From: a virus
Direction: 5' to 3' (one strand)
IMG/VR virus record: IMGVR_UViG_3300020473_000013
Coordinates: 62,001 to 126,000 of that record
DNA length: 64,000 nt
The notes under the pieces are model-generated. The model saw only the letters and a program-made list of their open reading frames with translations. It ran no database searches and had not been told where the DNA came from. Position numbers and translations under genes: made by a program. Of this stretch, positions 1 through 64,000 are shown piece by piece (positions within the stretch are counted from its first letter, which is position 1; every line of letters starts with the position of its first letter).

Positions 1-2
1 AA

Positions 3-500
3 TCACCGGTTGTAGGCGATTGTGGCTAGGCTCCGAGAAACGTCAGGACCTTTAAGGAATACGTGATTGTCGATGCGACCGACAACATCGTATGCGTAGT
101 ACCAATTCGGAAGCGTGTTTAGCTTGTCCGGATTCAGGTAATGGGTAGAACCGGCGACGGGAGTCGAAGGCAGACCGTTGTACAAATAGGAATACACAAC
201 CTGCGCAGCTTCGAGGATTTCCTGTTCGGTGGGAGGGTCAATGAAGTCCATAGCACCGGGGTTTGTCCAAGAGAACTGCGCGGGGTCATGCACCACACCG
301 CACACCGTATCAGGGTAATCGGAGCGCGATACTCGCTCCATAGTGACCTCTATGACAGCCAGCTTTCCTTCAGGAGATTCGCCGCGAGCCTCGTACACCA
401 CGTTGTCGATAAGACAGTCGTGGGCTCGATACTGCATCGGTGATTCGTACAGGTCTACTACAACGGCCATCGGGATCAAAAGGCTAGCAATCGCGCTCAT
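3..500 (-). CDS. SleB-like cell wall hydrolase
   Basis: A 165-residue protein of the Hydrolase_2 (SleB/CwlJ) family, which cleaves peptidoglycan. The family signature is visible as YEARGE at about residues 37-42, then AVIEV, a CGVV segment and QFSW near residue 77. A hydrophobic stretch at residues 2-16 may be a signal or signal-anchor, so it could act in the periplasm. The ATG start has GGAG about 7 nt upstream. It lies directly behind a promoter/leader element at 532-581 and could serve lysis or tail-associated wall penetration. The family call is from motif order; the exact role is inferred. Confidence 0.8.
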   Translation of the reverse strand: MSAIASLLIPMAVVVDLYESPMQYRAHDCLIDNVVYEARGESPEGKLAVIEVTMERVSRSDYPDTVCGVVHDPAQFSWTNPGAMDFIDPPTEQEILEAAQVVYSYLYNGLPSTPVAGSTHYLNPDKLNTLPNWYYAYDVVGRIDNHVFLKGPDVSRSLATIAYNR

Positions 501-531
501 ACAATGTACTCCAGTTAAACATCATCTATGA

Positions 532-581
532 CCGTTACCAACTTTAGTAACGGTCGCTCTGCTCTTACGACCAGTATATCA
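532..581 (-). promoter_or_regulatory. Extended -10 promoter with GTAACGG leader box (copy 1)
   Basis: On the minus strand an extended -10 TGATATACT lies at 573-581, followed 33 nt later by a GTTGGTAACGG box (532-540). In this copy the box closes a 9-bp hairpin, GACCGTTAC with GTAACGGTC. It precedes the hydrolase gene by 32 nt. It is one of eight related elements in the window. Confidence 0.6.
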
Positions 582-592
582 CATCTTGGCGC

Positions 593-2125
593 CTAGTGCA
601 TGTCGCTTAGGGCTTCGATGAGGCTGCGCTTGAACTCGTCGTCTGGCACTGTGATGATGTCACCGAAGGAGGCGACAACAATGTTGGCGTATCGGTCGAA
701 GTCGATTCGACCTTGAAAGGACTCCTTGTCATACCCGTGAGCAATGTATCGGACAGCACGTTCTCCGTCCAACCTCTCCTTCAACATCACCTTACGCATA
801 CGTTTGAAGGTAGGGCTAGTTATCAGGTGTCGGTCTTGAATGTCGGACCAATAGTCGTGTGCGAACTTGCGCTCATCCGCAGTCAGCAAGGTCTCCGACT
901 GCCTTACGGAATCCCGAATCGCGGCATGGTCCTTGTCGGATAGTAGGCCAGCAAGCACCAGTATTGCGCCCATAAACCTATCGTAAGGTTGGTCAATGAT
1001 AGTTGTGCTAGTGTGGACAGCGGATTCCACCGAGCTGCGCACATCACCGTGAACTTGGCGCAGGTCCTCCTGCTTTGCGATCTTGATGTCTGACAGTATA
1101 GAATTTACAACTTTGTCATTCTTCGGGAACGCAAACAGGCGTTTGGATTTAGGTAGGGACTTTTTGGCCGTCAACCGATTGCCACGATATGCGTAAGAGC
1201 TGGTCGTCTTTCCGTAGGTATACCCCTGAACGGAAATGCGGTACCTGACTCGTATACTCTCCAGAAGCTCAGGGACCTGAGGCTTGAACGGGTGCGCCGA
1301 ATGAAGTATCACGTACCGATCCTGCGGCATTTCGACAAGGAGGACATACTCAGGTTGAGCGAGTGTCGCCTCCTTAATGTCGTTCTCCGTTACGTCAATG
1401 TTGTATCCAAACTTGTTAAGGCGGTGCATGTCTTCCAAGAACAGAGGACCGTGATCCGCGTTCGCGTACCTGCGGTCCTGATCCTCAAAGAGACGCTTGT
1501 GGTGCTTAATGTGGATCATTTCGTGGAGCACGATGGAACAGATGCGCGGTATATCCGTCAATGCTCGCTTGCTAATCCGCAGCTTGTATTCCACATTGAC
1601 GGGCGAATGAGCGCGAGTGACGGCTTGTCCAGAAAGACGAGTAGATTCCGACAACTGGACGGTGAGTTTTGACGGAAGCTCATTATCGAAATGGAGCTTG
1701 TTGAAGTAGTGATACAGGCGAAGGATGTCAGCCTTCTTAGGAGGCATCGGTATGCTTGGAAAGTATTTGGAAGGCTTAGCCTGAGGCTGTCCTTCGGGTA
1801 CGTGCGTGCGTGTCTTGCGCGCAGGCTTTTTCTTGTCCAAACCACCGACCCCAGGAGTCAGCTTCACACCACGAATGGTTGCCTTGTAGCCCGTCGAGCG
1901 ACGAACGACTTTAGCGACTTCCTTCTCCGTGAGGGTGAAGTTGACCTTGGGGTTGGTAATGTCGATCAGTTTGTACTGACCTCGATACTTCCGAATGCCG
2001 AATCGGTCGTTATACTGGAGCTCCAGATCATGTGTCCTATTATGATCGTTGAACTCCAGATGCTTTTTCGACTTGAACCTGTACCATTCGTATTTGTCCA
2101 ATGAGGCAGACAGTGACACGTACAT
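593..2125 (-). CDS. SprT-like zinc metalloprotease-family protein with extra N-terminal domain
   Basis: A 510-residue protein. Residues about 131-237 form a SprT-like domain: FNKLHFDNELP, then HEMIH at 201-205 and a third ligand H225 in a HGPLF context. SprT/Spartan proteins act on DNA-protein adducts, though in phages the substrate is unknown. Residues 1-95 form a separate domain that closely resembles the N-terminus of the KTSC protein at 9274-10071 (shared pattern FGI..RG then GY...I.G.K). The C-terminal 270 residues are unrecognised. It sits between the wall hydrolase and the fibre genes, so it may be a virion or late protein. Confidence 0.75.
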   Translation of the reverse strand: MYVSLSASLDKYEWYRFKSKKHLEFNDHNRTHDLELQYNDRFGIRKYRGQYKLIDITNPKVNFTLTEKEVAKVVRRSTGYKATIRGVKLTPGVGGLDKKKPARKTRTHVPEGQPQAKPSKYFPSIPMPPKKADILRLYHYFNKLHFDNELPSKLTVQLSESTRLSGQAVTRAHSPVNVEYKLRISKRALTDIPRICSIVLHEMIHIKHHKRLFEDQDRRYANADHGPLFLEDMHRLNKFGYNIDVTENDIKEATLAQPEYVLLVEMPQDRYVILHSAHPFKPQVPELLESIRVRYRISVQGYTYGKTTSSYAYRGNRLTAKKSLPKSKRLFAFPKNDKVVNSILSDIKIAKQEDLRQVHGDVRSSVESAVHTSTTIIDQPYDRFMGAILVLAGLLSDKDHAAIRDSVRQSETLLTADERKFAHDYWSDIQDRHLITSPTFKRMRKVMLKERLDGERAVRYIAHGYDKESFQGRIDFDRYANIVVASFGDIITVPDDEFKRSLIEALSDMH

Positions 2126-2137
2126 GGGTAGGTACCT

Positions 2138-2545
2138 TTAGAAGAAGACGATGTTGGCGAAGCCGGCCTGAGGACTGACGAACGTTACGGTGATGGTATT
2201 CTCCTCGATCACCAGATCATCGCACAGGATTTCCCGCATGTCAGTGTCCAACAAAGTGACGACTGCGTTAGTGCTGCCTTTCCCGTGTTCGATGGTCCAC
2301 GTAGCCGCAGGAGTGTTCGCTGCGAAGGAGTACCCGTTAGCGCCTCCGGAACCGGACGGAGCAGGGACGCTTGTGAGCTTCCCGTTTACCATCATCGGGA
2401 TATGACCTTCGGCTAAGCTCAAGCCTCCTAATTGACGAGGACCCGCACCACGGCGCAAGATGACGGACTCCTGCGGAACGTCTTCGGCCATGTACGGACG
2501 TTTGGGCAGCTCCAACTGGATGAAGTTTTCAAAGCTGTTAGCCAT
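2138..2545 (-). CDS. Small structural-like protein downstream of fibre gene
   Basis: 135 residues from ATG at 2545; GAGGAG of the preceding gene's last codons is its ribosome site, and only one base separates it from that gene's stop. A longer upstream reading is possible but lacks a ribosome site. The sequence is Gly/Ser/Asn-rich in the middle (about residues 65-80) and ends in a short beta-rich segment, typical of small tail-fibre-associated proteins. Tight coupling to the 679-residue Ig-like gene suggests they assemble together. No known family recognised. Confidence 0.75.
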   Translation of the reverse strand: MANSFENFIQLELPKRPYMAEDVPQESVILRRGAGPRQLGGLSLAEGHIPMMVNGKLTSVPAPSGSGGANGYSFAANTPAATWTIEHGKGSTNAVVTLLDTDMREILCDDLVIEENTITVTFVSPQAGFANIVFF

Positions 2546-2546
2546 G

Positions 2547-4586
2547 TCAGAGACTCTCCTCAATATCAACCTGGAGGGTGCCCGAGGTGTTGGCAGAGGC
2601 AAAGGCATCATCGCTCAACCAAAGATGCGTTCCACCCGACGGAGCGTAGTTGCCTTCGGAGTCAACGATGGAGTATGCGCCCACCGCATCCCGAGTATCG
2701 GTACGGAGTTCAAGCATGGAATCCGACCCGGTGTAGTTCGCGCTAGTGTTGATGGCATTGTACACTTCGACTCCGATAGGAGCCAGACGTGCGAATGCCG
2801 GGAACGTCACGGTGCGTAGCTCGAAGCCTGCCACAGCGTAGTCGCCCAGACCGCTAAAGTCCGTTGTCTCCAAATTGGCGATGTTGGTAGCGGAGAAGTT
2901 GGAGAGCGCAGCAGGGCCGCGGGCGTCAGAGTTGGTCACGCGCAGGGTACGCGCCCAGGTCACCGAGTCCATCTGCTCCCAGTCGTCTACCCAAGAGCCG
3001 ATCTCAGGGTCCAGAACAGGAGCGTTCTCGATAATCTGGTCGAACTCTACGATCACTGGATATTCTGAGCCTGTTTCAGACGTGGCAATATGCGGAATCT
3101 GATCGCCGGTCCCTACAGGAAGTCCGGGATTCTGGAACGACACCTGATGCGGAGCAATCACACCGCTGGAGTCCGTACGGTACACGTACCAGTCTACATC
3201 ATCCTTGCGAACAATGAGAGGACCATACGTATTACCCACAGACCCGTCCTCGGGCCATGTAGCGCCCTCCCAACCGCCGGAAATACCAGAGGAAAGATCG
3301 ACGAAAGACGCTTCGCCCAAGGCCGCAGGATACGCAAAGAACCCGTACATGGGATCAGGAGCTTCGAGCATGAAGTCTTGGTTGTCAGTGCTGTCGAACT
3401 GGTTGGTCAGAAGGTCGATGTCTTCCGCAGTCTCCACGCGGGTCTGGGCGAGCGCACCGAAGCGCGGGTAGTCTGACACCTCGCGGGTGTTCTTACCGAG
3501 AATGGAGCCGACGATCTCCACGCTAACGACGGATGCCGCAACGCTGGCAATTTTCAGATCATAGGTCTTCTCGACAAATGAACCATTGGCCGTGCGCGAA
3601 GCTGTCACAGTGACGCCGCCTTCGAGGCTGTACGCGCCTTGGGTGACTGTAAGGAGACGGGTATTAAGGACCTCCGTCTCACCTCCGCTAGCGTCTCCAT
3701 AGTCGAACGCAAAGGTCATCGCGTCCTGATTGGAGAACGTAACGTTGGCGGTCACGGTATCACCCATGCCGAGAGCGTCAGTGCCTGTGCTGTAGCCGGT
3801 AAACGTAACATCGATTGACGGGTACGTCTGGTCCAGCGTGAGAGCAGAGGTCTCAGCCGGAGCGCCGATAGTCCCTAGTTGGTTCACACCTGCCACACGG
3901 ATGGGAAAAGACCCTACCCGATCAGAGATAACGACTGTGCCGGAGAACGTGCGAAGACCTGCTCCTCCGCTGTCGGCCGCACCGAGGACGAAAGAACCAG
4001 ACTCTCCAGCACCAGAGCCAAGAACGATCAGGTCCACGGCGACATTATCGACAGTGCCGGACACCTGCACTTCGTCCCCTTGTTTCACTGAGGTCTGACC
4101 TGCAGGGGTACTGTCTATACTAATAGTGCCGGCAGGAGGACCTAGCGCATCTACGGTGATGTCGATAGTAGAGCTACCGCCAGCGGATGACGTTACCTCT
4201 ACCTCACCGCTAACAGCAAGGGAAACGTCGGCATAACCGTAGAACAGACGCCGATCGCCTTCGACCTCTTGCAGTTCGGCTTGTACGCCGTCCACCTGCA
4301 CGGTCGGGTTGTAGAATGAGGACCCGCCCTCTGCCAGAAAGTGGATACGCAGCTCCGCGGTATCACTTACACAACTCAAGAGAACTTGGTCGGCAGGGAT
4401 GGTATCCGCATATACGCGATTGCCGACGTTACCACTTCCGACAGGTTCCACACCTGTGATGAACACAGGACGAGCACCCGAAGTCGCAAGCGATTCAAGA
4501 TCGCCTAGACGCACAGGGTGCTGCGGATCAGTCGGAGAACGGGTCAGCTTTACCTCGCCCAGAATTTCAAGGTCATGTGCTTTCAC
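2547..4586 (-). CDS. Tail fibre-like structural protein with Ig-like repeats
   Basis: 679 residues starting at GTG behind AGGAGG. The first 40 residues (DLEILGEVKLTRSPTDP, QHPVRLGDLE) look like the N-terminal attachment segment of phage fibre proteins. Residues about 150-330 contain repeated bacterial Ig-like beta-sandwich patterns (GTISIDSTPAG, VSGTVDN, TVTANVTFSNQD). The rest is beta-rich with many Thr/Ser/Gly. No enzymatic motif was seen. It probably forms part of a fibre or other adsorption structure. The family level is inferred from composition and context. Confidence 0.65.
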   Translation of the reverse strand: MKAHDLEILGEVKLTRSPTDPQHPVRLGDLESLATSGARPVFITGVEPVGSGNVGNRVYADTIPADQVLLSCVSDTAELRIHFLAEGGSSFYNPTVQVDGVQAELQEVEGDRRLFYGYADVSLAVSGEVEVTSSAGGSSTIDITVDALGPPAGTISIDSTPAGQTSVKQGDEVQVSGTVDNVAVDLIVLGSGAGESGSFVLGAADSGGAGLRTFSGTVVISDRVGSFPIRVAGVNQLGTIGAPAETSALTLDQTYPSIDVTFTGYSTGTDALGMGDTVTANVTFSNQDAMTFAFDYGDASGGETEVLNTRLLTVTQGAYSLEGGVTVTASRTANGSFVEKTYDLKIASVAASVVSVEIVGSILGKNTREVSDYPRFGALAQTRVETAEDIDLLTNQFDSTDNQDFMLEAPDPMYGFFAYPAALGEASFVDLSSGISGGWEGATWPEDGSVGNTYGPLIVRKDDVDWYVYRTDSSGVIAPHQVSFQNPGLPVGTGDQIPHIATSETGSEYPVIVEFDQIIENAPVLDPEIGSWVDDWEQMDSVTWARTLRVTNSDARGPAALSNFSATNIANLETTDFSGLGDYAVAGFELRTVTFPAFARLAPIGVEVYNAINTSANYTGSDSMLELRTDTRDAVGAYSIVDSEGNYAPSGGTHLWLSDDAFASANTSGTLQVDIEESL

Positions 4587-4599
4587 CTGATCCTCCTAT

Positions 4600-4633
4600 A
4601 GAAAACAAGAAGGGGCCCAAAAGGCCCCCTTCT
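4600..4633 (-). terminator. Intrinsic terminator
   Basis: On the minus strand AGAAGGGG and CCCCTTCT (4608-4633) form a GC-rich stem with a TTTT-containing loop, followed by TGTTTTC. It lies between the 88-residue gene and the fibre gene. Confidence 0.75.
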
Positions 4634-4634
4634 A

Positions 4635-4901
4635 CTAGGAAATTTCTAACGCATGGCGGAACAGATCGTTGTAGGTATCGCAAACAAGGACCTGCTCACC
4701 GTTGGTAACCGCAGCCTTCACGGCCGACTTGGCATTTTTGCACTTGTACCGATAATCGGCGTCGTGTTGGAGAGGCGCGAACATGGCTGAGTTCTTGGGG
4801 CCAGAAGCCAAGACATAAACATGCCTCTCGGTGACGAAAGCTACGATCCGACGTGAGATTTTCACTTCGTCCAGGTTGCTGCTTGTTAAATTAGTTACCA
4901 T
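4635..4901 (-). CDS. Hypothetical protein, 88 aa
   Basis: Not recognised. The ATG at 4901 is preferred over a GTG three codons upstream because AAGGAG lies 11 nt before the ATG but only 2 nt before the GTG. The sequence has a short beta-rich N-terminal half and a Cys/Lys-containing middle (YKCKNAKSAVKAAV). It is the last gene before a strong terminator in the structural region. Confidence 0.7.
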   Translation of the reverse strand: MVTNLTSSNLDEVKISRRIVAFVTERHVYVLASGPKNSAMFAPLQHDADYRYKCKNAKSAVKAAVTNGEQVLVCDTYNDLFRHALEIS

Positions 4902-4919
4902 TGGGAGCACTTCTCCTTA

Positions 4920-5282
4920 TCAGCGCATTGATACCTTGAACACGATGTTGCCCTCACGCAGGGAGTGAGGGTACTTGTTGAGGAGTTCCGACTCGCGGGC
5001 CTCCAGTTCATCCATCCGGTCGAAAAACGGCTGCTTCTCGTCGGACGAAATAGAGTCGTCGTTGATCTTCGGCTTGAGGCGGTCCATCTGCTGGCGAACA
5101 TGGACCAGTTGCTTTTCCCGCTCGTTCAGGTAGTTAGGGAATACCTGAGCCGCGTTGGCGTGAGCCAAGCACGCCTTGAGTTCACTCGGCGTCAGAGCGA
5201 TGTGGGATACACGACTGTCTTTCTTGCACTGATCGATTAGGCCCTGGAGTTCCTCCAGAACATCATGATATACGAGACGCAT
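4920..5282 (-). CDS. Hypothetical alpha-helical protein, 120 aa
   Basis: Not recognised. It is mostly helical, with a charged heptad-like stretch at about residues 55-100 (REKQLVHVRQQMDRLK and MDELEARESELLNKY) that may form a coiled coil. The ATG follows GAGGTGACCG, overlapping the end of the preceding gene. Its position between spike and fibre genes suggests a baseplate or tail accessory protein. Confidence 0.75.
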   Translation of the reverse strand: MRLVYHDVLEELQGLIDQCKKDSRVSHIALTPSELKACLAHANAAQVFPNYLNEREKQLVHVRQQMDRLKPKINDDSISSDEKQPFFDRMDELEARESELLNKYPHSLREGNIVFKVSMR

Positions 5283-5290
5283 CGGTCACC

Positions 5291-5488
5291 TCATGTAAGG
5301 TAGGTTGCAGGAACAGGTGACAAGAACCGGGAAGTGGGAGGCTTGGGCCACACCTTGAATCCCTTGTATACGTTCCTGTCAAACATAGGGTCAACCGACT
5401 TGATGTTGTCGGTCATAGCAGGGTCATGCTGGCGGGCTCCCCAAATCGTAAACGTGTTGAGGTACGCCCGCTCCTCCAAGAGTTTCAA
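5291..5488 (-). CDS. Hypothetical protein, 65 aa, TTG start
   Basis: The start is TTG with AGGAG six bases upstream; no ATG lies nearby. The C-terminus is Pro-rich (KVWPKPPTSRFLSPVPATY). The segment DPMFDRNVYKGF occurs in the middle. It directly follows the spike gene and may be a small baseplate component similar to T4 baseplate wedge or spike accessory proteins, but this is inference from position only. Confidence 0.65.
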   Translation of the reverse strand: MKLLEERAYLNTFTIWGARQHDPAMTDNIKSVDPMFDRNVYKGFKVWPKPPTSRFLSPVPATYLT

Positions 5489-5497
5489 ATTAGTCTC

Positions 5498-6310
5498 CTA
5501 TCCGTTCGTCTCGGAACGAGTGCATTGAATCCTATGGAGAAGGTCGATAGTCTCCAAGCGGTTGCGCTGCACACGGAGAATGTCGTTACCTTCGATCACG
5601 GTCATCCTGTTCCCACGAATATGAGTGGTCTGATCACCTTTAACAAAGGTATGCTGATTGCCCGCGAAGCTCTTGGACATCAGGCCCTTGAAAGGAATGC
5701 GCTTCGCGGGTTTGGCTCGCAGATCACTCAAGACCGTCTCGGGGGCGTTCAGCAGGTACCCTGGAATGTCGTTCTTGCTGTCGGTGACGGTGAGCTGTTG
5801 GTTGCCCACGATATACTGATTAACGTCCCCAAGTACCGTCATATCCACATCGCCCGGATTGTTGAGGAATATCTCATTGGTCCGAGTGTCGATGATCATG
5901 TAACAACCGTTGGAGAACTTGAAGACTGCACGATCAGGGTAATTGACGTCCTGATGTTCAGGAAGGGCGACCTGTTCGTCTACCGTATAGCTAGTCCAGA
6001 CAGGGCGGTGTGGGTCTCCAGTAGGAAATTTGATTCCCACCTTGTGACCTTTCTTCGGCACCCATGCCATACCGCTGCGGTCTGTCGCGTTACCGCCTTC
6101 ATTGTACGCTCCGTCGGGGTGTCCAAATTCGGGAATGCTCCACGGAAGGTCATTATCCGGGATGCCGTCGAACACACCTTCGATGCGTGCTTGGATACGG
6201 CAGAGCTTACGCTGATCGTAGTTGTTCACCACCTCAGCTTCGTACACCATCTTAGGGTCCAAGCCCTGCCGCTGTAGATGCTTAGTAGCGTTAATCGTTC
6301 CGCCGGCCAT
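5498..6310 (-). CDS. Baseplate central spike protein, OB-fold and beta-helix
   Basis: 270 residues resembling the T4 gp5/VgrG-type spike. Residues about 20-115 have the OB-fold pattern (ARIEGV, LPWSIP, WVPKKGHKVGIKFP, PHRPVWTSY). After residue 125 come strands with a regular V-x-G/N repeat (GNQHTFVKGDQTTHIRG, GNRMTVIEGN), as in the triple-stranded beta-helix of membrane-piercing spikes. No lysozyme domain is present, unlike T4 gp5. It is expected to sit at the tip of a contractile tail tube. The start follows GGAG and overlaps the upstream stop region. Confidence 0.75.
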   Translation of the reverse strand: MAGGTINATKHLQRQGLDPKMVYEAEVVNNYDQRKLCRIQARIEGVFDGIPDNDLPWSIPEFGHPDGAYNEGGNATDRSGMAWVPKKGHKVGIKFPTGDPHRPVWTSYTVDEQVALPEHQDVNYPDRAVFKFSNGCYMIIDTRTNEIFLNNPGDVDMTVLGDVNQYIVGNQQLTVTDSKNDIPGYLLNAPETVLSDLRAKPAKRIPFKGLMSKSFAGNQHTFVKGDQTTHIRGNRMTVIEGNDILRVQRNRLETIDLLHRIQCTRSETNG

Positions 6311-6313
6311 AGG

Positions 6314-6529
6314 TCACTCCATGAGTGTTTCAACCAGCTCCTTCAGGTCTTGGTACTCCTCCTCGCTGACGTAGTGTTCGCGTAGGTTGAGCAGGAAGTC
6401 TCTGGAGCCTTCTGAGTCGAATCGGTTTACAATCTCCATAGCCACGACCGTATGCTGTCCCGCAGCACACAGGTTGGCTAGGCGTCGTGTGTCCTCCAAG
6501 GTGTTGAAAGCCTCGCGTGCGTTGCTCAC
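6314..6529 (-). CDS. Hypothetical protein, 71 aa
   Basis: Not recognised. The GTG start at 6529 overlaps the TGA of the preceding gene (GTGA) and has GAGG upstream. It is acidic at the C-terminus (VSEEEYQDLKELVETLME). It is part of the tightly overlapping block 7280-6314 between portal and spike genes. Confidence 0.65.
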   Translation of the reverse strand: MSNAREAFNTLEDTRRLANLCAAGQHTVVAMEIVNRFDSEGSRDFLLNLREHYVSEEEYQDLKELVETLME

Positions 6530-6900
6530 ACTTCCTCGCCTCGGATCGTCCAGTACAAGCATTTGGCGCGCACGTTAACGGACAGCAGCAGTACCGCCTT
6601 GTAGAACTTCTGGGCCGTATCAGGGTGCTGCACCTCCTCGTCGGTCATACCGCTGTACGCCAGCACGCTAGCTTCGGACAGGCAGTTCTTGAGGTAGAGA
6701 TCGACCTTGCCGCCCAATTGGGACTCGCACTGGCAGACCAGATTGGCATCCACAGCCAGATCGGGGTGGATGTCATCGACAACCTCGTCGCCGTGCATGA
6801 ACGGGTCTGCGTTGCTTGCGCCAAACATGTGGAGCCAAGCGGCGCGCTCGTTCTCCTCCATCAGGTCCCAGTTCTGCGAACGGAATTCGGACGGGGTCAT
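6526..6900 (-). CDS. Hypothetical protein, 124 aa
   Basis: Not recognised. It starts at an ATGA overlap with the preceding stop, with AAGGAG upstream. It contains CQCES near residue 59 and a further Cys at about 88, 115. It is predicted mostly helical. Its position after the portal suggests a head or tail completion or chaperone role, unproven. Confidence 0.75.
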   Translation of the reverse strand: MTPSEFRSQNWDLMEENERAAWLHMFGASNADPFMHGDEVVDDIHPDLAVDANLVCQCESQLGGKVDLYLKNCLSEASVLAYSGMTDEEVQHPDTAQKFYKAVLLLSVNVRAKCLYWTIRGEEV

Positions 6901-7280
6901 AGCTCGTTCTCCTTGCTGTGGCGACGGAAGCCCTCTTCCTTCAACACTAGGTCGAGGTCATCGTCTGATGTCATAGCATGGTCGATGGTGTTGCGCACAT
7001 GGTACAGCAGGAAGACCTCATCTGAGACCATGTACTGCATTTCGATACGGCGGAGTTGGCCATCCACGTATCTAAGGACGGACACCTCCCATTCAAGATC
7101 GAGGTGCTCGCCTTCCACGGTGCTCATGGGCTTGATGCCTACGAGGGCGCCTTCCGTTTGAAAAGTGCCGGTGTAGTCGTCGAGGATGGCCTGCTGGTGC
7201 TCAGGGTTATCGACCTGGGGAACACCATCTCGGACGATAACCCCTTCGTTGAATTTGCGGAGTAGCTGCTTGTACAGCAT
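6897..7280 (-). CDS. Hypothetical protein, 127 aa
   Basis: Not recognised. A beta-rich middle (LDLEWEVSVLRYVDGQLRRI) is followed by a charged tail. The start follows a GGGGG ribosome site 10 nt after the portal stop. Likely a small virion or assembly factor from its place between portal and spike; no motif supports a more precise role. Confidence 0.75.
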   Translation of the reverse strand: MLYKQLLRKFNEGVIVRDGVPQVDNPEHQQAILDDYTGTFQTEGALVGIKPMSTVEGEHLDLEWEVSVLRYVDGQLRRIEMQYMVSDEVFLLYHVRNTIDHAMTSDDDLDLVLKEEGFRRHSKENEL

Positions 7281-7290
7281 GATGTCCCCC

Positions 7291-9213
7291 TCAGAAAGTG
7301 CGCGTATTGGGATTCTCTTTCTTCGGCGTAACCGACTTGTGCGTCAGAGGAGTCTTGCCTTTCTTGGTGACCTCACCGAGCGCGCGGGCAATCTCACGGT
7401 TAGCACGTTCGTTGGCACGCTTCTGATCGTGGATGTATTGCTTCTTACCGGTCTTGGTGCGACCTACGATCTCTTCCTGCTCGCCAAAGTCACGCTGAGC
7501 GAGCGACGGGCGACGACCGTTGCCTTGAGCCAGAACGGATGAGCGGCCGCCTTGTGCGTAGTCAAGCAGACCGTTCAGGTTATCGTTACCGCCGGAGGCG
7601 AAGGCACTGCCGTCGTCACCCTCCTGCTTGGGGCCGTACTTGGACTTGATCTCGCCGACCTGCTTGCTGTACTCAGACACACGTTTCAACAGGTCCAGAT
7701 CGTCATCGGAGTCTGCAAGCAGGCTGTCCAGGTTGAAACCACCTGCTGCGGCCATGGCGCGAAGCGGTACTGGTATTCCCTTGTCGGTGAGCTGCTGGAG
7801 CATGTCCAGGTACTGGCTGTCGCCTTCGGGCTTGAGCTGTTTCGACCAGTGGACGTTGGGGATCAGCAGGCGGGTACCGTTCGCCATCTTGTCCAGATTC
7901 GCCGACATGTTGTCGCTGTCGAGCAGGCCTTCCTTACGGATCAGCTTGCCTCGATCGTTCACGGTGAAGCCGTTGACGAGACTAACCAGCGGGAAAATCT
8001 TATTGTAGAACAGCTTGCGGGTAATCATGTCGCGATACGCGCGGATGCTTTCGATGAACACCGTCAGGCTGCTGTCCGCCGTGGCATAGTTGGCGTCACC
8101 ACTAAGGAACGACTCGCTGATACCCATGGCGCGGAGCTTGAACGTAGCGGTGCTGTCCCAGGTGTCGGTCACCTTCCAGAAGTCACCACCCTGGCGAATC
8201 TCCTCAGAGGTCACACCGAGACGAGTAGCGATGATGGCACCGAGAGGGTCGGCGTCAGCGTTCATAAACAGCTCGGTCATGAACTCCATATCGGCCACGG
8301 TCGGCTCCCACTGGTCACCGTCGCCCAAACTCAGATGTAGGATACCACGCTGACGACGGCTGGACTCAACTAGCGTACCACGGAACAGATTCTTCTCGAT
8401 CAAGTAAATCGGGAGAATGCGTCGGAAGAACGAGACACCTTCACCTGTTGTGAATGTCTTGCGCGGAATGTAGACCGTGGTCAGAGGGTCCAGCTCCAGG
8501 GCATCCTGAGTCAGGAGACCAATGATGTCCTCACCAAGGCGCTCCTTCAAGCTCTCGACACGAGAGCTTGAACCAGTGAGCGTTGCGCGAACCTCCTCAG
8601 GAATGGCAACTGTGATAATCGGGTCCTGTCCGTAGAACGGCAGGCTGTCGATCTTCGCGTTGTCATGACGGTGAGGCATGATGTCGAAGAACCGCTTAGA
8701 CGTGCGGTTGAACAACATGCTGCCGATGAACGCTCCATCCACGAGGTGATCCGTACTCAGGTGAGGCAGGATCGTGCGCACGCCGAGACGGTCGATAGTC
8801 TCCTGGAACGTGCGCAGGGCCCGCTTATCAGACACACCGCCTAGTGTGAAGTCCGAGAACGGTAGAGTGGAGAGCATGTCCACCGCAGAGCCACACACCG
8901 AGTCATTGTAGTAGATGTCCCGGTAGAGACGGTTGACCAGCTTCTTTTGCTCCAAGTCCTCAGAGAACACGATGTCCTTGAGGAGCGGATCAATGTCGAT
9001 CTCCAGAGGCATCTGGCCAACGCTGGTGTTCGTCATACTGGTCGCCGAGGCTTGGGCGCGCCAGTCATTGCCCGTCGTGCCTTTCGGCTGCGCAGGCTGC
9101 GACTTGTGAGAGTTGGCGCTATTCGTGCCTAGCCCACTCCCGTCGCTTGGTTTTCCCACTCTCCGTGAGTCCACCTGATCGGTGTTCACGGAGGGGCGCT
9201 TGAATTTCATCAT
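7291..9213 (-). CDS. Portal vertex protein
   Basis: 640 residues. The N-terminal 60 residues are low complexity. The core from about residue 75 reads like myophage portals: LVNRLYRDIYYNDSVCGSAV, then LVDGAFIGSMLFN, FDIMPHRHDNAKI, and ILPIYLIEKNLFRGTLVES, with a helical stem and a flexible C-terminus rich in Asp/Gly/Lys. Portals form the dodecameric DNA gate and bind terminase, encoded two genes upstream here. A TGTAAATA promoter motif lies 45 nt before the start. Identification rests on overall pattern and context rather than on a short diagnostic motif. Confidence 0.75.
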   Translation of the reverse strand: MMKFKRPSVNTDQVDSRRVGKPSDGSGLGTNSANSHKSQPAQPKGTTGNDWRAQASATSMTNTSVGQMPLEIDIDPLLKDIVFSEDLEQKKLVNRLYRDIYYNDSVCGSAVDMLSTLPFSDFTLGGVSDKRALRTFQETIDRLGVRTILPHLSTDHLVDGAFIGSMLFNRTSKRFFDIMPHRHDNAKIDSLPFYGQDPIITVAIPEEVRATLTGSSSRVESLKERLGEDIIGLLTQDALELDPLTTVYIPRKTFTTGEGVSFFRRILPIYLIEKNLFRGTLVESSRRQRGILHLSLGDGDQWEPTVADMEFMTELFMNADADPLGAIIATRLGVTSEEIRQGGDFWKVTDTWDSTATFKLRAMGISESFLSGDANYATADSSLTVFIESIRAYRDMITRKLFYNKIFPLVSLVNGFTVNDRGKLIRKEGLLDSDNMSANLDKMANGTRLLIPNVHWSKQLKPEGDSQYLDMLQQLTDKGIPVPLRAMAAAGGFNLDSLLADSDDDLDLLKRVSEYSKQVGEIKSKYGPKQEGDDGSAFASGGNDNLNGLLDYAQGGRSSVLAQGNGRRPSLAQRDFGEQEEIVGRTKTGKKQYIHDQKRANERANREIARALGEVTKKGKTPLTHKSVTPKKENPNTRTF

Positions 9214-9257
9214 GGGTACAATTTACCTTGAACAGTGAGTTTACCGCTTCTGGTATG

Positions 9258-9265
9258 TATTTACA
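9258..9265 (-). promoter_or_regulatory. TGTAAATA late-type promoter motif before portal
   Basis: On the minus strand GGTGTAAATACATACC occurs just after the KTSC gene stop and 45 nt before the portal ATG. It resembles T4 late promoters (TATAAATA) and matches other copies in the window. Confidence 0.5.
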
Positions 9266-9273
9266 CCGTTGAA

Positions 9274-10071
9274 TCAGGAGTCGAGCTGGCGCGCCCAGTA
9301 GCCGGGGTCGGTCTTGTCGGGTTCTTCTCCGCCGCTGGACTTATCGCGATTGTCGAACTTCACGAGGACGGTCTTGCCGTTAGGGTTGGTGACGTAGACG
9401 CCGTACTCCTTATCAGAGTCCCTGAGGCGAAACGGGCGATTGAGTCGGACTCCTTCCCCTTCGTGCTCCCCAACCGTGCTACCCGACAAGGACTCGAAAC
9501 CTTTAGGTAAACGGCTAAGCCGCGTCTCGGGTTTGACACCCTTAATACGGCGATTGAACCAGCGGCCTTGTGAAGCGGCTCGCTCAAGGGCTCGGGCCTC
9601 CTTCAATGTAACTTCGTCGTATTCCCACAGAGCACCGTTACGGAACTTGACGTAGAGCTTGTTCTCTTTGGAGTCGTGGTACAACTCAGAAAACATGGAG
9701 CTATCCGTGATAAGATGCTTGCGGCCTTTGCTATCCCGTCGGCGCGCTCGCATTTCTTTCTTGTCCTTACCTCCGTCGTACGGAAGGACCTTGTAGCGTC
9801 CGATCTTGCCTTCGTATCCTTTCGAGTTCTCGATGATTCGCTTGGCGTCAGCGGGCTTGAGCTTAAACTGGACAGAGCGCTCGTCCTCGTGAAGGACATA
9901 GACGTGCCCGCGGTGAGACTTGATTCCGAACTTCTCACCCTTGAGGAACTCTACCTCGTACTCCTCCTTGTCGGACCCGGTCAGGTGAAGGGTGGCCTTG
10001 CGACCACCATATTCCAACCAGCGATACTTTCTCGGGTCGCGCTTCGTTGCTGCTGAGATTCCGATATACAT
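9274..10071 (-). CDS. KTSC-domain protein with SprT-protein-like N-terminal domain
   Basis: 265 residues. Residues about 124-178 match the KTSC domain (SSMFSELYHDSKENKLYVKF, RNGALWEYDEV, SQGRWFNRRIKG); its function is unknown, though it occurs in many phage proteins. Residues 1-100 resemble residues 1-95 of the SprT-like protein at 593-2125. The C-terminus after 180 is charged and probably disordered. It lies between terminase and portal, hinting at a packaging or head role. The ATG follows GAGGACG. Confidence 0.8.
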   Translation of the reverse strand: MYIGISAATKRDPRKYRWLEYGGRKATLHLTGSDKEEYEVEFLKGEKFGIKSHRGHVYVLHEDERSVQFKLKPADAKRIIENSKGYEGKIGRYKVLPYDGGKDKKEMRARRRDSKGRKHLITDSSMFSELYHDSKENKLYVKFRNGALWEYDEVTLKEARALERAASQGRWFNRRIKGVKPETRLSRLPKGFESLSGSTVGEHEGEGVRLNRPFRLRDSDKEYGVYVTNPNGKTVLVKFDNRDKSSGGEEPDKTDPGYWARQLDS

Positions 10072-10110
10072 GGCTGCGTCCTCTTTGTGTTTGAGAGCGT
10101 TGGACCAAAA

Positions 10111-12321
10111 TTATCGACCGCGGCGAATGACTCCGAGATTGCCCTCGAAAGACGTACCGTTGCCACCGCCTAACGCACGCCCGCCTCCAGAACCTAGCTT
10201 GGATACAGCGAATGCTTGAGGCCGGAAACGCTCATCCTCCTCATCGGCTTCGGGTAGCATCATGAACTCGTCGTATTTCTCGTTGGTTAGACCCCACACC
10301 AACAAGCACAGCGCACGCCACAGATCATCCGTCAGACCGTCGCCCTTGTTTACCTGGGTACCTGTATCCTGAACGGTGAGGGCTTGGAGTACGAAATGCT
10401 CCATCGGGTAGCCCTTATAGCAGTGTGGGTATACGTCCGCATCGAAGTGCATGGCATCATCGACGCTCTTGGTCTCCTTGCTCATGCGAGGGAGCTTGAG
10501 CGATCCTGCCTCGAGGAATGAGCGTGTCAGGCCGATGTCTTTGTACTTGAGGGAATACTGCTCGGCCACGATGTCCAGACCTTGCTCGATGTCCTGCAGA
10601 ATCTTGACGCTGTTCCAACGGTCAGCCAGCACAACCTGAGTGTTCTGGAAGGACATTACCTCTTCCAGCACCTCCTCCATGATCATCGTGTAGTTGAGAG
10701 GAATGCCTTGCTCAGGCATGATTTCAAACATCAGGTTGATCTGGACCTCACCCATGTCGTTAAGGCGGCCAACCACACACGCGAAGCTATTGTTGGTATA
10801 GCCTGCGTCGATGGCGAGCATGGTAGGCTTGCGACACTTGCCGACCTTCTCGACCTCGGCCCACTTGGTAGCGCTACCCTTACGCTTGCGATTCTTCACC
10901 TTGTCGCGGAGCTTGATCTTGTTTGGCTTATCGCCCAGAGCCTTGGCCAGCCAGTCCTTGTTCGTGATATAAGGGTTGGCAGACAGAGGAGGGTTAGCGC
11001 CGTAGTCGCGCTCAGCGTCAAGCGGGTTCTTCTGGTACTCCGACGTGATGACCTTACTGGTCTTAGGCAGCGTCGGGTTCACCTCCCATGTAGGACGCAG
11101 GATGCCATACATGGTATCACTGTCCATGGACTGGCGAACCAGCTCACATATCTTGTCGCGTTGACTGGAGGGCGACGAGACATTCATGGAGTAGCCCGTG
11201 AGGATGTTATCGAAGCCGCTGTTAATCAGACGGTCGGCGGCGCCACGAACGGTCAGCAGGGAGCGATCCAGCGCCGTGTATACCTCTCGGGCACTCGTCT
11301 TCACCTTCTTACTGTCGGCGGCGTTATCGAACCAACCGATCTCATCGATGCCTGCAAAGATTCGAGTACGACCACGAAGAACACGCTTGTCAGGCCCTGC
11401 CGGATAGAACATCAGGGAGCGCGGACGATACACCACGAAGGTGTCATTAAACTTAAGGAGAGACTGCCCGTACTGCTCCTCGTAGTACCGCAACATGCCG
11501 TGATAGCCCTTGAACCACTCGGACTCGCACAGAGTACCGTAGTAGAACTCCCAAAGCGTCTCCTTGGCCTGCGCGTAGGTGAGGGCCACGAACGTGCCGT
11601 GCAGCATAGTCGAGCCTGCGATCCCGTACACGTCGTTAGGCTTCTGCATCTTGAGTACGCGGTGGGTCAGATATGGCGTGAGCATGCCTCCTGTCGCCGC
11701 AGACTTACCAGAACGCTGCCCAGCACACACCGCCAGCTCCTGATAGAACGGCATTTCACCGCTGCGCACCATGTCGGACTTCTTAGCATGGCACGACGGG
11801 CAGACACCATGCTCCAGCAAACAGATTTTCTTCTCGAAGTGGGCGAAAGTATCGTTGGCCAGGTGTGTCTCAAACAGGTAGGTGTTGTCGCTACATCGAG
11901 GACACCACTCCCCATATACCACGATTCCCCAGATCAACTGCTCAAGGAAAGGCGTCATGACGGTGCCGGCGAAGTGGTCCTTCATTACCCACTCATAGAA
12001 GTTCTTGGCGAGCGGGAAATCACCGTCGTCGATCTTCACATCCTTCGGCACCAGCGAGTTCTCATCGAGGACACTGCGTACCATGGACGATATATCCACC
12101 TCCCGTGATAACATGTCGGCATCGAACGAACCGATGGAGCGGGATGCCCCTCCGGCTCCTAGCGTGGAAGGATCGAAGTCATCGCCTTTAGAGTCAGGCT
12201 TGTTCTTCAATCCCCGTAGGAAGTCGAAAGGGTCTCCGTTATGGTCAACCAGCAGGTTGTCATAGTCGAGCGGTTCGGGAACCGTAGCGACCTCTCGCTT
12301 TTTCCGGTCTTTGATTTTCAT
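10111..12321 (-). CDS. terL: Terminase large subunit (ATPase-nuclease)
   Basis: 736 residues from the ATG at 12321, which has AGAGG upstream; a reading ten codons longer lacks a ribosome site. The ATPase domain shows Walker A GQRSGKS at 201-207 and Walker B IFAGIDE at 321-327. The RNase H-like nuclease domain shows LAIDAGYTN (D505), VVLADRWN (D567) and a further Asp near 630. Between about 140 and 177 an insertion carries CPRC and CPSC, a zinc-ribbon-like unit before the P-loop. It packages DNA into the prohead through the portal, encoded two genes downstream. Confidence 0.95.
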   Translation of the reverse strand: MKIKDRKKREVATVPEPLDYDNLLVDHNGDPFDFLRGLKNKPDSKGDDFDPSTLGAGGASRSIGSFDADMLSREVDISSMVRSVLDENSLVPKDVKIDDGDFPLAKNFYEWVMKDHFAGTVMTPFLEQLIWGIVVYGEWCPRCSDNTYLFETHLANDTFAHFEKKICLLEHGVCPSCHAKKSDMVRSGEMPFYQELAVCAGQRSGKSAATGGMLTPYLTHRVLKMQKPNDVYGIAGSTMLHGTFVALTYAQAKETLWEFYYGTLCESEWFKGYHGMLRYYEEQYGQSLLKFNDTFVVYRPRSLMFYPAGPDKRVLRGRTRIFAGIDEIGWFDNAADSKKVKTSAREVYTALDRSLLTVRGAADRLINSGFDNILTGYSMNVSSPSSQRDKICELVRQSMDSDTMYGILRPTWEVNPTLPKTSKVITSEYQKNPLDAERDYGANPPLSANPYITNKDWLAKALGDKPNKIKLRDKVKNRKRKGSATKWAEVEKVGKCRKPTMLAIDAGYTNNSFACVVGRLNDMGEVQINLMFEIMPEQGIPLNYTMIMEEVLEEVMSFQNTQVVLADRWNSVKILQDIEQGLDIVAEQYSLKYKDIGLTRSFLEAGSLKLPRMSKETKSVDDAMHFDADVYPHCYKGYPMEHFVLQALTVQDTGTQVNKGDGLTDDLWRALCLLVWGLTNEKYDEFMMLPEADEEDERFRPQAFAVSKLGSGGGRALGGGNGTSFEGNLGVIRRGR

Positions 12322-12345
12322 ACGAACCTCTAAAATGGAATACAA

Positions 12346-12373
12346 ACGCAAAAACCCGGCGCGGAGGCCGGGT
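12346..12373 (-). terminator. Intrinsic terminator
   Basis: ACCCGGC and GCCGGGT (12354-12373) pair on the minus strand around a CTCCGC loop, followed by TTTTGCG. It ends transcription after the 315-residue gene and separates it from terminase. Confidence 0.8.
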
Positions 12374-12385
12374 CAATGGTGCTGA

Positions 12386-13333
12386 TTACAAATTGTCAGT
12401 GCGGACTCCGGCGTCCTGCCTCTCGTTGAAGGCGTGCTGGTCATCCACTTTATCGCTCGTAGGCGGGCTCACGCCTCCACCGCTTGACCGCTTACGAACA
12501 ACACCAAGCTGACCAGCCAAGTCAGGTTGCGCGGCTGGTGCCGGATTTTCTTCCGACCCTCCTTTCATACGTGCCTGAAGGTTCTTCAACACCGAGTTAT
12601 ACTTCTCGCTGGTGAGCGCCTTGTTGATTGAGGTGTGAGCATCCTCTGCCAGTTTCTCCGTCAGCACTCGCATGAACCGGGACTTAATAGGTTCGGGCAA
12701 CGACATCCGATCCATGTACTCGGAGATCATGTTGAGGCGCATCATGTGAGAAATAACCTCAGACACTGAGGCGTCAATCTCCACAGTTATTCCAAGCCCA
12801 TCGCGAAGGATGGCCTCGACATTGGAACTGGCGTCGTCATAGGACATGAGCAACGCCGCACCTTCGCGCAACATCTTGTCCTGCACCGCGGCAGTCGTCT
12901 CGTTGCTAGCGGAGGTTACCTTGTCGAGGTCTTCCTGGCTATAGGTCACAAGGTTCTCGATGTTGAATCGACCTTCCGCATCACGCTCGGGAGAAGCCTC
13001 ATCATTGAACACGATGTCGGGATTGATGCCGAACAACGGGTGTCTCCGAGGTCCGTCCCCGTCAGGAATCTCAGTGAACGTGTGGTAGTCGTTCTCCGGC
13101 TCAGGCTGACGTATAGGAGAGGGCGCTTTAACGGCGAACGGAAGAGGGTTGGTCTTCCTGTTCGTGTGCTTTGCCGTCTCACGCGAAAAGCGGCGATGAT
13201 CGCCGCTTGTCTCAACACGTTTAAAAGGCCTGTATCTCACCGGCTTACTAGCTGTAGGTACAACGTCGTCCGGCATGGGAGCCGTATTGCCGAAGATGTA
13301 CTCTGGCCCATCAGGCTCTTGATCTCCAAACAT
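12386..13333 (-). CDS. Hypothetical protein upstream of terminase, 315 aa
   Basis: Not recognised. The ATG at 13333 is chosen because GAGGAG follows the helicase stop directly upstream. The first 130 residues are Pro/Arg-rich and probably disordered; about 150-270 is helical (SEVISHMMRLNMISEYMDRM); the tail is Gly/Ser/Pro-rich. The place just before terminase would suit a small-terminase or head-assembly partner, but no HTH motif is evident. Confidence 0.7.
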   Translation of the reverse strand: MFGDQEPDGPEYIFGNTAPMPDDVVPTASKPVRYRPFKRVETSGDHRRFSRETAKHTNRKTNPLPFAVKAPSPIRQPEPENDYHTFTEIPDGDGPRRHPLFGINPDIVFNDEASPERDAEGRFNIENLVTYSQEDLDKVTSASNETTAAVQDKMLREGAALLMSYDDASSNVEAILRDGLGITVEIDASVSEVISHMMRLNMISEYMDRMSLPEPIKSRFMRVLTEKLAEDAHTSINKALTSEKYNSVLKNLQARMKGGSEENPAPAAQPDLAGQLGVVRKRSSGGGVSPPTSDKVDDQHAFNERQDAGVRTDNL

Positions 13334-13343
13334 TAGGCTCTCC

Positions 13344-14717
13344 TCAGGACAGTGCGTAGTCGTCTTCGTCTTCGGCAGCCTCTGAATCATCTTCGGCATT
13401 CAGGTCGATGTCGTCTCCAGACTCATCATCGTCATCACCGTACCCTGAATCACCTTCGATGTTCTCGGCCATCATGATGTCGAAGCGCTCACCAAGCTCG
13501 AATGTGAACAGCTCACCATCACGTGCCTTGTCCACGTTTATGGGCAGGATACGGATTTCCCGCTGCTCCTTCTTCGAGTAGTTCCACGACCACATAACAT
13601 CAGCGTGCTCCTTCATACCGCGGGAGTACCTGATCTTGTCCGTGTCGGCATCAAGCTGACACAGGATGATGACCAAACACTTGTTCTCACGGCTGAACAC
13701 CTTGGCTTCACGCACGATGGAGCTGAGGATTCGCCACTGGTTATCTTCGTCCACACCTTCCAAGAGTGAAACGTAGTCGATACCCACGACGTCCAGACCG
13801 TATGGCTTGACGATGCGCAACGCCTCGTCGATCCGAATACCGCGTGTCGGACTGACGGAGGTGAACACGCAGTCGTTGTCCTCCCCGTGTTGCTTGAACT
13901 TGTCGTAGGCCTTCTTGATGCGTTGCTTTTCTTTGGGGCTGAGCTTCTGCTGTTTGATCTTCCAGAATGGGACCTTGGAAAGGCGGGAAAGCATACGCTG
14001 CATTTCCTGCTCGTCACCCATTTCCAGGGAGATACGACCGACCCGCTTATTAGACTCCAGGTAGAGGTTCACCAGCAGGTTCATCAGAACAGTAGACTTA
14101 CCGCCTGACGTGGTGGCGGCTATGATCATTACGCCTTCGTCAGGCAGGCCGCCGTTCCGTGTGTCGTATTTCGTGAAACCAGTCTTGATCATCTGGTCCA
14201 CGACTTTGTTGAGGACATTATGCACTAGGTCGTCGGCGTTGTTGTTCTTACCGATGACGACGAACTGATCCTCCTCGTTGATGTCGCGGCGTGCCTTCGT
14301 CAATCGGTCAGCGATTGTGTCCAACAGGCCGTTGATGTCAACGGAATCCCCTTCAATCTTTTCCAAGGCCGAATTGGCCGTGTCATATACAATACGAATC
14401 TTGCGGTACTCGTCGAGCTGGCCAACCATGCGTTCGATGGCTTTCTTGTTCTTGCAGGACTTCATGTCCGTATCCCGCAAGATGTCCCGAAAGTCCTCTT
14501 CCAGCGCAGGGTCTTCCATCAGGTCAGAGAAGTCTACAATCTCGAACCGCTTCCGAGCGATAACGTCGATTCGATTGAATGCAGCGGCGCACGGAGGATA
14601 GTGGAAATACTCCTTGTTCAACTTGCCTAGCAACGTGCTCCTGACAGTCTCCGGAATCTTGGAGTTGGTCAGCGTCACTATGCAGCGCATTTCCATATCT
14701 TGTGAGTAAAGCTGCAT
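13344..14717 (-). CDS. DnaB-family replicative helicase
   Basis: 457 residues. A RecA-type helicase domain carries Walker A ATTSGGKST at about 201-209, LEMGDEQEMQRML (the DnaB H1a-like segment) at about 231-243, and Walker B VVGIDY at 310-315. The N-terminal 140 residues are helical, like the DnaB N-terminal domain. The C-terminal 40 residues are strongly acidic, as in several other replication proteins here. It should unwind DNA at the fork with the primase at 58724. The ATG follows GGAG. Confidence 0.9.
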   Translation of the reverse strand: MQLYSQDMEMRCIVTLTNSKIPETVRSTLLGKLNKEYFHYPPCAAAFNRIDVIARKRFEIVDFSDLMEDPALEEDFRDILRDTDMKSCKNKKAIERMVGQLDEYRKIRIVYDTANSALEKIEGDSVDINGLLDTIADRLTKARRDINEEDQFVVIGKNNNADDLVHNVLNKVVDQMIKTGFTKYDTRNGGLPDEGVMIIAATTSGGKSTVLMNLLVNLYLESNKRVGRISLEMGDEQEMQRMLSRLSKVPFWKIKQQKLSPKEKQRIKKAYDKFKQHGEDNDCVFTSVSPTRGIRIDEALRIVKPYGLDVVGIDYVSLLEGVDEDNQWRILSSIVREAKVFSRENKCLVIILCQLDADTDKIRYSRGMKEHADVMWSWNYSKKEQREIRILPINVDKARDGELFTFELGERFDIMMAENIEGDSGYGDDDDESGDDIDLNAEDDSEAAEDEDDYALS

Positions 14718-14731
14718 CTTCGGCGCTCCAG

Positions 14732-15148
14732 TTAGGCATTACCTGTGTTGATTTCCGCCAGTTCCGGGCAGTCATTGGAAACGTAGTCTGACCAAGCGCC
14801 GATTACGTCCTGCTTGTTCTTGCGGAGGCGGAGATGGATGATCTGGCGATTCGACTCCTGTTGAGGACGATTGCGCAGATGGTATTTGGAAACAGCACCG
14901 AAGATGCGACGGTTCGCCAGAGCGTTAACTGCGATCTCCACGTCTTCGGGCTTCAAGGAGAACTCGTTGTCGAGACGCCACTGGAGCTTATTTGTGGTGA
15001 TGCCGCTGTTCTCCTTGATTGTGGTGTACACCACGTAGAGAAGAAAGCGACGAAACTTCTCGGTGTTCTCCGAGGGAAACATGTTGAAGTAGAGTTGCTC
15101 CGCGGTGTGGACCCGCGAAGCGATCTCCTGGGCGGCTTGAACGTCCAT
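14732..15148 (-). CDS. Hypothetical protein, 138 aa, possible winged helix
   Basis: Not recognised. The order helix-helix (TTNKLQWRLDNEF, KPEDVEIAVNALANRR) then two basic strands (IFGAVSKYHLRNR, RQIIHLRLRK) resembles a winged-helix DNA-binding fold. It overlaps the stop of the sigma-like gene (TAATG) and precedes the helicase, so a helicase-loading or transcription role is possible. That role is inferred from position only. Confidence 0.7.
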   Translation of the reverse strand: MDVQAAQEIASRVHTAEQLYFNMFPSENTEKFRRFLLYVVYTTIKENSGITTNKLQWRLDNEFSLKPEDVEIAVNALANRRIFGAVSKYHLRNRPQQESNRQIIHLRLRKNKQDVIGAWSDYVSNDCPELAEINTGNA

Positions 15149-16299
15149 TATTTTGACTCCGAAAATTTTTCAGGGTAAGCGACTCGGGCGATATACTTCA
15201 TGAAATTACGAGCGCGATTCTCCGCGAGGCTCAGGAAGTCGCACACCTCTTTTAGGTATCCGTCCTCTCCTGCAATCTCCCCAAAGTCCACGTTGTCTTG
15301 GTCCGGGGCGATCTTATCCTTCTCGCGGAGGAATGCGGTAAACTCCGAGTGCTCTTGCAAGGCGATCAACATGATGAATACCTTGCGTTTCTGGGTCTTT
15401 CCGAATCGTTGCAACAACATCTGGAACGTCATATCGGACTCTTGCCTCGTCGTTTCCTCGGAAGCGGAATCCGAACTGCGCATCGTCTCATAGCTGGCGT
15501 TGTCCAATCCAAAGGTTTTGAACAACTGGTTCTCGGACATCACGGGTATCTCGTAGTGGTGTCCTCCAAACCCATCCGACGCACCTTGCACCATGCGCTG
15601 CCTCTTCTGCGTGGTGTAAGACTTGATCATATTGGTGGTGTGATTGCTCACGGACGAACGCAGGTAGTTAGCTATGTGCAACTCCGTCTTATCCGTCGGC
15701 ACCATCTTGATATACGTCTGGAGTGCCTTGCACATCAGCTCCATGTGGAGGTCATAGAACTCCATGTTGGAGCTAACGCTTACGAACCGCAGCTTGGTAT
15801 AGGTACGGTTCTTGATATGCTTCATGAGCGATGGATAGATATTGTCGAACGTGCGGAACACTCCTTTGAATGCACGCTTGTCGATCTGGTCCTTCTCGAT
15901 CTTGGATAACCTGTCGGAATTCCGAAGCTCGGTACGCAGGCCTCGCTGTTGGAACACCTTCTTTAAGAGGACAACATCGTTCCGAAGAATCCCGAAGTCC
16001 TCTTTAAACTTGGTCAGGTTGTTCCGTGTCATGCCGCGCTTGATCACGTTCAAGCAAAAGAACTTGATGTTCAAATGCAGGTAAGACGTGTCCGACAAAT
16101 AGAGGCGGAACCTCTGAGGGCTCGACCCCACAGCGTGGAAGTCGAAGGCTTCCTTGAACCGCCGCTGGCAAGCGTAAGCATCATCGACGCCGATAACGTA
16201 ACGCACGATGGTAGTGGCGAGACTGAGGAGTTCAGGGCTGTTCGGCGTTAAGCCCAACTCGGTCAAAGTCTCGTATAGCGATTGTGTTGGCTCAGACAT
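15148..16299 (-). CDS. Possible divergent sigma-like protein, 383 aa
   Basis: Residues about 176-235 (SSNMEFYDLHMELMCKAL, then ANYLRSSVSNHTTNMIKSY) run parallel to the sigma-70 region-2-like part of the clearer sigma-like protein at 27988-29019. Many aromatic and basic residues are in the same order. A helical C-terminal part (LQRFGKTQKRKVFIMLIAL, CDFLSLAENRARNFMKYI) could be an HTH resembling region 4. If correct it would direct RNA polymerase to phage promoters. The similarity is weak; an unrelated DNA-binding protein is the main alternative. It is translationally coupled to the next gene. Confidence 0.5.
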   Translation of the reverse strand: MSEPTQSLYETLTELGLTPNSPELLSLATTIVRYVIGVDDAYACQRRFKEAFDFHAVGSSPQRFRLYLSDTSYLHLNIKFFCLNVIKRGMTRNNLTKFKEDFGILRNDVVLLKKVFQQRGLRTELRNSDRLSKIEKDQIDKRAFKGVFRTFDNIYPSLMKHIKNRTYTKLRFVSVSSNMEFYDLHMELMCKALQTYIKMVPTDKTELHIANYLRSSVSNHTTNMIKSYTTQKRQRMVQGASDGFGGHHYEIPVMSENQLFKTFGLDNASYETMRSSDSASEETTRQESDMTFQMLLQRFGKTQKRKVFIMLIALQEHSEFTAFLREKDKIAPDQDNVDFGEIAGEDGYLKEVCDFLSLAENRARNFMKYIARVAYPEKFSESK

Positions 16300-16352
16300 T
16301 TCATCCTCTGGTAGTCATGCAATGAGAGTGGCGGTCCGGACTACCAGTCGGA

Positions 16353-17183
16353 TTAGGAAACGTCTATCTCGCTCACGCCACCTTTCTGACGCTTGGTCGA
16401 GGTCTTCTTGGCCTTCTTCTTTTTCTTCTTGCTGCCGGAGACCTCGTAACCACTTTCGATTGCACTGACAATGCTGACCAGATCGTTGGGGCCTGAGGCC
16501 TTAGACTTTTTCACCTTGTTGGACTTGAAGACCTTGTCGATGGTGGGAATTTCACCCACGTCGATCTGATCGGTAAGCCCAAGCTCGTACTCCTCCAGGC
16601 AACGAAGGTGCTTGCTCACATGCTTCTGGACATCAGGGTCCGTGTACCTAGCCTTCTTGATCATCCGTTCGCGGATAGGCTCGAACTGCTCGTCGGTGTG
16701 GACGGCCTCTCGTGCCTTTCCTGCGAAAGTCATGGTCAACTTACCATCACGACTGGTGACACGGATGACATCACGATCTGCGTACATGATGTACGCGGAC
16801 ATGAAGTTGGACAGGTAGTTGGAACGAGCCAAGCCCCTGTACCGAACATACACTTTCATGCCCATCTGGAAACCAGCGGCGCGTGTCTGTTTCTCGCGCA
16901 TGATCAAGGCACCGAGCTTACGCAACTGGTTATCATCGACGGAGGCGACCATACGGCTAATGCCGATGAAGGTTTCCTCGTCCTCGACGATAGATGACAA
17001 CTCGTTGGTGTTGGGCACAAACTGCTGGCACGGCTTTTGTGATTCGATGACTCCGCGTTCAGAGCACAGCTTTTTATCCCGTACTATCTCGCAATCGAAA
17101 CCGACGCAATCACCACAGGTCGGACGTTGATTTTTTAGGGAGTCTACGACCTTTGCTTCGATTTGGTTCTTCATGGTGCCCAT
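16353..17183 (-). CDS. Cys-cluster protein with Lys-rich tail, 276 aa
   Basis: Not recognised. The N-terminus has CGDCVGFDC, then C and C (about residues 23-52), suggesting a bound metal or Fe-S cluster. The middle is beta-rich (GMKVYVRYRGLARSNYLS, VIRVTSRDGKLTMTFAG). The C-terminus is Lys-rich (about residues 250-270). The ATG at 17183 has AGGGG eight bases upstream. The first 74 bases lie inside the 3' end of the HNH gene, an unusually long overlap here. Confidence 0.75.
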   Translation of the reverse strand: MGTMKNQIEAKVVDSLKNQRPTCGDCVGFDCEIVRDKKLCSERGVIESQKPCQQFVPNTNELSSIVEDEETFIGISRMVASVDDNQLRKLGALIMREKQTRAAGFQMGMKVYVRYRGLARSNYLSNFMSAYIMYADRDVIRVTSRDGKLTMTFAGKAREAVHTDEQFEPIRERMIKKARYTDPDVQKHVSKHLRCLEEYELGLTDQIDVGEIPTIDKVFKSNKVKKSKASGPNDLVSIVSAIESGYEVSGSKKKKKKAKKTSTKRQKGGVSEIDVS

Positions 17184-17622
17184 CAATCAATCCCCTAGCT
17201 TTGAGCGTTTCCGCTATACAATACAAAACGGTATCCTGCAGATTGGTCACGCCGTCCAAGTCCTGCTTCAGGAGCTTGAGGGCTTTGTGCATCTGTCCCG
17301 GAACCTCAACATGTAGTTTGTATCCTTTATCATCCCCTTCAACGGGAGGATTCAGGATAGCATCAACCAGAATACTCAGATACGGCTGCGCCCGCTCCGC
17401 GTTCTCTGGTGAACTCCAGTACCGACGGCGTATGGGCCTGCCGGTACGTACTTTGGCAACGACGGCCTCGGCGTGCGCGTGAAGCACATTGTGGCAGTCG
17501 GAGCATAGAGGTATCTGTAAGCTGTCTTGTCCTCCCAAGGCTTGGGGCACGGTATGGTGCCAGTGTAACAGGGAAAAGTATTCGGTGCAAATCGAACAGT
17601 GCCCGCTCTTGTACTTCTCCAT
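17110..17622 (-). CDS. HNH endonuclease
   Basis: 170 residues. A zinc-HNH module is clear: CSIC (9-12), LHWHH (19-23), then CSDCHNVLH (40-48). HNH enzymes cut DNA with one metal ion; in phages they are homing enzymes or aid packaging. The remaining 120 residues have no recognised fold. The 3' end overlaps the next gene by 74 nt, which suggests a later insertion or recombination that extended the frame. Confidence 0.85.
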   Translation of the reverse strand: MEKYKSGHCSICTEYFSLLHWHHTVPQALGGQDSLQIPLCSDCHNVLHAHAEAVVAKVRTGRPIRRRYWSSPENAERAQPYLSILVDAILNPPVEGDDKGYKLHVEVPGQMHKALKLLKQDLDGVTNLQDTVLYCIAETLKARGLIDGHHEEPNRSKGRRLPKKSTSDLW

Positions 17623-17634
17623 GTGCAGGCACCC

Positions 17635-18696
17635 TCATAGCACGGCCGCCGCTTCGCGTGACCACGGGAAACCCCACTGGAAGTTCGACAGGTTACCTGT
17701 GCGCTCGAACATCTTGTAGGTGTTGCGTGGCATGATCCATGCGAAGGCGATCTTACCGTTTTGAGGGTTACCCTCGAAGTGCGAGGACACGAGGACGTAA
17801 TCCTCATCGGACATGCCGTTGATCTGATCCACGACCTCGAGAACGAACTGCTCCTGCATAGTCTGGTGCTTGGCTCTACGCTTGCGCGCCTTGAGTCCTT
17901 GAACCCTGACAGCATCTTCGCCCGTCTTCCGGCCTTTATATTCGGTGGCCTTGACAAGATCGAACGCCAACAGGTATTGCTTTTCGAGTACAGGGAACGA
18001 GTCGTCGATGTAGCTGAACTCGATGCCAGTCTTCCTAAGGAAGGAGGGAGTCATAAGACGGAAGTCTACGAACGGCACAACCGGCATCTGCACCAGTTGG
18101 AATAGACGACCTTTGAGCGAGGTGGGAAGCTTGGTCTTGTGCTTCAGGTAACCCTTCATGGCTTTCTGAGCCTCAGGGTCAGGACCGTGGTTCGCGGAAT
18201 CTTCGGCTTCCTCAGCGCGCTTGCCTGCGCCTTTGAGGATTTTCGCCGCGTCGCGACTACCCTTGGTCTGGGACAGGTGCCTCGCTTCTCGTTCGAGGTC
18301 TTCCTCAGTCATACCAGACGGATAGAAGGTCTGAGCAATTTCGACCAGCTTGTCTTTGGAGGGCTTGATGTGGGAACGAACCAGATTCCGGAACTTGGTG
18401 AGGTTCAGCTCACCGTTGTCGATTCCTGATTCGATGGCGTCGATGTTACGGAGTAGCTCACGCATCGGCTTCTTGAGGCCTGCCATTGCTTTGGCGGATG
18501 CGGCGCTTGCCGGGGAAGTGGATCGACGCTGTAATGTGTCCATGAAGCCTTTGGTGGCTTCGCGTTGTTTCTGGAGCTCCGCACGGATCGCAGAGATTTT
18601 CCGAAGCTCGTTCTTACCGACGGCGGTGACAAACTTTGCCAGACCGTTGATCTGATCGACCATGCGGTCGAAGAGGTACTTCTCAACTTCTCTCAT
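17635..18696 (-). CDS. Hypothetical protein, 353 aa
   Basis: Not recognised. The N-terminal half is helical and charged (about residues 25-190). The C-terminal half is beta-rich (VVPFVDFRLMTPSFLRK, FSYIDDSFPVLEKQYLLAFD) and ends FQWGFPWSREAAAVL. No catalytic motif seen. It is the first gene after a 209-nt intergenic region with a candidate promoter, and is followed 13 nt later by the HNH gene. Confidence 0.75.
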   Translation of the reverse strand: MREVEKYLFDRMVDQINGLAKFVTAVGKNELRKISAIRAELQKQREATKGFMDTLQRRSTSPASAASAKAMAGLKKPMRELLRNIDAIESGIDNGELNLTKFRNLVRSHIKPSKDKLVEIAQTFYPSGMTEEDLEREARHLSQTKGSRDAAKILKGAGKRAEEAEDSANHGPDPEAQKAMKGYLKHKTKLPTSLKGRLFQLVQMPVVPFVDFRLMTPSFLRKTGIEFSYIDDSFPVLEKQYLLAFDLVKATEYKGRKTGEDAVRVQGLKARKRRAKHQTMQEQFVLEVVDQINGMSDEDYVLVSSHFEGNPQNGKIAFAWIMPRNTYKMFERTGNLSNFQWGFPWSREAAAVL

Positions 18697-18905
18697 TGTC
18701 GCACCTATATGATGATACGCCGAAACGTATGGATGACACCTGATAAATTAGCATAGCGAACTGCTAAATTATAAGCGTGATAGAGCCCGCGAGGGCTAGG
18801 GCGCTGAGCGCCGCTTAAAAAGGACCCCGACTGTCAGGGCGCTTCACGCTTCCTGCAAGGAGAAACAGTAGCGTGCAGAACAGTCCGGGGCCAAGGATCG
18901 AACCG
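18697..18905 (-). promoter_or_regulatory. Non-coding structured intergenic region with candidate promoter
   Basis: No gene is seen in these 209 bases. Reading on the minus strand: a terminator-like hairpin (18817-18839), two short GC hairpins (18800-18812, 18785-18796), a -10-like TATAAT (18768-18773) without TGn, and a TTAGC/GCTAA stem just downstream of it, before the 353-residue gene. The promoter is host-like in the -10 only; no good -35 is seen. Confidence 0.4.
18817..18839 (-). terminator. Probable intrinsic terminator
   Basis: Minus strand CCCTGA-CAG-TCGGGG forms a 6-bp stem (one T-G pair) followed by TCCTTTTT. It lies about 70 nt after the stop of the 205-residue gene. Confidence 0.55.
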
Positions 18906-19523
18906 CTAGCTAGCGGTCTTCGTTACGCGGATGGGTTGAGTGCGTGACACTTTGCCTTTCACCCCGGCCACAGCTCCAAAGTCGAACGGAGGAGCATCCG
19001 TAGATCGACGACGGGGGTGGTTCCGCGAGTCCTGCTCGCTGCCGTTGATGACGGTGCCTTCAATGTACGGTTTGACGGAGTCGTCATAATCCGTGGCACG
19101 GCGTCTCCTGTGTTCGGGCCTGGACCGAATAACAGGAAGGGCAGCTTCGGGTTCGACTTCAGGATGATCGACCAGAGCAGGCACACGGCCGTTCTCCAAA
19201 TCGCCGATCAAGTCGTACAGGTCGTAACCCATGATTGTTGCGGGCATGAGAATATCCAACATCGCGCTACCCAGGCGGCGGCGCAAGTGGACTCCGTCTA
19301 ACAACAAGGATAAAAAAGAAGACAGGGTTCCATCGAAAGGCATGTCGCCTTCTGCGGTGAACACTTCATCGAACACCGTGATGGTAACCTGCTCTAAATC
19401 AAGTCCGTCCTCTGCGCATCGTTTGAGGAACGAGATTAGGACTTGCTCAAACACCACATCAGTTCCCTGCTTAGTAGGAATGTTTTTGAATTTATCGCTT
19501 GAGACTGACAGTGTATGTTTCAT
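18906..19523 (-). CDS. Hypothetical protein, 205 aa
   Basis: Not recognised. The second ATG (19523) is preferred because AGGAG lies 7 nt upstream, against 1 nt for the first ATG. The N-terminal 120 residues look folded with mixed strands and helices; from about 130 on the sequence is Arg/Pro/Asp-rich and likely disordered (RSRPEHRRRRATDYDD). It ends TKTAS. Confidence 0.7.
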   Translation of the reverse strand: MKHTLSVSSDKFKNIPTKQGTDVVFEQVLISFLKRCAEDGLDLEQVTITVFDEVFTAEGDMPFDGTLSSFLSLLLDGVHLRRRLGSAMLDILMPATIMGYDLYDLIGDLENGRVPALVDHPEVEPEAALPVIRSRPEHRRRRATDYDDSVKPYIEGTVINGSEQDSRNHPRRRSTDAPPFDFGAVAGVKGKVSRTQPIRVTKTAS

Positions 19524-19587
19524 AACCATTCTCCTGAACGGTAACAGTTTCCTTGTGCTGCCCTTTGAAAGCTATCTCCTCTGTTGC

Positions 19588-20061
19588 TCACCACGCTTTC
19601 TGGGCGTACTCGGTGAATCTCAGAATGAAGTCGTCCATCAGAGGTCGGCAAACCTCGGTCTCCGTAGACACTTCGCGGAGTACGGGCTCGCCTAGATCAT
19701 CAGGATCGTCATCCGTCGGATCGGGCGGAAGGAAAAGGATTTGAACGTCACCAACAACGTTGCCTTTGTTGACCACACGGTAGATTGTCGGACTCTGCTC
19801 CAGCAAGACGAAGCCGTGGTCATGTGCTCCGCCATGCAAGAACGAGAGGAAGTGACGCTGGAAGTGCTCCATGGAAATGTGATCGCACGGGATGTCGTCG
19901 AGGTCCAATGCGTACATATCCACAAAGTATTGCACGCCACCCGGATTCGGCATCGAGCGACGCAGCCGTTCACCCTTCGCAGCAGCGGTGAAAGGACTGG
20001 TGAAGAACTTGCCGTAGTAAGAGCCGCTATGCTCGCGTAACAGCCACACTTTATCCGTCAT
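19588..20061 (-). CDS. Hypothetical protein, 157 aa
   Basis: Not recognised. The N-terminus reads VWLLREHSGSYYGKFFTSPF, the middle has HGGAHDHGF, and an acidic loop DPTDDDPDDLGEP occurs near residue 120. It is preceded by AGGAGG and, 29 nt upstream, a TGTAAATA promoter motif, so it likely heads a transcript of its own. Confidence 0.75.
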   Translation of the reverse strand: MTDKVWLLREHSGSYYGKFFTSPFTAAAKGERLRRSMPNPGGVQYFVDMYALDLDDIPCDHISMEHFQRHFLSFLHGGAHDHGFVLLEQSPTIYRVVNKGNVVGDVQILFLPPDPTDDDPDDLGEPVLREVSTETEVCRPLMDDFILRFTEYAQKAW

Positions 20062-20089
20062 GGAAATCCTCCTGTGAGTCGTTACGCTA

Positions 20090-20097
20090 TATTTACA
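20090..20097 (-). promoter_or_regulatory. TGTAAATA promoter motif
   Basis: Minus strand AAAGTGTAAATATAGCG lies just after the KTSC gene stop, 29 nt before the ATG at 20061. Confidence 0.5.
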
Positions 20098-20103
20098 CTT
20101 TCG

Positions 20104-20352
20104 CTATTTGAGCTTCTCAAACTCTTTGACTGGCCGGATGTTCTCCATGAACCACTGGCCTTGAGAGTCCGCTTTGGAGAACTCGATGAACTCATCCAGA
20201 GACACGTCCTCGTAGGCATACTTGGTGCCGTTACGAAACTTGATCAGGAGTTTCTCCTTCTCGAAATTGTAGGACGCCTTGTCGATGTTGGACGACACTA
20301 CGTCCAGATGCCAGACGGGTCTGGTGCGGCTCGGCTGTTTCTTCTTTGCCAT
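20104..20352 (-). CDS. Stand-alone KTSC-domain protein, 82 aa
   Basis: Almost the whole protein is a KTSC domain: VVSSNIDKASYNFEKEKLLI, KFRNGTKYAYEDV, SQGQWFMENIRP. The same domain forms the middle of the 265-residue protein beside the portal. The family's function is unknown. A short basic N-terminus (KKKQPSRTR) may bind nucleic acid. The ATG follows AGGTGACCT. Confidence 0.85.
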   Translation of the reverse strand: MAKKKQPSRTRPVWHLDVVSSNIDKASYNFEKEKLLIKFRNGTKYAYEDVSLDEFIEFSKADSQGQWFMENIRPVKEFEKLK

Positions 20353-20360
20353 AGGTCACC

Positions 20361-20810
20361 TCAAAAGTCGATGTTGTAGCTAGGCGATTCCTCCCACGGG
20401 ATCAAGGTGTTCAACCAATGAGGAGGGTTGGACACGATCTGAGCGTAGGTCCGAGAATCCCGCGACTTGATTACGGATTGATCCTTCATATTCACGATGT
20501 CCGACGCGGAAAACGCGAACTGCATAGGCAAAGCCGGCGAAAACTTCCCGGTCAGGTCGTTGTAACCGTTAGCCACTGCCCAGACGGTGTCTCCTTTCCA
20601 GTACCACCAGCAGTTTGTTTTGGTACAGCGCAGGTTGTGACGATCTGCATTATGCCAAGCGCGACGAAAGCTGCGCATATCGAAGCGAAGCAGGAAAGTG
20701 CCGCTAGCTGGCAGTGCGGACGGAGCGGACCCGAACGCTATAGCGGGTGCGGCAGCGGTCACTGCGGCTGCAACGGACCCTTTGAGGAATGTGCGGCGTG
20801 TGATGTTCAT
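20361..20810 (-). CDS. Protein with Tat (twin-arginine) signal peptide
   Basis: 149 residues. The N-terminus has a classical Tat signal: TRRTFLKG at 4-11, an Ala-rich hydrophobic core to about residue 25, then a small-residue stretch (FGSAPSALPASG) suited for cleavage. The mature part has two Cys (about 62, 67; CTKTNCWWYWKGD) and no recognised catalytic motif. Tat exports folded proteins to the periplasm, so the product should leave the cytoplasm of an infected cell. Phage-encoded Tat substrates are rare. It overlaps the next gene upstream by four bases. Confidence 0.75.
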   Translation of the reverse strand: MNITRRTFLKGSVAAAVTAAAPAIAFGSAPSALPASGTFLLRFDMRSFRRAWHNADRHNLRCTKTNCWWYWKGDTVWAVANGYNDLTGKFSPALPMQFAFSASDIVNMKDQSVIKSRDSRTYAQIVSNPPHWLNTLIPWEESPSYNIDF

Positions 20811-21355
20811 GCGATTCTCCTTATGCGGCAGTATAGAGGCCGTTTTCTCAGGCGGCGTTGTCTGAGCGTGTCGGGCCTAGTCTCGGAGGAAGGCCACCAA
20901 TCAGGCGGAGGCCGTCTCGTCCATCGGGCGAACGTCTTATCGCCCAGATAGAAATTGCGATAGCTCTTTACAGCATTCGCGTCCTTGAACTCGTCAGGCA
21001 TGCCCAGATACGGGCGGGTAAGACCAATGTCTTCCAAGGCACTGGGCGGCTCTCGCAGCACGCTAGCCAACAGCAAACTTTCATGGACTCTACCGTAGCG
21101 GTATTCGTACTCGTCACACAGCGCTATGTATAGGCGGAACAACCATCGGTAGTTGGCGCGGCTCTCCCGTACCCATTTGGTGCACCCGTGATTCGGGTTG
21201 TAGCGTTCGCAGATGCCCTCCGGAGGAACCGATGCCAGAACGTGGTGCGTATCACTCAACATCTGGGTACTCTCAATAGGCATCTTGATCACATGCTGAT
21301 CGCACTGCATACGAGCGGCTATCGTAGGATTCCTGTGGAGGACAAAGATGTTCAC
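20807..21355 (-). CDS. Conserved phage protein of the CDQHVIKM-type family, 182 aa
   Basis: I recognise the pattern MNIFVLHRNPTIAARMQCDQ, HVIKMPIESTQML, WVRESRANYRWLF, EYRYG and MPDEFKDANAVKSYRNFY, ending KTFARWTRRPPPDWW, as a family common in phages of many hosts. I do not know an established activity. The invariant Cys/Asp/His cluster near residue 18 and Trp/Arg-rich segments could suit nucleic-acid binding. The start is GTG with a weak ribosome site, so it may be coupled to the gene before it. The C-terminal 25 residues are Arg-rich. Confidence 0.75.
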   Translation of the reverse strand: MNIFVLHRNPTIAARMQCDQHVIKMPIESTQMLSDTHHVLASVPPEGICERYNPNHGCTKWVRESRANYRWLFRLYIALCDEYEYRYGRVHESLLLASVLREPPSALEDIGLTRPYLGMPDEFKDANAVKSYRNFYLGDKTFARWTRRPPPDWWPSSETRPDTLRQRRLRKRPLYCRIRRIA

Positions 21356-21359
21356 GCCG

Positions 21360-21593
21360 TCACAGGTTCCGGAAGTCGTGAACGATCGGAGTCTGAGCCG
21401 CTTTATCCCGCAGGAGCTGAGCGTTCAACTCCTCCAAGAGTCTATCCTCGGCGATTGTCTTGGGTGACCGCTCGGACCGATCAAACCGATCCTTGAGTGT
21501 CGCCTCCGTTCCTTGCATAGGCATGGCTTCCATCAACCGCGCCATGAACTCATTGTCACCCATATCCTTCACTGACTTGTTACCGTTACTCAT
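21360..21593 (-). CDS. Hypothetical protein, 77 aa
   Basis: Not recognised. A short charged helical protein (MARLMEAMPMQGTEATLKD, LLEELNAQLLRDKAA). The start overlaps the preceding stop (ATGA) with AAAGGAG upstream. Confidence 0.7.
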   Translation of the reverse strand: MSNGNKSVKDMGDNEFMARLMEAMPMQGTEATLKDRFDRSERSPKTIAEDRLLEELNAQLLRDKAAQTPIVHDFRNL

Positions 21594-21778
21594 TGATTAT
21601 CTCCTTTACGCTCATCGAGAAATACTTGACCGCAGGTGCAGGAGATATGGTGCTCTCCTGTACTCAGGGTAACTGACATGATCTGGTGGGGTGTGCGTAG
21701 GAAAATCTCGTGTGTACGCACCAGACCGTGAATGTTTGCGCGGAAGCTCGCCTTGAATCGTTGACCCAGCTTATTCAT
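21590..21778 (-). CDS. Hypothetical protein, 62 aa
   Basis: Not recognised. It has CTCGQVF near its C-terminus, only two Cys, so a full zinc ribbon is not seen. It overlaps both neighbours (8 nt with mgtC-like, 4 nt with the next gene), has GAGGAG upstream of ATG, and belongs to the same transcript. Confidence 0.65.
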   Translation of the reverse strand: MNKLGQRFKASFRANIHGLVRTHEIFLRTPHQIMSVTLSTGEHHISCTCGQVFLDERKGDNQ

Positions 21779-22436
21779 CGTAGCTCTCCTCGCGGGCTGC
21801 CTTGCGATGTTCGCGGCGCTTCACCAACTCACCTGCGTACCGAGACTTGTGATGGAAGACCAGCTTGGTCATGTCGGCGAGCACGTCATCGAAGGAGTCT
21901 ACGACTATCAGCACCACGGCACCGAGTGTCGAGACTTTGATGGCCGTCGCAATCGCATCGACTCCGATGCAGACGCCGATAGAGGCTAGCAGCCAGACGG
22001 TGGCCGCGCTCGTCACGCCGTTAACGCTTCCCTTTTTGGTGAACATGACGCCCGCGCCCAGGAAGCCGATGCCAGATACGATCTGGCCGATGATGCGGCT
22101 CGGGTCGGTGACGATGCGAGCGTCAGCGTCCGGCATGTTGCCTGTCATGTGAATGGACACGGCTACGAAGATGTAGGAGCCAAGGCACACCAGCATCGAG
22201 GTGCGCATACCAATGGGCTTACCCCGCAACTGGCGCTCCCAGCCGAGAATACCTCCACAGAATAAAGCCGCGAACACGCTACGCCAGTTGAGCGGTCCCA
22301 GGTGTGTCGCCTCGTAGATCAAACTTTCCAGCGACTGCTCAGACAACATAAGCAAGGCAACGGCCCCTGCGAACAGAGGCACGATTGCGAGGAACAACGA
22401 CGGCATGCGACGAGGCTTGATTGTAGGGAGGTCCAT
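21771..22436 (-). CDS. MgtC/SapB-family inner membrane protein
   Basis: 221 residues. The MgtC core is clear: CGGILGWERQLRGKPIGMRT at 60-79, then IIGQIVSGIGFLGAGV (115-130) and GVTSAATVWLLASIGVCIG (140-158), with about five hydrophobic segments. The C-terminal soluble domain of Salmonella MgtC is missing; only a short basic tail follows. MgtC proteins sit in the inner membrane and are linked to Mg2+ limitation, F1Fo-ATPase inhibition and survival in macrophages. A phage copy could alter host energetics or membrane state. The ATG at 22436 shares its A with the upstream TGA stop; GAGGAG is 8 nt before it. Confidence 0.85.
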   Translation of the reverse strand: MDLPTIKPRRMPSLFLAIVPLFAGAVALLMLSEQSLESLIYEATHLGPLNWRSVFAALFCGGILGWERQLRGKPIGMRTSMLVCLGSYIFVAVSIHMTGNMPDADARIVTDPSRIIGQIVSGIGFLGAGVMFTKKGSVNGVTSAATVWLLASIGVCIGVDAIATAIKVSTLGAVVLIVVDSFDDVLADMTKLVFHHKSRYAGELVKRREHRKAAREESYDE

Positions 22437-23089
22437 CAAAAGTTCTCCTCATCTTCCTCATCATCTTCCCCGTCGAGCCAGTCGGTGTAAGCATCGTGAT
22501 TGCGCTTGACTACCCACATGGGCCACTCGCTTGGGACAACCTCATCCACAATACGCTTCGCGATGTCCTCGAAGGACAGCTCGTTGAGGTCTAGCGTCAG
22601 GCGGACCGCCTCTTCCATGTCCTCGAGTTCGAGTCCGTCATCACTCGTAGCGAACGAGCAGGTTAGGTTCAAACATTGAGCTATCGCGGAGGCGCGAGTA
22701 GGATCGCCATACGCCTTGTTCAAGGAGTCCGTTGCGACTTCACGGTTGACGGTGTGGCGCTTCTTGCGCTTAGGGGCGGGAAGCTCATCCTCATCGTCCT
22801 CCTCCAAGGTAACTTCCTGCGCCCCTTCGGTATCTTCCCTATAGTCCAGCTCACCCTTATCCGCAATAACAGGATCGAAAGTGCTGTCTACGTTGGTCAG
22901 GTCAAAGCCTGTGTTTGCCTCGTTCAGAATCGTGCGAGCGCGCAGGCGGTCGATGCCCTGAGAAGCCATGATGCGAACCAACTCGTCCTGGAAGGCATCG
23001 AGCGCGTTCTCGGCATCCACGTCCTGAGAAATCATGACGGTACCCAGTGCGATGTAGAGGGCGCCGTGCTCTTGGTTATTGAGTTCCAT
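22436..23089 (-). CDS. Hypothetical acidic protein, 217 aa
   Basis: Not recognised. It has a helical N-terminus (about 1-50), an acidic/basic linker (EEDDEDELPAPKRKKRHTV, about 95-113), a helical middle and an Asp/Glu-rich tail. It heads the mgtC-like operon, behind the promoter/leader element at 23139-23197, and is translationally coupled to mgtC-like. Confidence 0.75.
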   Translation of the reverse strand: MELNNQEHGALYIALGTVMISQDVDAENALDAFQDELVRIMASQGIDRLRARTILNEANTGFDLTNVDSTFDPVIADKGELDYREDTEGAQEVTLEEDDEDELPAPKRKKRHTVNREVATDSLNKAYGDPTRASAIAQCLNLTCSFATSDDGLELEDMEEAVRLTLDLNELSFEDIAKRIVDEVVPSEWPMWVVKRNHDAYTDWLDGEDDEEDEENF

Positions 23090-23138
23090 GCCTATCTCCT
23101 TGCGTACTTTTCAATCGTAAAGTGAACCTGAGCAATCA

Positions 23139-23197
23139 CCGTTACCACGTTTGTATGTGCTCGCTCAGGTTTTCGTTGCTACACGTCTATTATATCA
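23139..23197 (-). promoter_or_regulatory. Extended -10 promoter with GTGGTAACGG leader box (copy 2)
   Basis: Minus strand: TGATATAAT at 23189-23197, followed 41 nt later by GTGGTAACGG at 23139-23148, then the gene start 50 nt further on. The -10 overlaps the last codon of the DNA glycosylase gene. Confidence 0.65.
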
Positions 23198-23626
23198 CGA
23201 TTTGCCGATGACCAAAACGGGCAGCTTGCGCATTTCGCTCCCCAGATACCGCTTTAGCGTCTTGTCTTCCACGTCGATGTCGCGCTCGCCTTTCCAGAAG
23301 ATGCGGTACGAGTCTGATCCGTAGCGACCAATACCCGGCAGCACCGTCGCGTCCTCTCCGTCCCACGATAGAAACGCGTGGCTCAAACTTTTCAGGCAGC
23401 GCGCTCGCATTTCGTGCAGCCCGCACGGCTGGATGATGCGCTCAATGTCGCGGACGTTGGCGTTCGCCATTGCTTGAGCATCGGGAAACATCACCAGCAA
23501 CTTCGGTAAGACTTGCCTCACCTGAACGTGGGAGGTCTGGTTGAGGAGTACGACTGCAACCATGTGCTCCCACGGTGTATCGCAGTGTTCCTGGACAAGC
23601 TGCTCTTTGGTCATCGGCAGTTTCAT
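23195..23626 (-). CDS. HhH-GPD DNA glycosylase, MBD4-like
   Basis: 143 residues. The helix-hairpin-helix and active-site region VLPGIGRYGSDSYRIF (95-110) followed by VEDKTLKRYL with catalytic Asp121 strongly resembles MBD4-type mismatch glycosylases (pattern GIGKYGNDSYRIF). PWEHMVAVVLLNQTS near residue 18-32 is the family N-terminal motif. It lacks the 4Fe-4S cluster and is shorter than endonuclease III. It likely removes T or U from G mismatches, that is, deaminated cytosine products. It overlaps the next gene by four bases. Confidence 0.85.
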   Translation of the reverse strand: MKLPMTKEQLVQEHCDTPWEHMVAVVLLNQTSHVQVRQVLPKLLVMFPDAQAMANANVRDIERIIQPCGLHEMRARCLKSLSHAFLSWDGEDATVLPGIGRYGSDSYRIFWKGERDIDVEDKTLKRYLGSEMRKLPVLVIGKS

Positions 23627-24141
23627 GGTATGTTCACCTGCGGTAGTTGGGAAAGACGCTTCTGGTTGTAGCGTCGCCGAACGCTATCGAACGGCTTGGT
23701 CGAATCCCACGCCCACTGCAACAATCCCTGCCTCTGGCGCATACGTTTCGACTCGTCCTTCAGGACGCCCGCTTTGACGATCTGGCCTTGGTGCCTCGCG
23801 ACAAACGATACCCAGCGCGCAATCTGCCAATCATCTTCTTCTCCGAGACGGCGGCCGAGGAAGTAACGACAGTACCACTCAAACCACCCGCCCGGGTCCG
23901 TGCGAATCCAGCCTTTCTCTTGCCACGCTCTAAGCGACAAGCGGGACGTAACTCCGAACTTGTTGAGGCCGGGATCGCCCGCCTCACCTGAGCCAACAAC
24001 TTTCTCCTGTTTGTACCACGACTTAGGTAGATCACGAATAGCACGAACATAGGTTCCTTCAAACACTCCCTGCTGTATCATTTCCAACGGCGTGTATGCC
24101 GGTGCAAACTTTTCATTCCATTCTGGATAGCGCTTAGACAT
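23623..24141 (-). CDS. Conserved protein of unknown function, 172 aa
   Basis: The pattern LEMIQQGVFEG, PGLNKFGVTSRLSLRAWQEK, then GWIRTDPGGWFEWYCRYFLG and RQRQGLLQWAWDS is one I recognise as a widespread conserved protein of bacteria and some eukaryotes with no known function. Many Trp/Tyr and Arg residues are in conserved positions. The ATG at 24141 has GAGG seven bases upstream. Coupled to the DNA glycosylase gene, which may hint at a DNA-related role. Confidence 0.75.
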   Translation of the reverse strand: MSKRYPEWNEKFAPAYTPLEMIQQGVFEGTYVRAIRDLPKSWYKQEKVVGSGEAGDPGLNKFGVTSRLSLRAWQEKGWIRTDPGGWFEWYCRYFLGRRLGEEDDWQIARWVSFVARHQGQIVKAGVLKDESKRMRQRQGLLQWAWDSTKPFDSVRRRYNQKRLSQLPQVNIP

Positions 24142-24196
24142 AAGCACCTCTGCATTAAGCAGGCGAGGAATCACTCCCCGCCTGGCGTGCGCTCTA

Positions 24197-24484
24197 TCAC
24201 CGCGTGTTACGCACCTTTGCTCTCCTATCCTCCACTATGATGTGAAGAGGAGCATCCGTATTATGGTACGCATTACGTATCATATCAAACTGGCTCTCGG
24301 TTATTTCCGAATGACCCATGTGGATAATGCGGGACATACCGCGGCGTATCTCCTCTTCGAGATACTCCGTCGGATGGAAGTTACCGAGAACGACGTTATG
24401 GTGCACGCCGCCTACAAGGAACAAAGCTAAAAAGAACCGCTCATTTGCCGGGTCTTTAGACGCGGCGGTACTGCGATCTGTCAT
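24197..24484 (-). CDS. Hypothetical protein, 95 aa
   Basis: Not recognised. It contains a hydrophobic segment FFLALFLVGGVHHNVVLG at about residues 17-34 and the phrase SEITESQFDMIRNAYHNTD. The ATG has AAGGAGG upstream. It is the first gene of the transcript from the promoter/leader at 24537-24595. Confidence 0.7.
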   Translation of the reverse strand: MTDRSTAASKDPANERFFLALFLVGGVHHNVVLGNFHPTEYLEEEIRRGMSRIIHMGHSEITESQFDMIRNAYHNTDAPLHIIVEDRRAKVRNTR

Positions 24485-24536
24485 GGCTTGCCTCCTTACC
24501 TACGTGATGTGGTCGGCAGACGAACCTCAGCAATGT

Positions 24537-24595
24537 CCGTAACCACAGTGATATACGCACATGTAGCCTCTGATAGCTACACTCCCATTATAGCA
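24537..24595 (-). promoter_or_regulatory. Extended -10 promoter with GTGGTTACGG leader box (copy 3)
   Basis: Minus strand: TGCTATAAT at 24587-24595, then a GTAGC...GCTAC hairpin, then GTGGTTACGG at 24537-24546, 41 nt after the -10. The next gene starts 53 nt after the box. Confidence 0.65.
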
Positions 24596-24607
24596 TATCG
24601 CGAGCAA

Positions 24608-24631
24608 AAGAAAAAGGGCGCCGAAGCGCCC
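24608..24631 (-). terminator. Intrinsic terminator after recA-like gene
   Basis: Minus strand GGGCGC-TTCG-GCGCCC (24616-24631) followed by TTTTTCTTTT, a textbook UUCG-loop terminator, 28 nt after the recombinase stop. Confidence 0.9.
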
Positions 24632-24658
24632 TCTGTGGGTGGTGTACCAACTGGAATC

Positions 24659-26164
24659 TTACTCGTCGTCGTCATCGTCCGAGACGGCTTCCGCAGCTTT
24701 CTTCCGCTTGCTGGAATTGACAGCACGCTTGGCATCGACCATATACTGGTAAGCCTTGCCTTCGCGAACCTGCTTCTGGAGGAAGTTGCGGAACAAGACA
24801 GGCTTCTTGAGGCCGAGTTCACGGCACAGCTCGCGGATGTCTTCGCGCTCACCCTCGATCAAGGTCTTGAACTGGAACCAGTCGAGCGTGCAGCCTGCCA
24901 GAGGACTCTTGAAGTCTACGTAGACCTCTTTCTCCTTGCCCTTCTTCTTGTCCTTCTTGACGACGTTGAAGCCTTCGAGGAACTTGATCTTCTTCCGTGT
25001 TCCTCCCACCTGACCTGTCAGCTTGAGGTACTGGAAGGCATCCCAAGTGCGGCAGAAACCGGTGGCATCACCCTCAGCATTCTCGACAACGAGGCGCATG
25101 GTGATCGACTGGTTGGGAATACCGCCCAGCTTGTTCTTGTGCGTCCGCATCTTGATGTAGCGGTAGGTGTCGTTACCATCCGCGACGACACTCTCCTCTT
25201 CCTCCAGCATGCCCTTGCCGTGCGGGATACTGACGGACGACATACGGAGGCGGACGTCACTGTAGAACTTGAGCGCATCGCCGCAAGGCTCGGTCTCGGT
25301 AGGACCGTACATGGCCATCGGAACCTTGCGCAACTGATTGACGCCCAGCACCACGATACGCTTGGTGCGCATCATGCCTTTGACGCGCTTGAGGCCGTCG
25401 GAGAACATACGGGCTTGCAGCGCCAGCGACTTGTCACCTTCCTCCTTCTCGTCAGCAATGCCGGGAAGCATAGCCGGGTAGGAGTCGGTGAGCACGATGG
25501 CCTGGATGCTGCCGTCGGGAGCCGGTACGCGGAAGCGGTTGGTCTTGGCAAAATACTTCTTGTCGTACAGGCCCTTGAGCGCCTTCTGGTTCTCGCGGGT
25601 GTTGTCGTACACGAAGTACCACTGGCCGTTCATGCGCACCTTGTCAGGCAGCATCTTGCCGAGCTTGGCCATGTAGTTGAAGAACTTTTCACCTGTATCC
25701 GGAGCGTAGTAACGCACGCGCGGGGCTACCACCCAATCTCCGGTCTCCTCATCACGCACACCGAACACCTTCTCGACATCGGTGTTGACGCCCATGGCGC
25801 CCATGATGTTCTCGATGTAGTCCGCCTGCGAGCTGCCCTCGTAGTCGAAGTAGCTGGCCTTACCGATGAAGTCCTTCTGGGCCATGATGGAGCTGAGAAT
25901 CGTCATAGCTGTGGTAGACTTACACGATTGCTCCCCTCCGAAGCAGGTGTACCAGCCGCCTCCGAGCATTCCGCCTGCCAGAGCAACGTCGAGAGAAAGG
26001 AGACCGGTACTGAACCGAGGCTCATCCTTATCGAACGCCAAGGAGGAGAGTCGAAACTTCTTCTCCATGCCGTCGATCTCTTTGTCGATATGAGCATAGG
26101 GATTAAACTGGGGAACCTCTGCGATCTCCTGGTCCTGCTCGTCTTTCTTCTTACGCTTTGCCAT
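24659..26164 (-). CDS. RecA/UvsX-family recombinase
   Basis: 501 residues from the ATG at 26164 (GAGG upstream). RecA core: FSTGLLSLDVALAGGM at 51-66, P-loop GGEQSCKST at 76-84, where Cys replaces the usual Gly before Lys (T4 UvsX has Phe there), YFDYEGS, AIVLTDSYPAMLPG as the Walker B region, and VLGVNQLRKVP as the L2-proximal strand. The C-terminus is extended with KKDKKKGKEKE and ends DDDDDE. It should catalyse strand exchange in recombination-dependent replication. Confidence 0.85.
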   Translation of the reverse strand: MAKRKKKDEQDQEIAEVPQFNPYAHIDKEIDGMEKKFRLSSLAFDKDEPRFSTGLLSLDVALAGGMLGGGWYTCFGGEQSCKSTTAMTILSSIMAQKDFIGKASYFDYEGSSQADYIENIMGAMGVNTDVEKVFGVRDEETGDWVVAPRVRYYAPDTGEKFFNYMAKLGKMLPDKVRMNGQWYFVYDNTRENQKALKGLYDKKYFAKTNRFRVPAPDGSIQAIVLTDSYPAMLPGIADEKEEGDKSLALQARMFSDGLKRVKGMMRTKRIVVLGVNQLRKVPMAMYGPTETEPCGDALKFYSDVRLRMSSVSIPHGKGMLEEEESVVADGNDTYRYIKMRTHKNKLGGIPNQSITMRLVVENAEGDATGFCRTWDAFQYLKLTGQVGGTRKKIKFLEGFNVVKKDKKKGKEKEVYVDFKSPLAGCTLDWFQFKTLIEGEREDIRELCRELGLKKPVLFRNFLQKQVREGKAYQYMVDAKRAVNSSKRKKAAEAVSDDDDDE

Positions 26165-26303
26165 GCAAACCTCACTAAGTAAAGGAGCGAGCCACAATGC
26201 TCGCTATACAATGGCCTTGCTTGAGGCATCTAAAAGCAAGCTCTGTGCGAACTCACTTTTGGATGCACCCTACAGTGTCCAGGAAGTAGGGAGGACCGGC
26301 TGT

Positions 26304-26441
26304 TTATGTCGCCGGATGAGGGTTGCTTGCAATGGACAACACTCTTGACCTGAACGATAGTAGGGTACATTCCTGGCGTATTTCTGTCATAGCGCCCGCC
26401 AAGCAAATCGCTCCTACGAAAGCGACCGGTGCGGCGCTCAT
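26304..26441 (-). CDS. Possible small protein, 45 aa
   Basis: Starts at ATGA overlapping the stop of the 54-codon frame. The N-terminus is hydrophobic (MSAAPVAFVGAICLAGAM), which could be a signal or membrane segment; the rest is unremarkable. There is no good ribosome site, so it would depend on translational coupling. A coupled pair of small membrane-associated proteins would fit spanins, but no lipobox is seen. Confidence 0.3.
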   Translation of the reverse strand: MSAAPVAFVGAICLAGAMTEIRQECTLLSFRSRVLSIASNPHPAT

Positions 26442-26602
26442 CCCGTGCGCGTCTTCTGGTCTGGCCAATCGGCCTGCGCTGGCAGATCGAGGTATGCCGC
26501 GGTATCTTGGGCAAATATCTCGAACCCGCGCGTCAACACGAGGAACACTGGCGGTCGTAGGTCCGCCTCCCAGACCAGAAGGCGAATCAAGTGCCAAAGC
26601 AT
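26438..26602 (-). CDS. Possible small protein, 54 aa
   Basis: An ATG frame preceded by ACAGGAGG with 7-nt spacing, one of the strongest ribosome sites in the region. The sequence begins MLWHLIRLLVWEADLRPP and ends ADWPDQKTRTG; it is rich in Trp and Leu at the N-terminus. No family recognised. The frame is short and could be chance; the ribosome site is the main support. Confidence 0.4.
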   Translation of the reverse strand: MLWHLIRLLVWEADLRPPVFLVLTRGFEIFAQDTAAYLDLPAQADWPDQKTRTG

Positions 26603-26651
26603 CAACACGCCTCCTGTAAGCAGGGTCGCCCAATCACGTTACCCTGCGTCG

Positions 26652-26671
26652 CTCGGGTCAAGACACCCGAG
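26652..26671 (-). other. Stable hairpin after ssb-like gene
   Basis: CTCGGGT and ACCCGAG pair over a 6-nt loop, 16 nt after the stop. No T-run follows on the minus strand, so it may stabilise the mRNA end rather than terminate. Confidence 0.5.
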
Positions 26672-26686
26672 AATTGTCAGACGGGA

Positions 26687-27946
26687 TCAGTCATCCCAAT
26701 CGTCGTCGTCATCGTCGAGGGCAGGCTTCGACTTCTTCTTGCCCTTCTTCTTGGTACCGGAAGAGGAAGTCTTCTTCTTGGACTTCTTCTTGGGCGGTGC
26801 GTCGTCATCGTCATCGTCATCATCATCGTCGATGGCTGACTTGGCCTTCTTCTTGGCGGAGGAGGACTTCTTCTTCTTGGACTTGGCCTTCTTCTTGGGA
26901 GGCTCGTCATCATCCTCATCATCGTCGTCATCGTCATCATCGAACGACGGACGCTTCGGCTTGGACTTCTTGGATTTCTTCTTGGACTTGGCCTTCTTCT
27001 TGGGAGGCTCGTCATCATCGTCATCGCCGTCATCGTCGAGGTCGTCGTCATCGTCGAGGGCAGACGCTTTCTTGCCAGACTTCTTCTTGCCCTTCTTCTT
27101 CTTGGAAGAGGAACCGAGGTCGAGGCTGTCGTCGTCGAGGTCGTCGCCATCATCGTCGTCATCGACCTCATCGCCGCCGAAGACTTCCATGCGCTTGAAG
27201 TCCTCCTTGGCTTGCTCCTCACCCATGCGACCCGCCGCGTCGAGAAGCTCAGGATTCAGGTTCCAGACGAGGTACTCCTTCTCCTCATCGGTAAGCGGCG
27301 TACGGCCGTCGACCTTGTCAGCACTGTACTTATCGGTGCCAGCGGCCTTTGGCTTGAACTTAACGTTCACGTCCACGCCGTGCTTCGGGTGAGAAACGTC
27401 GAACGCCTTCTTCTCACCAGACTTCTTGCTCTTGACGATGTTGGTCTCGCCGAGCTCCTGCATACGAGCGACAAGGCTGTTGGTGAGGCGAACAACACGA
27501 ACGGGAGTCCACGACTTCGACTTCATTTCCTTGTAGCCGGTCTTCTTCTCCTTCTTGGTCGGCTCAGCCTTACGGGCTGGCTCGTCCTCCTGGATGTCGC
27601 GAATGATCGCGTTCACCAGATAGAAGTGCTCGTTCCGCATCGTTGCGTCCTGGCCGCCTTCGGTAGACAGGTCGCAGTACGGACAGTGAGCGTCGAGAGG
27701 CTCGTCCTCGTTCTCCGGGTTGAACGACACACAGAAGCGCGGGATGGTTACCAGCTTCTTCTCCTTGCCTGCCATGATCTTCACCCAGTGGCGACGAACC
27801 GGCAGGATATCGGAATCGAGGAAGCGAAGCTGCACCCACTCATCGGGATGGTCTTGGAACTTGAACAATTCGACAAGTTCCTCCAAGCGCAGGGAGTCAT
27901 TCTTCCCAGTCTTGGGTTTCATGTTGGAAAAGCCACGACGGGCCAT
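26687..27946 (-). CDS. gp32-like single-stranded DNA-binding protein with Lys/Asp block tail
   Basis: 419 residues. The N-terminal 230 residues look like a phage gp32-type SSB: VTIPRFCVSFNPENE, HCPYCDLS (87-94, zinc ligands), FYLVNAIIRD and WTPVRVVRLTNSL. From residue about 250 to the end the chain alternates poly-Asp blocks with Lys-rich blocks of the type EPPKKKAKSKKK, repeated four times, and ends DDDDDDWDD. T4 gp32 and bacterial SSB also end in acidic tips that dock replication partners. The same WDD tip ends the acidic protein at 36132. A TGTAAAGA motif lies 39 nt before the ATG. Confidence 0.75.
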   Translation of the reverse strand: MARRGFSNMKPKTGKNDSLRLEELVELFKFQDHPDEWVQLRFLDSDILPVRRHWVKIMAGKEKKLVTIPRFCVSFNPENEDEPLDAHCPYCDLSTEGGQDATMRNEHFYLVNAIIRDIQEDEPARKAEPTKKEKKTGYKEMKSKSWTPVRVVRLTNSLVARMQELGETNIVKSKKSGEKKAFDVSHPKHGVDVNVKFKPKAAGTDKYSADKVDGRTPLTDEEKEYLVWNLNPELLDAAGRMGEEQAKEDFKRMEVFGGDEVDDDDDGDDLDDDSLDLGSSSKKKKGKKKSGKKASALDDDDDLDDDGDDDDDEPPKKKAKSKKKSKKSKPKRPSFDDDDDDDDEDDDEPPKKKAKSKKKKSSSAKKKAKSAIDDDDDDDDDDAPPKKKSKKKTSSSGTKKKGKKKSKPALDDDDDDWDD

Positions 27947-27984
27947 AGTGTTCTCCTCTATACAAACGATGCGCTAACACAATG

Positions 27985-27992
27985 TCTTTACA
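27985..27992 (-). promoter_or_regulatory. TGTAAAGA promoter motif before ssb-like gene
   Basis: Minus strand AAAGTGTAAAGACATTG overlaps the stop codon of the sigma-like gene and precedes the SSB start by 39 nt. Confidence 0.45.
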
Positions 27993-29019
27993 CTTTTGTC
28001 AGCTCAGGACATTCTTCCTGCGTCTGCTGGCGCATTCTGGAAAGTTCGTCTTGGGTAAAATGTTCGCCTATATCTAACACCAGTCGGGCGCACCCGTTGG
28101 TGTCAGCGTGTTTGGCTAAATACATTACTATATTTTCAGTCTCGCTCCTCTCGAAGTCTTCAAACACGTCAGCCTTACCTCCAATAACGCTGTGGAGGTT
28201 CTTGTTGCCGTCGTCCGTCACCATGTCGTCAAGGCTGACGCTGTAGTTCAGGAAGCCGGTATTCTTCTCGGCGATTTTCTTCCTGTGGGACTGCGGAATG
28301 GTATAGGCGATCCCGTATTCGTGCTCGGACGTTCCACACGTCTGGGCGTTGAGAACCCACCAGTTGATGTAGGAGGTCAAAGCGCCTTTGTTGCTGTCGT
28401 ACTTGTCGATAGCCAAGAGGATACTTTTCAGGATCGACTGGCGAACATCGTGGAAGTCGAAGTTGGACCCGTTAGCCTTGATGTAGATTTTGGCTTGGCG
28501 GGAAGACAGCTTAACGTAGTGGTCGAGCACCTTGGACCGAGATTCGTAAAACTTTTCGAGGTACGCTTCGCCGATCGTGACGATGCGATACAGGCCTTGT
28601 CGGTCCTTACAGCCTGCGAGGTGTGACTCCATGTCCAGCTCATGCTTTATCTGGAAGCGCGTATTCCCGCTGACCATAAGCATCTTGTGGTATCTGCTCA
28701 CGTAAGTGGAATGCTCGCGGAGGAACCTCGAAGCGAAGGCATGTAAGAACGAACGTTCCAACCGGGCCTCACGCAGCAGCCTGAATTTTTCCTCCCTGTT
28801 CTCGGATACTAGAAAGCAACAAAGAAGCTCGATAGTCCTGTCACGCGGAAGGGAACTAGGCTTCCTCTTACGATTGGCAGACACAAGGGCCAGTATATAA
28901 GACACCTGAACGTCGAAGGCATCCGTGTTCAGGATGATCGGCTCAAGTGCCTTATACAGAAAGAGGTCCAGCACTTGTTGTATCTGCTCACCTGTTAAAT
29001 TTTTGTCTGCAAGTGACAT
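27988..29019 (-). CDS. Sigma-70-like transcription initiation factor
   Basis: 343 residues from the ATG at 29019 (AAGG upstream); a longer upstream reading runs through the previous gene and is rejected. Residues 187-230 match sigma region 2: FDFHDVRQSILKSIL, AIDKYDSNKG, ALTSYINWWVLNAQT (compare FDP.RG..F.TYA.WWIRQA). IPQSHRKKIAEKN at 241-253 resembles region 3.0 and SVSLDD (261-265) the strand after it. Region 4 is not obvious. It could be the T4 gp55-like factor that reads the TGTAAATA promoters. The N-terminal 180 residues are novel. Confidence 0.7.
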   Translation of the reverse strand: MSLADKNLTGEQIQQVLDLFLYKALEPIILNTDAFDVQVSYILALVSANRKRKPSSLPRDRTIELLCCFLVSENREEKFRLLREARLERSFLHAFASRFLREHSTYVSRYHKMLMVSGNTRFQIKHELDMESHLAGCKDRQGLYRIVTIGEAYLEKFYESRSKVLDHYVKLSSRQAKIYIKANGSNFDFHDVRQSILKSILLAIDKYDSNKGALTSYINWWVLNAQTCGTSEHEYGIAYTIPQSHRKKIAEKNTGFLNYSVSLDDMVTDDGNKNLHSVIGGKADVFEDFERSETENIVMYLAKHADTNGCARLVLDIGEHFTQDELSRMRQQTQEECPELTKV

Positions 29020-29038
29020 GACACAACCTTGTGTTGGA

Positions 29039-29794
29039 TTAGGATTTGCGGCTAGCCTCCACGAGGCAGTCCACGATGTTGAACTGCGAAGGAACGCGGC
29101 GGGTCTTGTTGCGCTCCTTGTATGCACGAACGATGTGCTCGATGCGGAGAGCGGTACCGGTGGCTTTCTGGAAGCGATGCAGGACTGAATACTTGACCGC
29201 ACGTGTGACTTCCAGATACCACATGAAGGCCTGACGCTGTTCGCCCAGCTCGTCCTGCAGGTCGTAGTTGTGCTCCTGGAGTTGCTTTTCGTTGTGCTTG
29301 ACCGTTGCGAACTTACCGCGCACTTCCTGGAGTGCGGACTCGGACTGATGGAGCTTGGCGCGTACCGGCGTGAACTGCTGCTCCATCTGGGACATGTGCT
29401 CGGCGAGGCGCTTGTTCTCCGCTTCATGGTGCTGGCGCTCGATCTCGCGTTCGGCTCCTTCGTCGATCTCGCGATCCATAAACAGGTCGCGCTGGGCGGT
29501 GACCTTGGCGAGCTTGGCCTCGGTACGTTGAGCATTGGCACCGGATATCTGGAGAGCGTACTCCAACTGCTGGACACGTTCGTTGGCTGCGTTCAGAGAA
29601 GACTCCAAAGCGCTGGTGTGTTCGACGCGCTTGCGCACGTCGTTCTCCAGCAGGATCACCTTGTGCTCGTCCGGAATCTCCGCGTACGGAGGTTGATCCA
29701 TAGGAATGCCCGGAGAAGCCTTGATCTGATCAAAGGGGCTCATGGATTCCTCGGACGGAACGATCTCCGGACGGTGTTGATTATGTTCGGTCAT
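29039..29794 (-). CDS. Coiled-coil protein, 251 aa
   Basis: Not recognised. Residues about 45-185 form a long coiled coil (LENDVRKRVEHTSALESS, RVQQLEYALQIS, EHMSQMEQQFTPVRAKLHQ). The C-terminal 60 residues look globular (AFMWYLEVTRAVKYSVLHRF). The ATG has AGGAG upstream. A scaffold or host-interaction role is possible, but nothing in the sequence specifies it. Confidence 0.75.
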   Translation of the reverse strand: MTEHNQHRPEIVPSEESMSPFDQIKASPGIPMDQPPYAEIPDEHKVILLENDVRKRVEHTSALESSLNAANERVQQLEYALQISGANAQRTEAKLAKVTAQRDLFMDREIDEGAEREIERQHHEAENKRLAEHMSQMEQQFTPVRAKLHQSESALQEVRGKFATVKHNEKQLQEHNYDLQDELGEQRQAFMWYLEVTRAVKYSVLHRFQKATGTALRIEHIVRAYKERNKTRRVPSQFNIVDCLVEASRKS

Positions 29795-29804
29795 TGCTGC
29801 TCTC

Positions 29805-30494
29805 CTATACGTCGTTCTTAATGAGGAACGTGGCGGCCGCCACGAGGTGTTTACATAAACCTGGAGCCAGGTCAGGGTTCATGACCACTGGAGGCTCCCC
29901 GTTACTGTACACGATACGGCTAGCACCGTGCGCGGCATTGGCATACTCGAAGGTGAATACGTAGGACTCGCAGTCACAAGATACGATCACCTTCTTGTGT
30001 TTGTTGATGGGCTTGTCGGCAGGGTTGCCTTCCTTGCCGATCTCGGCTCCGATGATGAAGGTCTTGTGCTTCCGGACGACTTTTGTAGGGCGCCACGGAT
30101 CATCGGTAATGGTGACAGCACGAAAAGCAGGCATACCTGAGCGTGTCTTGGTACGTTTCTTCTCCAGAAGTTCCACGTCCCGTGAGTTATTCACCATGAG
30201 GCGAGGTGTACCACGGACCAACTTGCGAAGCGTCATGCCCTTCTTGGATAGCTCGGTCTCCGGAAGCTGTTTCGGAGTCTTCGGGTTAAGTGCAGAGAGG
30301 CGATAAGAGTAAGGCTTACCTCCGAACTGCAACTTCTTAGGCTTGCTAGCCTTGCTGCCGACTCCCATGCCGCTGGAAGGCTTGCGTGCCTTCTTGCGCT
30401 TGGCTTCACCCTCTCGCTTGGCTTTACTTGCCTTACCGCTGGTGTTGCCGCGCGACACGGGGAGAGGCTTGTAGCCTTTCTTGCGCTTCTTCAT
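29805..30494 (-). CDS. Conserved phage protein with SWIM-like zinc motif
   Basis: 229 residues. The first 65 residues are Lys/Arg-rich and disordered. The C-terminal domain has VSCDCESYVFTFEYANAAHG, then GLCKHLVAA, a C-x-C...C-x-H arrangement like SWIM zinc fingers. The pattern NAAHGASRIVYSNGEPP is one I recognise from many phage proteins of unknown function. Likely a nucleic-acid-binding protein. The ATG follows CCGGAGG. Confidence 0.75.
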   Translation of the reverse strand: MKKRKKGYKPLPVSRGNTSGKASKAKREGEAKRKKARKPSSGMGVGSKASKPKKLQFGGKPYSYRLSALNPKTPKQLPETELSKKGMTLRKLVRGTPRLMVNNSRDVELLEKKRTKTRSGMPAFRAVTITDDPWRPTKVVRKHKTFIIGAEIGKEGNPADKPINKHKKVIVSCDCESYVFTFEYANAAHGASRIVYSNGEPPVVMNPDLAPGLCKHLVAAATFLIKNDV

Positions 30495-30558
30495 AAAATC
30501 CTCCGGATGTGGACTGAGGAAATTACCGACGAGGGAGACGGAAAGTCAGGCGCTCGCG

Positions 30559-30828
30559 TTACATGTCCTCATCGTCGGTGTCATCATCATCATCATCATA
30601 ATCGTCGTCGTCGATGTCATCATGCGGGCCGCATCCAAGTCGATCGGGGTCTCCCTCCACAACGATCTTGTAGTTATCGTAGGAGACGAGGCGGCTTCCT
30701 TCTCCTGCGACGATAGACAAACCCTTCATGATGCGGGAGAATCGCTCAAGGTCGATACCCTCAAGATCGGCACCTTCGACCTGGAGGGTCAGGCGCATCT
30801 GCTTGGTGTTCTCAGTTTCGTGGCTCAT
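30559..30828 (-). CDS. Small protein with poly-Asp C-terminus, 89 aa
   Basis: The ATG at 30828 follows GAGGAG, located inside the last codons of the upstream gene. Residues 1-65 look folded (MRLTLQVEGADLEGIDLERF, YKIVVEGDPD). The last 20 residues are almost all Asp (DDIDDDDYDDDDDDTDDED). No family recognised. It shares the acidic-tail theme of the 35-43 kb cluster. Confidence 0.75.
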   Translation of the reverse strand: MSHETENTKQMRLTLQVEGADLEGIDLERFSRIMKGLSIVAGEGSRLVSYDNYKIVVEGDPDRLGCGPHDDIDDDDYDDDDDDTDDEDM

Positions 30829-31714
30829 GGATTCGCTCCTCATTCACTGATACGATCTTGTCGAATACTTCTTCCTGATTTGAGTCGAGCCACACGTAGG
30901 GCTCCAGACCCATGGACTCGTTCTCTTTCTCATAGTACCACTCCAGAGGAACCTGCTTTTTATGCGGAGTGCGACCGGTCACCGCTGTCGTCACCCAATA
31001 CCATCCGGGCTTGCGGTGAGTGCGCAGGAAGCAACGAGAATCAGGACCTGGCTGAGAGACGGACACATACGAGGTGAGGAACTTGGGCGCCATCTCGCTA
31101 TATAGTGCTTTGGCTCCCTCCTTACCTAAGAACAACTGGAACATAGAGAGCGAGTGCGGCTCACACTTGAATACCACAGCAGGGCCTTCCCCATAGACAG
31201 GATCGACAGTCTCGATGATTGCGCTGTCGCTGAGGAACTTGGCGCCGAGTTTCTCCAGAACATGGGAAACAGGGTAAGGCTCAGACGAGATTGCGTTCTG
31301 GAGAAGCGTCAGAACCACGGCGACTTCCTGTATAGTCAGGTGCCGGTCTTGACTAGGGTGAGGATACGTTGTGGTATATCCCCAGATATGCAAAGCATAC
31401 CCGTACTGGGGAAGACTGTGCAGAGGAATCATACCTGCTTTCACTGCACGGTCTCGCTCCTGCTCGGAGAGTGCGTTCTCCTTCGCATTCTTTACACCAT
31501 CCAATGTTACAGGATAGTGCATTCCAGCAGGACGAGGCTCCATCCTGGCCAAGTGGTTCTTTATACCACGAGTGATTTCCTCAAGCTCCTTTGCGCCTTC
31601 CTCTGTAGCGGTAAGGTCTTTGTGTCCTGTATGGAACACCAGGCCCGGGACCTTCTTGCGAAGTTTGCGCACGGCGCCTGATGTTGTGATGAACTTGTCG
31701 GGATAGACGATCAT
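30812..31714 (-). CDS. Hypothetical protein, 300 aa
   Basis: Not recognised. Mixed alpha/beta with notable aromatic segments (LPQYGYALHIWGYTTTYPHP, KPGWYWVTTAVTGR, LEWYYEKENES). The ATG follows AAGGACATAGC, the end of the NADAR-gene... strand neighbour on the other side being the small poly-Asp gene. No catalytic signature is visible. Confidence 0.7.
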   Translation of the reverse strand: MIVYPDKFITTSGAVRKLRKKVPGLVFHTGHKDLTATEEGAKELEEITRGIKNHLARMEPRPAGMHYPVTLDGVKNAKENALSEQERDRAVKAGMIPLHSLPQYGYALHIWGYTTTYPHPSQDRHLTIQEVAVVLTLLQNAISSEPYPVSHVLEKLGAKFLSDSAIIETVDPVYGEGPAVVFKCEPHSLSMFQLFLGKEGAKALYSEMAPKFLTSYVSVSQPGPDSRCFLRTHRKPGWYWVTTAVTGRTPHKKQVPLEWYYEKENESMGLEPYVWLDSNQEEVFDKIVSVNEERIHEPRN

Positions 31715-31715
31715 G

Positions 31716-32177
31716 CTATGTCCTTACCAAGTTAGGGAATTGTTCCATAAGTTCTTCTCGGATTTCCATGAGGATGATACCGAGCCAGTTCTTACCTTTA
31801 CCTCGACAGACTCCCCAGAACGTGTCGTTCCACGTATTACCCTCGACGAGGCGGGCAGGATACGTAGCGATCAGGCGGTGAATCAGGGCCGGGTTCTGTA
31901 AGAACTTTTGGCGCACGATGTTCCGCATGATCTTGACCTTCACCTTCTCCCAATCAGGTCGTAACTGAACAGCGTTCCCTACCTCCTTTGCTTCGCGAGC
32001 CTTGCGTAAGGCGGCTATCATCTGCTTCTCTGCACGCGACCGTGTCTTGGCTGCTTGGAAGGCATGCTCGACCGTCATGTATCTGACACCACGGCGCTCG
32101 ATCAGACTGAAGGAGAAGTTGCTAAGGAAGGCATACTGTCCTCGAAAGTCGTCGATCACTTTCTGGGGATCATACAT
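31716..32177 (-). CDS. NADAR (YbiA-like) domain protein
   Basis: 153 residues from the ATG at 32177 (GGAG seven bases upstream). NADAR motifs in order: FLSNF at 17-21, YMTVEHAFQAAKT at 33-45, the Lys-rich helix WEKVKVKIMRNIVRQKF, and LVEGNTWNDTFWGVC...NWLG at 110-133. NADAR proteins hydrolyse N-glycosidic bonds; some remove ADP-ribose from guanine in DNA and so reverse DarT-type toxins. A phage copy may protect phage DNA from ADP-ribosylating defences or act in NAD metabolism. The fold call is firm; the anti-defence role is inferred. Confidence 0.85.
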   Translation of the reverse strand: MYDPQKVIDDFRGQYAFLSNFSFSLIERRGVRYMTVEHAFQAAKTRSRAEKQMIAALRKAREAKEVGNAVQLRPDWEKVKVKIMRNIVRQKFLQNPALIHRLIATYPARLVEGNTWNDTFWGVCRGKGKNWLGIILMEIREELMEQFPNLVRT

Positions 32178-32187
32178 AGGGCGGCTC

Positions 32188-32430
32188 CTACTGCGTAGCG
32201 ACGAACGCCAGAGCTGGTGACGCATTGGGATGAGGAGGGAGAGGACCGTAACCCAGCTCCTTAGCCTTACCCAGACACCAAGAGCGTGTGACTTTAGAGG
32301 CGCAGCTCGGACATACGGGCATGACGCCATCGGCCCACCAGTATAAGGTTTGCACGTCGCAACGAACACACTTCTCGATACCGTAACGGAGGAGTTCCGG
32401 ATCGGTCTCTTTCATTACCTGTACGCTCAT
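32188..32430 (-). CDS. Small zinc-ribbon protein, 80 aa
   Basis: CVRC at residues 21-24 and CPSC at about 40-43 form a zinc-ribbon-like pair. The remainder is short and Pro-rich at the C-terminus. The ATG follows AAGGA. It lies directly before the NADAR gene and probably shares its transcript. Confidence 0.7.
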   Translation of the reverse strand: MSVQVMKETDPELLRYGIEKCVRCDVQTLYWWADGVMPVCPSCASKVTRSWCLGKAKELGYGPLPPHPNASPALAFVATQ

Positions 32431-32440
32431 GGTGTTGTCC

Positions 32441-32833
32441 TTATTTCTTGCGACCCAGATCGCTTGGATCGGTCTCGTCAGTAATAAACATCGTCGGGCC
32501 CTTGTTGTACGCAGGAGCCACGCGCTGTTTCTTGCGTTCCGTCTCCATACGCGCCTTCATTTCACGTAGGGCCATATCGCCTTCGTACTTCTCGTCCCGC
32601 TTCTGGTACGTGTGATGTCCGCGGAAGTCAGAGGTGCCAGTTGCTTTACGCTGTTCTCGATCCTGATGCCAGCGGTCAGGCATGTTAGGCCTCAGCTCTC
32701 GCTCAAACTGCCTTTCGCGTTGCCTCTTCTTGTGGTTGCGCTCCTTCTTTACCTTGTTGCGTTTGTGAGCACGTTGAACCTCCTGCCTACGTTCCTCCTC
32801 GATAGGCTTAGGCTTCTTCCTCTTGTCCCACAT
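32441..32833 (-). CDS. Highly basic charged protein, 130 aa
   Basis: Not recognised. It starts at ATG 32833 with GAGG upstream, inside the end of the preceding gene. It is dominated by Lys, Arg, Glu and Gln (ERRQEVQRAHKRNKVKKERN), probably one long charged helix or disordered, and ends DETDPSDLGRKK. Possibly nucleic-acid binding. Confidence 0.7.
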   Translation of the reverse strand: MWDKRKKPKPIEEERRQEVQRAHKRNKVKKERNHKKRQRERQFERELRPNMPDRWHQDREQRKATGTSDFRGHHTYQKRDEKYEGDMALREMKARMETERKKQRVAPAYNKGPTMFITDETDPSDLGRKK

Positions 32834-33050
32834 CGGACGATCCTCGCTTATAACGATCAACGACGTTGCTAGCGGCACGCGCCGCGTTGCGAATCCGGTC
32901 GGCAGCTTCGTCGCTACCTCCGACCGCTGGCTCGTACACTGCGAAGCCTGCGCGAATAAGCTCCTCGACTAGGGAGACGGGGAGCACGACGTATCCTTCA
33001 GGGATCAGGCCGCTTGCGCGTAGTTCAGCAGCCGTAAGCTGCTCAGCCAT
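32808..33050 (-). CDS. Hypothetical protein, 80 aa
   Basis: Not recognised. MAEQLTAAELRASGLIPEGY is followed by a hydrophobic helix LPVSLVEELIRAGFAVYEP and a charged tail. The ATG overlaps the stop of the upstream coiled-coil gene, and its 3' end overlaps the next gene by 26 nt. Confidence 0.7.
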   Translation of the reverse strand: MAEQLTAAELRASGLIPEGYVVLPVSLVEELIRAGFAVYEPAVGGSDEAADRIRNAARAASNVVDRYKRGSSDVGQEEEA

Positions 33051-33348
33051 TGGTCGGCACTCCGCGCGTCTGAACGTTCTTGATGTTGTGCTTGGCACAC
33101 AGGTCCGTGAGTTCCTTGAGAGCAGGGAGCTCCTCGTTATAGAGGTCCTCGATCTCCTTCTGCGCCTGCTCGATCTGTTGGCTACGCAGCTTAGCGTGCT
33201 CCAAGGCTTCGCGCACGGAATTGAAGGGTCCAGGTGTTGCAGGAGGTCCAATCAGTTCCCCTTTGAGAGTTGCGAGCTGTTTGGAGAGCTGTGTGTACTT
33301 TTCCTCGAGGAGGGAAACCATGCGACGGGCTTGCTGGAGATTACTCAT
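33043..33348 (-). CDS. Coiled-coil protein, 101 aa
   Basis: Not recognised. Two heptad-rich helices (RRMVSLLEEKYTQLSKQLAT and LRSQQIEQAQKEIEDLYNEE) flank a Pro/Gly hinge, so a helical hairpin is likely. The ATG overlaps the TGA of the methyltransferase-like gene (ATGA). Confidence 0.7.
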   Translation of the reverse strand: MSNLQQARRMVSLLEEKYTQLSKQLATLKGELIGPPATPGPFNSVREALEHAKLRSQQIEQAQKEIEDLYNEELPALKELTDLCAKHNIKNVQTRGVPTNG

Positions 33349-34076
33349 GACTTCTTCCTTCCTTTTGCGCGGCGTTTCATAGCTACATACCGCGATGTGT
33401 CGTTGACAATGCCCACCGTCTTGGCTACCTTACGGGCGACCAGAGGGAAGGGGTTGTGGATGCAGGACGTATCCACGATTAGGCCGTCCTGATATATGTC
33501 GATGATGTCCTGAGCGCAACGGCTAGGGTTCACCGAGCTTAGGTCCGCTGTGGAGTGGTGGCTGTTAAAAGCAAACACGACGCAGACCTTGTGGCGCTTC
33601 TGATTGTTCAGGAAGCGATGTTCGTTTGAATCGTCGTCTAACCGCATGATGACCGAAGACTGACTGACTACCTTGAAGCCGGAAAGCATGGCGCTGTACA
33701 CGACAGCTATCAGAGCCGACACCTCGACAAACAGGACGATGTGTCCGTTAGGTCGGAGCACGCGACGGCATGCCGAGAAGTATCTGTCGTTATACGTTCG
33801 GAACGCTGAAGGTTCCAGCAACGTGCGTACCAGAAAATCAAAGTGATCAGGATACGACCAGATGAGGCCGACGGACTCCGGCTTCAATCTACCGAGGCCT
33901 GTGTGAGGATTGTCGTACAGCAAGGCCAGTTTCTTATTCTTGGTAATGAACGATCTGCGATCCTCTTGCATAACGACGTTTCGCGTGGCGGAAACGACAT
34001 TCCCTCCATGCTCCTTGCACGAGGAGATTATAGGAACGTCGTAAGAGGAACACCCGCAACTATAGACGTTCTTCAT
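33345..34076 (-). CDS. Methyltransferase-like protein, possibly degenerate
   Basis: 243 residues from the ATG at 34076 (AGAGGTGG upstream). The middle resembles the catalytic half of N4/N6 DNA methyltransferases: SVGLIWSYPDHFDFL at about 67-81 in the position of motif IV, ACRRVLRPNGHIVLFVEVS for motif VI-like strands, and IVDTSCIHNPFPLVARKVA where beta-class enzymes have DPFxGSGTT. The key D/N-P-P-Y and the SAM-loop glycines are not intact, so it may be inactive or an atypical family. The N-terminus has CGCSSYDVPIISSCKEH. Confidence 0.5.
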   Translation of the reverse strand: MKNVYSCGCSSYDVPIISSCKEHGGNVVSATRNVVMQEDRRSFITKNKKLALLYDNPHTGLGRLKPESVGLIWSYPDHFDFLVRTLLEPSAFRTYNDRYFSACRRVLRPNGHIVLFVEVSALIAVVYSAMLSGFKVVSQSSVIMRLDDDSNEHRFLNNQKRHKVCVVFAFNSHHSTADLSSVNPSRCAQDIIDIYQDGLIVDTSCIHNPFPLVARKVAKTVGIVNDTSRYVAMKRRAKGRKKS

Positions 34077-34086
34077 AGGCCACCTC

Positions 34087-34464
34087 TCAGTTGAGTCTGG
34101 CCTCGTCACCGTCCAGGTTCTCATCAGACGCAGGAGGGTCGAACTCGGAACGGACCTCGGGAATCTTGTCGGTGACGTGCAGAGAGAACGGAAAATCCAT
34201 GGTGCTGTCGTTCTGCCACTGTTCCAGCATATCCACGAATTTGCCGAAGCCAACCAGAACGTCAGCAGGCAAGTCACCCAGCAGCTTGATCTCCACCATG
34301 TTCGCATCAACTACGGTGTAACCCATAGAGTTGTCGGACAGGTCGTAATACGCGATGAACTGGAACCCATCGCTAATCGGATAAAGGACGTAGCAGGTGC
34401 TCTGGATTTCCTGCATCTGCCGTTGAAGGTCCTTGATCTGGCTTTGAACGCTCGCAAACTTCAC
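34087..34464 (-). CDS. Hypothetical protein, 125 aa
   Basis: Not recognised. A GTG start with GGAGGG upstream, coupled to the preceding gene (GTGA). A short N-terminal helix (VQSQIKDLQRQMQEIQ) precedes a beta-rich domain (YVLYPISDGFQFIAYYDLSD, GYTVVDANMVEIKLLG). The tail is acidic. Confidence 0.7.
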   Translation of the reverse strand: MKFASVQSQIKDLQRQMQEIQSTCYVLYPISDGFQFIAYYDLSDNSMGYTVVDANMVEIKLLGDLPADVLVGFGKFVDMLEQWQNDSTMDFPFSLHVTDKIPEVRSEFDPPASDENLDGDEARLN

Positions 34465-35195
34465 TGGCTACCCTCCACACCTTCCTCTACCTGTTCGACC
34501 TTGAAGCTGTTGTCCTGTAGGCGAGGAATATTGTCCGAAGCCAGAACACGGTTCTCATCCATGACGTTCCGATCGAAGATGGCTGCGCGCTCTTTCTCGT
34601 AACGGGCAACCTGCATAAGGACTGTGGTCTTGTCCAGCGTTAAGAAGCGGTCCGTATCCTTTTGGATAGACTCGCGAAGGGCGAGCACTCCGGACATGAG
34701 CACCTGACTGTCCGGGTGCATCTTGAGCATCATCATGTGGTCGGCAGGAATGTGGCCGACGGAGCACAGGTGATTGTAGGACTTCCAGTGAAGATCGCAC
34801 CGCCACTCCAAGCGCTGGCACATCTGGTGCGCGACATAATCAGGCTGCGAAGCGTGGACACGATGGGGTTGGATAATCTCCTTCAACATGCGAAGGAACT
34901 GGAGTTCGCGGCGAGCCTCATCGAGACACGGCTGGGCGACAACTTTACGGGCGCGCTGCTCGTCGATGTTACACTGCGCCAGTAGCTTACCGCTCTTGGA
35001 CTCATTCTCGTCTGCCAGAATGGTCTTGGAGGTTACCACTTTAGCCTGAGCCCTTAGGCTTTCTGCGAATGAGGTGTCGATAGCGAGTACGCGATCCTCT
35101 TCAAGCTCGCAGATGATGCGGTAGGCTTCATCAAAGGTATGGCAGTTGCCGAGGATGATGTAGGCAGTCTCAAATCGGGAATGTTTCCAGTGCAT
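34461..35195 (-). CDS. Hypothetical protein, 244 aa, first gene after structured leader
   Basis: Not recognised. The ATG at 35195 has GGAG eight bases upstream. It is predominantly helical, with CQRLEWRCDLHWKSYNHLC in the middle and DKTTVLMQVARYEKERAAI near the end. It is the first gene behind the 186-nt leader at 35196-35381 that can fold into alternative hairpins, so its expression may be controlled there. Confidence 0.7.
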   Translation of the reverse strand: MHWKHSRFETAYIILGNCHTFDEAYRIICELEEDRVLAIDTSFAESLRAQAKVVTSKTILADENESKSGKLLAQCNIDEQRARKVVAQPCLDEARRELQFLRMLKEIIQPHRVHASQPDYVAHQMCQRLEWRCDLHWKSYNHLCSVGHIPADHMMMLKMHPDSQVLMSGVLALRESIQKDTDRFLTLDKTTVLMQVARYEKERAAIFDRNVMDENRVLASDNIPRLQDNSFKVEQVEEGVEGSQ

Positions 35196-35381
35196 TACAA
35201 TCGCTCCAAAACAGAAAACCCGCAATGCGTTAGCGAACCCGAGGCACGGTCTGAGCGTTTGGGCTCTGTGCTGCGGAATCGCCGTACATTGCGGGTCATA
35301 GCGCGGGACGAAGGGTGGTGTCTACGTCCCGCAATTTCTAGGCCGGTGTCAACCTATGCGACGTTGCAGAAGGCGTCCGAC
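35196..35381 (-). promoter_or_regulatory. Structured leader with mutually exclusive hairpins (possible attenuator)
   Basis: Minus strand. Stem A: 35325-35332 with 35303-35310 (8 bp, GCGGGACG/CGTCCCGC). Stem B: 35287-35296 with 35218-35227 (10 bp, ACCCGCAATG/CATTGCGGGT), followed by TTTTCTGTTTT and the ribosome site. Stem C: 35328-35335 with 35288-35295 (8 bp, ATTGCGGG/CCCGCAAT), which excludes both A and B. Nested hairpins fill the stem-B loop. Alternatively stem B is merely a terminator for the H1-like gene. Confidence 0.5.
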
Positions 35382-35927
35382 TTACAGCTCGTCGTCGAAG
35401 TCGTCGAAGTCGTCAGCGCTCTTGGCAGACTTGCCCTTCTTGCCGCCTTTCTTGCCGCCTTTGGCATCGGCCTTGGCAGCGGCTTTCTTGCCGGCTTTCT
35501 TGCCCTTACCCTTCTTGGCAGGAGCTTCTTCTTCGGCAGCGGCCTTCTTGCCTTTGCCTTTGCCCTTGCCTTTCTTGCCCTTGGCAGGAGCTTCTTCTTC
35601 GGCAGCGGCCTTCTTGCCTTTGCCCTTGCCTTTCTTGCCCTTGGCAGGAGCTTCTTCTTCGGCAGCGGCTTTCTTGCCCTTGGCAGCACCCTTCTTGCCG
35701 CCTGCAGCCTTGCCGCCTTTGGCAGCGCCCTTGCCCTTGGCCGGTGCGGCTTCACCGTCGGTGCCGTTCTCGACGACTTCGATCTGAGCGGTCACGGCTT
35801 CGATCTGCTCGTCGATCTTGGTGGCGCCGGTCTCGATGGACTTCTTGGTGGCTTCGAGAGCCTTGAGCTGCTTCTTCAGGCGAGCGGCTTCACCACGTTG
35901 CGGCAGTTCGATAGTCTTTGCGGCCAT
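35382..35927 (-). CDS. Histone H1-like Lys/Ala-rich protein
   Basis: 181 residues. Residues 1-55 form a helical coiled-coil-like unit (RLKKQLKALEATKKSIETG). Residues about 65-165 are Lys/Ala/Gly repeats like the tails of histone H1 and bacterial H1-like proteins; a unit of the type KKAAAEEEAPAKGKKGKGKG recurs three times in tandem. The last ten residues DDFDDFDDEL are identical to the tip of the 517-residue protein at 41770. Likely condenses DNA or neutralises partners. Start at the second ATG; the first is only 3 nt from GGAG. Confidence 0.8.
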   Translation of the reverse strand: MAAKTIELPQRGEAARLKKQLKALEATKKSIETGATKIDEQIEAVTAQIEVVENGTDGEAAPAKGKGAAKGGKAAGGKKGAAKGKKAAAEEEAPAKGKKGKGKGKKAAAEEEAPAKGKKGKGKGKGKKAAAEEEAPAKKGKGKKAGKKAAAKADAKGGKKGGKKGKSAKSADDFDDFDDEL

Positions 35928-36131
35928 TGTCATGTACTCCGTACAGGTTCGATTTTACAATCGGGATTCAAGTTTGAACGGGACCGTAAGTAGGCCCCTA
36001 GGGGATAATGCCAAATTGTTTGCGCAGGCAAGGGGCGCATCATTTGCGAGGGCTGAATTAACGGCTCAGCCCTCAAGGCCAGGCGACGAACAGTCGATCA
36101 GATAGAGCCGGTGTCGGCGAGTCGGATGGGA
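35928..36131. other. Intergenic region with hairpins
   Basis: No gene. A 9-bp hairpin GAGGGCTGA/TCAGCCCTC lies at 36048-36074, CCCCTAGGGG at about 35996-36005, and TGCGC/GCGCA at 36021-36039. None is followed by a clear T-run. Confidence 0.5.
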
Positions 36132-36524
36132 TTAGTCGTCCCAGTCGTCGTCATCGTCATCGTCCTCGTCCTCGTCCTCATCGTCCTCGTCGTCGTCCTC
36201 TTCATCATCGTCGTCGTCGGAGTCGTCGTCGTCCTCGTCGTCGTCGTCGTCGTCGTCGTCGTCCTCGTCGTCGTCGTCGTCCTCGTCATCATCGTCGTCG
36301 TCGGAGTCGGAATCATCATCCTCGTCCTCGTCGTCCTCGTCGTCCTCGTCGTCCTCGTCTTCGTCGTCCTCCGGCTCCTCATCCTCACCGGACTTCTCAC
36401 TCACGAGGTCGATCAGCGTTTCGAGGGTGTGGTTCTTCTCCTGAGCCTCGACCAGGAAGGTCAGGAAAGCAGTGCCGAAAAGGGCTTCGAGGTCGAGGGG
36501 TTGCGGCTTCTTGGACTTGGCCAT
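36132..36524 (-). CDS. Polyanionic protein with about 85-residue Asp/Glu tail
   Basis: 130 residues from ATG 36524 (AGGAT upstream). Residues 1-45 are ordinary (PLDLEALFGTAFLTFLVEAQ). From about residue 47 nearly every residue is Asp or Glu with a few Ser, ending DDDDDDDWDD, the same tip as the SSB. Such a tail could mimic DNA or SSB tails, bind basic proteins such as the neighbouring H1-like and HU-like proteins, or inhibit host DNA-binding enzymes. The coding DNA is a near-perfect GAC/GAG triplet repeat. Confidence 0.75.
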   Translation of the reverse strand: MAKSKKPQPLDLEALFGTAFLTFLVEAQEKNHTLETLIDLVSEKSGEDEEPEDDEDEDDEDDEDDEDEDDDSDSDDDDDDEDDDDDEDDDDDDDDDEDDDDSDDDDDEEDDDEDDEDEDEDDDDDDDWDD

Positions 36525-36599
36525 TACTGTATATCCTTTCGGTTGTTGCGTAGTGAGGTTGGGGGTGTTGCTAACAGTCGTCTCGTTGCGACTGCTCAA

Positions 36600-36607
36600 T
36601 CTTTACA
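36600..36607 (-). promoter_or_regulatory. TGTAAAGA promoter motif
   Basis: Minus strand GAAAGTGTAAAGATTGAGC follows the stop of the 235-residue gene and lies 76 nt before the polyanionic-protein start. Confidence 0.4.
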
Positions 36608-36627
36608 CTTTCACGAAACTGCTGGCG

Positions 36628-37335
36628 TCAGAGGTCTTCGTCGTCGAGGTCTTCGTCGTCTTCGTCCTCGTCCTCGTCCTCCTCATCTTCATCTTCATCT
36701 TCGTCTTCATCCTCGTCGTCCTCATCCTCATCGGAATCGTCGTCGAGGTCCTCATCTTCGTCCTCGTCCTCGTCCTCGTCTTCGTCGTCGAAGTCCTCAT
36801 CTTCCTCGTCATCGACAGGAGCGGGAGCAGGCTTGGACTTCTTACCCTTCTTACCCTTGGCCGGCTTGGCGGCGCGCTGAGCCTTGTCGTCCTCATCGGC
36901 GAAGACTTCGATCTTGATGGCATCGTTCGGATAAATGCAGGTGATCTCGCCAGTGACGTAATCCTTGATCTTGAGGACGCCGGTTTGAGCATCGCGCTTG
37001 ATGAAGCCTTTGAGGCTGTACATCAGGTCGTCGCGCAGCACGGTGACACTGGAAGGTTCGCCCGGGCGGCCGAATACCTTAACCACGTCGCGAACCATGA
37101 AAGTGCTGAGGCGAGTCTTCTTGGAGCCGTTCGTTTTCTTGTGGCGGAAAACGACGCCGGATTCATCTTGGCTGACCAGAAAGCCATTGAGCGTGACAGG
37201 TACGCGGCTGGCGTAAACATTGACAACGTGCACCGCTTGATCAACCGCCATACCAACGCCAGGCTTGATACCGCGCAGACGACGATTGATCTTGTCGGTC
37301 TGCGACAGGCGTTTGTTGGTCTTCGGCTTGGCCAT
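36628..37335 (-). CDS. Protein with folded core and long Asp/Glu tail, 235 aa
   Basis: Not recognised. Residues 1-145 appear folded and basic (TDKINRRLRGIKPGVGMAVD, FMVRDVVKVFGRPGEP, LMYSLKGFIKRDAQTG). A Lys/Ala/Pro linker (about 150-170) leads into 65 residues of Asp/Glu ending DEDLDDEDL. Two TGTAAA(T/G)A motifs lie upstream. Possible nucleoid or replication accessory; inferred from cluster context. Confidence 0.75.
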   Translation of the reverse strand: MAKPKTNKRLSQTDKINRRLRGIKPGVGMAVDQAVHVVNVYASRVPVTLNGFLVSQDESGVVFRHKKTNGSKKTRLSTFMVRDVVKVFGRPGEPSSVTVLRDDLMYSLKGFIKRDAQTGVLKIKDYVTGEITCIYPNDAIKIEVFADEDDKAQRAAKPAKGKKGKKSKPAPAPVDDEEDEDFDDEDEDEDEDEDEDLDDDSDEDEDDEDEDEDEDEDEEDEDEDEDDEDLDDEDL

Positions 37336-37375
37336 TTGTATCTCCAGATAAAATGCTGCCCGATGTTCTGAGCAA

Positions 37376-37447
37376 TCTTTACAGTTTCAGAGCTGTCTAG
37401 GTGCGGGGCGGCAGAATAACTACCGCCCGTGCTACCCGTTATTTACA
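37376..37447 (-). promoter_or_regulatory. Two promoter motifs (TGTAAAGA and TGTAAATA) with hairpin between
   Basis: Minus strand: ACTGTAAATAACGG (37440-37447) at the stop of the 396-residue gene, then a GGGCGG/CCGCCC hairpin, then ACTGTAAAGATTGC (37376-37383), 41 nt before the ATG at 37335. Confidence 0.45.
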
Positions 37448-37448
37448 G

Positions 37449-38639
37449 TTACAGGAGGAGCAGTGCGTCGCCGCCGTTGGTCAGGAGCATACGCTCGGCA
37501 TCCTGAGCGGTGTTGCCTGCCGGGAACAGGCGATAGAGGTCGTGGCCCAGATCAGTCGCACACTTGCGCAGGTAGGTACCAGACACGATCACCGCTTCAC
37601 TCTCCTCAGTGGCGAAGCTCTGGAAGACGTTCAGGAGCGATTCGTCCAGAATGTCCTCGGTGTTGAAAGCCAGAGACAGGCGGAAGTCGTCGTCACCAAG
37701 GCCGGCTTCGCGGGCGTAGTTGTTGACGATCTTCTGCATAGAGGACAGAGGCTTGAGCATGGACTGCGCGTTGGCCAAGATCGGCATGTTGACATTGACA
37801 GCCACGGTCGGACGCAGGATCACGGTACCATCCTCGCTGTCGGTGTCATACACCGGCCATGTCACCACAGAGAAAGACTGTTCTGCGGGAACAGTGACGA
37901 CGTGAGAGGTCGGACCAGAAACATCGTTCTCGGTTACGCCGATGTCGTCGATGTTCTCGTCCTCGTCAGCTTCTTCCTCCTCTTCCTCTTCCTCTTCAGG
38001 GGCGGAAACGAATGAGAACTTCGGACGGTGCGGGTCATCGAAGACGCCGTACATCAGCTCACGGGCGCGACCGTCGAGGTAGGACATCAGCTCGTTGACG
38101 CGATCCTCGATGCCATCCGCAGGACCGAACAGCATGGCTTCGTCACGGCTGTGACCGACGAAGGATGCCAAGTCGGCGAGACCCGAGCGAAGCAGGCCAT
38201 ACGGGTTGCGCTCGCTGCCGTTACCTTTACGCATCGGGCTTGCGACACTGTAGTGGGAGCCGTTGATTTCCACCACTTCCGGTACGCCGTCGGCGAGAGA
38301 AGGAGTGACGTTCAGCATGATGCGCGGCTCGATGCGAAGACGGACGGCGCCACTACCTGCGAGAAGTTCGCCGAACGTGGGAGCCAGCTCGTTCTCCTCG
38401 ATGGTCTCGTCCTGCTCCTCGGTATCTTCGGACGGCTCATCGTCTTCGACTTCCGGATCGTCAGAAGCGATGGGCTCCTCGCCCATGTCTTCGTCACCCA
38501 TGTCTTGCACGTCTTCGATGTTGGCTTCGGGCTCGCTGGCTTCGTTCTCGCCAACGACGTTACCCTTCTGGACGGTCTGATCGTCGGCTTCGCCGATGAT
38601 GTCGCGAGCAGAACGCGATTCGTGTTCACGATTGGACAT
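37449..38639 (-). CDS. Hypothetical acidic protein, 396 aa
   Basis: Not recognised. The ATG at 38639 follows AAAGGAGAAAGG. The first 95 residues are very acidic and disordered. A beta-rich domain follows (VRLRIEPRIMLNVTPSLADG, HYSVASPMRKG), then an all-Glu stretch of nine with Asp near residue 220, then a second folded part (FRLSLAFNTEDILDES) ending LLTNGGDALLLL. The composition fits the surrounding acidic cluster; no enzymatic motif seen. Confidence 0.7.
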   Translation of the reverse strand: MSNREHESRSARDIIGEADDQTVQKGNVVGENEASEPEANIEDVQDMGDEDMGEEPIASDDPEVEDDEPSEDTEEQDETIEENELAPTFGELLAGSGAVRLRIEPRIMLNVTPSLADGVPEVVEINGSHYSVASPMRKGNGSERNPYGLLRSGLADLASFVGHSRDEAMLFGPADGIEDRVNELMSYLDGRARELMYGVFDDPHRPKFSFVSAPEEEEEEEEEADEDENIDDIGVTENDVSGPTSHVVTVPAEQSFSVVTWPVYDTDSEDGTVILRPTVAVNVNMPILANAQSMLKPLSSMQKIVNNYAREAGLGDDDFRLSLAFNTEDILDESLLNVFQSFATEESEAVIVSGTYLRKCATDLGHDLYRLFPAGNTAQDAERMLLTNGGDALLLL

Positions 38640-38730
38640 TTTCCTTTCTCCTTTACTTTCGCTTTGAGAGATCATCTGCTGGCGGAGCATACCTGAGCGG
38701 CTTACCACTCGGTCACACATGGTACACCTC

Positions 38731-40251
38731 CTAGTTGGCAGCCACTAGATAGACCGGCAACTTCTGAGGCTTCTTTACACTTCCCATTTCCACAGGACGT
38801 GCGATGATGCCGGACACGTTGAAGTCGGGATACTTCTCCGACAGTTTCTTCATTGCCGAACGATAGGTCTTCGGCGTGAAGGCTTTCTTGCCTGAAGGCC
38901 TGAGAACGAAATAATCCCCAAGCAGGCTTGTGTTGGTCACAGTAAAACCAATACCCATAAGGTGCTGGTCGATATGCTGACCCACAGGCACGGGCACGGT
39001 CTTGCCTTTCTTTCCGTAGTAAATGTCGGTAGCGATGAAACGGAAAAGATTCTCAGGATACTTAGCTTCCTGTCGACCGCGATACTGCGCGTTCATGGAC
39101 TCCATGGCCTTGAGGCGCTGTTTGTATGAGGCGATCTGTGTCTCGATAGAGCCTTCGGCGGTGCCTTTCTTGATCTGGGCCCCAAACTTCTTGAGGGCTT
39201 TCAAGTCACTTCGGAGTCGTGCTTTAGTCTCGATGTCGCCTTTACGCTTAGCGCGGCGGAACTCCTTACCTTTGGCGTCGAACTCCTCTTTCAGGAGAGC
39301 ATACTCCGACCCGTCACGTACACGCTCCAGCCGAGCCTTAGCCTCTTTCATGAGGTCGTTTACGGAGTTGTACTCCGGATGGTCTATGACCTTCTTACGT
39401 TCCACATCGAGCGTTTCAAGGAACACGGATAGGAGGTCCGATGTAGTGCGCGCTTCGGGGTGGACCTTACGAACAAACTTTTTCTTGCTATTCGGGACAG
39501 CCAGCGTACCGGCGACCACGAAATAGCTAGGCGGGAACTCGAAGTAATCATCCATGTGCGCAACATAGTTGGGCTGCATGATCTTCTTGTGTTCCGGTTT
39601 CTCGCATCCGTGAGAGCCAATATAGTTCGGCAGGTTCAGCTTGTTGGCAATCTCCAGCGCTACCCTTTCACCGTGAATACCTCCTACGCGAACGTCGTAC
39701 AGGTAACACCGACTTTTATCTCCTACCTGCTTAACGCGATAGATGGCGTACAAGCGAAGCCCTGCAATCAAAGGGGATAGGAGGTAGGTATCGTTCGGTA
39801 CGTCGCCTGGCTCCACTCGACGAAACTTCGGAATCATCGAGTTATAGATGCTCTCCACCTTACCTGGATACGAGTAATCGGAGTCGGGCAGGCGCTTCAG
39901 GTCTTTATCCAGAGCAGCAGTCGCCTGCTCGAAGTCGAGAGGACCTGTCTCCACAAGAGCAAAGTTTGCCCAGGACATGGCGTGAGCCTGATCTTCGGGA
40001 ACACCAAGTCCTACGGTGTACATCATCGACAGCGTGAGCATGTCGTTTAGGTTGCCGCCTTTCGCCCCGGAGGCGATTCGCTTCACCGTGGTGTTGGGGA
40101 TACGCGGCATGATATTCAATGTCTCCTTCCCAGAAGCAAGCTCCAACGGCATATCTAGCACCGTTTCCGGGTACGGCGACTTGACCTTTATGCTGTCCGG
40201 ATACTGCACGAACAGCCTGTTGAACAGAGTGGCAATGGCTTCATTTGGCAT
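38731..40251 (-). CDS. Sel1-repeat-containing protein, possibly NAD-ligase-like remnant, 506 aa
   Basis: Residues about 62-98 (GAKGGNLNDMLTLSMMYTVG, LGVPEDQAHAMSWANFAL) form one Sel1-like repeat. Residues about 155-260 weakly recall the adenylation domain of NAD-dependent DNA ligase (LLSPLIAGLRLYAIYRVK where ligases have EPKIDGLA, and FVVAGTLAVPNSKKKF for RGEVYMP), but the catalytic Lys and Asp are absent. A charged helical segment (about 290-380) and a Lys-rich C-terminal domain follow. The ligase idea is tentative. The start overlaps the preceding gene. Confidence 0.5.
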   Translation of the reverse strand: MPNEAIATLFNRLFVQYPDSIKVKSPYPETVLDMPLELASGKETLNIMPRIPNTTVKRIASGAKGGNLNDMLTLSMMYTVGLGVPEDQAHAMSWANFALVETGPLDFEQATAALDKDLKRLPDSDYSYPGKVESIYNSMIPKFRRVEPGDVPNDTYLLSPLIAGLRLYAIYRVKQVGDKSRCYLYDVRVGGIHGERVALEIANKLNLPNYIGSHGCEKPEHKKIMQPNYVAHMDDYFEFPPSYFVVAGTLAVPNSKKKFVRKVHPEARTTSDLLSVFLETLDVERKKVIDHPEYNSVNDLMKEAKARLERVRDGSEYALLKEEFDAKGKEFRRAKRKGDIETKARLRSDLKALKKFGAQIKKGTAEGSIETQIASYKQRLKAMESMNAQYRGRQEAKYPENLFRFIATDIYYGKKGKTVPVPVGQHIDQHLMGIGFTVTNTSLLGDYFVLRPSGKKAFTPKTYRSAMKKLSEKYPDFNVSGIIARPVEMGSVKKPQKLPVYLVAAN

Positions 40252-40651
40252 AAGCGGGTTCTACCGTGGAGAGGAGGTGCTTCACCTGATCTATTGCCGA
40301 CGTGTGCGCACCTTCGATAGAGAGGTTGGCCTCGTCGTCCTTCACCGTCTTCTGGGTGATGCCGAGGAAAAGTTGCGCGTCCATGATGCAGATGTCGCAG
40401 GCCTCAAACATCGTTGTGGGAAACGCGATGACACTAGCTCCAGACTGAATGAGCTTGGTGTTAAGCTCATCGAAGAAAGAGGCCGGAATGTCATCGGCCT
40501 CTACACGACACGTAGGGGCCTCGATAGCGAGGGCGCCCGAAATGAGGATAGGTTGGGGATTATCCTCATCGGTGCGTCCTGCCATTTCTCCATCGGTCAG
40601 AGCCACGTACCGTTTGATGAAGGTGTCGGTGTTGCAAAGGGGCGTCGTCAT
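40241..40651 (-). CDS. Hypothetical protein, 136 aa
   Basis: Not recognised. The ATG at 40651 has GGAG seven bases upstream. Mixed alpha/beta (QPILISGALAIEAPTCRVEA, SGASVIAFPTTMFEACDICI). It contains Cys at about 8, 48, 86 and 89. It overlaps the Sel1-repeat gene by 11 nt. Confidence 0.7.
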   Translation of the reverse strand: MTTPLCNTDTFIKRYVALTDGEMAGRTDEDNPQPILISGALAIEAPTCRVEADDIPASFFDELNTKLIQSGASVIAFPTTMFEACDICIMDAQLFLGITQKTVKDDEANLSIEGAHTSAIDQVKHLLSTVEPAYAK

Positions 40652-40704
40652 ACAATGTCTCCACAGTAGAGCCTCGAAAGGCTGTTTGATCGAAGTTCGA
40701 TGCG

Positions 40705-40732
40705 GCGAGGGGAACAAGTAGGCTCCCCTCGC
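40705..40732 (-). other. GC hairpin downstream of HU-like gene
   Basis: GCGAGGGG/CCCCTCGC, 8 bp with a 12-nt loop, 13 nt after the HU-like stop. There is no T-run; it may be an mRNA end or Rho-independent stop of low efficiency. Confidence 0.45.
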
Positions 40733-40744
40733 GCGGTTCTGCCG

Positions 40745-41260
40745 TTATACCAGTGCAGCGTCCTTGAGCTTCTTCATAGGACGAACCTTGATCTTGGTGG
40801 TGGCGGGCTTCGGCTTGGTGACGATCTCCTTGCCAAAGGACATCTTCGTTTCGCCGCCTTTCTTGGCCGGAATGTGCTTGGTCACGACCTTGAGCAGTCC
40901 CGGAATCATGAACTCGCCGAGACCCTTCTTGCGGATGGACGCGAGCATGGTAGTCTCCAGAGCTTCCATGACCTTCTTGACATCCTTCTTGTCGAGTTCG
41001 GTCTCGTCAGCCAGATGCTGGATGAGCTGAGTCTTGGTCAGCTTCTCCTTCATCGGCTTCGGCAGGTGAGAGGTATCCGGCTTGGCCGCCTTGCCTTTCT
41101 TCGTGCTACCCTTCTTCGCGGAAGCCTTGGCTTTGGTAGCCTTGGTAGCCTTCGAGGCCTTCTTCTCAGACGCCTTGGTCTTGGCAGTCTTCTTGGTGGT
41201 CTTCACGTCCTCGTCCTTCTTGGAACGAGTCTTCTTGGTCTTGGTGGTCTTGGTAGCCAT
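40745..41260 (-). CDS. HU/IHF-family DNA-binding protein with Lys-rich N-terminal extension
   Basis: 171 residues. Residues about 70-165 form an HU-like domain (LTKTQLIQHLADETELDKKD, VKKVMEALETTMLASIRK, GEFMIPGLLKVVTKHIPAKK). The usual GRNP arm tip is replaced by ETKMSFGKEIVTKPKPATTK. The first 65 residues are Lys/Ala/Thr repeats like the tails of mycobacterial HupB or H1. It should bend or coat phage DNA. The leader GGAGTAACATCATGGCT is the same as that of the 517-residue gene. A TGTAAATA motif lies 45 nt upstream. Confidence 0.85.
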   Translation of the reverse strand: MATKTTKTKKTRSKKDEDVKTTKKTAKTKASEKKASKATKATKAKASAKKGSTKKGKAAKPDTSHLPKPMKEKLTKTQLIQHLADETELDKKDVKKVMEALETTMLASIRKKGLGEFMIPGLLKVVTKHIPAKKGGETKMSFGKEIVTKPKPATTKIKVRPMKKLKDAALV

Positions 41261-41304
41261 GATGTTACTCCTGAGGATTCAATAGTACAGTAGCGTACGG
41301 GTTA

Positions 41305-41312
41305 TATTTACA
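41305..41312 (-). promoter_or_regulatory. TGTAAATA promoter motif before HU-like gene
   Basis: Minus strand CCACTGTAAATATAACCCG, 45 nt upstream of the ATG and just after the stop of the 51-residue gene. Confidence 0.5.
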
Positions 41313-41320
41313 GTGGAAGG

Positions 41321-41476
41321 TTATTCTTCCTCGTCGCCGCCCAGAGGTCGGGCAGCGTGGGTGGCCGAAGCCAGGCACTCGTCGTCACAGTAGACGTTAC
41401 CGTCGTTATCAACCACCAGATCGACTTCGCGGTAATCGCCACAGTTGTTGCAGTAGCCAGAGTCGATGTCATCCAT
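41321..41476 (-). CDS. Small zinc-ribbon protein, 51 aa
   Basis: Begins MDDIDSGYCNNCGDYREVD and contains VYCDDECLASA: C9-x2-C12 and C30-x3-C34 give a compact zinc ribbon. It ends GGDEEE. The ATG shares its A with the TGA of the upstream gene and has GGAG eight bases before it, so it is clearly translated by coupling. Similar small ribbons are common in phages, function unknown. Confidence 0.75.
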   Translation of the reverse strand: MDDIDSGYCNNCGDYREVDLVVDNDGNVYCDDECLASATHAARPLGGDEEE

Positions 41477-41727
41477 CACGGGCACTCCAAACTTTTCACG
41501 ATGTGCCGTACGGCATTCAACGTATCACGCACATAGTGGTCAGTTATGTGAAGTTTGGGAGGGGAGCGAGTAAGCGCTATCAGCGCCTCCTCCAGTCGAG
41601 GTATCTCAGGCTTCAATGCCTTGAGAACGGATACGCGGAGTCGGTGAAGTTTATCCTCATACCTGACACTCAGCGTCTCGCTTCGATCTCGCTCCTGCTC
41701 CAGCAAACATTTCAGGTCGTCTGACAT
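41476..41727 (-). CDS. Hypothetical helical protein, 83 aa
   Basis: Not recognised. Charged helices (LLEQERDRSETLSVRYEDKL, IPRLEEALIALTRS). The start is MSDDLKC with a weak ribosome site. It overlaps the zinc-ribbon gene by one base. Confidence 0.65.
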   Translation of the reverse strand: MSDDLKCLLEQERDRSETLSVRYEDKLHRLRVSVLKALKPEIPRLEEALIALTRSPPKLHITDHYVRDTLNAVRHIVKSLECP

Positions 41728-41769
41728 CGAGCCTGCCGCAACAGGCTCGTGGTCGGAAAGGTTCGACTT

Positions 41770-43323
41770 TCAGAGTTCGTCGTCGAAGTCGTCGAAGTCG
41801 TCGTCCTCTTCATCTTCCTCAGAGTCCTCGTCCTCGTCGTCCTCGTCGTCCTCTTCATCTTCCTCAGAGTCATCGTCATCCTCTTCGGAATCGTCGTCCT
41901 CGTCATCCTCCTCAGAGTCATCGTCGTCCTCTTCGGTGTCTTCGAGGTCGTCTTCGTCGTCCTCTTCCTCGTCGAAGTCTTCCTCCTCATCGTCGTCGGA
42001 GTCGTCTTCTTCGGAATCGTCGTCCTCTTCCTCGTCGTCGAAGTCTTCCTCGTCCTCGCCTTCATCACCTTCATCGCTGTCGGCGTCTTCGGGCTCCGGC
42101 TCCTCGTCGTCGAGAATCTCCATGCGGACGACCTTGGCAACGGACACCAGCTTCACGGACTCGCTGTCTGTCAGGTAAAGCATAATCTTGGACTTAGCGT
42201 CGGAGAAGCCGATGACAATAGCTTCCTCTCCCTCGTAGTCCAGCTTGGTGCCGATCTCCACTTCGTCCCCGAGCTTGGGCTCGATGACGGACTCAAAGTT
42301 TGCATCCCAGGCCGCGGTGATTTTCTCCAGCTTGGAATCGCTAACGACGCTTTCGTCCACGAAGTTGCGCAGCATGTCGATGCGAGTCTCGCCACTCGAA
42401 CCCTTGTCGGAGGAGGTGGCCTTCTGCTCGGCGTCCTCCATGTCGGCAGCGTAAGCCTCGATGTCCTCATCGGAAGCGTTAGTCGGGAGCAGGCCGATCT
42501 GCATAGTCAGGCGCTCGTCATTGAACACACCGCCAACGCAAGCTACGGTGAAGTTGTGCCCAGTAGACTTGCGAATGAAGTCGGACACATGCTCACCCAG
42601 AGCAGCCTCGACGGAGCGCGCCAGCTCCTCAGTGATGGACTTGACCGGCTTGGCTTTCACGCTGCCAGATTTCTTGGTCGACTTCTTGCTCTTGGCCGGA
42701 GCTTCTTCCTTCTGAGCAGCAGCCTTCTTACCGCGGCGCGGGACCTTGCTACCTTTCTCGCTAGCGTCTTCGCTGGACTTCTTACCGCGACGCTGACGCT
42801 TCGGCTTGGCTTCTTCCTGCTCAGCCTTCTTGGAGCTGGACTTCTTGGAGCTGGCAGACTTTCCGGTGCTCTTGCCTGTAGACTTCTTACCGGAAGTCTT
42901 CTTGGTGCCTTTCTTGCCGATGTTGTCGACCATCTCGCGGAGTTCGTCGATGCCTACGCCTTTGGCATCGGCACGGACCCGGAAGACTTCGGCGTTGACC
43001 AGTTCAGATACGAGTTCACGACGGCCCATGTTAGCGCTGTTGGTTGCTTTCTTTGCCACGGTGGATGTTCCTTTTTCAGATTGCTTGGAAGTGTTGGACC
43101 CGCGCTTGCGAGTAGTGGAGCTGGTCTTCGGGGTTGCGCCGCTGCCGTCGCCGTCGAGTTCGACGAGGCCGCGTCCCTTCTTACCGATGTTGCTGGGTTT
43201 GATCTTGGTGCCGCCTTCCGTCTTGTAACCAGTCTTCATCACCTTGACGATACGCTCTTTGGTACCGTCCAGGAGGGTGATGCGCTTGCCTTCGAAGGTC
43301 GGGTCGGTTTTGGTGACAGCCAT
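41770..43323 (-). CDS. Large Lys-rich / Asp-Glu-tailed protein, 517 aa
   Basis: Not recognised. In order: a small beta-rich N-terminal unit (about 1-60, RITLLDGTKERIVKVMKTG), a Ser/Thr/Lys linker, a helical unit (LVSELVNAEVFRVRADAKG), a Lys/Ser-rich basic stretch (about 135-225), a folded domain (about 230-395, including VACVGGVFNDERLTMQIGLL and LGDEVEIGTKLDYEGEEAIV, the latter like a KOW/Tudor-type barrel), then 110 residues of Asp/Glu/Ser ending DDFDDFDDEL. The tip matches the H1-like protein. It is behind the promoter/leader copy 4. Confidence 0.75.
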   Translation of the reverse strand: MAVTKTDPTFEGKRITLLDGTKERIVKVMKTGYKTEGGTKIKPSNIGKKGRGLVELDGDGSGATPKTSSTTRKRGSNTSKQSEKGTSTVAKKATNSANMGRRELVSELVNAEVFRVRADAKGVGIDELREMVDNIGKKGTKKTSGKKSTGKSTGKSASSKKSSSKKAEQEEAKPKRQRRGKKSSEDASEKGSKVPRRGKKAAAQKEEAPAKSKKSTKKSGSVKAKPVKSITEELARSVEAALGEHVSDFIRKSTGHNFTVACVGGVFNDERLTMQIGLLPTNASDEDIEAYAADMEDAEQKATSSDKGSSGETRIDMLRNFVDESVVSDSKLEKITAAWDANFESVIEPKLGDEVEIGTKLDYEGEEAIVIGFSDAKSKIMLYLTDSESVKLVSVAKVVRMEILDDEEPEPEDADSDEGDEGEDEEDFDDEEEDDDSEEDDSDDDEEEDFDEEEDDEDDLEDTEEDDDDSEEDDEDDDSEEDDDDSEEDEEDDEDDEDEDSEEDEEDDDFDDFDDEL

Positions 43324-43391
43324 GATGTTACTCCTTGAGGATGATCGTGCGTTCGTTCGTTTACGTGCGCTTTAGCGAGCCTTATCAACTG

Positions 43392-43450
43392 CCGTAACCA
43401 AATTGCTTTGAGCTGGCTCTGGCTTTCGCTACCACATCTTCATTATATCA
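43392..43450 (-). promoter_or_regulatory. Extended -10 promoter with TTGGTTACGG leader box (copy 4)
   Basis: Minus strand TGATATAAT at 43442-43450, then GAAGATGTGG..., CCAGAGCCAGCTC, and TTGGTTACGG at 43392-43401, about 41 nt after the -10. The 517-residue gene starts 69 nt further. Confidence 0.65.
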
Positions 43451-43527
43451 AAATCTGGTCAGCGTGCAAAGGCTTTTATCTAGCTTGGTCGATTCGCTTT
43501 CGACCGGAAAAGTTTGCAGCGGATGCG

Positions 43528-43632
43528 CTAGCTGAAAAGCGGTGTGTAGTCAGCGCCGGCTAAGATGAACAGGCCGATGATTGCGACCGCTGCTCCAAAC
43601 TCCTTGATACGTGCGCGCATAGGCGGTGTCAT
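43528..43632 (-). CDS. Small single-pass membrane protein, 34 aa
   Basis: Begins MTPPMRARIKEFGAAVAI and continues IGLFILAGADYTPLFS: a basic start followed by one hydrophobic segment (about residues 12-27), so N-in topology is likely. The ribosome site CAGGAGG is optimal at 6 nt, and a TGTAAATA motif lies 27 nt upstream. Could be a holin-like or regulatory membrane peptide; nothing more can be seen. Confidence 0.7.
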   Translation of the reverse strand: MTPPMRARIKEFGAAVAIIGLFILAGADYTPLFS

Positions 43633-43658
43633 GAGAACCTCCTGTCGTTTGTGCGATA

Positions 43659-43666
43659 TATTTACA
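43659..43666 (-). promoter_or_regulatory. TGTAAATA promoter motif before small membrane gene
   Basis: Minus strand AAACTGTAAATATATCGC overlaps the stop of the 255-residue gene and lies 27 nt before the ATG at 43632. Confidence 0.5.
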
Positions 43667-44429
43667 GTTTGATCAGGTGGTCGGCAACGATCAGCGCCGA
43701 CTTGCGAAATTCAGGCTTCGTCTCCACGCTACAGGAGAGGGCCTCAAACTTTCTGTGGTGCTGGGGACCGAACGTCTGCCACATGCGGGCGGCGTTATAC
43801 GGCTCACCAACGTCGCGAGCTACGGTAAGGCGTTCGCCCCGCTCCTGTGTACGGGTTAGCTCGATCACCCGCCCATGCTCACCTACTTGGGAGTCCAGTA
43901 TGGTCTCGAACACGGTCAGGCTAACGCGGATATAGTTGAGCCTGCTCTTGTCCTTCATCAGGATAACGGGGACGTCCACGTAGATGCGGCTGACAGGATG
44001 ATCGACCGTCAGGTAGTACGAATCCAAGCGCAGGGGTAACATTACGCCTGGGCGAATCGGGTGTGGGAACCAGCGAATCAGGTGCGCGAAGTATTGGCGC
44101 AAGTTCGCCTTATCTACCAGAGGGTAGAACGCATTTCCTACAGACTTCGATGGTCTGCCTCCAAACGCAGGCTCGAAAAGGAAGGGCCGTGGAGGGCACT
44201 CGATGTTTGGACTATCCAGCGATGCGATGTGAAATCCGTCAGTGGTGAACGCTGGCTTCACCTTACGCGCTTCCATTTCCTTAAGTAGGGTGTGCGCGGC
44301 ACCTTGGGATTGTGTGACGCCTTCAAGATCGTCAAAGATCGACTGCATTTCCTCAAACGATACAAACTTCCTTAGAACGTCCAGGCCGGCGTCTGCGATG
44401 GTGCGTTCAATCTCTCTGGAGATACTCAT
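43662..44429 (-). CDS. Hypothetical protein, 255 aa
   Basis: Not recognised. A helical N-terminus (REIERTIADAGLDVLRKF) precedes a mixed domain with FLFEPAFGGRPSKSVGNAFY, LDSYYLTVDHPVSRIYVDVP and LNYIRVSLTVFETILDSQ. The ATG at 44429 has only a weak GGGTG upstream, so the start is less certain; a GTG three codons earlier is the alternative. Confidence 0.65.
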   Translation of the reverse strand: MSISREIERTIADAGLDVLRKFVSFEEMQSIFDDLEGVTQSQGAAHTLLKEMEARKVKPAFTTDGFHIASLDSPNIECPPRPFLFEPAFGGRPSKSVGNAFYPLVDKANLRQYFAHLIRWFPHPIRPGVMLPLRLDSYYLTVDHPVSRIYVDVPVILMKDKSRLNYIRVSLTVFETILDSQVGEHGRVIELTRTQERGERLTVARDVGEPYNAARMWQTFGPQHHRKFEALSCSVETKPEFRKSALIVADHLIKL

Positions 44430-44484
44430 GTGTTTCACCCGAAGTCTGGAAGACGGCGCCCGGATTGACGCCGCCTGTGCTGAC

Positions 44485-44769
44485 TTACAAAGAGGGCCGC
44501 TGCGTATCCGGTTGGACCCTAAGATGGCTGTGACGGTTGGGCATAGGGAATTGAATTGACCCCAATACACACTCAACGGTATGGATCGCAATCGAACGAG
44601 TGGCTCCTGTCATGGGGCACCAAACGTCGAGCATCTGGTCTCTGTTGCCCGTAATGTTTACCGACGTTAGGTTAAGTTCGACGGAGTCAGGTATCCCTCT
44701 AATATTCCTGACTTGCAACCATTTGCCCGCAATGAGGCGCTCGTTCTTGCTCGGCAAAGACTCGACCAT
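44485..44769 (-). CDS. Hypothetical protein, 94 aa
   Basis: Not recognised. Beta-rich (LIAGKWLQVRNIRGIPDSVE, RSIAIHTVECVLGSIQFP). The ribosome site CAGGAG is embedded in the end of the preceding gene; only one base separates the two genes. Confidence 0.65.
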   Translation of the reverse strand: MVESLPSKNERLIAGKWLQVRNIRGIPDSVELNLTSVNITGNRDQMLDVWCPMTGATRSIAIHTVECVLGSIQFPMPNRHSHLRVQPDTQRPSL

Positions 44770-44770
44770 T

Positions 44771-45358
44771 TCAGCTCTCCTGAGTATTGCGTCGGGGGTC
44801 GGACAATTCTTCCGGGCGTGTTTTATCCGAGAACAACTGACGTTCCATGTCGGAGTAAAGACGCTCCTTGCGAGCCTGAACAGAAAGCTCCAGTTGGCAA
44901 AGTTCGCGATAGTTCATCATACCAACGAGGCGTTCGGCCATTTCGTTCTTGTGCTTGTCCAGCTTCTCATACGCGGAAGTGTTCTCCGCGTTGCGGCGCA
45001 TATTCTCCACATCTGGAATGTCTGTGCGGATCGCCATGCCTACACGGTACCCGTATGCTGCGCGTCCCGTGCTGCAACGCGGGCTGATACGCTTGGTGGT
45101 ACGACGCACCTGATCGAGATTGCGCGAGTAAGAGGTGCTGAGTGCGAGCGACGTTGCGGCGATTACCTCGTTGAGGTCGTCGCGGTCGATCGTGGTCAGG
45201 TCAACGCCGAGCGCGGTAATCATGCGGCTAGCCACGTCGGTGGCGGTAAAGAAAGCGGCGTTGTCGCACGCTACCATGGAACCAAGTGTGGACACGGCGC
45301 GAGCGCGAATGCGGTCGAACAGAGGAGCGAGACGTTGATCTTTAACGCGGTTTGTCAT
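44771..45358 (-). CDS. Hypothetical protein, 195 aa
   Basis: Not recognised. Helical and rather basic (LAPLFDRIRARAVSTLGSMV, YSRNLDQVRRTTKRISPRC, NYRELCQLELSVQARKERLY). The ATG follows GGAGATTAAGA. Confidence 0.7.
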   Translation of the reverse strand: MTNRVKDQRLAPLFDRIRARAVSTLGSMVACDNAAFFTATDVASRMITALGVDLTTIDRDDLNEVIAATSLALSTSYSRNLDQVRRTTKRISPRCSTGRAAYGYRVGMAIRTDIPDVENMRRNAENTSAYEKLDKHKNEMAERLVGMMNYRELCQLELSVQARKERLYSDMERQLFSDKTRPEELSDPRRNTQES

Positions 45359-45393
45359 TCTTAATCTCCAATAGGCAATGTTTGCAGTTGAGC

Positions 45394-45414
45394 GGCGGGG
45401 CGATATGCCCCGCC
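45394..45414 (-). other. GC hairpin between genes
   Basis: GGCGGGGC/GCCCCGCC, 8 bp with a 5-nt loop, just after the stop of the 99-residue gene. There is no T-run on the minus strand; possible weak terminator or mRNA end. Confidence 0.5.
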
Positions 45415-45424
45415 CGCTATCGCG

Positions 45425-45724
45425 CTAGCCGTAAGCGAAACGGTAGCGCTGGCCTTCCTTCTCAAGGGTGATGCCCCGTATCAGGGGACCGAAAGAATCA
45501 CCCTCGATGGTGAACCAGCCGGCTACTGGCTCGTAGCCGTTCTGGCGGAAGATCGGAAGAACCTCTTCCTCCCACTCATCGTAGTCCTTGGTCAACGGAG
45601 GAAGGCCGTTACGCTGGCGCGCCTCGTTGATGTAGGACCGGGCGCTCGGGGTCATGCAGAACCCAGCCTCCTCAGAGGTGGTAAGGCCCGGAACGTCGTC
45701 GATGCCGATTTCCTGAATGCTCAT
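45425..45724 (-). CDS. Hypothetical protein, 99 aa
   Basis: Not recognised. Contains SARSYINEARQRNGLPPLT and YDEWEEEVLPIFRQNGYEP and a beta-rich C-terminus. It is the first and probably only gene behind promoter/leader copy 5, 40 nt upstream, and is followed by a GC hairpin. Confidence 0.7.
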   Translation of the reverse strand: MSIQEIGIDDVPGLTTSEEAGFCMTPSARSYINEARQRNGLPPLTKDYDEWEEEVLPIFRQNGYEPVAGWFTIEGDSFGPLIRGITLEKEGQRYRFAYG

Positions 45725-45763
45725 GCGCTGATTCTCCCGTCGATTGTTGAACCTGAACAGTAG

Positions 45764-45822
45764 CCGTTACCACATTGTTTCGAGCTGGCTCAGGTCTTCG
45801 CTGCCACAACTTCATTATATCA
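45764..45822 (-). promoter_or_regulatory. Extended -10 promoter with GTGGTAACGG leader box (copy 5)
   Basis: Minus strand TGATATAAT (45814-45822) then GTTGTGGCAGCGAAGACC, CTGAGCCAGCTCGAAACAA and GTGGTAACGG (45764-45773), 41 nt after the -10. Nearly identical to copies 4 and 6 through the CCAGCTC segment. Confidence 0.7.
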
Positions 45823-45847
45823 AAATTCGGCGATCAGCGCACGGTCT

Positions 45848-46222
45848 TTATTCTGTGCGGCTGCGCACTTTCTTGGCAAAGTTTGCGTCGGGCGTCAACT
45901 CAGCCAAGCGCTTGAGGAGCGCAACGATGTTCGGGTAGTCGCGCCAAGAGGTGCGAGGAGAATCAAACATCAGGTCGAGACTTCCTACCAACTTCTCGGT
46001 ACCTTGCTTGTCTAGGCGGAAGGTCTCGATGTTTAGGCGCCTTCCAGATTTACAAGGTACCGAGTTAAACTCCACCGCGGTGTCAGGAGCCAAGTAGACT
46101 ACGCTGACCATGTCTTCGTTATCCACGTCCTCCAGTTCAAACTTTTCAGCTCCGATCGACTGGAGCCCAAGCTGCATTGCTCCGAAGGCGGTGTTGCGAG
46201 TGTCTGCGTTCTTATCGGTCAT
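45848..46222 (-). CDS. Hypothetical protein, 124 aa
   Basis: Not recognised. The ATG at 46222 is used because the region upstream is the leader of promoter copy 6; GAGG lies 9 nt before it. Mixed fold (DMVSVVYLAPDTAVEFNSVP, LVGSLDLMFDSPRTSWRDYP). Single-gene unit between two leader elements. Confidence 0.7.
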   Translation of the reverse strand: MTDKNADTRNTAFGAMQLGLQSIGAEKFELEDVDNEDMVSVVYLAPDTAVEFNSVPCKSGRRLNIETFRLDKQGTEKLVGSLDLMFDSPRTSWRDYPNIVALLKRLAELTPDANFAKKVRSRTE

Positions 46223-46264
46223 GCTTTCGTTCCTCGTGTGCGTGAATGCGAGGCTTAACAATCT

Positions 46265-46323
46265 CCGTTACCACATTGTTTCGAGCTGGCTCAGGTTCTT
46301 GCTGCCTCACGTTCATTATAACA
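46265..46323 (-). promoter_or_regulatory. Extended -10 promoter with GTGGTAACGG leader box (copy 6)
   Basis: Minus strand TGTTATAAT (46315-46323), then a leader containing CCTGAGCCAGCTCGAAACAA and GTGGTAACGG at 46265-46274, 41 nt after the -10; the gene begins 43 nt later. Confidence 0.7.
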
Positions 46324-46340
46324 CAATAAGGCGTCCGTCA

Positions 46341-46781
46341 CTAGGCGTCGATATAACGTTTGGTTAGCTCGCTGATTCGCTCAACGACAGCTCCAAACGA
46401 TCCTGCGATAAGCGAGCCAGATACCATGTCGGGAATATCCCCGAGGAATACGCTACCTCCTACTTCTGGACGATCGAGGAAGGCCACAAACTTTCGACCT
46501 GTGAAGGTGATAGAGTTAGGCGCGATAGCGTCGTTTACATCCTCAGGATCAGCGGCATTAACCATGACCAGATGCACGTCACCCATAACCACACTGAACC
46601 CTTCGATGTACGAAGACATGCCACTGGTAATGCGGTCGATACGATCCACAGGAATATCAAAGGTGGCGCTGACTAGGTGGAACAGGGAGGAGTCCTTATC
46701 CGAAGTGTCGGGCTCGTCCAGTTTGTCGAACTCCGCGTAGAAGTCCTGCATTGTTTCAGCAATATGTTGATCGAGTACCAT
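46341..46781 (-). CDS. Hypothetical protein, 146 aa
   Basis: Not recognised. The ATG at 46781 has AGGAC eight bases upstream. Alpha/beta protein with SSYIEGFSVVMGDVHLVMVN and a Gly-rich segment GGSVFLGDIPDMVSGSLIAG. It is the last gene of the operon starting near 48707. Confidence 0.7.
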   Translation of the reverse strand: MVLDQHIAETMQDFYAEFDKLDEPDTSDKDSSLFHLVSATFDIPVDRIDRITSGMSSYIEGFSVVMGDVHLVMVNAADPEDVNDAIAPNSITFTGRKFVAFLDRPEVGGSVFLGDIPDMVSGSLIAGSFGAVVERISELTKRYIDA

Positions 46782-46791
46782 GTTTGTAGTC

Positions 46792-47037
46792 CTATTCAAA
46801 GCCTCGGCGGATCAGGTCGTCGAGGGTCACGTTAAAAACCATGTGATCAGGAATCGACGCGATCACATGGGCGTTATTCCAATGAGAAGACGGGAACGGA
46901 AGCGGACGGCACAGTTGATATTGCACATACAGGAAGAAGTGCGGGTACTCTGCCGCGTGGTAGTTCTCAATGTCTCCAGGTACCTCAACGCCGGCATTCT
47001 CTGCAGGCGCTTTGAGCATTTGGACGGAACAGATCAT
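46792..47037 (-). CDS. Hypothetical protein, 81 aa
   Basis: Not recognised. The ATG at 47037 overlaps the TGA of the PC4-like gene; GGAGG is 7 nt upstream. It contains an aromatic stretch YPHFFLYVQYQLCRPLPFPS. Confidence 0.65.
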   Translation of the reverse strand: MICSVQMLKAPAENAGVEVPGDIENYHAAEYPHFFLYVQYQLCRPLPFPSSHWNNAHVIASIPDHMVFNVTLDDLIRRGFE

Positions 47038-47303
47038 CAATCGTCCTCCATCAAGTCCTCTTCCTCAGCGACCTTGATTGCCTTATCGAGCACCTTGCGG
47101 AACTTGCGGAGTTCCTGAACGGGAATGACCATACCTTTCGCGGTAGGCGCAAACTTTTCCATGCTCTCCTTCTTGTACCACTGCCGTACGTCTAACACAG
47201 CGCGACCGTCGTCAAACTCTTGCAAGATGGCACGAGTTTCGGTGCCTTTGCGACGATTGAGGCGGCCGATCTTGTGCGTCTTTTTCGGTTGCTTGAAAGC
47301 CAT
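47037..47303 (-). CDS. PC4-like ssDNA-binding transcription coactivator family protein
   Basis: 88 residues. The PC4 pattern is visible: TRAILQEFDDGRAVLDVRQW, YKKESMEKFAPTAKGMVIPV, then LRKFRKVLDKAIKVAE (compare FKGK..DIRE.Y......PGKKGISL). A basic N-terminus (FKQPKKTHKIGRLNRRKG) and acidic C-terminus flank it. PC4 proteins dimerise and bind single-stranded DNA, melting promoters or protecting unwound DNA. In this early-type operon it could modulate transcription or recombination. The ATG follows AGGAGAACATC. Confidence 0.75.
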   Translation of the reverse strand: MAFKQPKKTHKIGRLNRRKGTETRAILQEFDDGRAVLDVRQWYKKESMEKFAPTAKGMVIPVQELRKFRKVLDKAIKVAEEEDLMEDD

Positions 47304-47315
47304 GATGTTCTCCTA

Positions 47316-47798
47316 TCAGATACCAGTGAGCTGGAGGATATGAGCGAACGACAGGTCATCGCCGAAGTTGCGTGGCATACTCCACATGCACTGCCCGTTA
47401 CGGTAGACGTTGAAGAATACCAGAGGCGAGTTCATGGGGGACTTGTCGTGCATTCCGACACTGTACCGAATGCACAGGGTTACGCGGAATTGGTCGAGTC
47501 CAATATGCAGCGTTATGGAGTCCCCATCCGTATTGTGGATGGTCGCACCGACTTCACTCCATGGGGTGGCAATGCGAATGTTCAATAAGGCGTTATGTGC
47601 GACCTGCTGCGCCGACGTATGCGCCTCGGCAATCACGGCTTGAAGATTTTCCTGTGTGACATTCCCCATGCCTTCCATATACTCGATGCGACGCTGGTAG
47701 TCCATGAACGTGTTACGGGCTTCGAGGTAAACCTCGGTACCGATAAATACTGCGGCGTTGATCAGACGGTGCTCGGTCATGCTTAGTTGAGGATTCAT
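47316..47798 (-). CDS. Hypothetical protein, 160 aa
   Basis: Not recognised. A helical N-terminus (LINAAVFIGTEVYLEARNTF, YQRRIEYMEGMG) and a beta-rich C-terminus (DGDSITLHIGLDQFRVTLCI, PLVFFNVYRNGQCMWSM). Member of the operon 48707-46341. Confidence 0.7.
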   Translation of the reverse strand: MNPQLSMTEHRLINAAVFIGTEVYLEARNTFMDYQRRIEYMEGMGNVTQENLQAVIAEAHTSAQQVAHNALLNIRIATPWSEVGATIHNTDGDSITLHIGLDQFRVTLCIRYSVGMHDKSPMNSPLVFFNVYRNGQCMWSMPRNFGDDLSFAHILQLTGI

Positions 47799-47807
47799 GC
47801 TGGTTCC

Positions 47808-48317
47808 CTAAGTGAAGTGCTTGCGGAAAATCTCCGCGTAGTGCTCTCTTGGTTGGACGGTCTGACCCGTCATTTGATCTCGCTTGATGCAGGCGGCCAC
47901 AAAAGCATCTTCCATGCTGCCAACATAGCGGGAGTGGTATGGACTATACCCATACGTAACAGACACATCGCGCCGGTCTCCTTGAGGACCTTCGCGCCAC
48001 GTGGCTGCAAACTTTCTCAGGTGCTTCTGGTGAGAAACTCCTATCTTACCCGACCGGTTACGCCGGTAGGTCTCCATATATTCCGTGTTGTGCGATGGAG
48101 CCAAGCGCACCAGCCGGTCGATGTTGTCCGACCAAAGCTGTTCTATAAGGACGTCTCGCTGACTTCCCAGTTCTGCTATGGCTTCCGCTTCGGGCTTGCG
48201 AGACTTTATCACTAGGTGGTTACCGTCAGGCAGCGGAAGAAAGAGTATCCACGCCACACGGTCCCGGCCTTCTTTCTTACGCTGGATGAAGTCTCGATCC
48301 GTGAGTCCGTAGGGCAT
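47808..48317 (-). CDS. Hypothetical protein, 169 aa
   Basis: Not recognised. Basic, with DFIQRKKEGRDRVAWILFLP at the N-terminus, LWSDNIDRLVRLAPSHNTEY and YGYSPYHSRYVGSMEDAFVA. The ATG follows GGACTGACGT. In the operon 48707-46341. Confidence 0.7.
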   Translation of the reverse strand: MPYGLTDRDFIQRKKEGRDRVAWILFLPLPDGNHLVIKSRKPEAEAIAELGSQRDVLIEQLWSDNIDRLVRLAPSHNTEYMETYRRNRSGKIGVSHQKHLRKFAATWREGPQGDRRDVSVTYGYSPYHSRYVGSMEDAFVAACIKRDQMTGQTVQPREHYAEIFRKHFT

Positions 48318-48320
48318 ACG

Positions 48321-48707
48321 TCAGTCCAGTTCTTCAAGGAGTTCGTCGATAGCAGCCTCTACCTCGGCGACCATCCTTTCGTAGGCATTATTGCCGTTGG
48401 TTCTCACTTCGCGCCCCTCAATGGAACCATCACCCAGGTGGGCGATAATAAGGGCGAATGCTTGGTCGTCCGATACGATACCTTCGTGTATGAAAGCTGC
48501 AAACTCTAGGCCTTCACCAAGAGCGACAGCGGCAGGAGCAATACGCCTTTCCGCAACGCCTGGCTGCGAGGGGAACGCGGGATTTATCGTCAGCTCTGGG
48601 AAGAACTCAACCTTACCCATGCTGTGAGCTTTGACCGTACGCGAGGTATCCTCGACGATCCTCCACTCGCCCTCCATGTCGGCCTTGAGGTTTACATACT
48701 TTGCCAT
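48321..48707 (-). CDS. Hypothetical protein, 128 aa
   Basis: Not recognised. Beta-rich N-terminus and a helical acidic C-terminus (YERMVAEVEAAIDELLEELD). First gene of the operon behind promoter/leader copy 7. The ATG follows AGGAGACTCAAG. Confidence 0.7.
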   Translation of the reverse strand: MAKYVNLKADMEGEWRIVEDTSRTVKAHSMGKVEFFPELTINPAFPSQPGVAERRIAPAAVALGEGLEFAAFIHEGIVSDDQAFALIIAHLGDGSIEGREVRTNGNNAYERMVAEVEAAIDELLEELD

Positions 48708-48738
48708 CTTGAGTCTCCTAGTTGAACCTTACTTACGT

Positions 48739-48787
48739 CCGTAACCACATTAGTGTGGGATCGTTCTCCCACATCTTCATTATAGCA
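48739..48787 (-). promoter_or_regulatory. Extended -10 promoter with GTGGTTACGG leader box (copy 7)
   Basis: Minus strand TGCTATAAT (48779-48787), a perfect GTGGGA/TCCCAC hairpin, then GTGGTTACGG at 48739-48748, 31 nt after the -10. Drives the operon 48707-46341. Confidence 0.7.
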
Positions 48788-48815
48788 CAAAACAGGAACG
48801 TGTGCACCACCATAG

Positions 48816-48856
48816 AAACAGAAAGACCGCACCCTGAGCGTATCAAAGTGCGGTCT
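48816..48856 (-). terminator. Strong intrinsic terminator
   Basis: Minus strand AGACCGCAC/GTGCGGTCT (48824-48856), 9 bp, followed by TTCTGTTTC. It ends the transcript after the 96-residue gene and isolates it from promoter copy 7. Confidence 0.85.
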
Positions 48857-48865
48857 CTAGTCGTC

Positions 48866-49156
48866 CTACTGTATCTCCGGCAAAGGCTCTTGGAAGCGCT
48901 CGGCCACACCGTCGTCGCGACGGAACCACGAGGGTTCATACTTTGTGGCCATAGTGCGGGCTTCATGATTACGGCACTTCCCGTTCCAACAGTACCAACG
49001 AGCGCGATGTCGGGACAAGCGATGTGTGTACACAGGCGACGAACACGCAACGCAAGTACCAAGTACGGTCCGCTCGCCCTGACGCATATTACACAGGGCG
49101 TGGTATAGCTCGGACTTTTGGGTGTGGCGAAAGGCTAGGCGCGGAAAGACTGGCAT
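48866..49156 (-). CDS. Cys-rich zinc-finger-like protein, 96 aa
   Basis: CVAC (35-38) and CWNGKC (56-61) with His between (HRLSRHRARWYC) form a zinc-binding unit. The rest is basic at the N-terminus and acidic at the C-terminus. It is the last gene of the topoisomerase transcript, before a strong terminator. Confidence 0.7.
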   Translation of the reverse strand: MPVFPRLAFRHTQKSELYHALCNMRQGERTVLGTCVACSSPVYTHRLSRHRARWYCWNGKCRNHEARTMATKYEPSWFRRDDGVAERFQEPLPEIQ

Positions 49157-49159
49157 CGG

Positions 49160-49702
49160 TCACCTCATTCTGACTCGTCGGTTGCGCCCACAAGACCGAC
49201 ACGGACGAGGTGAAACGGTCTTGCGTATTACGGCGAAGTTGTGATTGTTGGGCAAGGCGTTAACGTTCTCAGCAGCCTCCTGTCCGTTGATCACACCGTA
49301 GCGATAGCGGACCTCGTCTGGATCGAACATACGAAGATACGGCCACGACTCTTGGCGCTCGTATTCCCATGCAGGAACGTCGATAGCTTCTCCTCGTACG
49401 GACTCGATCAGACCTTGCGGGATCACCTTGTGAAGTTTGCGCCCTCCTGCCTTGATCACCGTGTTGTCCTCTTCCGACATAACGATAGGGGAGGCACCTT
49501 CGACATGAGGGTTAACGCACAGGTAGTGGTTCTTACCGCCAGGGCCGGGAGAGCGGAAACAGGGGACTCGCATCCACGAGTCCTCCATCGGTTCGTCTTC
49601 CTTACCCCACGGCATGTTCCACGCCCGAACGAAAACAAGCAGGTGAGCGTTGAACGTCATGTTGCTCCTGCTGTTGTGGACGTAAACACTCAGGTTTGCC
49701 AT
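49160..49702 (-). CDS. Hypothetical protein, 180 aa
   Basis: Not recognised. Beta-rich (LSVYVHNSRSNMTFNAHLLV, WMRVPCFRSPGPGGKNHYL) with a C-terminal PRPCRSCGRNRRVRMR tail that holds CRSC and a basic end. The ATG follows AGGAGG, 10 nt after the topoisomerase A stop. Confidence 0.7.
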   Translation of the reverse strand: MANLSVYVHNSRSNMTFNAHLLVFVRAWNMPWGKEDEPMEDSWMRVPCFRSPGPGGKNHYLCVNPHVEGASPIVMSEEDNTVIKAGGRKLHKVIPQGLIESVRGEAIDVPAWEYERQESWPYLRMFDPDEVRYRYGVINGQEAAENVNALPNNHNFAVIRKTVSPRPCRSCGRNRRVRMR

Positions 49703-49712
49703 GGAGAACCTC

Positions 49713-51278
49713 CTAGAAGGTCAGGCCCGACTTCATCTTGTCGGGGTTCTTGAGGTAGGACTTGACGCGGTGCTCAGTGTCGCGAGCAGCACGATCACCA
49801 GGAGCTTCCTTGTCGACCTTGAGTTGCTTGATCTCAGCTTCGATGTCCTTGATCTTTTTCTTCAGGTCGGCAGCTTCCAGCTTGGCGAGCTTACGCACCT
49901 GACGGTTCAGAATGATGGTCGCGTCTTCCTTGGGCATCTTCATGCCTTTGGCGAGAGCAGCATCAGGGTCTTCGGAGACCAGAGCCTTGGGCAGCACCTT
50001 GAGCAGCTTCTCCATGTTCTCGACTGCGAACAGGTAAACTTTCTGGAGGTGCAACTCCTTCTCCGCTTTCTCCAGCAGGTGCTTGATGAGGCGGAGCTCC
50101 AGATTGATGCGATACTTGATCCACGTACGGAAGAACTTCTCGTAGTTCAGGTAGTGGAAGGCGTTCTTGTCGTTCGCCTTACGTACAGTCACGCCGAGGC
50201 GATACCCGACAGAGTTGGTGACCTGCTTTTCGACAGCCTCGTGGATGTCATAGAACTGGTCGGTGTCGAGGTTACGCTGGCACTCGATGATGAACAGAGC
50301 ACCGTAGGGGCCACTACCAACAGACTTCTTACCCTGCTTGCTGTAGCACTTCCGCACGCCGTCAATCTTGCTGATCTTCTCCAGAGTCTTGTCGATCTGG
50401 GCAGTAGATGCTAGGCCGGACGGGACGAAGGACCGCACACGGATCAGGCGCTTGTCGTAGTCCTCTTCGATCTCAGGCGCGTAGATGATACTGCCTTTAC
50501 CCGTCGCGATCATTTCCTCGAAGTCGGACGGATCGGTAACGCTTGTACATCCCCACGGATGCTGAATCTCCAAAACCTTCGCCAACTTCTTGCCAGACAT
50601 TTCCTTGCCCTTGAGCATGGCAATGACGACTTTCGATACGCTGCGGAAGGAGAAGCTCGGGTTACCAGCACGCACACCGTAGGCAGGAGCAGGCGTGTTA
50701 CCATTGAACAGCGCGTACGGCAGCAGGGCCGGCAGGAACAACGGAATGGAATCGTCGCCCGAGAAGTTCGGAACAGTCGGCACCACGTCGAGGTACGAAC
50801 GATCCAGCATGAACATGTGGGCGAACTTGCTCATGCGCGCCTCTGTGTAACGCTGAGCAGCAGCAGGGTTGATGGGCGTGCCCCAGTTACCCTGACCGTC
50901 TACCGCAGGAGGCATCGTGTTGGCGATGGTCACCATAGCACCGTAAGCGGCAGCGTCACCATGAGGGTGATACTTACCGATACAGTCGCCGACGGTACGT
51001 GCCGACTTCTTGTAAGATGAAGTCGGGCGCAGGTTCAGGCCTGCCAGTGACCAGAGCAGCGAACGATGCACGGGCTTGAGGCCGTCACGATAATCAGGAA
51101 CCGCGCGATCCTCAACGACGTATGCGCCGTAGTGGGAAAGAGCGTCGGACGTGAACGCCGACAGCTCGGTATCCTGTATGGTTTCCAGGTTCTGCCCGAG
51201 CATGGGAAACAGGCTGCGCTCGTCGCCCTTGATCGGAGCCGGCTTGCCGTTGCGGGTTGCTTTCTTCTTACGTGCCAT
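49713..51278 (-). CDS. Type II topoisomerase subunit A (GyrA/ParC-like), no C-terminal propeller
   Basis: 521 residues. The breakage-reunion domain is clear: VPDYRDGLKPVHRSLLWSL at 60-78, KYHPHGDAAAYGAMV at 102-116, catalytic Tyr144 in AAAQRYTEARMS, and FSGDDSIPLFLPALLPYALF. The long helical C-terminal part matches the coiled-coil arm; the beta-propeller of bacterial GyrA is absent, so it is more like T4-type or minimal enzymes. At the quinolone-contact positions Ser83 and Asp87 of E. coli GyrA this protein has Ala and Gly. It works with the subunit B gene two genes upstream. Confidence 0.9.
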   Translation of the reverse strand: MARKKKATRNGKPAPIKGDERSLFPMLGQNLETIQDTELSAFTSDALSHYGAYVVEDRAVPDYRDGLKPVHRSLLWSLAGLNLRPTSSYKKSARTVGDCIGKYHPHGDAAAYGAMVTIANTMPPAVDGQGNWGTPINPAAAQRYTEARMSKFAHMFMLDRSYLDVVPTVPNFSGDDSIPLFLPALLPYALFNGNTPAPAYGVRAGNPSFSFRSVSKVVIAMLKGKEMSGKKLAKVLEIQHPWGCTSVTDPSDFEEMIATGKGSIIYAPEIEEDYDKRLIRVRSFVPSGLASTAQIDKTLEKISKIDGVRKCYSKQGKKSVGSGPYGALFIIECQRNLDTDQFYDIHEAVEKQVTNSVGYRLGVTVRKANDKNAFHYLNYEKFFRTWIKYRINLELRLIKHLLEKAEKELHLQKVYLFAVENMEKLLKVLPKALVSEDPDAALAKGMKMPKEDATIILNRQVRKLAKLEAADLKKKIKDIEAEIKQLKVDKEAPGDRAARDTEHRVKSYLKNPDKMKSGLTF

Positions 51279-51282
51279 GAGA

Positions 51283-51732
51283 TTACCTTACTCGACGAAC
51301 AGGGATGAAGATGGTGTTTGTGAAGGTGCCGATACCGTAGAGTTCAATGCACACACCGCCTGGAAGCGAATCGTCTTTGTGCACCGCCCCGTCGCCATCT
51401 TCCCCAGGGTTCAGGATGAGTTCTTTATGTTCGTAGGCGTAGCGATAGATGTCGGCAGGCAGACCATCGACCAGACGGTCCTTGTCGATGCGGACCACGA
51501 TCCCGTTTTCAAACTTCACGGCCTCTTGGTTCCAGTCACCGTTCAGGTCGACATTATACCATGCGGACTCATGGTCGCTCATGTCGTAGTCGAACTCCAG
51601 CGACACCTTCTCGTCAGGCTGATCGGTGCTAGCCCGGACAGCATCCACAAACTCTGCTAGCTCCTGGAACGTGGTGCCAGAGCGGTCCGTCTGAACGGAG
51701 AGCGTAACTTTGCCTTCGCGATTGCGTACCAT
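51283..51732 (-). CDS. Hypothetical protein between topoisomerase genes, 149 aa
   Basis: Not recognised. Alpha/beta (KVTLSVQTDRSGTTFQELAE, YDMSDHESAWYNVDLNGDWN, GVCIELYGIGTFTNTIFIPV). It is spaced 4 nt from topoisomerase A and 2 nt from topoisomerase B, so it is co-expressed with both. It could be an accessory of the enzyme; no similarity supports this beyond position. Confidence 0.7.
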   Translation of the reverse strand: MVRNREGKVTLSVQTDRSGTTFQELAEFVDAVRASTDQPDEKVSLEFDYDMSDHESAWYNVDLNGDWNQEAVKFENGIVVRIDKDRLVDGLPADIYRYAYEHKELILNPGEDGDGAVHKDDSLPGGVCIELYGIGTFTNTIFIPVRRVR

Positions 51733-51734
51733 GA

Positions 51735-53783
51735 TCAGTCCTCCAGGCCAAGAAGCTGCCGGCGGTACATGGCGTTCTCTGCCACGACGCCGCGGAAGAA
51801 GCGCTCCTTCTCCGCACTCTCGAACGGATTGATGCGGATGAGGCGACGGGTGCTGGGCTTGAACGCGATGGGTTCGAGGAACGTCTCGTCTACCTCACCC
51901 CAACCCTTGATGCGCACGATCTCGCCGTCTTTCACTTTCTTGGGCGACTCCTTACGGCAAGCGTCGAACGTCATGCCTCCGTAAAGTTCGCCGTCCTTCA
52001 CTGCCGCGTACAGAGGTGCGTCGATGCACCACACGCGACCTTCCTTGTACAGGTCGGGCAACAGCCGGTAGATAGCGGCGAGGTACAGCACTGCGATGTG
52101 GCCCCCGTCAGGGTCAGGGTCGACCAACAGGATAACGTTCGCCGTGCGCAGCTTGCCTGTATCCAACGTCGGGTTCTCAGCCTTCGGGTCAAGCGTCTTC
52201 ACGTCGGCACCGAGGGCAGTCAACATCTTCTGAATTTCGGCGTGACCCAACACCTTGGACAGCGGAGCCTTGAGTGCGTTGAGTGGCTTACCGCCAGCAG
52301 GCAGCACTTCCTGGTAGTCAGAGTTGCGTGCGTCGATGGCGGTACCAGCGGCAGAGTCACCCTCCACGATGAACAGCTCGCGTTCGTGCGGCTTGGCCTT
52401 GTCGGCTACAGCCAGCTCGCCCGGCAGTGCGCTCCCCTTGGTCTTCTTCTTCACGTCAGCCATGGACTTGACGACAGCAGCCAGGTCCTCTCGTCCTTTA
52501 CCTACAGCCTGCGCACGCTTGATGATGTCGCGTGCCACCTTTTTGTTCTTGGAGAAATACTCCTCGAACGCAGGGAGCAACTCCTCGTAAACTTCTCGGT
52601 CGACCTTGGACGCCAGCTTGTCCTTCACCTGAGAAGTGTAGGCCGCGCCGTGCATACGGTAGTCGAACAGGCCTGTTAGACCGACGAGCAGATCACTACC
52701 CTTGAAGCCGAGAGACCGGCCCTTGCCTTTGCCCTTCGCTTTGGGCATGTAAGGCTTGACTGCTTGTACCAGAGCGTCGGTAAAGCCTTTGACGTGCCAA
52801 CCACCGTCAGCGGTCGGGCTGGTATTGACGAAACTGACGAAGTTGTCGGAGTCGGGATGATCAGACCAAACGACGGCGAGGCTGATGTGGTCGGACTTGT
52901 GCGTGAACGGCTTGCCCATAGGCTTGAGTTCGCGAGAATCGCACATGGTCTTGGGAATCCAAGCCAGGTCCTTCTTGTTATGGAAGGTGGCACCTTTCGT
53001 CTTGCCTTTGCGCACGACGGACAGCTTGATGACCAGGCCAGGGTTCAGGTTCGCCATGTACTTCAACCACTCAGCCACTTTCTTGGCATCGGGCTCAGCC
53101 TTGACGAAGTTCTTGGGCAGCTTGCGACCACGGCGTGATGACTCGGACACGACGGTCTGGTCGAGCTTGGACGCGATGATGGTACCGTACTTCTGAATCT
53201 TCTTATGGCTCAGCAACGCCGTCACGTCGCTGTCCACCTTCTTGACCTTTACTGGGTGGGGCCCCTTGGTCGCGATCTCGCCGCGCTCGAAGCGCTGGAA
53301 TGCGAGGCCGCCGTTGTACGTGGACCAGACGCGCATTTCCTCGCTCACCGCGTTAGCGGCAGCGACACCAACACCGTGTGTACCGGCACTGGTCTTGTAC
53401 GCCTTGTCGTTGAACTTGCCGCCTGCGTGTGTCTTGGTCAGGGCGGCTGTCATAATGGTGATCTTCTCCCCAGACTTCAACTTTTTGAAGTCGGTCGGAA
53501 TACCGCCGGCACCGTCAGCCACCACCATCAGGTCGTTGTCGTAGTCGAGCACCACCTCGATCAGGTTGTTGCGTCCAGCGACGTGCTCATCGTAGGAGTT
53601 ATCGACCTTCTCCTTTAGATGGCGGCGTGCCATTTCCTCACCCAGCTCGCCGAGGTACATGGAGGGATTGGCGCGCACACCATCCAAATTCTCTAGGATG
53701 GCAAATGAATCCTGAGCAAATGACTTCTTCTTACCTTTCTTACCAGAAGTCACGTCAACTTCCTTCACACCTTTTCTAGCCAT
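51735..53783 (-). CDS. Type II topoisomerase subunit B (GyrB/ParE-like)
   Basis: 682 residues. GHKL ATPase: EKVDNSYDEHVAG, MVVADGAGGIPTDF, GTHGVGVAAANAVSE. Transducer region, then TOPRIM: LFIVEGDSAAGTA with the metal motif DPDPDGGHI. The N-terminal 25 residues are a basic tail (VKEVDVTSGKKGKKKSFAQD) that is duplicated in a 35-codon fragment at 54911-55018. It powers DNA strand passage during replication. The ATG follows GGAGG; a TGTAAATA motif lies 29 nt upstream inside the endonuclease gene. Confidence 0.9.
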   Translation of the reverse strand: MARKGVKEVDVTSGKKGKKKSFAQDSFAILENLDGVRANPSMYLGELGEEMARRHLKEKVDNSYDEHVAGRNNLIEVVLDYDNDLMVVADGAGGIPTDFKKLKSGEKITIMTAALTKTHAGGKFNDKAYKTSAGTHGVGVAAANAVSEEMRVWSTYNGGLAFQRFERGEIATKGPHPVKVKKVDSDVTALLSHKKIQKYGTIIASKLDQTVVSESSRRGRKLPKNFVKAEPDAKKVAEWLKYMANLNPGLVIKLSVVRKGKTKGATFHNKKDLAWIPKTMCDSRELKPMGKPFTHKSDHISLAVVWSDHPDSDNFVSFVNTSPTADGGWHVKGFTDALVQAVKPYMPKAKGKGKGRSLGFKGSDLLVGLTGLFDYRMHGAAYTSQVKDKLASKVDREVYEELLPAFEEYFSKNKKVARDIIKRAQAVGKGREDLAAVVKSMADVKKKTKGSALPGELAVADKAKPHERELFIVEGDSAAGTAIDARNSDYQEVLPAGGKPLNALKAPLSKVLGHAEIQKMLTALGADVKTLDPKAENPTLDTGKLRTANVILLVDPDPDGGHIAVLYLAAIYRLLPDLYKEGRVWCIDAPLYAAVKDGELYGGMTFDACRKESPKKVKDGEIVRIKGWGEVDETFLEPIAFKPSTRRLIRINPFESAEKERFFRGVVAENAMYRRQLLGLED

Positions 53784-54850
53784 TATCCGGCCTCCAACTT
53801 AAAGTCACTTTTATTTACAGAGTTCTTCAATTCTTTCAGGGTCATCCAAGAAGCGACACCCTTCATACGATTGGTTCTGTCAGGCAGTACCTGTAAATTG
53901 CAAGGGTGCACCATAAAGCGGACGGGAATCACGGAAGGTCTGCGTTCGTACTCCATAGTATCGCGGTTCAGCCTAAAGTAGGCATCATGAACACTAACTA
54001 TGTGGTCGATGGACTCTCCGGGTCCTACATTAAGCACATGGGCGTAATGCGCAGGAAACCTCTTCATAGCGGAACGGGTCACCGTACTTATCAACCGGCG
54101 GTATTCCTTATACGTAAGGAGCGATGGGTCCAGGCTCAACTTATACGTCCAGGATTGCCGCGCGGCGTTTCTGTTCTGATTCACCTCACACGTTCTTCCC
54201 TTCGCTCGATTATCCTCTAGTAGGCTTACGGCTTCTTCGTGTGTACGAACACGGACACCATTAGCTCGGAGAAAATCTTTTAACGCACCTGAAGTTATGC
54301 GCATGTGAGGAAATTTTTTCCGAATGCCGTCAACGATATAAGAGGCGCTTCGCTTATCCTCGACGTACATACGACAGATGGAACTCTTGTTCCTGCGCAA
54401 AAAGGCTTGCTTCACCTGAGAACGCGACATCAAAGGAGTGCCGGCTCGATTACATGCAGTCTTAAAAGCCCAAACGCACATGTCGGTCGAATGTTTATGA
54501 GCTAGGCGTGAAGCCATTTTACCAGGGGAGACGAGCTTCTTATTCCATTCGATAATGGTGTCGCGCTCAGAAACAACGATGTCTATATGAGAGGCAGCCT
54601 TTTTCTTTTTACTGCGCATTAGATCGAAGTGGTGGAGGAGCTTTTGGAGGCTCCCGTGAGGTATTCCTGTCTCATTGGACAGTTCCCGCATGTTCAACCC
54701 CTTCACTTGGTAAAGGGATTTGAGCCAGTCGCGTATCTGAGGCGTGGGTTTGATTTGCCACTTACCGTTTTTCCGCTTTACGTAGGTGACGCCATCGACA
54801 AACTTTTCAGTCCCTGTTTTGGCGTCTTCTTTTATGTGTGTGTATCGCAC
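53783..54850 (-). CDS. HNH homing-type endonuclease inserted upstream of topoisomerase B
   Basis: 355 residues, GTG start behind GGGAG. Residues 40-85 contain an HTH-like unit (MRELSNETGIPHGSLQKLLH). The C-terminal nuclease pattern is SIDHIVSVHDAYF (280-292) and MVHPCNLQVLPDRTNRMKG (313-331), as in free-standing and intron HNH endonucleases (DH...HP.NLQ....N..KG). Such enzymes spread by cutting alleles lacking them. Its stop overlaps the topoisomerase B start, and a copy of that gene's 5' end lies on its other side, evidence for insertion there. Confidence 0.8.
   Translation of the reverse strand: MRYTHIKEDAKTGTEKFVDGVTYVKRKNGKWQIKPTPQIRDWLKSLYQVKGLNMRELSNETGIPHGSLQKLLHHFDLMRSKKKKAASHIDIVVSERDTIIEWNKKLVSPGKMASRLAHKHSTDMCVWAFKTACNRAGTPLMSRSQVKQAFLRRNKSSICRMYVEDKRSASYIVDGIRKKFPHMRITSGALKDFLRANGVRVRTHEEAVSLLEDNRAKGRTCEVNQNRNAARQSWTYKLSLDPSLLTYKEYRRLISTVTRSAMKRFPAHYAHVLNVGPGESIDHIVSVHDAYFRLNRDTMEYERRPSVIPVRFMVHPCNLQVLPDRTNRMKGVASWMTLKELKNSVNKSDFKLEAG
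53812..53819 (-). promoter_or_regulatory. TGTAAATA promoter motif before topoisomerase B
   Basis: Minus strand CTCTGTAAATAAAAGTGAC inside the last codons of the endonuclease gene, 29 nt before the topoisomerase B ATG. It parallels the motif before the duplicated 5' fragment. Confidence 0.5.
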
Positions 54851-54910
54851 GATGATCTCCCAGATACATAGCTTCGATATTCTAAATTAGTATGTATCTA
54901 GGATTTGTAC

Positions 54911-55018
54911 CTAGGCAAGTCCTTCCATAATCTCGAAGCCGTCCTGCCGTGCAGACTTCTTGCGTTTTTTCTTCGGGGCGGAAGACACGTCCACCTCGGT
55001 CACCTTCTTCTTTGCCAT
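54911..55018 (-). pseudogene. Duplicated 5' fragment of the topoisomerase B gene, 35 codons
   Basis: The frame begins MAKKKVTEVDVSS and ends RQDGFEIMEGLA. Aligned with the topoisomerase B N-terminus (MARKGVKEVDVTS..., AQDSFAILENLD) about 20 of 34 residues are identical, after one gap. It stops at TAG exactly where the full gene continues into GVRANPSM. The homing endonuclease gene lies between fragment and full gene, and both copies carry a TGTAAATA motif about 30 nt upstream. It may still be translated. Most likely a relic of endonuclease insertion. Confidence 0.75.
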
Positions 55019-55051
55019 GATCGTGTAGCCTGTGTTGGAGGTATCAGTGAC

Positions 55052-55059
55052 TATTTACA
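55052..55059 (-). promoter_or_regulatory. TGTAAATA promoter motif before topoisomerase B fragment
   Basis: Minus strand ATTGTGTAAATAGTCACTG, 34 nt before the fragment's ATG. Confidence 0.5.
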
Positions 55060-55081
55060 CAATACCTTCTCGGTACAATAA

Positions 55082-55105
55082 ACAAAGACGGGGGCCGGAG
55101 CCCCC
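55082..55105 (-). terminator. Intrinsic terminator
   Basis: Minus strand GGGGGC-TCCG-GCCCCC (55090-55105) followed by GTCTTTGTTT, 7 nt after the stop of the 101-residue gene. Confidence 0.85.
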
Positions 55106-55112
55106 ATCGGAT

Positions 55113-55418
55113 TCAAACTTTTTCGATGCCATCGAAGTACATGGTCAGCAATTCCTCTGCGCCGACCATATAATGGTATTCAAGATACCGACGCAAGACT
55201 TCTTCCTCACCATAAAGGGTGATGTTAGAGTTGCCTCCCGCGGGACCGATAAACTCGTTCATTTCCAGACCGATACCATGACTGAGGAGAATATCGTAAA
55301 GCTCTTTGGCGTCAGCGTTGGACAGGTCGAACGACCCATCTTCTGCCATGCCGTCCACAGCGAAGTCGATATCGGAAAGTTTGCACGGGCCGCGAACGTC
55401 GAGAGTAGCGAAAGTCAT
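55113..55418 (-). CDS. Hypothetical protein, 101 aa
   Basis: Not recognised. The ATG at 55418 is preferred; AAGG lies 8 nt upstream, while the alternative GTG is too close. Contains DLSNADAKELYDILLSHGIG and LYGEEEVLRRYLEYHYMVGA. Ends at a strong terminator. Confidence 0.7.
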   Translation of the reverse strand: MTFATLDVRGPCKLSDIDFAVDGMAEDGSFDLSNADAKELYDILLSHGIGLEMNEFIGPAGGNSNITLYGEEEVLRRYLEYHYMVGAEELLTMYFDGIEKV

Positions 55419-55454
55419 GTTGGTCACCTTGTAGATCGTGTTGGAAGTCGGAGA

Positions 55455-55481
55455 TAAAGATGGAGGGCCCGAAGACCCTCC
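55455..55481 (-). terminator. Probable intrinsic terminator
   Basis: Minus strand GGAGGG/CCCTCC (55462-55481) with an 8-nt loop, followed by ATCTTTATC, 11 nt after the stop of the 123-residue gene. Confidence 0.6.
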
Positions 55482-55491
55482 CTGCCGTCAG

Positions 55492-55863
55492 TTACTCGCA
55501 GTACGTCTTGAGAAGTTCGACGAAGTTGGCGAGCGTTTCGTCAGGCAAGCCTCTCTGGTCATAAGCGTTGAACCATTGCTCAGCCAGCTCGCCAAACTTT
55601 TTGTTGACGACTTCCTCAGATTCCTCGTCCAGAATGAACGGGTCGATCGAGGTGCCCGTCTGCTTTGCAATGTCAGGGAAGATCACATCCTCCACAAACT
55701 CTCGGATGAAGCGGTACGCGGCTTTGGGCGCTTCGCCCGTGCAGATGATCTTACTATCCGAAAGGGCCAGCGCGATGATGGCCGGTTCTTTGTAGGCATC
55801 CCCTTCGAGCAGGGCGAACAGATTTTCTCGGGTAGCAAACTTTTGATTAGGGAAACGCGGCAT
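55492..55863 (-). CDS. Hypothetical protein, 123 aa
   Basis: Not recognised. The start at 55863 (AAGGA upstream) is chosen because everything further upstream is the leader of promoter copy 8. Helical (AAYRFIREFVEDVIFPDIAK, KKFGELAEQWFNAYD). Single-gene unit with its own promoter and terminator. Confidence 0.7.
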   Translation of the reverse strand: MPRFPNQKFATRENLFALLEGDAYKEPAIIALALSDSKIICTGEAPKAAYRFIREFVEDVIFPDIAKQTGTSIDPFILDEESEEVVNKKFGELAEQWFNAYDQRGLPDETLANFVELLKTYCE

Positions 55864-55925
55864 GATGTGATTCCTTACAGTGAGCGCGATTGCGCTAGTT
55901 GAATGATGGCGAACGTTATCAATCT

Positions 55926-55984
55926 CCGTCACCACATTGTCGAACGCTCGTTTCGGATCGCTAGCGTTCATCTTCATTATATCA
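55926..55984 (-). promoter_or_regulatory. Extended -10 promoter with GTGGTGACGG leader box (copy 8)
   Basis: Minus strand TGATATAAT (55976-55984), a GAACGC/GCGTTC hairpin, then GTGGTGACGG at 55926-55935, 41 nt after the -10; the gene starts 63 nt later. Confidence 0.7.
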
Positions 55985-56021
55985 CACCACGGCACGGCGA
56001 ACAAGGTAGGTCTCTATCTGG

Positions 56022-56606
56022 TCACCGCTCGATGTCGAACGTCTCACCAGCGTATGCTGCGTAGGATGCAAACTTTGCCAGATTGAGTTGCGCCAGCAGA
56101 TCGGTCAGCTTTACCCAGTTCCCCTCAGAACCGCCTATAACGATGTCTGCTAACCAGCGACCGTACTTACCGCTTCCGTTCTTACGGGTTAGAAGGATGA
56201 CCTCGCGATCCGTCAGGAGTGTCCGAACAAACCGTGAGGCCATAACACCGTGAGCTTCCTCGGCAGAGTTCTCTGCTCGCCACGTCGGCTCTGGAGTGTC
56301 GAAAGCCAGTAAGCGGAACGTCACGTTGACCGTCACGTTGAAGCCCAACTCGACGGCAGCCTCAAAGGTATCGCCGTCGATCACCCGTGTGACCTCAGCG
56401 CGGTAGATATAAAGTTGGTCTGTATCGAAGCTAAGAGTATCGCTGATCCTGCTGAACTCCAGCTCACTGGACTCGTACCACATATTGAGAATCTGGTCGC
56501 GAGTATAGGAGGTGGAGCACTGCCCGCACGTCTGAGTGTCGGCGGGCAGCGGGAACCAAGCGATGTCCTCTCCGCAGTTGGCACAGGGAGATTTCATCTT
56601 GTCCAT
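56022..56606 (-). CDS. Staphylococcal nuclease-like protein with N-terminal zinc ribbon
   Basis: 194 residues. Residues 8-30 hold CANC and CGQC, a zinc ribbon. The SNase (TNase) domain follows: AEVTRVIDGDTFEAAVELG, VTFRLLAFDTPEP, ASRFVRTLL, GKYGRWLADIVI and LTDLLAQLNLAKF, in canonical order. SNases cleave DNA or RNA with Ca2+; the catalytic Arg/Glu positions need alignment. A role in host DNA degradation or RNA turnover is possible. The ATG has AAGG eight bases upstream. Confidence 0.8.
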   Translation of the reverse strand: MDKMKSPCANCGEDIAWFPLPADTQTCGQCSTSYTRDQILNMWYESSELEFSRISDTLSFDTDQLYIYRAEVTRVIDGDTFEAAVELGFNVTVNVTFRLLAFDTPEPTWRAENSAEEAHGVMASRFVRTLLTDREVILLTRKNGSGKYGRWLADIVIGGSEGNWVKLTDLLAQLNLAKFASYAAYAGETFDIER

Positions 56607-56630
56607 AGGTTATGCCTTTATGGAATAGGA

Positions 56631-57059
56631 TTAGCGGACGTTCTGAGCCTGATCCGTCAGGAACTTCCGCACGTTATCCACGTACTTGGCGGAGGTGCTG
56701 GGAAGGTGGGCAACCTTGAGGAAAGTCTTGACGTGGCGATCCTCGATGGGGACGTCCAAGCCTACGGTGCCTTCCTCACTCCAGACGACTTTCTGGAAAC
56801 GTTTCCAGATAACGTCGCGGAAGAAGCGTTGGACAGCCTCTTGGAATTTCTTGTTCTTCTCCAGGACTTGGTAGCTGCGGCCCACAAAGTCGAGAAGGTC
56901 GGGAGCCCGTTTCGGCTCCAGAGTGTTTGCAGCCATGTCCAGCAGAAGCTCGCGATCATCGACGGATGAACACTGAGCGATGAAGTCAGGAAGTTGGTCG
57001 GGATTCCTGCTGGCCTGAATGTGGTGGGTTTTCGCGTTGGGGTCGATCTTGATTTCCAT
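56631..57059 (-). CDS. Hypothetical protein, 142 aa
   Basis: Not recognised. Helical (RELLLDMAANTLEPKRAPDL, FQEAVQRFFRDVIWKRFQKV). The ATG follows AGGAC. Co-oriented with the SNase-like gene, 24 nt apart. Confidence 0.7.
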   Translation of the reverse strand: MEIKIDPNAKTHHIQASRNPDQLPDFIAQCSSVDDRELLLDMAANTLEPKRAPDLLDFVGRSYQVLEKNKKFQEAVQRFFRDVIWKRFQKVVWSEEGTVGLDVPIEDRHVKTFLKVAHLPSTSAKYVDNVRKFLTDQAQNVR

Positions 57060-57083
57060 TACAGAAGTCCTTGTCAGGATGGG

Positions 57084-57563
57084 TTAGGAGTCGTCTTCAT
57101 CGGAGTCAGCATCGGCGTCATCATCGGCGTCTGCGTCATCGCCAGAAGACTCATCATCGGAATCAGGGTCGGCATCATCGCCGTCACCATCATCGGAATC
57201 ATCAGAGGCATCATCGGTGCCAGTATCGGAGCCATCGTCATCACCTTCGTCTGAGGCATTGTCGTCAGAATCATCGCCGCCGTCTTCGGAGGAATCTTCA
57301 TCAGAACTATCCTCGTCCGAGGAGTCATCGGACGAGTCTTCGCTGTCCTCAGAATCGCCGTCGTCCGAGGAGTCTTTCTTGGCCTTTTTCTTGGCCTTTT
57401 CTTCCTTCTCCTTGCGCTCCTCCTCCCGTTCTTCCTTCTTCTCCTCTTCCTCTTCCGCATCGGAAGGCTGAGTCTGAGGGACGGTGCCTTGGTCCATGAA
57501 ACCATAAAAGCTGGCGAGAGCCTTATCGCTATCACTCACCATGGTTAGATCAATCTCGATCAT
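57084..57563 (-). CDS. Low-complexity Glu/Lys then Asp/Ser protein, 159 aa
   Basis: Residues 1-33 are ordinary (MVSDSDKALASFYGFMDQG). Residues about 36-65 are a Glu/Lys block, probably a single charged helix. The last 90 residues are Asp, Ser, Gly and Glu. No family recognised. The ATG follows AGGAGG. It belongs to the same class of acidic-tailed proteins as the 35-43 kb cluster. Confidence 0.75.
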   Translation of the reverse strand: MIEIDLTMVSDSDKALASFYGFMDQGTVPQTQPSDAEEEEEKKEEREEERKEKEEKAKKKAKKDSSDDGDSEDSEDSSDDSSDEDSSDEDSSEDGGDDSDDNASDEGDDDGSDTGTDDASDDSDDGDGDDADPDSDDESSGDDADADDDADADSDEDDS

Positions 57564-57573
57564 GGCCTGCCTC

Positions 57574-58614
57574 CTAGTTGATATTGATTGCGTCGATGAG
57601 GTGCTGGCGGTCCTGCTCGTCCGAGGGAAAGTCCTTGGTATGTTTCTTCAACGCCTTTCGGAGTTTCTTCTCGTTAAAGCATACATCCAACATCGGGCAT
57701 TCCGTGTAATACGCAATCTCCTTCTCGTAGAAGGCCAGCGTCTTGCACGGCTTATACTTGATCGCCTCCGCAGGGTTCATCTTGGCGAAGCTGTTAACTC
57801 CTGCCTTGAACTTGAGGCGTTCGTTGGCGACCATCTCCTTACAACGGCGATCCCAGTTCTTGGTCCAAGTCTCCGCGTGTTCGTAGTAGTTGAACGGGTT
57901 ATCGCGGCTGAAATACAGGAGGCTAAATCCAGCAATCTCCATCTTGTACTTCTTCTTCAGGACCCAGCAGTAGGACGGCAACTGTTTGAGGTGAGACTTT
58001 TGCGGGAGCTTGTTGCTATCGATCTTGGTTTTGGTGCAGGTCTTGTAGTCCGCAACCCAGTACCGACCGTCAGGCAGCTCAATAATACAGTCGATATGGC
58101 CTTTGAGGCCTTTGTAGTTGATCTCCTTCTCCACATACTCCATAGCATTACCGCACTTGGGGCATGTGTTGTTCGTCGTATTCTTTCGGGTTAGCTTACC
58201 TTCCCGGACCAGTTCGCCATTCGCGTCGTACAAATCGAGAGCGCGTTGGCCCTTCCGACACGCACGGTCGAGGCACTTCCAGTCGCCGAAAATCTTACCA
58301 GAGAAGCCCATGTGATACTGAATGTTCTCGTGGGCTGTTGTGCCGACAGAGGTGAAATAGTCACCTGCCGCGGAACGCTCGTTCTCAAAATAGCCGAGCG
58401 ATGCTCCCCGTACCAGCTTCATGTAGACCAGAACGCTACACAACGGGAACGAGGAGGGCCTGTATTCGGGGCGGCGACCTTTCTGACTTTTGAACTTGTT
58501 TTCCATGGCCTGCTCGTAGAGCTTACCAGCGATGGAGGCCGCTTTCGATTTTCTAGGAGGAAAGCCACCCTTGCGGAAGGTCTGCTTCCGCGGTACGTTT
58601 CCGAAGCCTGCCAT
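57574..58614 (-). CDS. PD-(D/E)XK nuclease, Cas4/RecB-like with probable Fe-S cluster
   Basis: 346 residues from ATG 58614 (AAAGG upstream); an ATG ten codons earlier lies within the promoter motif and would be upstream of the transcript start. Nuclease motifs: H96 in GTTAHENIQYH, GHID at 172-175, and VADYKT with D189 and K191. C60 in SSFPLCS and the C-terminal TECPMLDVC resemble the Cys pattern of Cas4/AddB Fe-S nucleases; CPKC at 151-154 is an extra ribbon. Probably processes DNA ends in recombination or replication. Confidence 0.8.
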   Translation of the reverse strand: MAGFGNVPRKQTFRKGGFPPRKSKAASIAGKLYEQAMENKFKSQKGRRPEYRPSSFPLCSVLVYMKLVRGASLGYFENERSAAGDYFTSVGTTAHENIQYHMGFSGKIFGDWKCLDRACRKGQRALDLYDANGELVREGKLTRKNTTNNTCPKCGNAMEYVEKEINYKGLKGHIDCIIELPDGRYWVADYKTCTKTKIDSNKLPQKSHLKQLPSYCWVLKKKYKMEIAGFSLLYFSRDNPFNYYEHAETWTKNWDRRCKEMVANERLKFKAGVNSFAKMNPAEAIKYKPCKTLAFYEKEIAYYTECPMLDVCFNEKKLRKALKKHTKDFPSDEQDRQHLIDAININ

Positions 58615-58643
58615 AGGGTGCATCCTTTGTTCAGTATGTGGCA

Positions 58644-58651
58644 TATTTACA
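58644..58651 (-). promoter_or_regulatory. TGTAAATA motif, minus half of divergent promoter
   Basis: CGGTGTAAATATGCCAC on the minus strand, 30 nt before the nuclease ATG. Its mirror copy on the plus strand lies 20 nt away. Confidence 0.6.
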
Positions 58652-58671
58652 CCGACTTATATACGCGGCAG

Positions 58672-58679
58672 TGTAAATA
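58672..58679 (+). promoter_or_regulatory. TGTAAATA motif, plus half of divergent promoter
   Basis: GCAGTGTAAATATGCAC on the plus strand, 45 nt before the primase ATG. The core GTGTAAATATGC is identical to the minus-strand copy. Confidence 0.6.
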
Positions 58680-58723
58680 TGCACTAGACAACGTTGGTAA
58701 ATTACAACGCCATAGGACATTCC

Positions 58724-59707
58724 ATGAGCGACGCAAGGCAGATCATATTTGAGGAGATAACCTCCAAGATTCCAGGCAACAAAAAGTTGTCAGGCGACTC
58801 GTACATGATCCAGTGCCCGTACCATGATGACCGCAGCCCGTCCGGAGGTATCAACCTAGCGGTGGACTCTGGAGTACCGCTAGGTTTCTTTCACTGCTTC
58901 GGCTGCGGAGCCAAGGCGCACTGGAACTCGTTAGCTAAGAAGATGGACCTGCACCAGTTCAAAGACTGGGAGCTGGGTTTCTCTGGGAACGGGTCAAAAC
59001 GAGAAAACAAGAAACGGACGGTCGTCACATACGAATCGCGAAGCCAAGAGCTAAAGCGATCCCTCAATACGATGGAGACGATCCAGTGGCCGATCCACAT
59101 GTCGTGGCGCGGTTACCCGGGCAAGCTGCTTCGTAAGCTGGGAGGGCTGTTCTACAACGACCCTCTGACAGACGAGGTTATGCTGTTCTTCCCTGTATCG
59201 GTAAACGGAAGGTACAAAGGCGGGGTCCGTGCCTATTTAGAGAAGCAGGTGCACGGGGCCAGCTACCTAACGACGAAGGGCCAGTGGGTCAAGGACGTGG
59301 GCCTGCTAGGATATGAGTACGTAAAGAGGATCGTGCGCAAGAAGGGATATCGGTCTATAGTGCTAGTGGAAGGGCCGCGCGATATGCTACGCCTTGTGAA
59401 CAACAGCATTCCCTGCCTAGCGATCCTAGGTTCCGAGAACTTCACGGAGAAGAAGCTACTCCGTATTCTGGCGATGAGCACGAAACTGGAAACGATCTAT
59501 GTCATGCCGGATAACGACAAGGCCGGTACCCAGATGTTCAAGCGAATCAAGGCGGCGTGCGAAGGATACATACAGGTTAAGCACCTGCGTCTGCCTAAGG
59601 AGAAGGACGAGGAAGGCAAGCTAATCAAGATGGACCCGGACGACTGCCCTATCGAGATCATCCAGGAAGTTAAGGCAATGGTCGAGAAGGAGAGGAAGGG
59701 TAAGTGA
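58724..59707 (+). CDS. DnaG-type primase
   Basis: 327 residues from ATG 58724 (AGGA upstream). Zinc-binding domain: CPYHDD (31-36) and HCFGCGAK (57-64). TOPRIM catalytic core: IVLVEGPRDML with E216, then YVMPDNDKAG with D263 and D265. The protein is shorter than bacterial DnaG (about 580) and lacks the helicase-binding C-terminal domain. It primes lagging-strand synthesis with the DnaB-type helicase. It is the first plus-strand gene and ends at a strong terminator. Confidence 0.9.
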   Translation: MSDARQIIFEEITSKIPGNKKLSGDSYMIQCPYHDDRSPSGGINLAVDSGVPLGFFHCFGCGAKAHWNSLAKKMDLHQFKDWELGFSGNGSKRENKKRTVVTYESRSQELKRSLNTMETIQWPIHMSWRGYPGKLLRKLGGLFYNDPLTDEVMLFFPVSVNGRYKGGVRAYLEKQVHGASYLTTKGQWVKDVGLLGYEYVKRIVRKKGYRSIVLVEGPRDMLRLVNNSIPCLAILGSENFTEKKLLRILAMSTKLETIYVMPDNDKAGTQMFKRIKAACEGYIQVKHLRLPKEKDEEGKLIKMDPDDCPIEIIQEVKAMVEKERKGK

Positions 59708-59725
59708 AGAATGGAATAATTGAAG

Positions 59726-59750
59726 GGTCGTCTACAGGGCGACCTTTTTT
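59726..59750 (+). terminator. Intrinsic terminator after primase
   Basis: GGTCG/CGACC with a 9-nt loop followed by TTTTTT, 19 nt after the primase stop. Confidence 0.85.
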
Positions 59751-59820
59751 GTGTCTATGGACCACGAGTATAAAGCTAGAGTCGCACGGGATCGCCGAGT
59801 CGATGCGGAGCGGAGACATA

Positions 59821-59845
59821 AAAAAGGGTCAGCCGAAGCTGACCC
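59821..59845 (-). terminator. Intrinsic terminator of converging minus-strand operon
   Basis: Minus strand GGGTCAGC-TTCG-GCTGACCC (59826-59845) followed by TTTTT, 33 nt after the stop of the 200-residue gene. Confidence 0.9.
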
Positions 59846-59877
59846 ACAAGATACCGGCGGTGGCTGCCGGTGTTCGA

Positions 59878-60480
59878 TCATTCGTCTTCGAGTGCTTCCA
59901 TGGCCTCGGCGCACCACTCCTTGAGCTGGGCGCTGGAGGTGTTGTCGCGCAGGTAGTTGATGTCCTGCACGCTCATGGTGTCGAGCTTCGCTTCCAGCTC
60001 CACGATCAGATCGTCGGCGCTGTCGTCGGTGCGGAGCAGGATGTTCTGCACGAACTGGCTGACCTGCTGTTCAGCTTCAGGCGGAGCGGCGTTCACCTGC
60101 TCATCGACCGGCGCCTGGAAGTTGCCCAGGTCGTAGTCGTCGTTCAGCACGTCGAAGATGCGGTTGTGCTCCTTCTGGGCTCGCTCGTCCTGCAGGAACT
60201 CCTCAGCACTCTCGCTGCTGACGATGTGGACGAAACCACGAGCGACCAGACGACGGAAGTTCGGGTTGCGCAGAACGTCGGCCTTGGTGGCGAAGGTGGA
60301 CAGGTCCACAGGAATGAACGTCACAGGAACCTGCACGGACACCTTCTGCTGACCGGAATCGACGACCACGAAGTTGACGTTGCCACGCGGGTTGCTCTTG
60401 TTCAGGACGAACAGTTGGGAATCGTCCGCCTTCTCAGCCTGCGTAACAGTCAGGCGCTGGAGTTTCACTTTGATCGGCAT
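59878..60480 (-). CDS. Conserved phage protein of unknown function, 200 aa
   Basis: The N-terminus MPIKVKLQRLTV, then FVLNKSNPRGNVNFVVVD and VSVQVPVTFIPVDLSTFATK, is beta-rich and looks like a structural protein family seen in large phages; I cannot name it. The C-terminal half is acidic and helical (NNILL-type segment, then DDLIVELEAKLDTM). GGAGAGG precedes the ATG. Transcribed from a TGTAAAGA motif 73 nt upstream and ended by a strong terminator. Confidence 0.7.
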   Translation of the reverse strand: MPIKVKLQRLTVTQAEKADDSQLFVLNKSNPRGNVNFVVVDSGQQKVSVQVPVTFIPVDLSTFATKADVLRNPNFRRLVARGFVHIVSSESAEEFLQDERAQKEHNRIFDVLNDDYDLGNFQAPVDEQVNAAPPEAEQQVSQFVQNILLRTDDSADDLIVELEAKLDTMSVQDINYLRDNTSSAQLKEWCAEAMEALEDE

Positions 60481-60511
60481 TTTGCCTCTCCGTTTTGGTT
60501 AATGTGTCCTA

Positions 60512-61075
60512 CTACAGGACGCTATCGAATAGTGTATTACCTGAGCCAAGTATCTTTACAGCTTTGGTCAGGGCCGAGAAGTCCTTGGTCTTCAACCGAA
60601 GGGCGTCTTTGAGCTTGAACTTGCTGCCTGCTATAGGTTCGACAACCTTTTCGTCGAACAGCAAAGACAGCATCCAAGGCTCGAAGTCCAATCTCTCCAG
60701 CGACAGAGGTTCGGAGTTCAGGACGTCATCCACAATCTTGGACTTACCTTCAACATAGTCGAGGCCGGCATCAGGACTGTAACGCTCGCGCAGGACCTGA
60801 ATGACATGGTGAAGCATGATCAATGCCTTGACCTGATCCACTGACTTCTTCCTGACGCGAGACACGTCCTTTACCGATAGCTCCTGCCCGGAGAACTTGT
60901 AGCGCAACAACTCAGCATCGGAGAACGGCTTGTCCTCAGCGGAGAACCGAATGTCCATACCAAGGCAGCGGTTGCGCGTTACCGGTGAATGGAACTTGCA
61001 AGTCTCGACGCAACACTGCGTCCGAAACCTGTAGGATTCCACCAACGGACATTGCTTCACTTCATCTGAGGACAC
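60512..61075 (-). CDS. Cys-rich N-terminal protein, 187 aa
   Basis: Not recognised. GTG start behind CGGAGG. Residues 8-37 hold C9, C21, C22, C26 and C37 (CCVETCKFHSPVTRNRC), a likely metal site or Fe-S cluster. The rest is helical (VRKKSVDQVKALIMLHHVIQ). Promoter motif TGTAAATA lies 38 nt upstream. The 276-residue protein at 16353 has a similar N-terminal Cys cluster. Confidence 0.7.
   Translation of the reverse strand: MSSDEVKQCPLVESYRFRTQCCVETCKFHSPVTRNRCLGMDIRFSAEDKPFSDAELLRYKFSGQELSVKDVSRVRKKSVDQVKALIMLHHVIQVLRERYSPDAGLDYVEGKSKIVDDVLNSEPLSLERLDFEPWMLSLLFDEKVVEPIAGSKFKLKDALRLKTKDFSALTKAVKILGSGNTLFDSVL
60553..60560 (-). promoter_or_regulatory. TGTAAAGA promoter motif
   Basis: Minus strand AAGCTGTAAAGATACTTGG near the 3' end of the Cys-rich gene, 73 nt before the ATG at 60480. 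Confidence 0.4.
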
Positions 61076-61112
61076 GTAAAAACCTCCGTTCCTGTTTCAG
61101 GATTCTGGAGTG

Positions 61113-61120
61113 TATTTACA
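61113..61120 (-). promoter_or_regulatory. TGTAAATA promoter motif
   Basis: Minus strand AGACTGTAAATACACTCC overlapping the stop of the RuvC-like gene, 38 nt before the GTG at 61075. Confidence 0.5.
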
Positions 61121-61694
61121 GTCTTGGTCGGGATTCGATATGGTTCAGGAACGCTTCAAGGCGTCCGCCGGACAGGCACTCGAACGGATCGTACTCCAGC
61201 TCCTTGCAAGCATGGTAGATGCCCATAAGGGAGCAGTCGAGTTCGTGTACAGTAAGACGTTCGGCCTTAGGCGTAGGCTTGGTCAGCTCCTTCAGGTCTT
61301 CGTACAACTCCTTGAGTGCGTTGGAGTTCTCAAACTTCCTGTTGAAGCTATTTTTCCAAGTTGATGCCGTGTAGATCGTGAGCTGCGGATAGGTTACAGC
61401 CAGGGCACCGAGCATCATATTTATTGCTTCGATTGTCGTGCCCTTGAGACCTCTGGATTGAAAACGTTCCGCCACGACGAGATCGAACGGACCGTACAGG
61501 TGCTCCAGATGGCGAATCTCCGAAATATACGCGCGGGACTCAGGAACTAGATCAGCGGGCACCTTGATCGTGTTCTCCACGAGGCGGGTTCCCACCACCC
61601 TTACCTTCAGCTTTTCGCCTGAAGGTGCGATCTTCAATATGGACGCGGCGTAGTTCGTGGTGCCGGGGTCCATTGAAAGTACAGTGATGGCCAT
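61116..61694 (-). CDS. RuvC-like Holliday junction resolvase
   Basis: 192 residues from ATG 61694 (GGAGG upstream). The RNase H-fold acidic residues are visible: D9 in VLSMDPGTTNYA, E76 in LVVAERFQSRG, and H150/D153 in HELDCSLMGIYHA. The spacing matches RuvC (D, E, then HxxD). It should resolve branched DNA before packaging. Encoded divergently from the plus-strand genes starting at 61779. Confidence 0.8.
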   Translation of the reverse strand: MAITVLSMDPGTTNYAASILKIAPSGEKLKVRVVGTRLVENTIKVPADLVPESRAYISEIRHLEHLYGPFDLVVAERFQSRGLKGTTIEAINMMLGALAVTYPQLTIYTASTWKNSFNRKFENSNALKELYEDLKELTKPTPKAERLTVHELDCSLMGIYHACKELEYDPFECLSGGRLEAFLNHIESRPRL

Positions 61695-61732
61695 AAGGCC
61701 TCCGAGATACAATGTGCGATACGGCAAATTAC

Positions 61733-61749
61733 TATCGAGATGGTCGATA
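61733..61749. promoter_or_regulatory. Inverted repeat in divergent intergenic region
   Basis: TATCGA-gatgg-TCGATA lies between the RuvC-like gene (minus) and the 157-residue gene (plus). It could be an operator for a dimeric regulator or part of the plus-strand promoter, as GATAAT follows it. No TGTAAATA motif is seen here. Confidence 0.4.
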
Positions 61750-61778
61750 ATTTACCTCAACCAGTCTAGGAGGCCAAA

Positions 61779-62252
61779 ATGCTCGAAATTCATGTAAGCG
61801 TAGCCAGTTCGACCCTCACCAACTTGCTCGGCCCGACGCCGACCGTGTTCGTAGAGGATACCGATATTCCCATCAAGCTCGAAAAGCTGAGGAGTAAAGG
61901 ATGGGTCATTATGGTGTGCCAGCGTCCTATCACAGGAACAGACGGGAACGTCGCGATCGGAAACAATGCGCATGGCAGACATTGGGCGGCCATGAACCCA
62001 ATGGACGAGTTCTTCGAGGAGAACCTACGAAGCAACGAAAAGCTGGATGCTCGCGTCGCTGTGGTTCTGACGGGTGAACAGTTAGTGCGGATGGCTCTGA
62101 TCGGAAATAGATATGCTGACAAATACAGGGAAATGGAGCTCGATAACGCACTCAAGCTCCTGAAGCCAAAGATCGACAAGCTGGAAGGGAAGAAATATAG
62201 CGAGGTGATGGAGCTCCTGAAACAAGCGGAGGCCGGCTATGGCAAGGGTTAA
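61779..62252 (+). CDS. Hypothetical protein, 157 aa
   Basis: Not recognised. The N-terminus is beta-rich (LEIHVSVASSTLTNLLGPTP), the middle has TGTDGNVAIGNNAHGRHWAA, and the C-terminus is a long helical segment (YREMELDNALKLLKPKIDKL). AGGAGG precedes the ATG. It overlaps the next gene by 14 nt. Confidence 0.75.
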   Translation: MLEIHVSVASSTLTNLLGPTPTVFVEDTDIPIKLEKLRSKGWVIMVCQRPITGTDGNVAIGNNAHGRHWAAMNPMDEFFEENLRSNEKLDARVAVVLTGEQLVRMALIGNRYADKYREMELDNALKLLKPKIDKLEGKKYSEVMELLKQAEAGYGKG

Positions 62253-63393
62253 GCGCGGTACGGGAACAATCAAACGGAAGAACGCCCGTAACTATACACA
62301 CAAGCAGGCTCAAGCCCGATTGCAGGAAACTGTCGAACCGTTCAACCAGCAGGTGCTCAACTCCCTGTACGTGGACAGCGTTGAGGTGGACTACTATCAG
62401 GCGCAAGCGCGTATAGGTAAGACGTGCACCTGCGAGAAGGTGGAGGTTCGTCCTGAACACAACTCTATCACAGGCCATGAGAACGATTACCATGTTGAAC
62501 CTGTGGTGCCGACTGTTGACGAAGACAGCAGCTCGGAACTGGGAGTCCGCCTGCAAGACGACAACCTGTTCGGCGATAGCCCTGCGGAAAAGCTGTACGG
62601 CGAAAACGTCATGGACGTCAGTGGGTATGACGACATGGCGGATGACGACATTCCTGAGGAGCTGTATCGGGACGTTACCGCTAAGGAAGGAGACGTTGCT
62701 TTCACCGAGACCACCATGTTTGGCTCTAATGCCAACTGCGGTATCTGCTACAAGACGGGCTTCCAGCCGGGATACAAGGCGTACGGCAAACAGCGCCATG
62801 TGTTGACGACGTGGGACATCGAGCGGATCAGCGGGTACACGGTGGTAACGACGAACGCTCCAAACTCCATGCGGCGCCAAGGTCCTATCGAGCCCTACAA
62901 CTTCGTCGAGTTCGCGATCAACGTTCCCAAATACTTCCAGTCGGTGACGTACAGCCTGCGAAACAATACGCAGGTCCTGACGGGCGAGAAATTCATGATA
63001 GACTGGGAACCCGCATCACTGCGCAAACTCAAGGAGTACGCAGGGAAGACAGCCGTTCTTCAGGTTCAGGCGAAGGAGTTCACGCATCTGGTGCTGGAGT
63101 TCGATCTTGGCATGGACAAGGTACGCGCCAACCTAGGACCTGAGAGCCGTGCGCTGGATTACAGCAAGATGGACGCGCTGTCCAACTTCCCAATCGTGCT
63201 TCCGCCAAATATACATGAGGTTAGCACAGGAGACATCGTTGTGGTGCGCGACCGGCGCCTCGTCCTGAAAGTCATGGACATGGAGAGGAAGATCACCGCA
63301 GACAAGAGGCAACTCGAATGGATGGTTCAGACGAGGCTCGTCCAGAGAACGGAACCGTTAAGAGAAATAGCGAAAGGCCTGAAACTCCTCTAG
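62239..63393 (+). CDS. Hypothetical protein, probably structural, 384 aa
   Basis: Not recognised. A basic N-terminus (RVKRGTGTIKRKNARNYTHK), CTCEK near residue 62, a helical acidic stretch, then NCGICYKTGFQPGYKAYGKQ (about 170-190) and a beta-rich C-terminal half (YNFVEFAINVPKYFQSVTYS, VLQVQAKEFTHLVLEFDLG). The four Cys may bind a metal. Sits in a plus-strand operon with the next, incomplete gene. Baseplate or head role is possible but unproven. Confidence 0.7.
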   Translation: MARVKRGTGTIKRKNARNYTHKQAQARLQETVEPFNQQVLNSLYVDSVEVDYYQAQARIGKTCTCEKVEVRPEHNSITGHENDYHVEPVVPTVDEDSSSELGVRLQDDNLFGDSPAEKLYGENVMDVSGYDDMADDDIPEELYRDVTAKEGDVAFTETTMFGSNANCGICYKTGFQPGYKAYGKQRHVLTTWDIERISGYTVVTTNAPNSMRRQGPIEPYNFVEFAINVPKYFQSVTYSLRNNTQVLTGEKFMIDWEPASLRKLKEYAGKTAVLQVQAKEFTHLVLEFDLGMDKVRANLGPESRALDYSKMDALSNFPIVLPPNIHEVSTGDIVVVRDRRLVLKVMDMERKITADKRQLEWMVQTRLVQRTEPLREIAKGLKLL

Positions 63394-63397
63394 CCTA

Positions 63398-63422
63398 ACG
63401 CTTCGACGTAACGACGAAGCGT
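63398..63422 (+). other. Hairpin after the 384-residue gene
   Basis: ACGCTTCG/CGAAGCGT, 8 bp with a 9-nt loop, 5 nt after the stop. No T-run follows, so it may stabilise the transcript rather than end it. Confidence 0.45.
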
Positions 63423-63537
63423 AGCAGGCCGCCTACGCCTTAATTAAGCGGAATGGAGAGTGGGAACGAATCAAAGGGCTGCACGTCCATCACGATAACG
63501 CCGTGAAAACGGTATACGGAAACGAGAGGGTAACCTA

Positions 63538-64000
63538 ATGGATCGTAATCAAGCAATAGCAGGTAACATGATCGCGCTGGCGCGCCGCAAGAAAAAGAAG
63601 GGAAGCTCCCGCTCCCAGATGCTGCGCATGGTAATGCCGATGCTGAGCAGGGAACACGGAGAGAAGCTGGCGGCGGCTATCAAGGACAAGAACGTCACAA
63701 AGCTGCGCCATGTGTGGGACCAGATCAAGAATGATCTGTCTGACAAGCTGGCTGCCGAAGCGAGCGCTATCAACAAGGAAGCCTCGTTCGAGGAAGCGAT
63801 AACTAAAATCTTCGACGACTTGTTCGCGGACCTTGAGACCGCTCAGGCCTCCAACCGTGACCTGTCCAGCCTGTTCGTGGGAAGCTCCGTGATTCCCCGT
63901 CGTAGTCGGGAGCTGGTGGCCAACGGCCGGATCGAGCTTACAGACTACAAAGGCGACACGTTGAATGTTCGCCTGGCCTCGATCAAGGTGAAACAATCCG
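63538..64000 (+). CDS. Hypothetical protein, partial (runs off window)
   Basis: An open frame from ATG 63538, behind AGAGGG at 7 nt, continues without a stop to the window end (154 codons). It begins MDRNQAIAGNMIALARRKK, is helical (KLRHVWDQIKNDLSDKLAAE, FEEAITKIFDDLFADLE) and then has beta strands (RIELTDYKGDTLNVRLASI). No family recognised. Confidence 0.75.
   Translation, partial: MDRNQAIAGNMIALARRKKKKGSSRSQMLRMVMPMLSREHGEKLAAAIKDKNVTKLRHVWDQIKNDLSDKLAAEASAINKEASFEEAITKIFDDLFADLETAQASNRDLSSLFVGSSVIPRRSRELVANGRIELTDYKGDTLNVRLASIKVKQS

Follow-up and report, generated by a model that had tools for sequence, protein, structure and literature searches.

An HNH endonuclease cassette that probably carries a replacement gene start into phage type IIA topoisomerase genes

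Introduction

Homing endonucleases survive in essential genes by means of introns, inteins or gene splitting. In fungal mitochondria, mobile ORFs have given rise to hybrid genes in Allomyces (atp6) and in Glomus sp. (atp6, atp9, cox2 and nad3) (PMC3630166). There, an endonuclease ORF invades a coding gene and brings along a foreign version of a segment of it. The hybrid gene remains full length, the displaced native segment persists, and the imported one differs in DNA but is conserved in protein. Among phages, mobA of T4 lies in the topoisomerase large-subunit gene (genes 39/60) and mobE of Aeh1 lies in nrdA (PMC2988022, PMC5009743). Phages also carry free-standing homing endonucleases, such as the seg and mob genes, and F-CphI, which acts with a psbA intron in collaborative homing (PMC2988022, PMC6083498).

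Here we analyze a locus of a giant bacteriophage where an HNH-type endonuclease gene separates a full-length topoisomerase gene, topoB, from an orphaned copy of its start. The locus has all the features listed above for the fungal hybrids, but in those the foreign part is a C-terminus with the native C-terminus downstream, whereas in topoB it is an N-terminus with the native start upstream, and the endonuclease is HNH-type rather than LAGLIDADG or GIY-YIG. With T4 mobA and Aeh1 mobE it shares an HNH endonuclease inside an essential phage gene, which in T4 is likewise a type IIA topoisomerase large-subunit gene, and neighboring sequence that may guard against recutting, as is thought for T4 mobA. 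The T4 and Aeh1 targets are, however, split into two polypeptides, whereas topoB is rebuilt as one, and the T4 insertion lies towards the C-terminal part, whereas that in topoB is near codon 35. Like the free-standing seg/mob enzymes and F-CphI, the endonuclease adjoins its presumed target, a neighboring change would block self-cutting, and a hairpin may control it, as is the case for some of those enzymes; unlike F-CphI/psbA collaborative homing, no intron is involved, and self-protection would come from the replaced coding segment. The foreign gene-end version is known in fungal mitochondria; neither the gene-start version nor a phage occurrence is reported in the literature that we searched (mostly open-access papers), in which we found no phage report of 5′-end replacement or of the endonuclease/orphan/new-start layout. 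We think it likely that this homing-endonuclease cassette repairs the essential topoisomerase gene that it interrupts by carrying a replacement gene start.

Organization of the topoB locus

The window, that is, the whole stretch of DNA analyzed, comprises 64,000 nt (positions 62,001–126,000) of the virus record IMGVR_UViG_3300020473_000013, which is 224,853 bases long. The full topoB gene (53783–51735, minus strand) encodes 682 aa, with Pfam matches to DNA_gyraseB (1.1e-22) and Toprim (1.3e-11) and a PHROG match to topoisomerase II large subunit (2.7e-137); its closest matches are in Pseudomonas phages PaBG (71%) and Lu11 (66%) and related large phages. The minus-strand order is TGTAAATA, the orphan frame, an AT-rich hairpin region, the endonuclease ORF, topoB, a small ORF and the A subunit, and a record-wide search found one topoB and one such endonuclease, with no second copy of either. 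The features, all on the minus strand, are as follows (L002 is the nearest relative, described below):

55052–55059, minus: TGTAAATA, native promoter-like motif, 41 nt 5′ of the orphan ATG
54911–55018, minus: orphaned topoB 5′ end, most likely native, 35 codons, MAKKKVTEVDVSSAPKKKRKKSARQDGFEIMEGLA followed by a stop; homology ends at 54917; matches the family consensus
54858–54903, minus: predicted RNA hairpin (UCCUAGAUACAUA / UAUGUAUCUGGGA), fold z-score −2.45
53783–54850, minus: HNH-type endonuclease ORF, 355 codons, GTG start, aligned with four relatives
53812–53819, minus: second TGTAAATA, within the 3′ end of the endonuclease ORF, 36 nt 5′ of the new topoB ATG
53791–53795, minus: GGAGG ribosome-binding site for the new topoB start, from the sequence
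53681–53783, minus: topoB 5′ end, most likely imported, delimited by GC3 and by the lowest full-block identity to L002; right boundary approximate
51735–53680, minus: native topoB body (GyrB/ParE-like type IIA topoisomerase large subunit), from Pfam and PHROG

The coordinates in a preliminary description of this DNA all hold. It placed the endonuclease gene between the fragment and the full gene, where the 355-codon ORF indeed fills the gap up to the topoB start at 53783; the endonuclease stop and the new topoB start overlap as TAATG. The identity of about 60% that it gave for the two starts is also borne out, as the orphan and the current N-terminus agree at 20 of 33 residues (61%), with an alignment score of 82 (5,000 shuffles: mean 23, maximum 52). 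Among the 164 window ORFs of at least 100 aa, none scores higher than topoB for an upstream repeat of the gene start, and those ranked second and third are of low complexity. The motif reported at a similar distance before both copies is TGTAAATA (41 and 36 nt). The orphan frame was said to end in TAG where homology should continue; the frame does stop there, but homology already ends a few bases earlier, at GGACTT (54917). The interval first noted (53735–55059) does not extend as far as the right junction, which is probably near 53680.

Native and imported gene starts

The nearest relative, L002 (81% protein identity to the window topoB and 73% identity in DNA), lacks the endonuclease at this locus and has a single uninterrupted start, MARKKGVQEVDV...KKKSASQEGFEIMEGLSGIRANP. 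The window topoB aligns to it from residue 1 and is full length, not split into two parts. The N-terminal peptides are MATKKKYDSTDITTLR for the imported start and MAEVKKQSKKYDSADINTLR for the orphan; the orphan ends with KKSARQDGFEIMEGL(A), and the corresponding stretch of the current gene is KKSFAQDSFAILENLDGVRANP. Nucleotide identity to L002 is 74% for the orphan, 73% for the gene body and 63% for the new start, and the orphan and new start are 56% identical to each other. GC3 is 41% in the first 34 topoB codons, 62–85% in every later block and 72% in the orphan. These identities and the GC3 shift make it most likely that the fragment upstream is the native one and that topoB now begins with foreign sequence. 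"Duplicated," the word first used for the second copy, is wrong, since that copy looks imported, with its synonymous sites at saturation; the accompanying idea, that endonuclease invasion orphaned the original 5′ end and a diverged start was brought in, fits every test, among them the L002 comparison and the base-by-base case below. The result named as refuting this idea, an endonuclease-free relative in which the 35-codon frame stands as a gene of its own, was not seen, and in the relatives checked this sequence is fused to topoB.

The protein sequence of the imported start is conserved although its DNA has diverged, and it is in frame with the native remainder. Where imported and native starts encode the same residue, 38 of 58 codons differ; host codon usage predicts 32 (P = 0.04), and uniform usage predicts 37. 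This is plain saturation, about what unrelated codon choice gives, and selection for recoding does not follow from it. Hyper-recoding by selection was accordingly rejected: a Nei–Gojobori pS near 1 is striking, but the same-residue codon counts indicate simple saturation. Codon and base differences seemed denser beside the junction, a pattern noticed after the fact. With amino acids conserved and synonymous sites saturated, it follows that both copies evolved as translated starts. Our searches found no donor phage for the imported start. Nor did they find a close sibling, nearly identical to the window phage, that lacks the endonuclease; L002 (73% in DNA) is the nearest.

Comparison of BcepSaruman and BcepSauron

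Burkholderia phage BcepSaruman is the sole phage record found with a full-length relative of the window endonuclease. Annotated as a hypothetical protein, this relative lies directly 5′ of gyrB and overlaps the gyrB start by 11 nt, and the 46-codon ORF on its own 5′ side begins MAEVKKQSKKYDSADINTLRFPE. The sister phage BcepSauron has no endonuclease, and its uninterrupted gyrB opens with exactly that peptide; the endonuclease is thus present or absent between alleles of one locus here, as it is between the window and L002. The BcepSaruman orphan equals BcepSauron gyrB at 145 of 146 bases, through CCTGAA. There follows an insert of ~1,058 bp (about 1.06 kb), made up of the endonuclease and the diverged 5′ copy, and 3′ of it, from AATCCCGGCATGTACATCGG on, the two phages are identical for at least 190 bases. 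Just before this junction the imported start differs at 20 of 60 bases. Because identity extends along both flanks, the insertion site in the uninterrupted gyrB can be pinned to ~12 bases, which separate the FPE codons from those of NPGMYIG. On this base-by-base alignment the pair is the proof case for orphan, endonuclease and new start having arrived as one insert.

Recurrence at other topoB loci

We compared 117 distinct topoB sequences, 114 of them with at least 1.5 kb upstream. The endonuclease family was reached through the topoB loci and a profile built from two endonucleases; direct endonuclease searches of the viral collection did not reach it. The profile brought in three further members, L075, L059 and L076, each directly 5′ of topoB. 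The family thus stands at five phages, is found only directly upstream of topoB/gyrB, and keeps the orphan in three of them. In L075 the orphan is MVKKAEKTAEYNSSHIEVQGGLEGIK, and its uninterrupted counterpart, L114, is 67% identical; L059 and L076 have no detectable orphan upstream of the endonuclease.

A second kind of enzyme occupies the same place in L154 (and in L156, 99.96% identical to it), where the order is orphan (MSNYDASSITVLEGLEAVRKRP), HNH_3 endonuclease and topoB, the last two overlapping by 8 nt. This endonuclease scores 32.6 bits against Pfam HNH_3 (cut-off 24.8) and is not found by the profile of the first family; by these comparisons it is unrelated to the window family, yet its locus repeats the arrangement seen there, and at the same motif (EGL-VR--P-MY-G). 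A 332-codon ORF with no Pfam match (L154:2484–3482) lies between the L154 orphan and the endonuclease and is possibly cargo or a second insertion.

Beyond the window, then, five phages have such an endonuclease beside topoB, three of them with an orphaned start. The four orphans score 56–97 against the topoB starts of the loci compared, where shuffled orphans reach at most 40–49, and all four end at or within one conserved motif, EGL-[GA][IV]R--P-MY[LI]G or equivalent. The endonuclease stop overlaps the topoB start in five of the six loci. A scan of bacterial genomes gave three distant topoB matches and no cassette.

The endonuclease

Alignment of the five family members (the window and its four relatives) leaves D282 H283, H315 P316, N318, N327 and K330 invariant, so that the HNH/His-Me catalytic residues are present by motif (D-H, H-P, N, N--K) and not by a curated model. 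The N-terminal part has a helix-turn-helix, and the C-terminal part is HNH/endonuclease-VII-like. PHROG matches are weak (HNH, endonuclease VII), and Pfam gives no nuclease match for the window endonuclease or its family. The predicted structure is of low confidence, and a fold search with it gave no match. Weak HNH-domain relatives (L110–L112) occur in unrelated contexts.

Expression signals

With 10 copies in the window where 0.38 are expected (26-fold), 9 of the 10 on the topoB strand, TGTAAATA is promoter-like and probably represents a phage promoter class. It usually stands ~30–70 nt ahead of a start codon; sites include 9258, 20090, 41305, 58644 and 61113 (minus) and 58672 (plus), and in L002 and L014 it lies 38–41 nt before topoB. 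At 58644–58679 two back-to-back copies point outward in the space between a pair of divergent ORFs. The endonuclease ORF retains the motif, internally or at its end, in both the window and L059. The new topoB start is preceded by the ribosome-binding sites TTGGAGG (window), CTGGAGA (BcepSaruman) and CTGGAGC (L075); together with the stop/start overlaps, these suggest that translation of the endonuclease and of the new topoB start is coupled.

A hairpin is predicted at or near the endonuclease start in all five family members, with modest z-scores (−1.5 to −2.5). In the window it covers the GGGA just 5′ of the endonuclease start. Hairpins of this kind limit endonuclease translation in T4 and Aeh1 (PMC2988022), and by analogy the predicted hairpins may control endonuclease expression here. 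The stretch 5′ of the endonuclease (window 54851–54910) is alike in L075, L059, L076 and BcepSaruman (L023), reading GTACAAA-TCC...AATTTA...ATGTATCTGGG. The 3′ arm of the window hairpin reads like the MYLG codons of topoB, and such codons lie 5′ of the endonuclease start as ATGTATCTGGG in the window and ATGTACATTGG in BcepSaruman; we tentatively read them as leftovers of the target, although the same bases belong to the predicted hairpin.

Alternative explanations

The preliminary description allowed for a spliced intron joining EIMEG(L) to DGVRANP. In such a reading the intron would be self-splicing and contain the endonuclease, the orphan would be exon 1 (...EIMEGL) and DGVRANP would open exon 2, with the second start an accident or an unspliced back-up. 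Such splicing has a precedent in phage ICP1, which splices essential genes containing HNH-3 endonucleases, though no repeated gene start is described there (PMC10448857). Splicing would join the two parts in frame at the homologous position, as would any join at homologous positions. Against it, Rfam searches of the window and four other loci, run at permissive thresholds, gave no intron match. The second start encodes a conserved N-terminus, is preceded by a ribosome-binding site and overlaps with the stop of the endonuclease, and L059 and L076 have the endonuclease and no orphan that could serve as exon 1. We therefore regard an intron as very unlikely. The two orphan-less loci among the six would also suit an ordinary free-standing homing endonuclease between genes, with the orphan a by-product of some unrelated event, either recombination or partial duplication, that plays no part in the working of the element, and endonucleases adjoining their target genes are common (PMC2988022). 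Coincidence of that kind would, however, have to break the orphan at the same homologous site in four separate loci with two endonuclease families, overlap stop and start in five of the six, and bring orphan, endonuclease and new start together as one BcepSaruman insert; it is about as improbable as the intron.

Least probable of all, and barely credible to us, is that the phage duplicated its own 5′ end in tandem and that the second start diverged where it stands once the insertion had occurred. The new start and L002 do have a common MARKxGVxEVDVT opening, so that the source was at least a related phage. In BcepSaruman, however, the flanks and orphan are near-identical to BcepSauron, whereas synonymous sites in the new start are saturated; divergence in place since the insertion cannot account for this, and the GC3 shift in the window also argues for import. 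Translational bypass as in T4 gene 60 was rejected, as the gap is over 1.1 kb and holds a gene.

Proposed mechanism and significance

From what can be read in the sequences (orphan, insert, foreign start, in-frame fusion, uninterrupted BcepSauron gene and recurrence) we infer cleavage, homing and immunity along the following lines, in which the cassette replaces the start that it displaces. The endonuclease would recognize the conserved sequence with which the ATPase region begins (EGL-GIR-NP-MYLG) and break or nick an uninterrupted topoB allele. Repair from a donor phage would copy in the endonuclease gene and the donor topoB 5′ end with its own ribosome-binding site. A left exchange within the recipient's native start would strand the native 5′ end upstream as the orphan, and a right exchange close to the break would fuse the imported start in frame to the recipient gene body. 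The product would be a full-length chimeric topoisomerase made as one polypeptide, with neither intron nor intein required. The native site would now be halved, the orphan keeping the left part and the gene body the right; the left half that was imported, differing at saturated synonymous positions, would have lost recognition. Because of that difference and the splitting of the native site, neither junction should be recut, and the replacement start thus probably also protects against re-cleavage.

We lean, somewhat less firmly, towards the broader view that this is a recurrent class of phage cassette with at least two origins from unrelated HNH enzymes, invading type IIA topoisomerase genes at their most conserved 5′ motif without intron or intein, its diverged start serving as both repair patch and shield against re-cleavage. 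A replaced gene start would be a further way for a homing endonuclease to persist in an essential gene. It would explain short orphan ORFs ahead of phage genes and warns that essential phage genes can have imported N-termini; if the mechanism is true, successive invasions would give mosaic N-termini in such genes. BcepSaruman and BcepSauron make a ready two-phage test system.

Other features of these loci

In the window, an acidic low-complexity ORF of 159 codons (57084–57563, minus strand) has a C-terminal half that is almost wholly D, S, E and G. The gyrB genes of BcepSaruman and BcepSauron (L023:6413–8992 and L025:4977–7568) both have a ~190-residue insertion after DPDPDGP, ending ...MLPSGIMSANCHINS, which by eye looks like a small intein. 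In L059, topoB is broken after GDSAGG by an intein-like stretch (CFIGTTPVRLADGSVFSFEEL...; L059:5450–5683), so that this topoB apparently holds another selfish element besides the endonuclease; the remainder of this topoB is at L108:9074–9895, its C-terminal part lying ~1.4 kb or more downstream.
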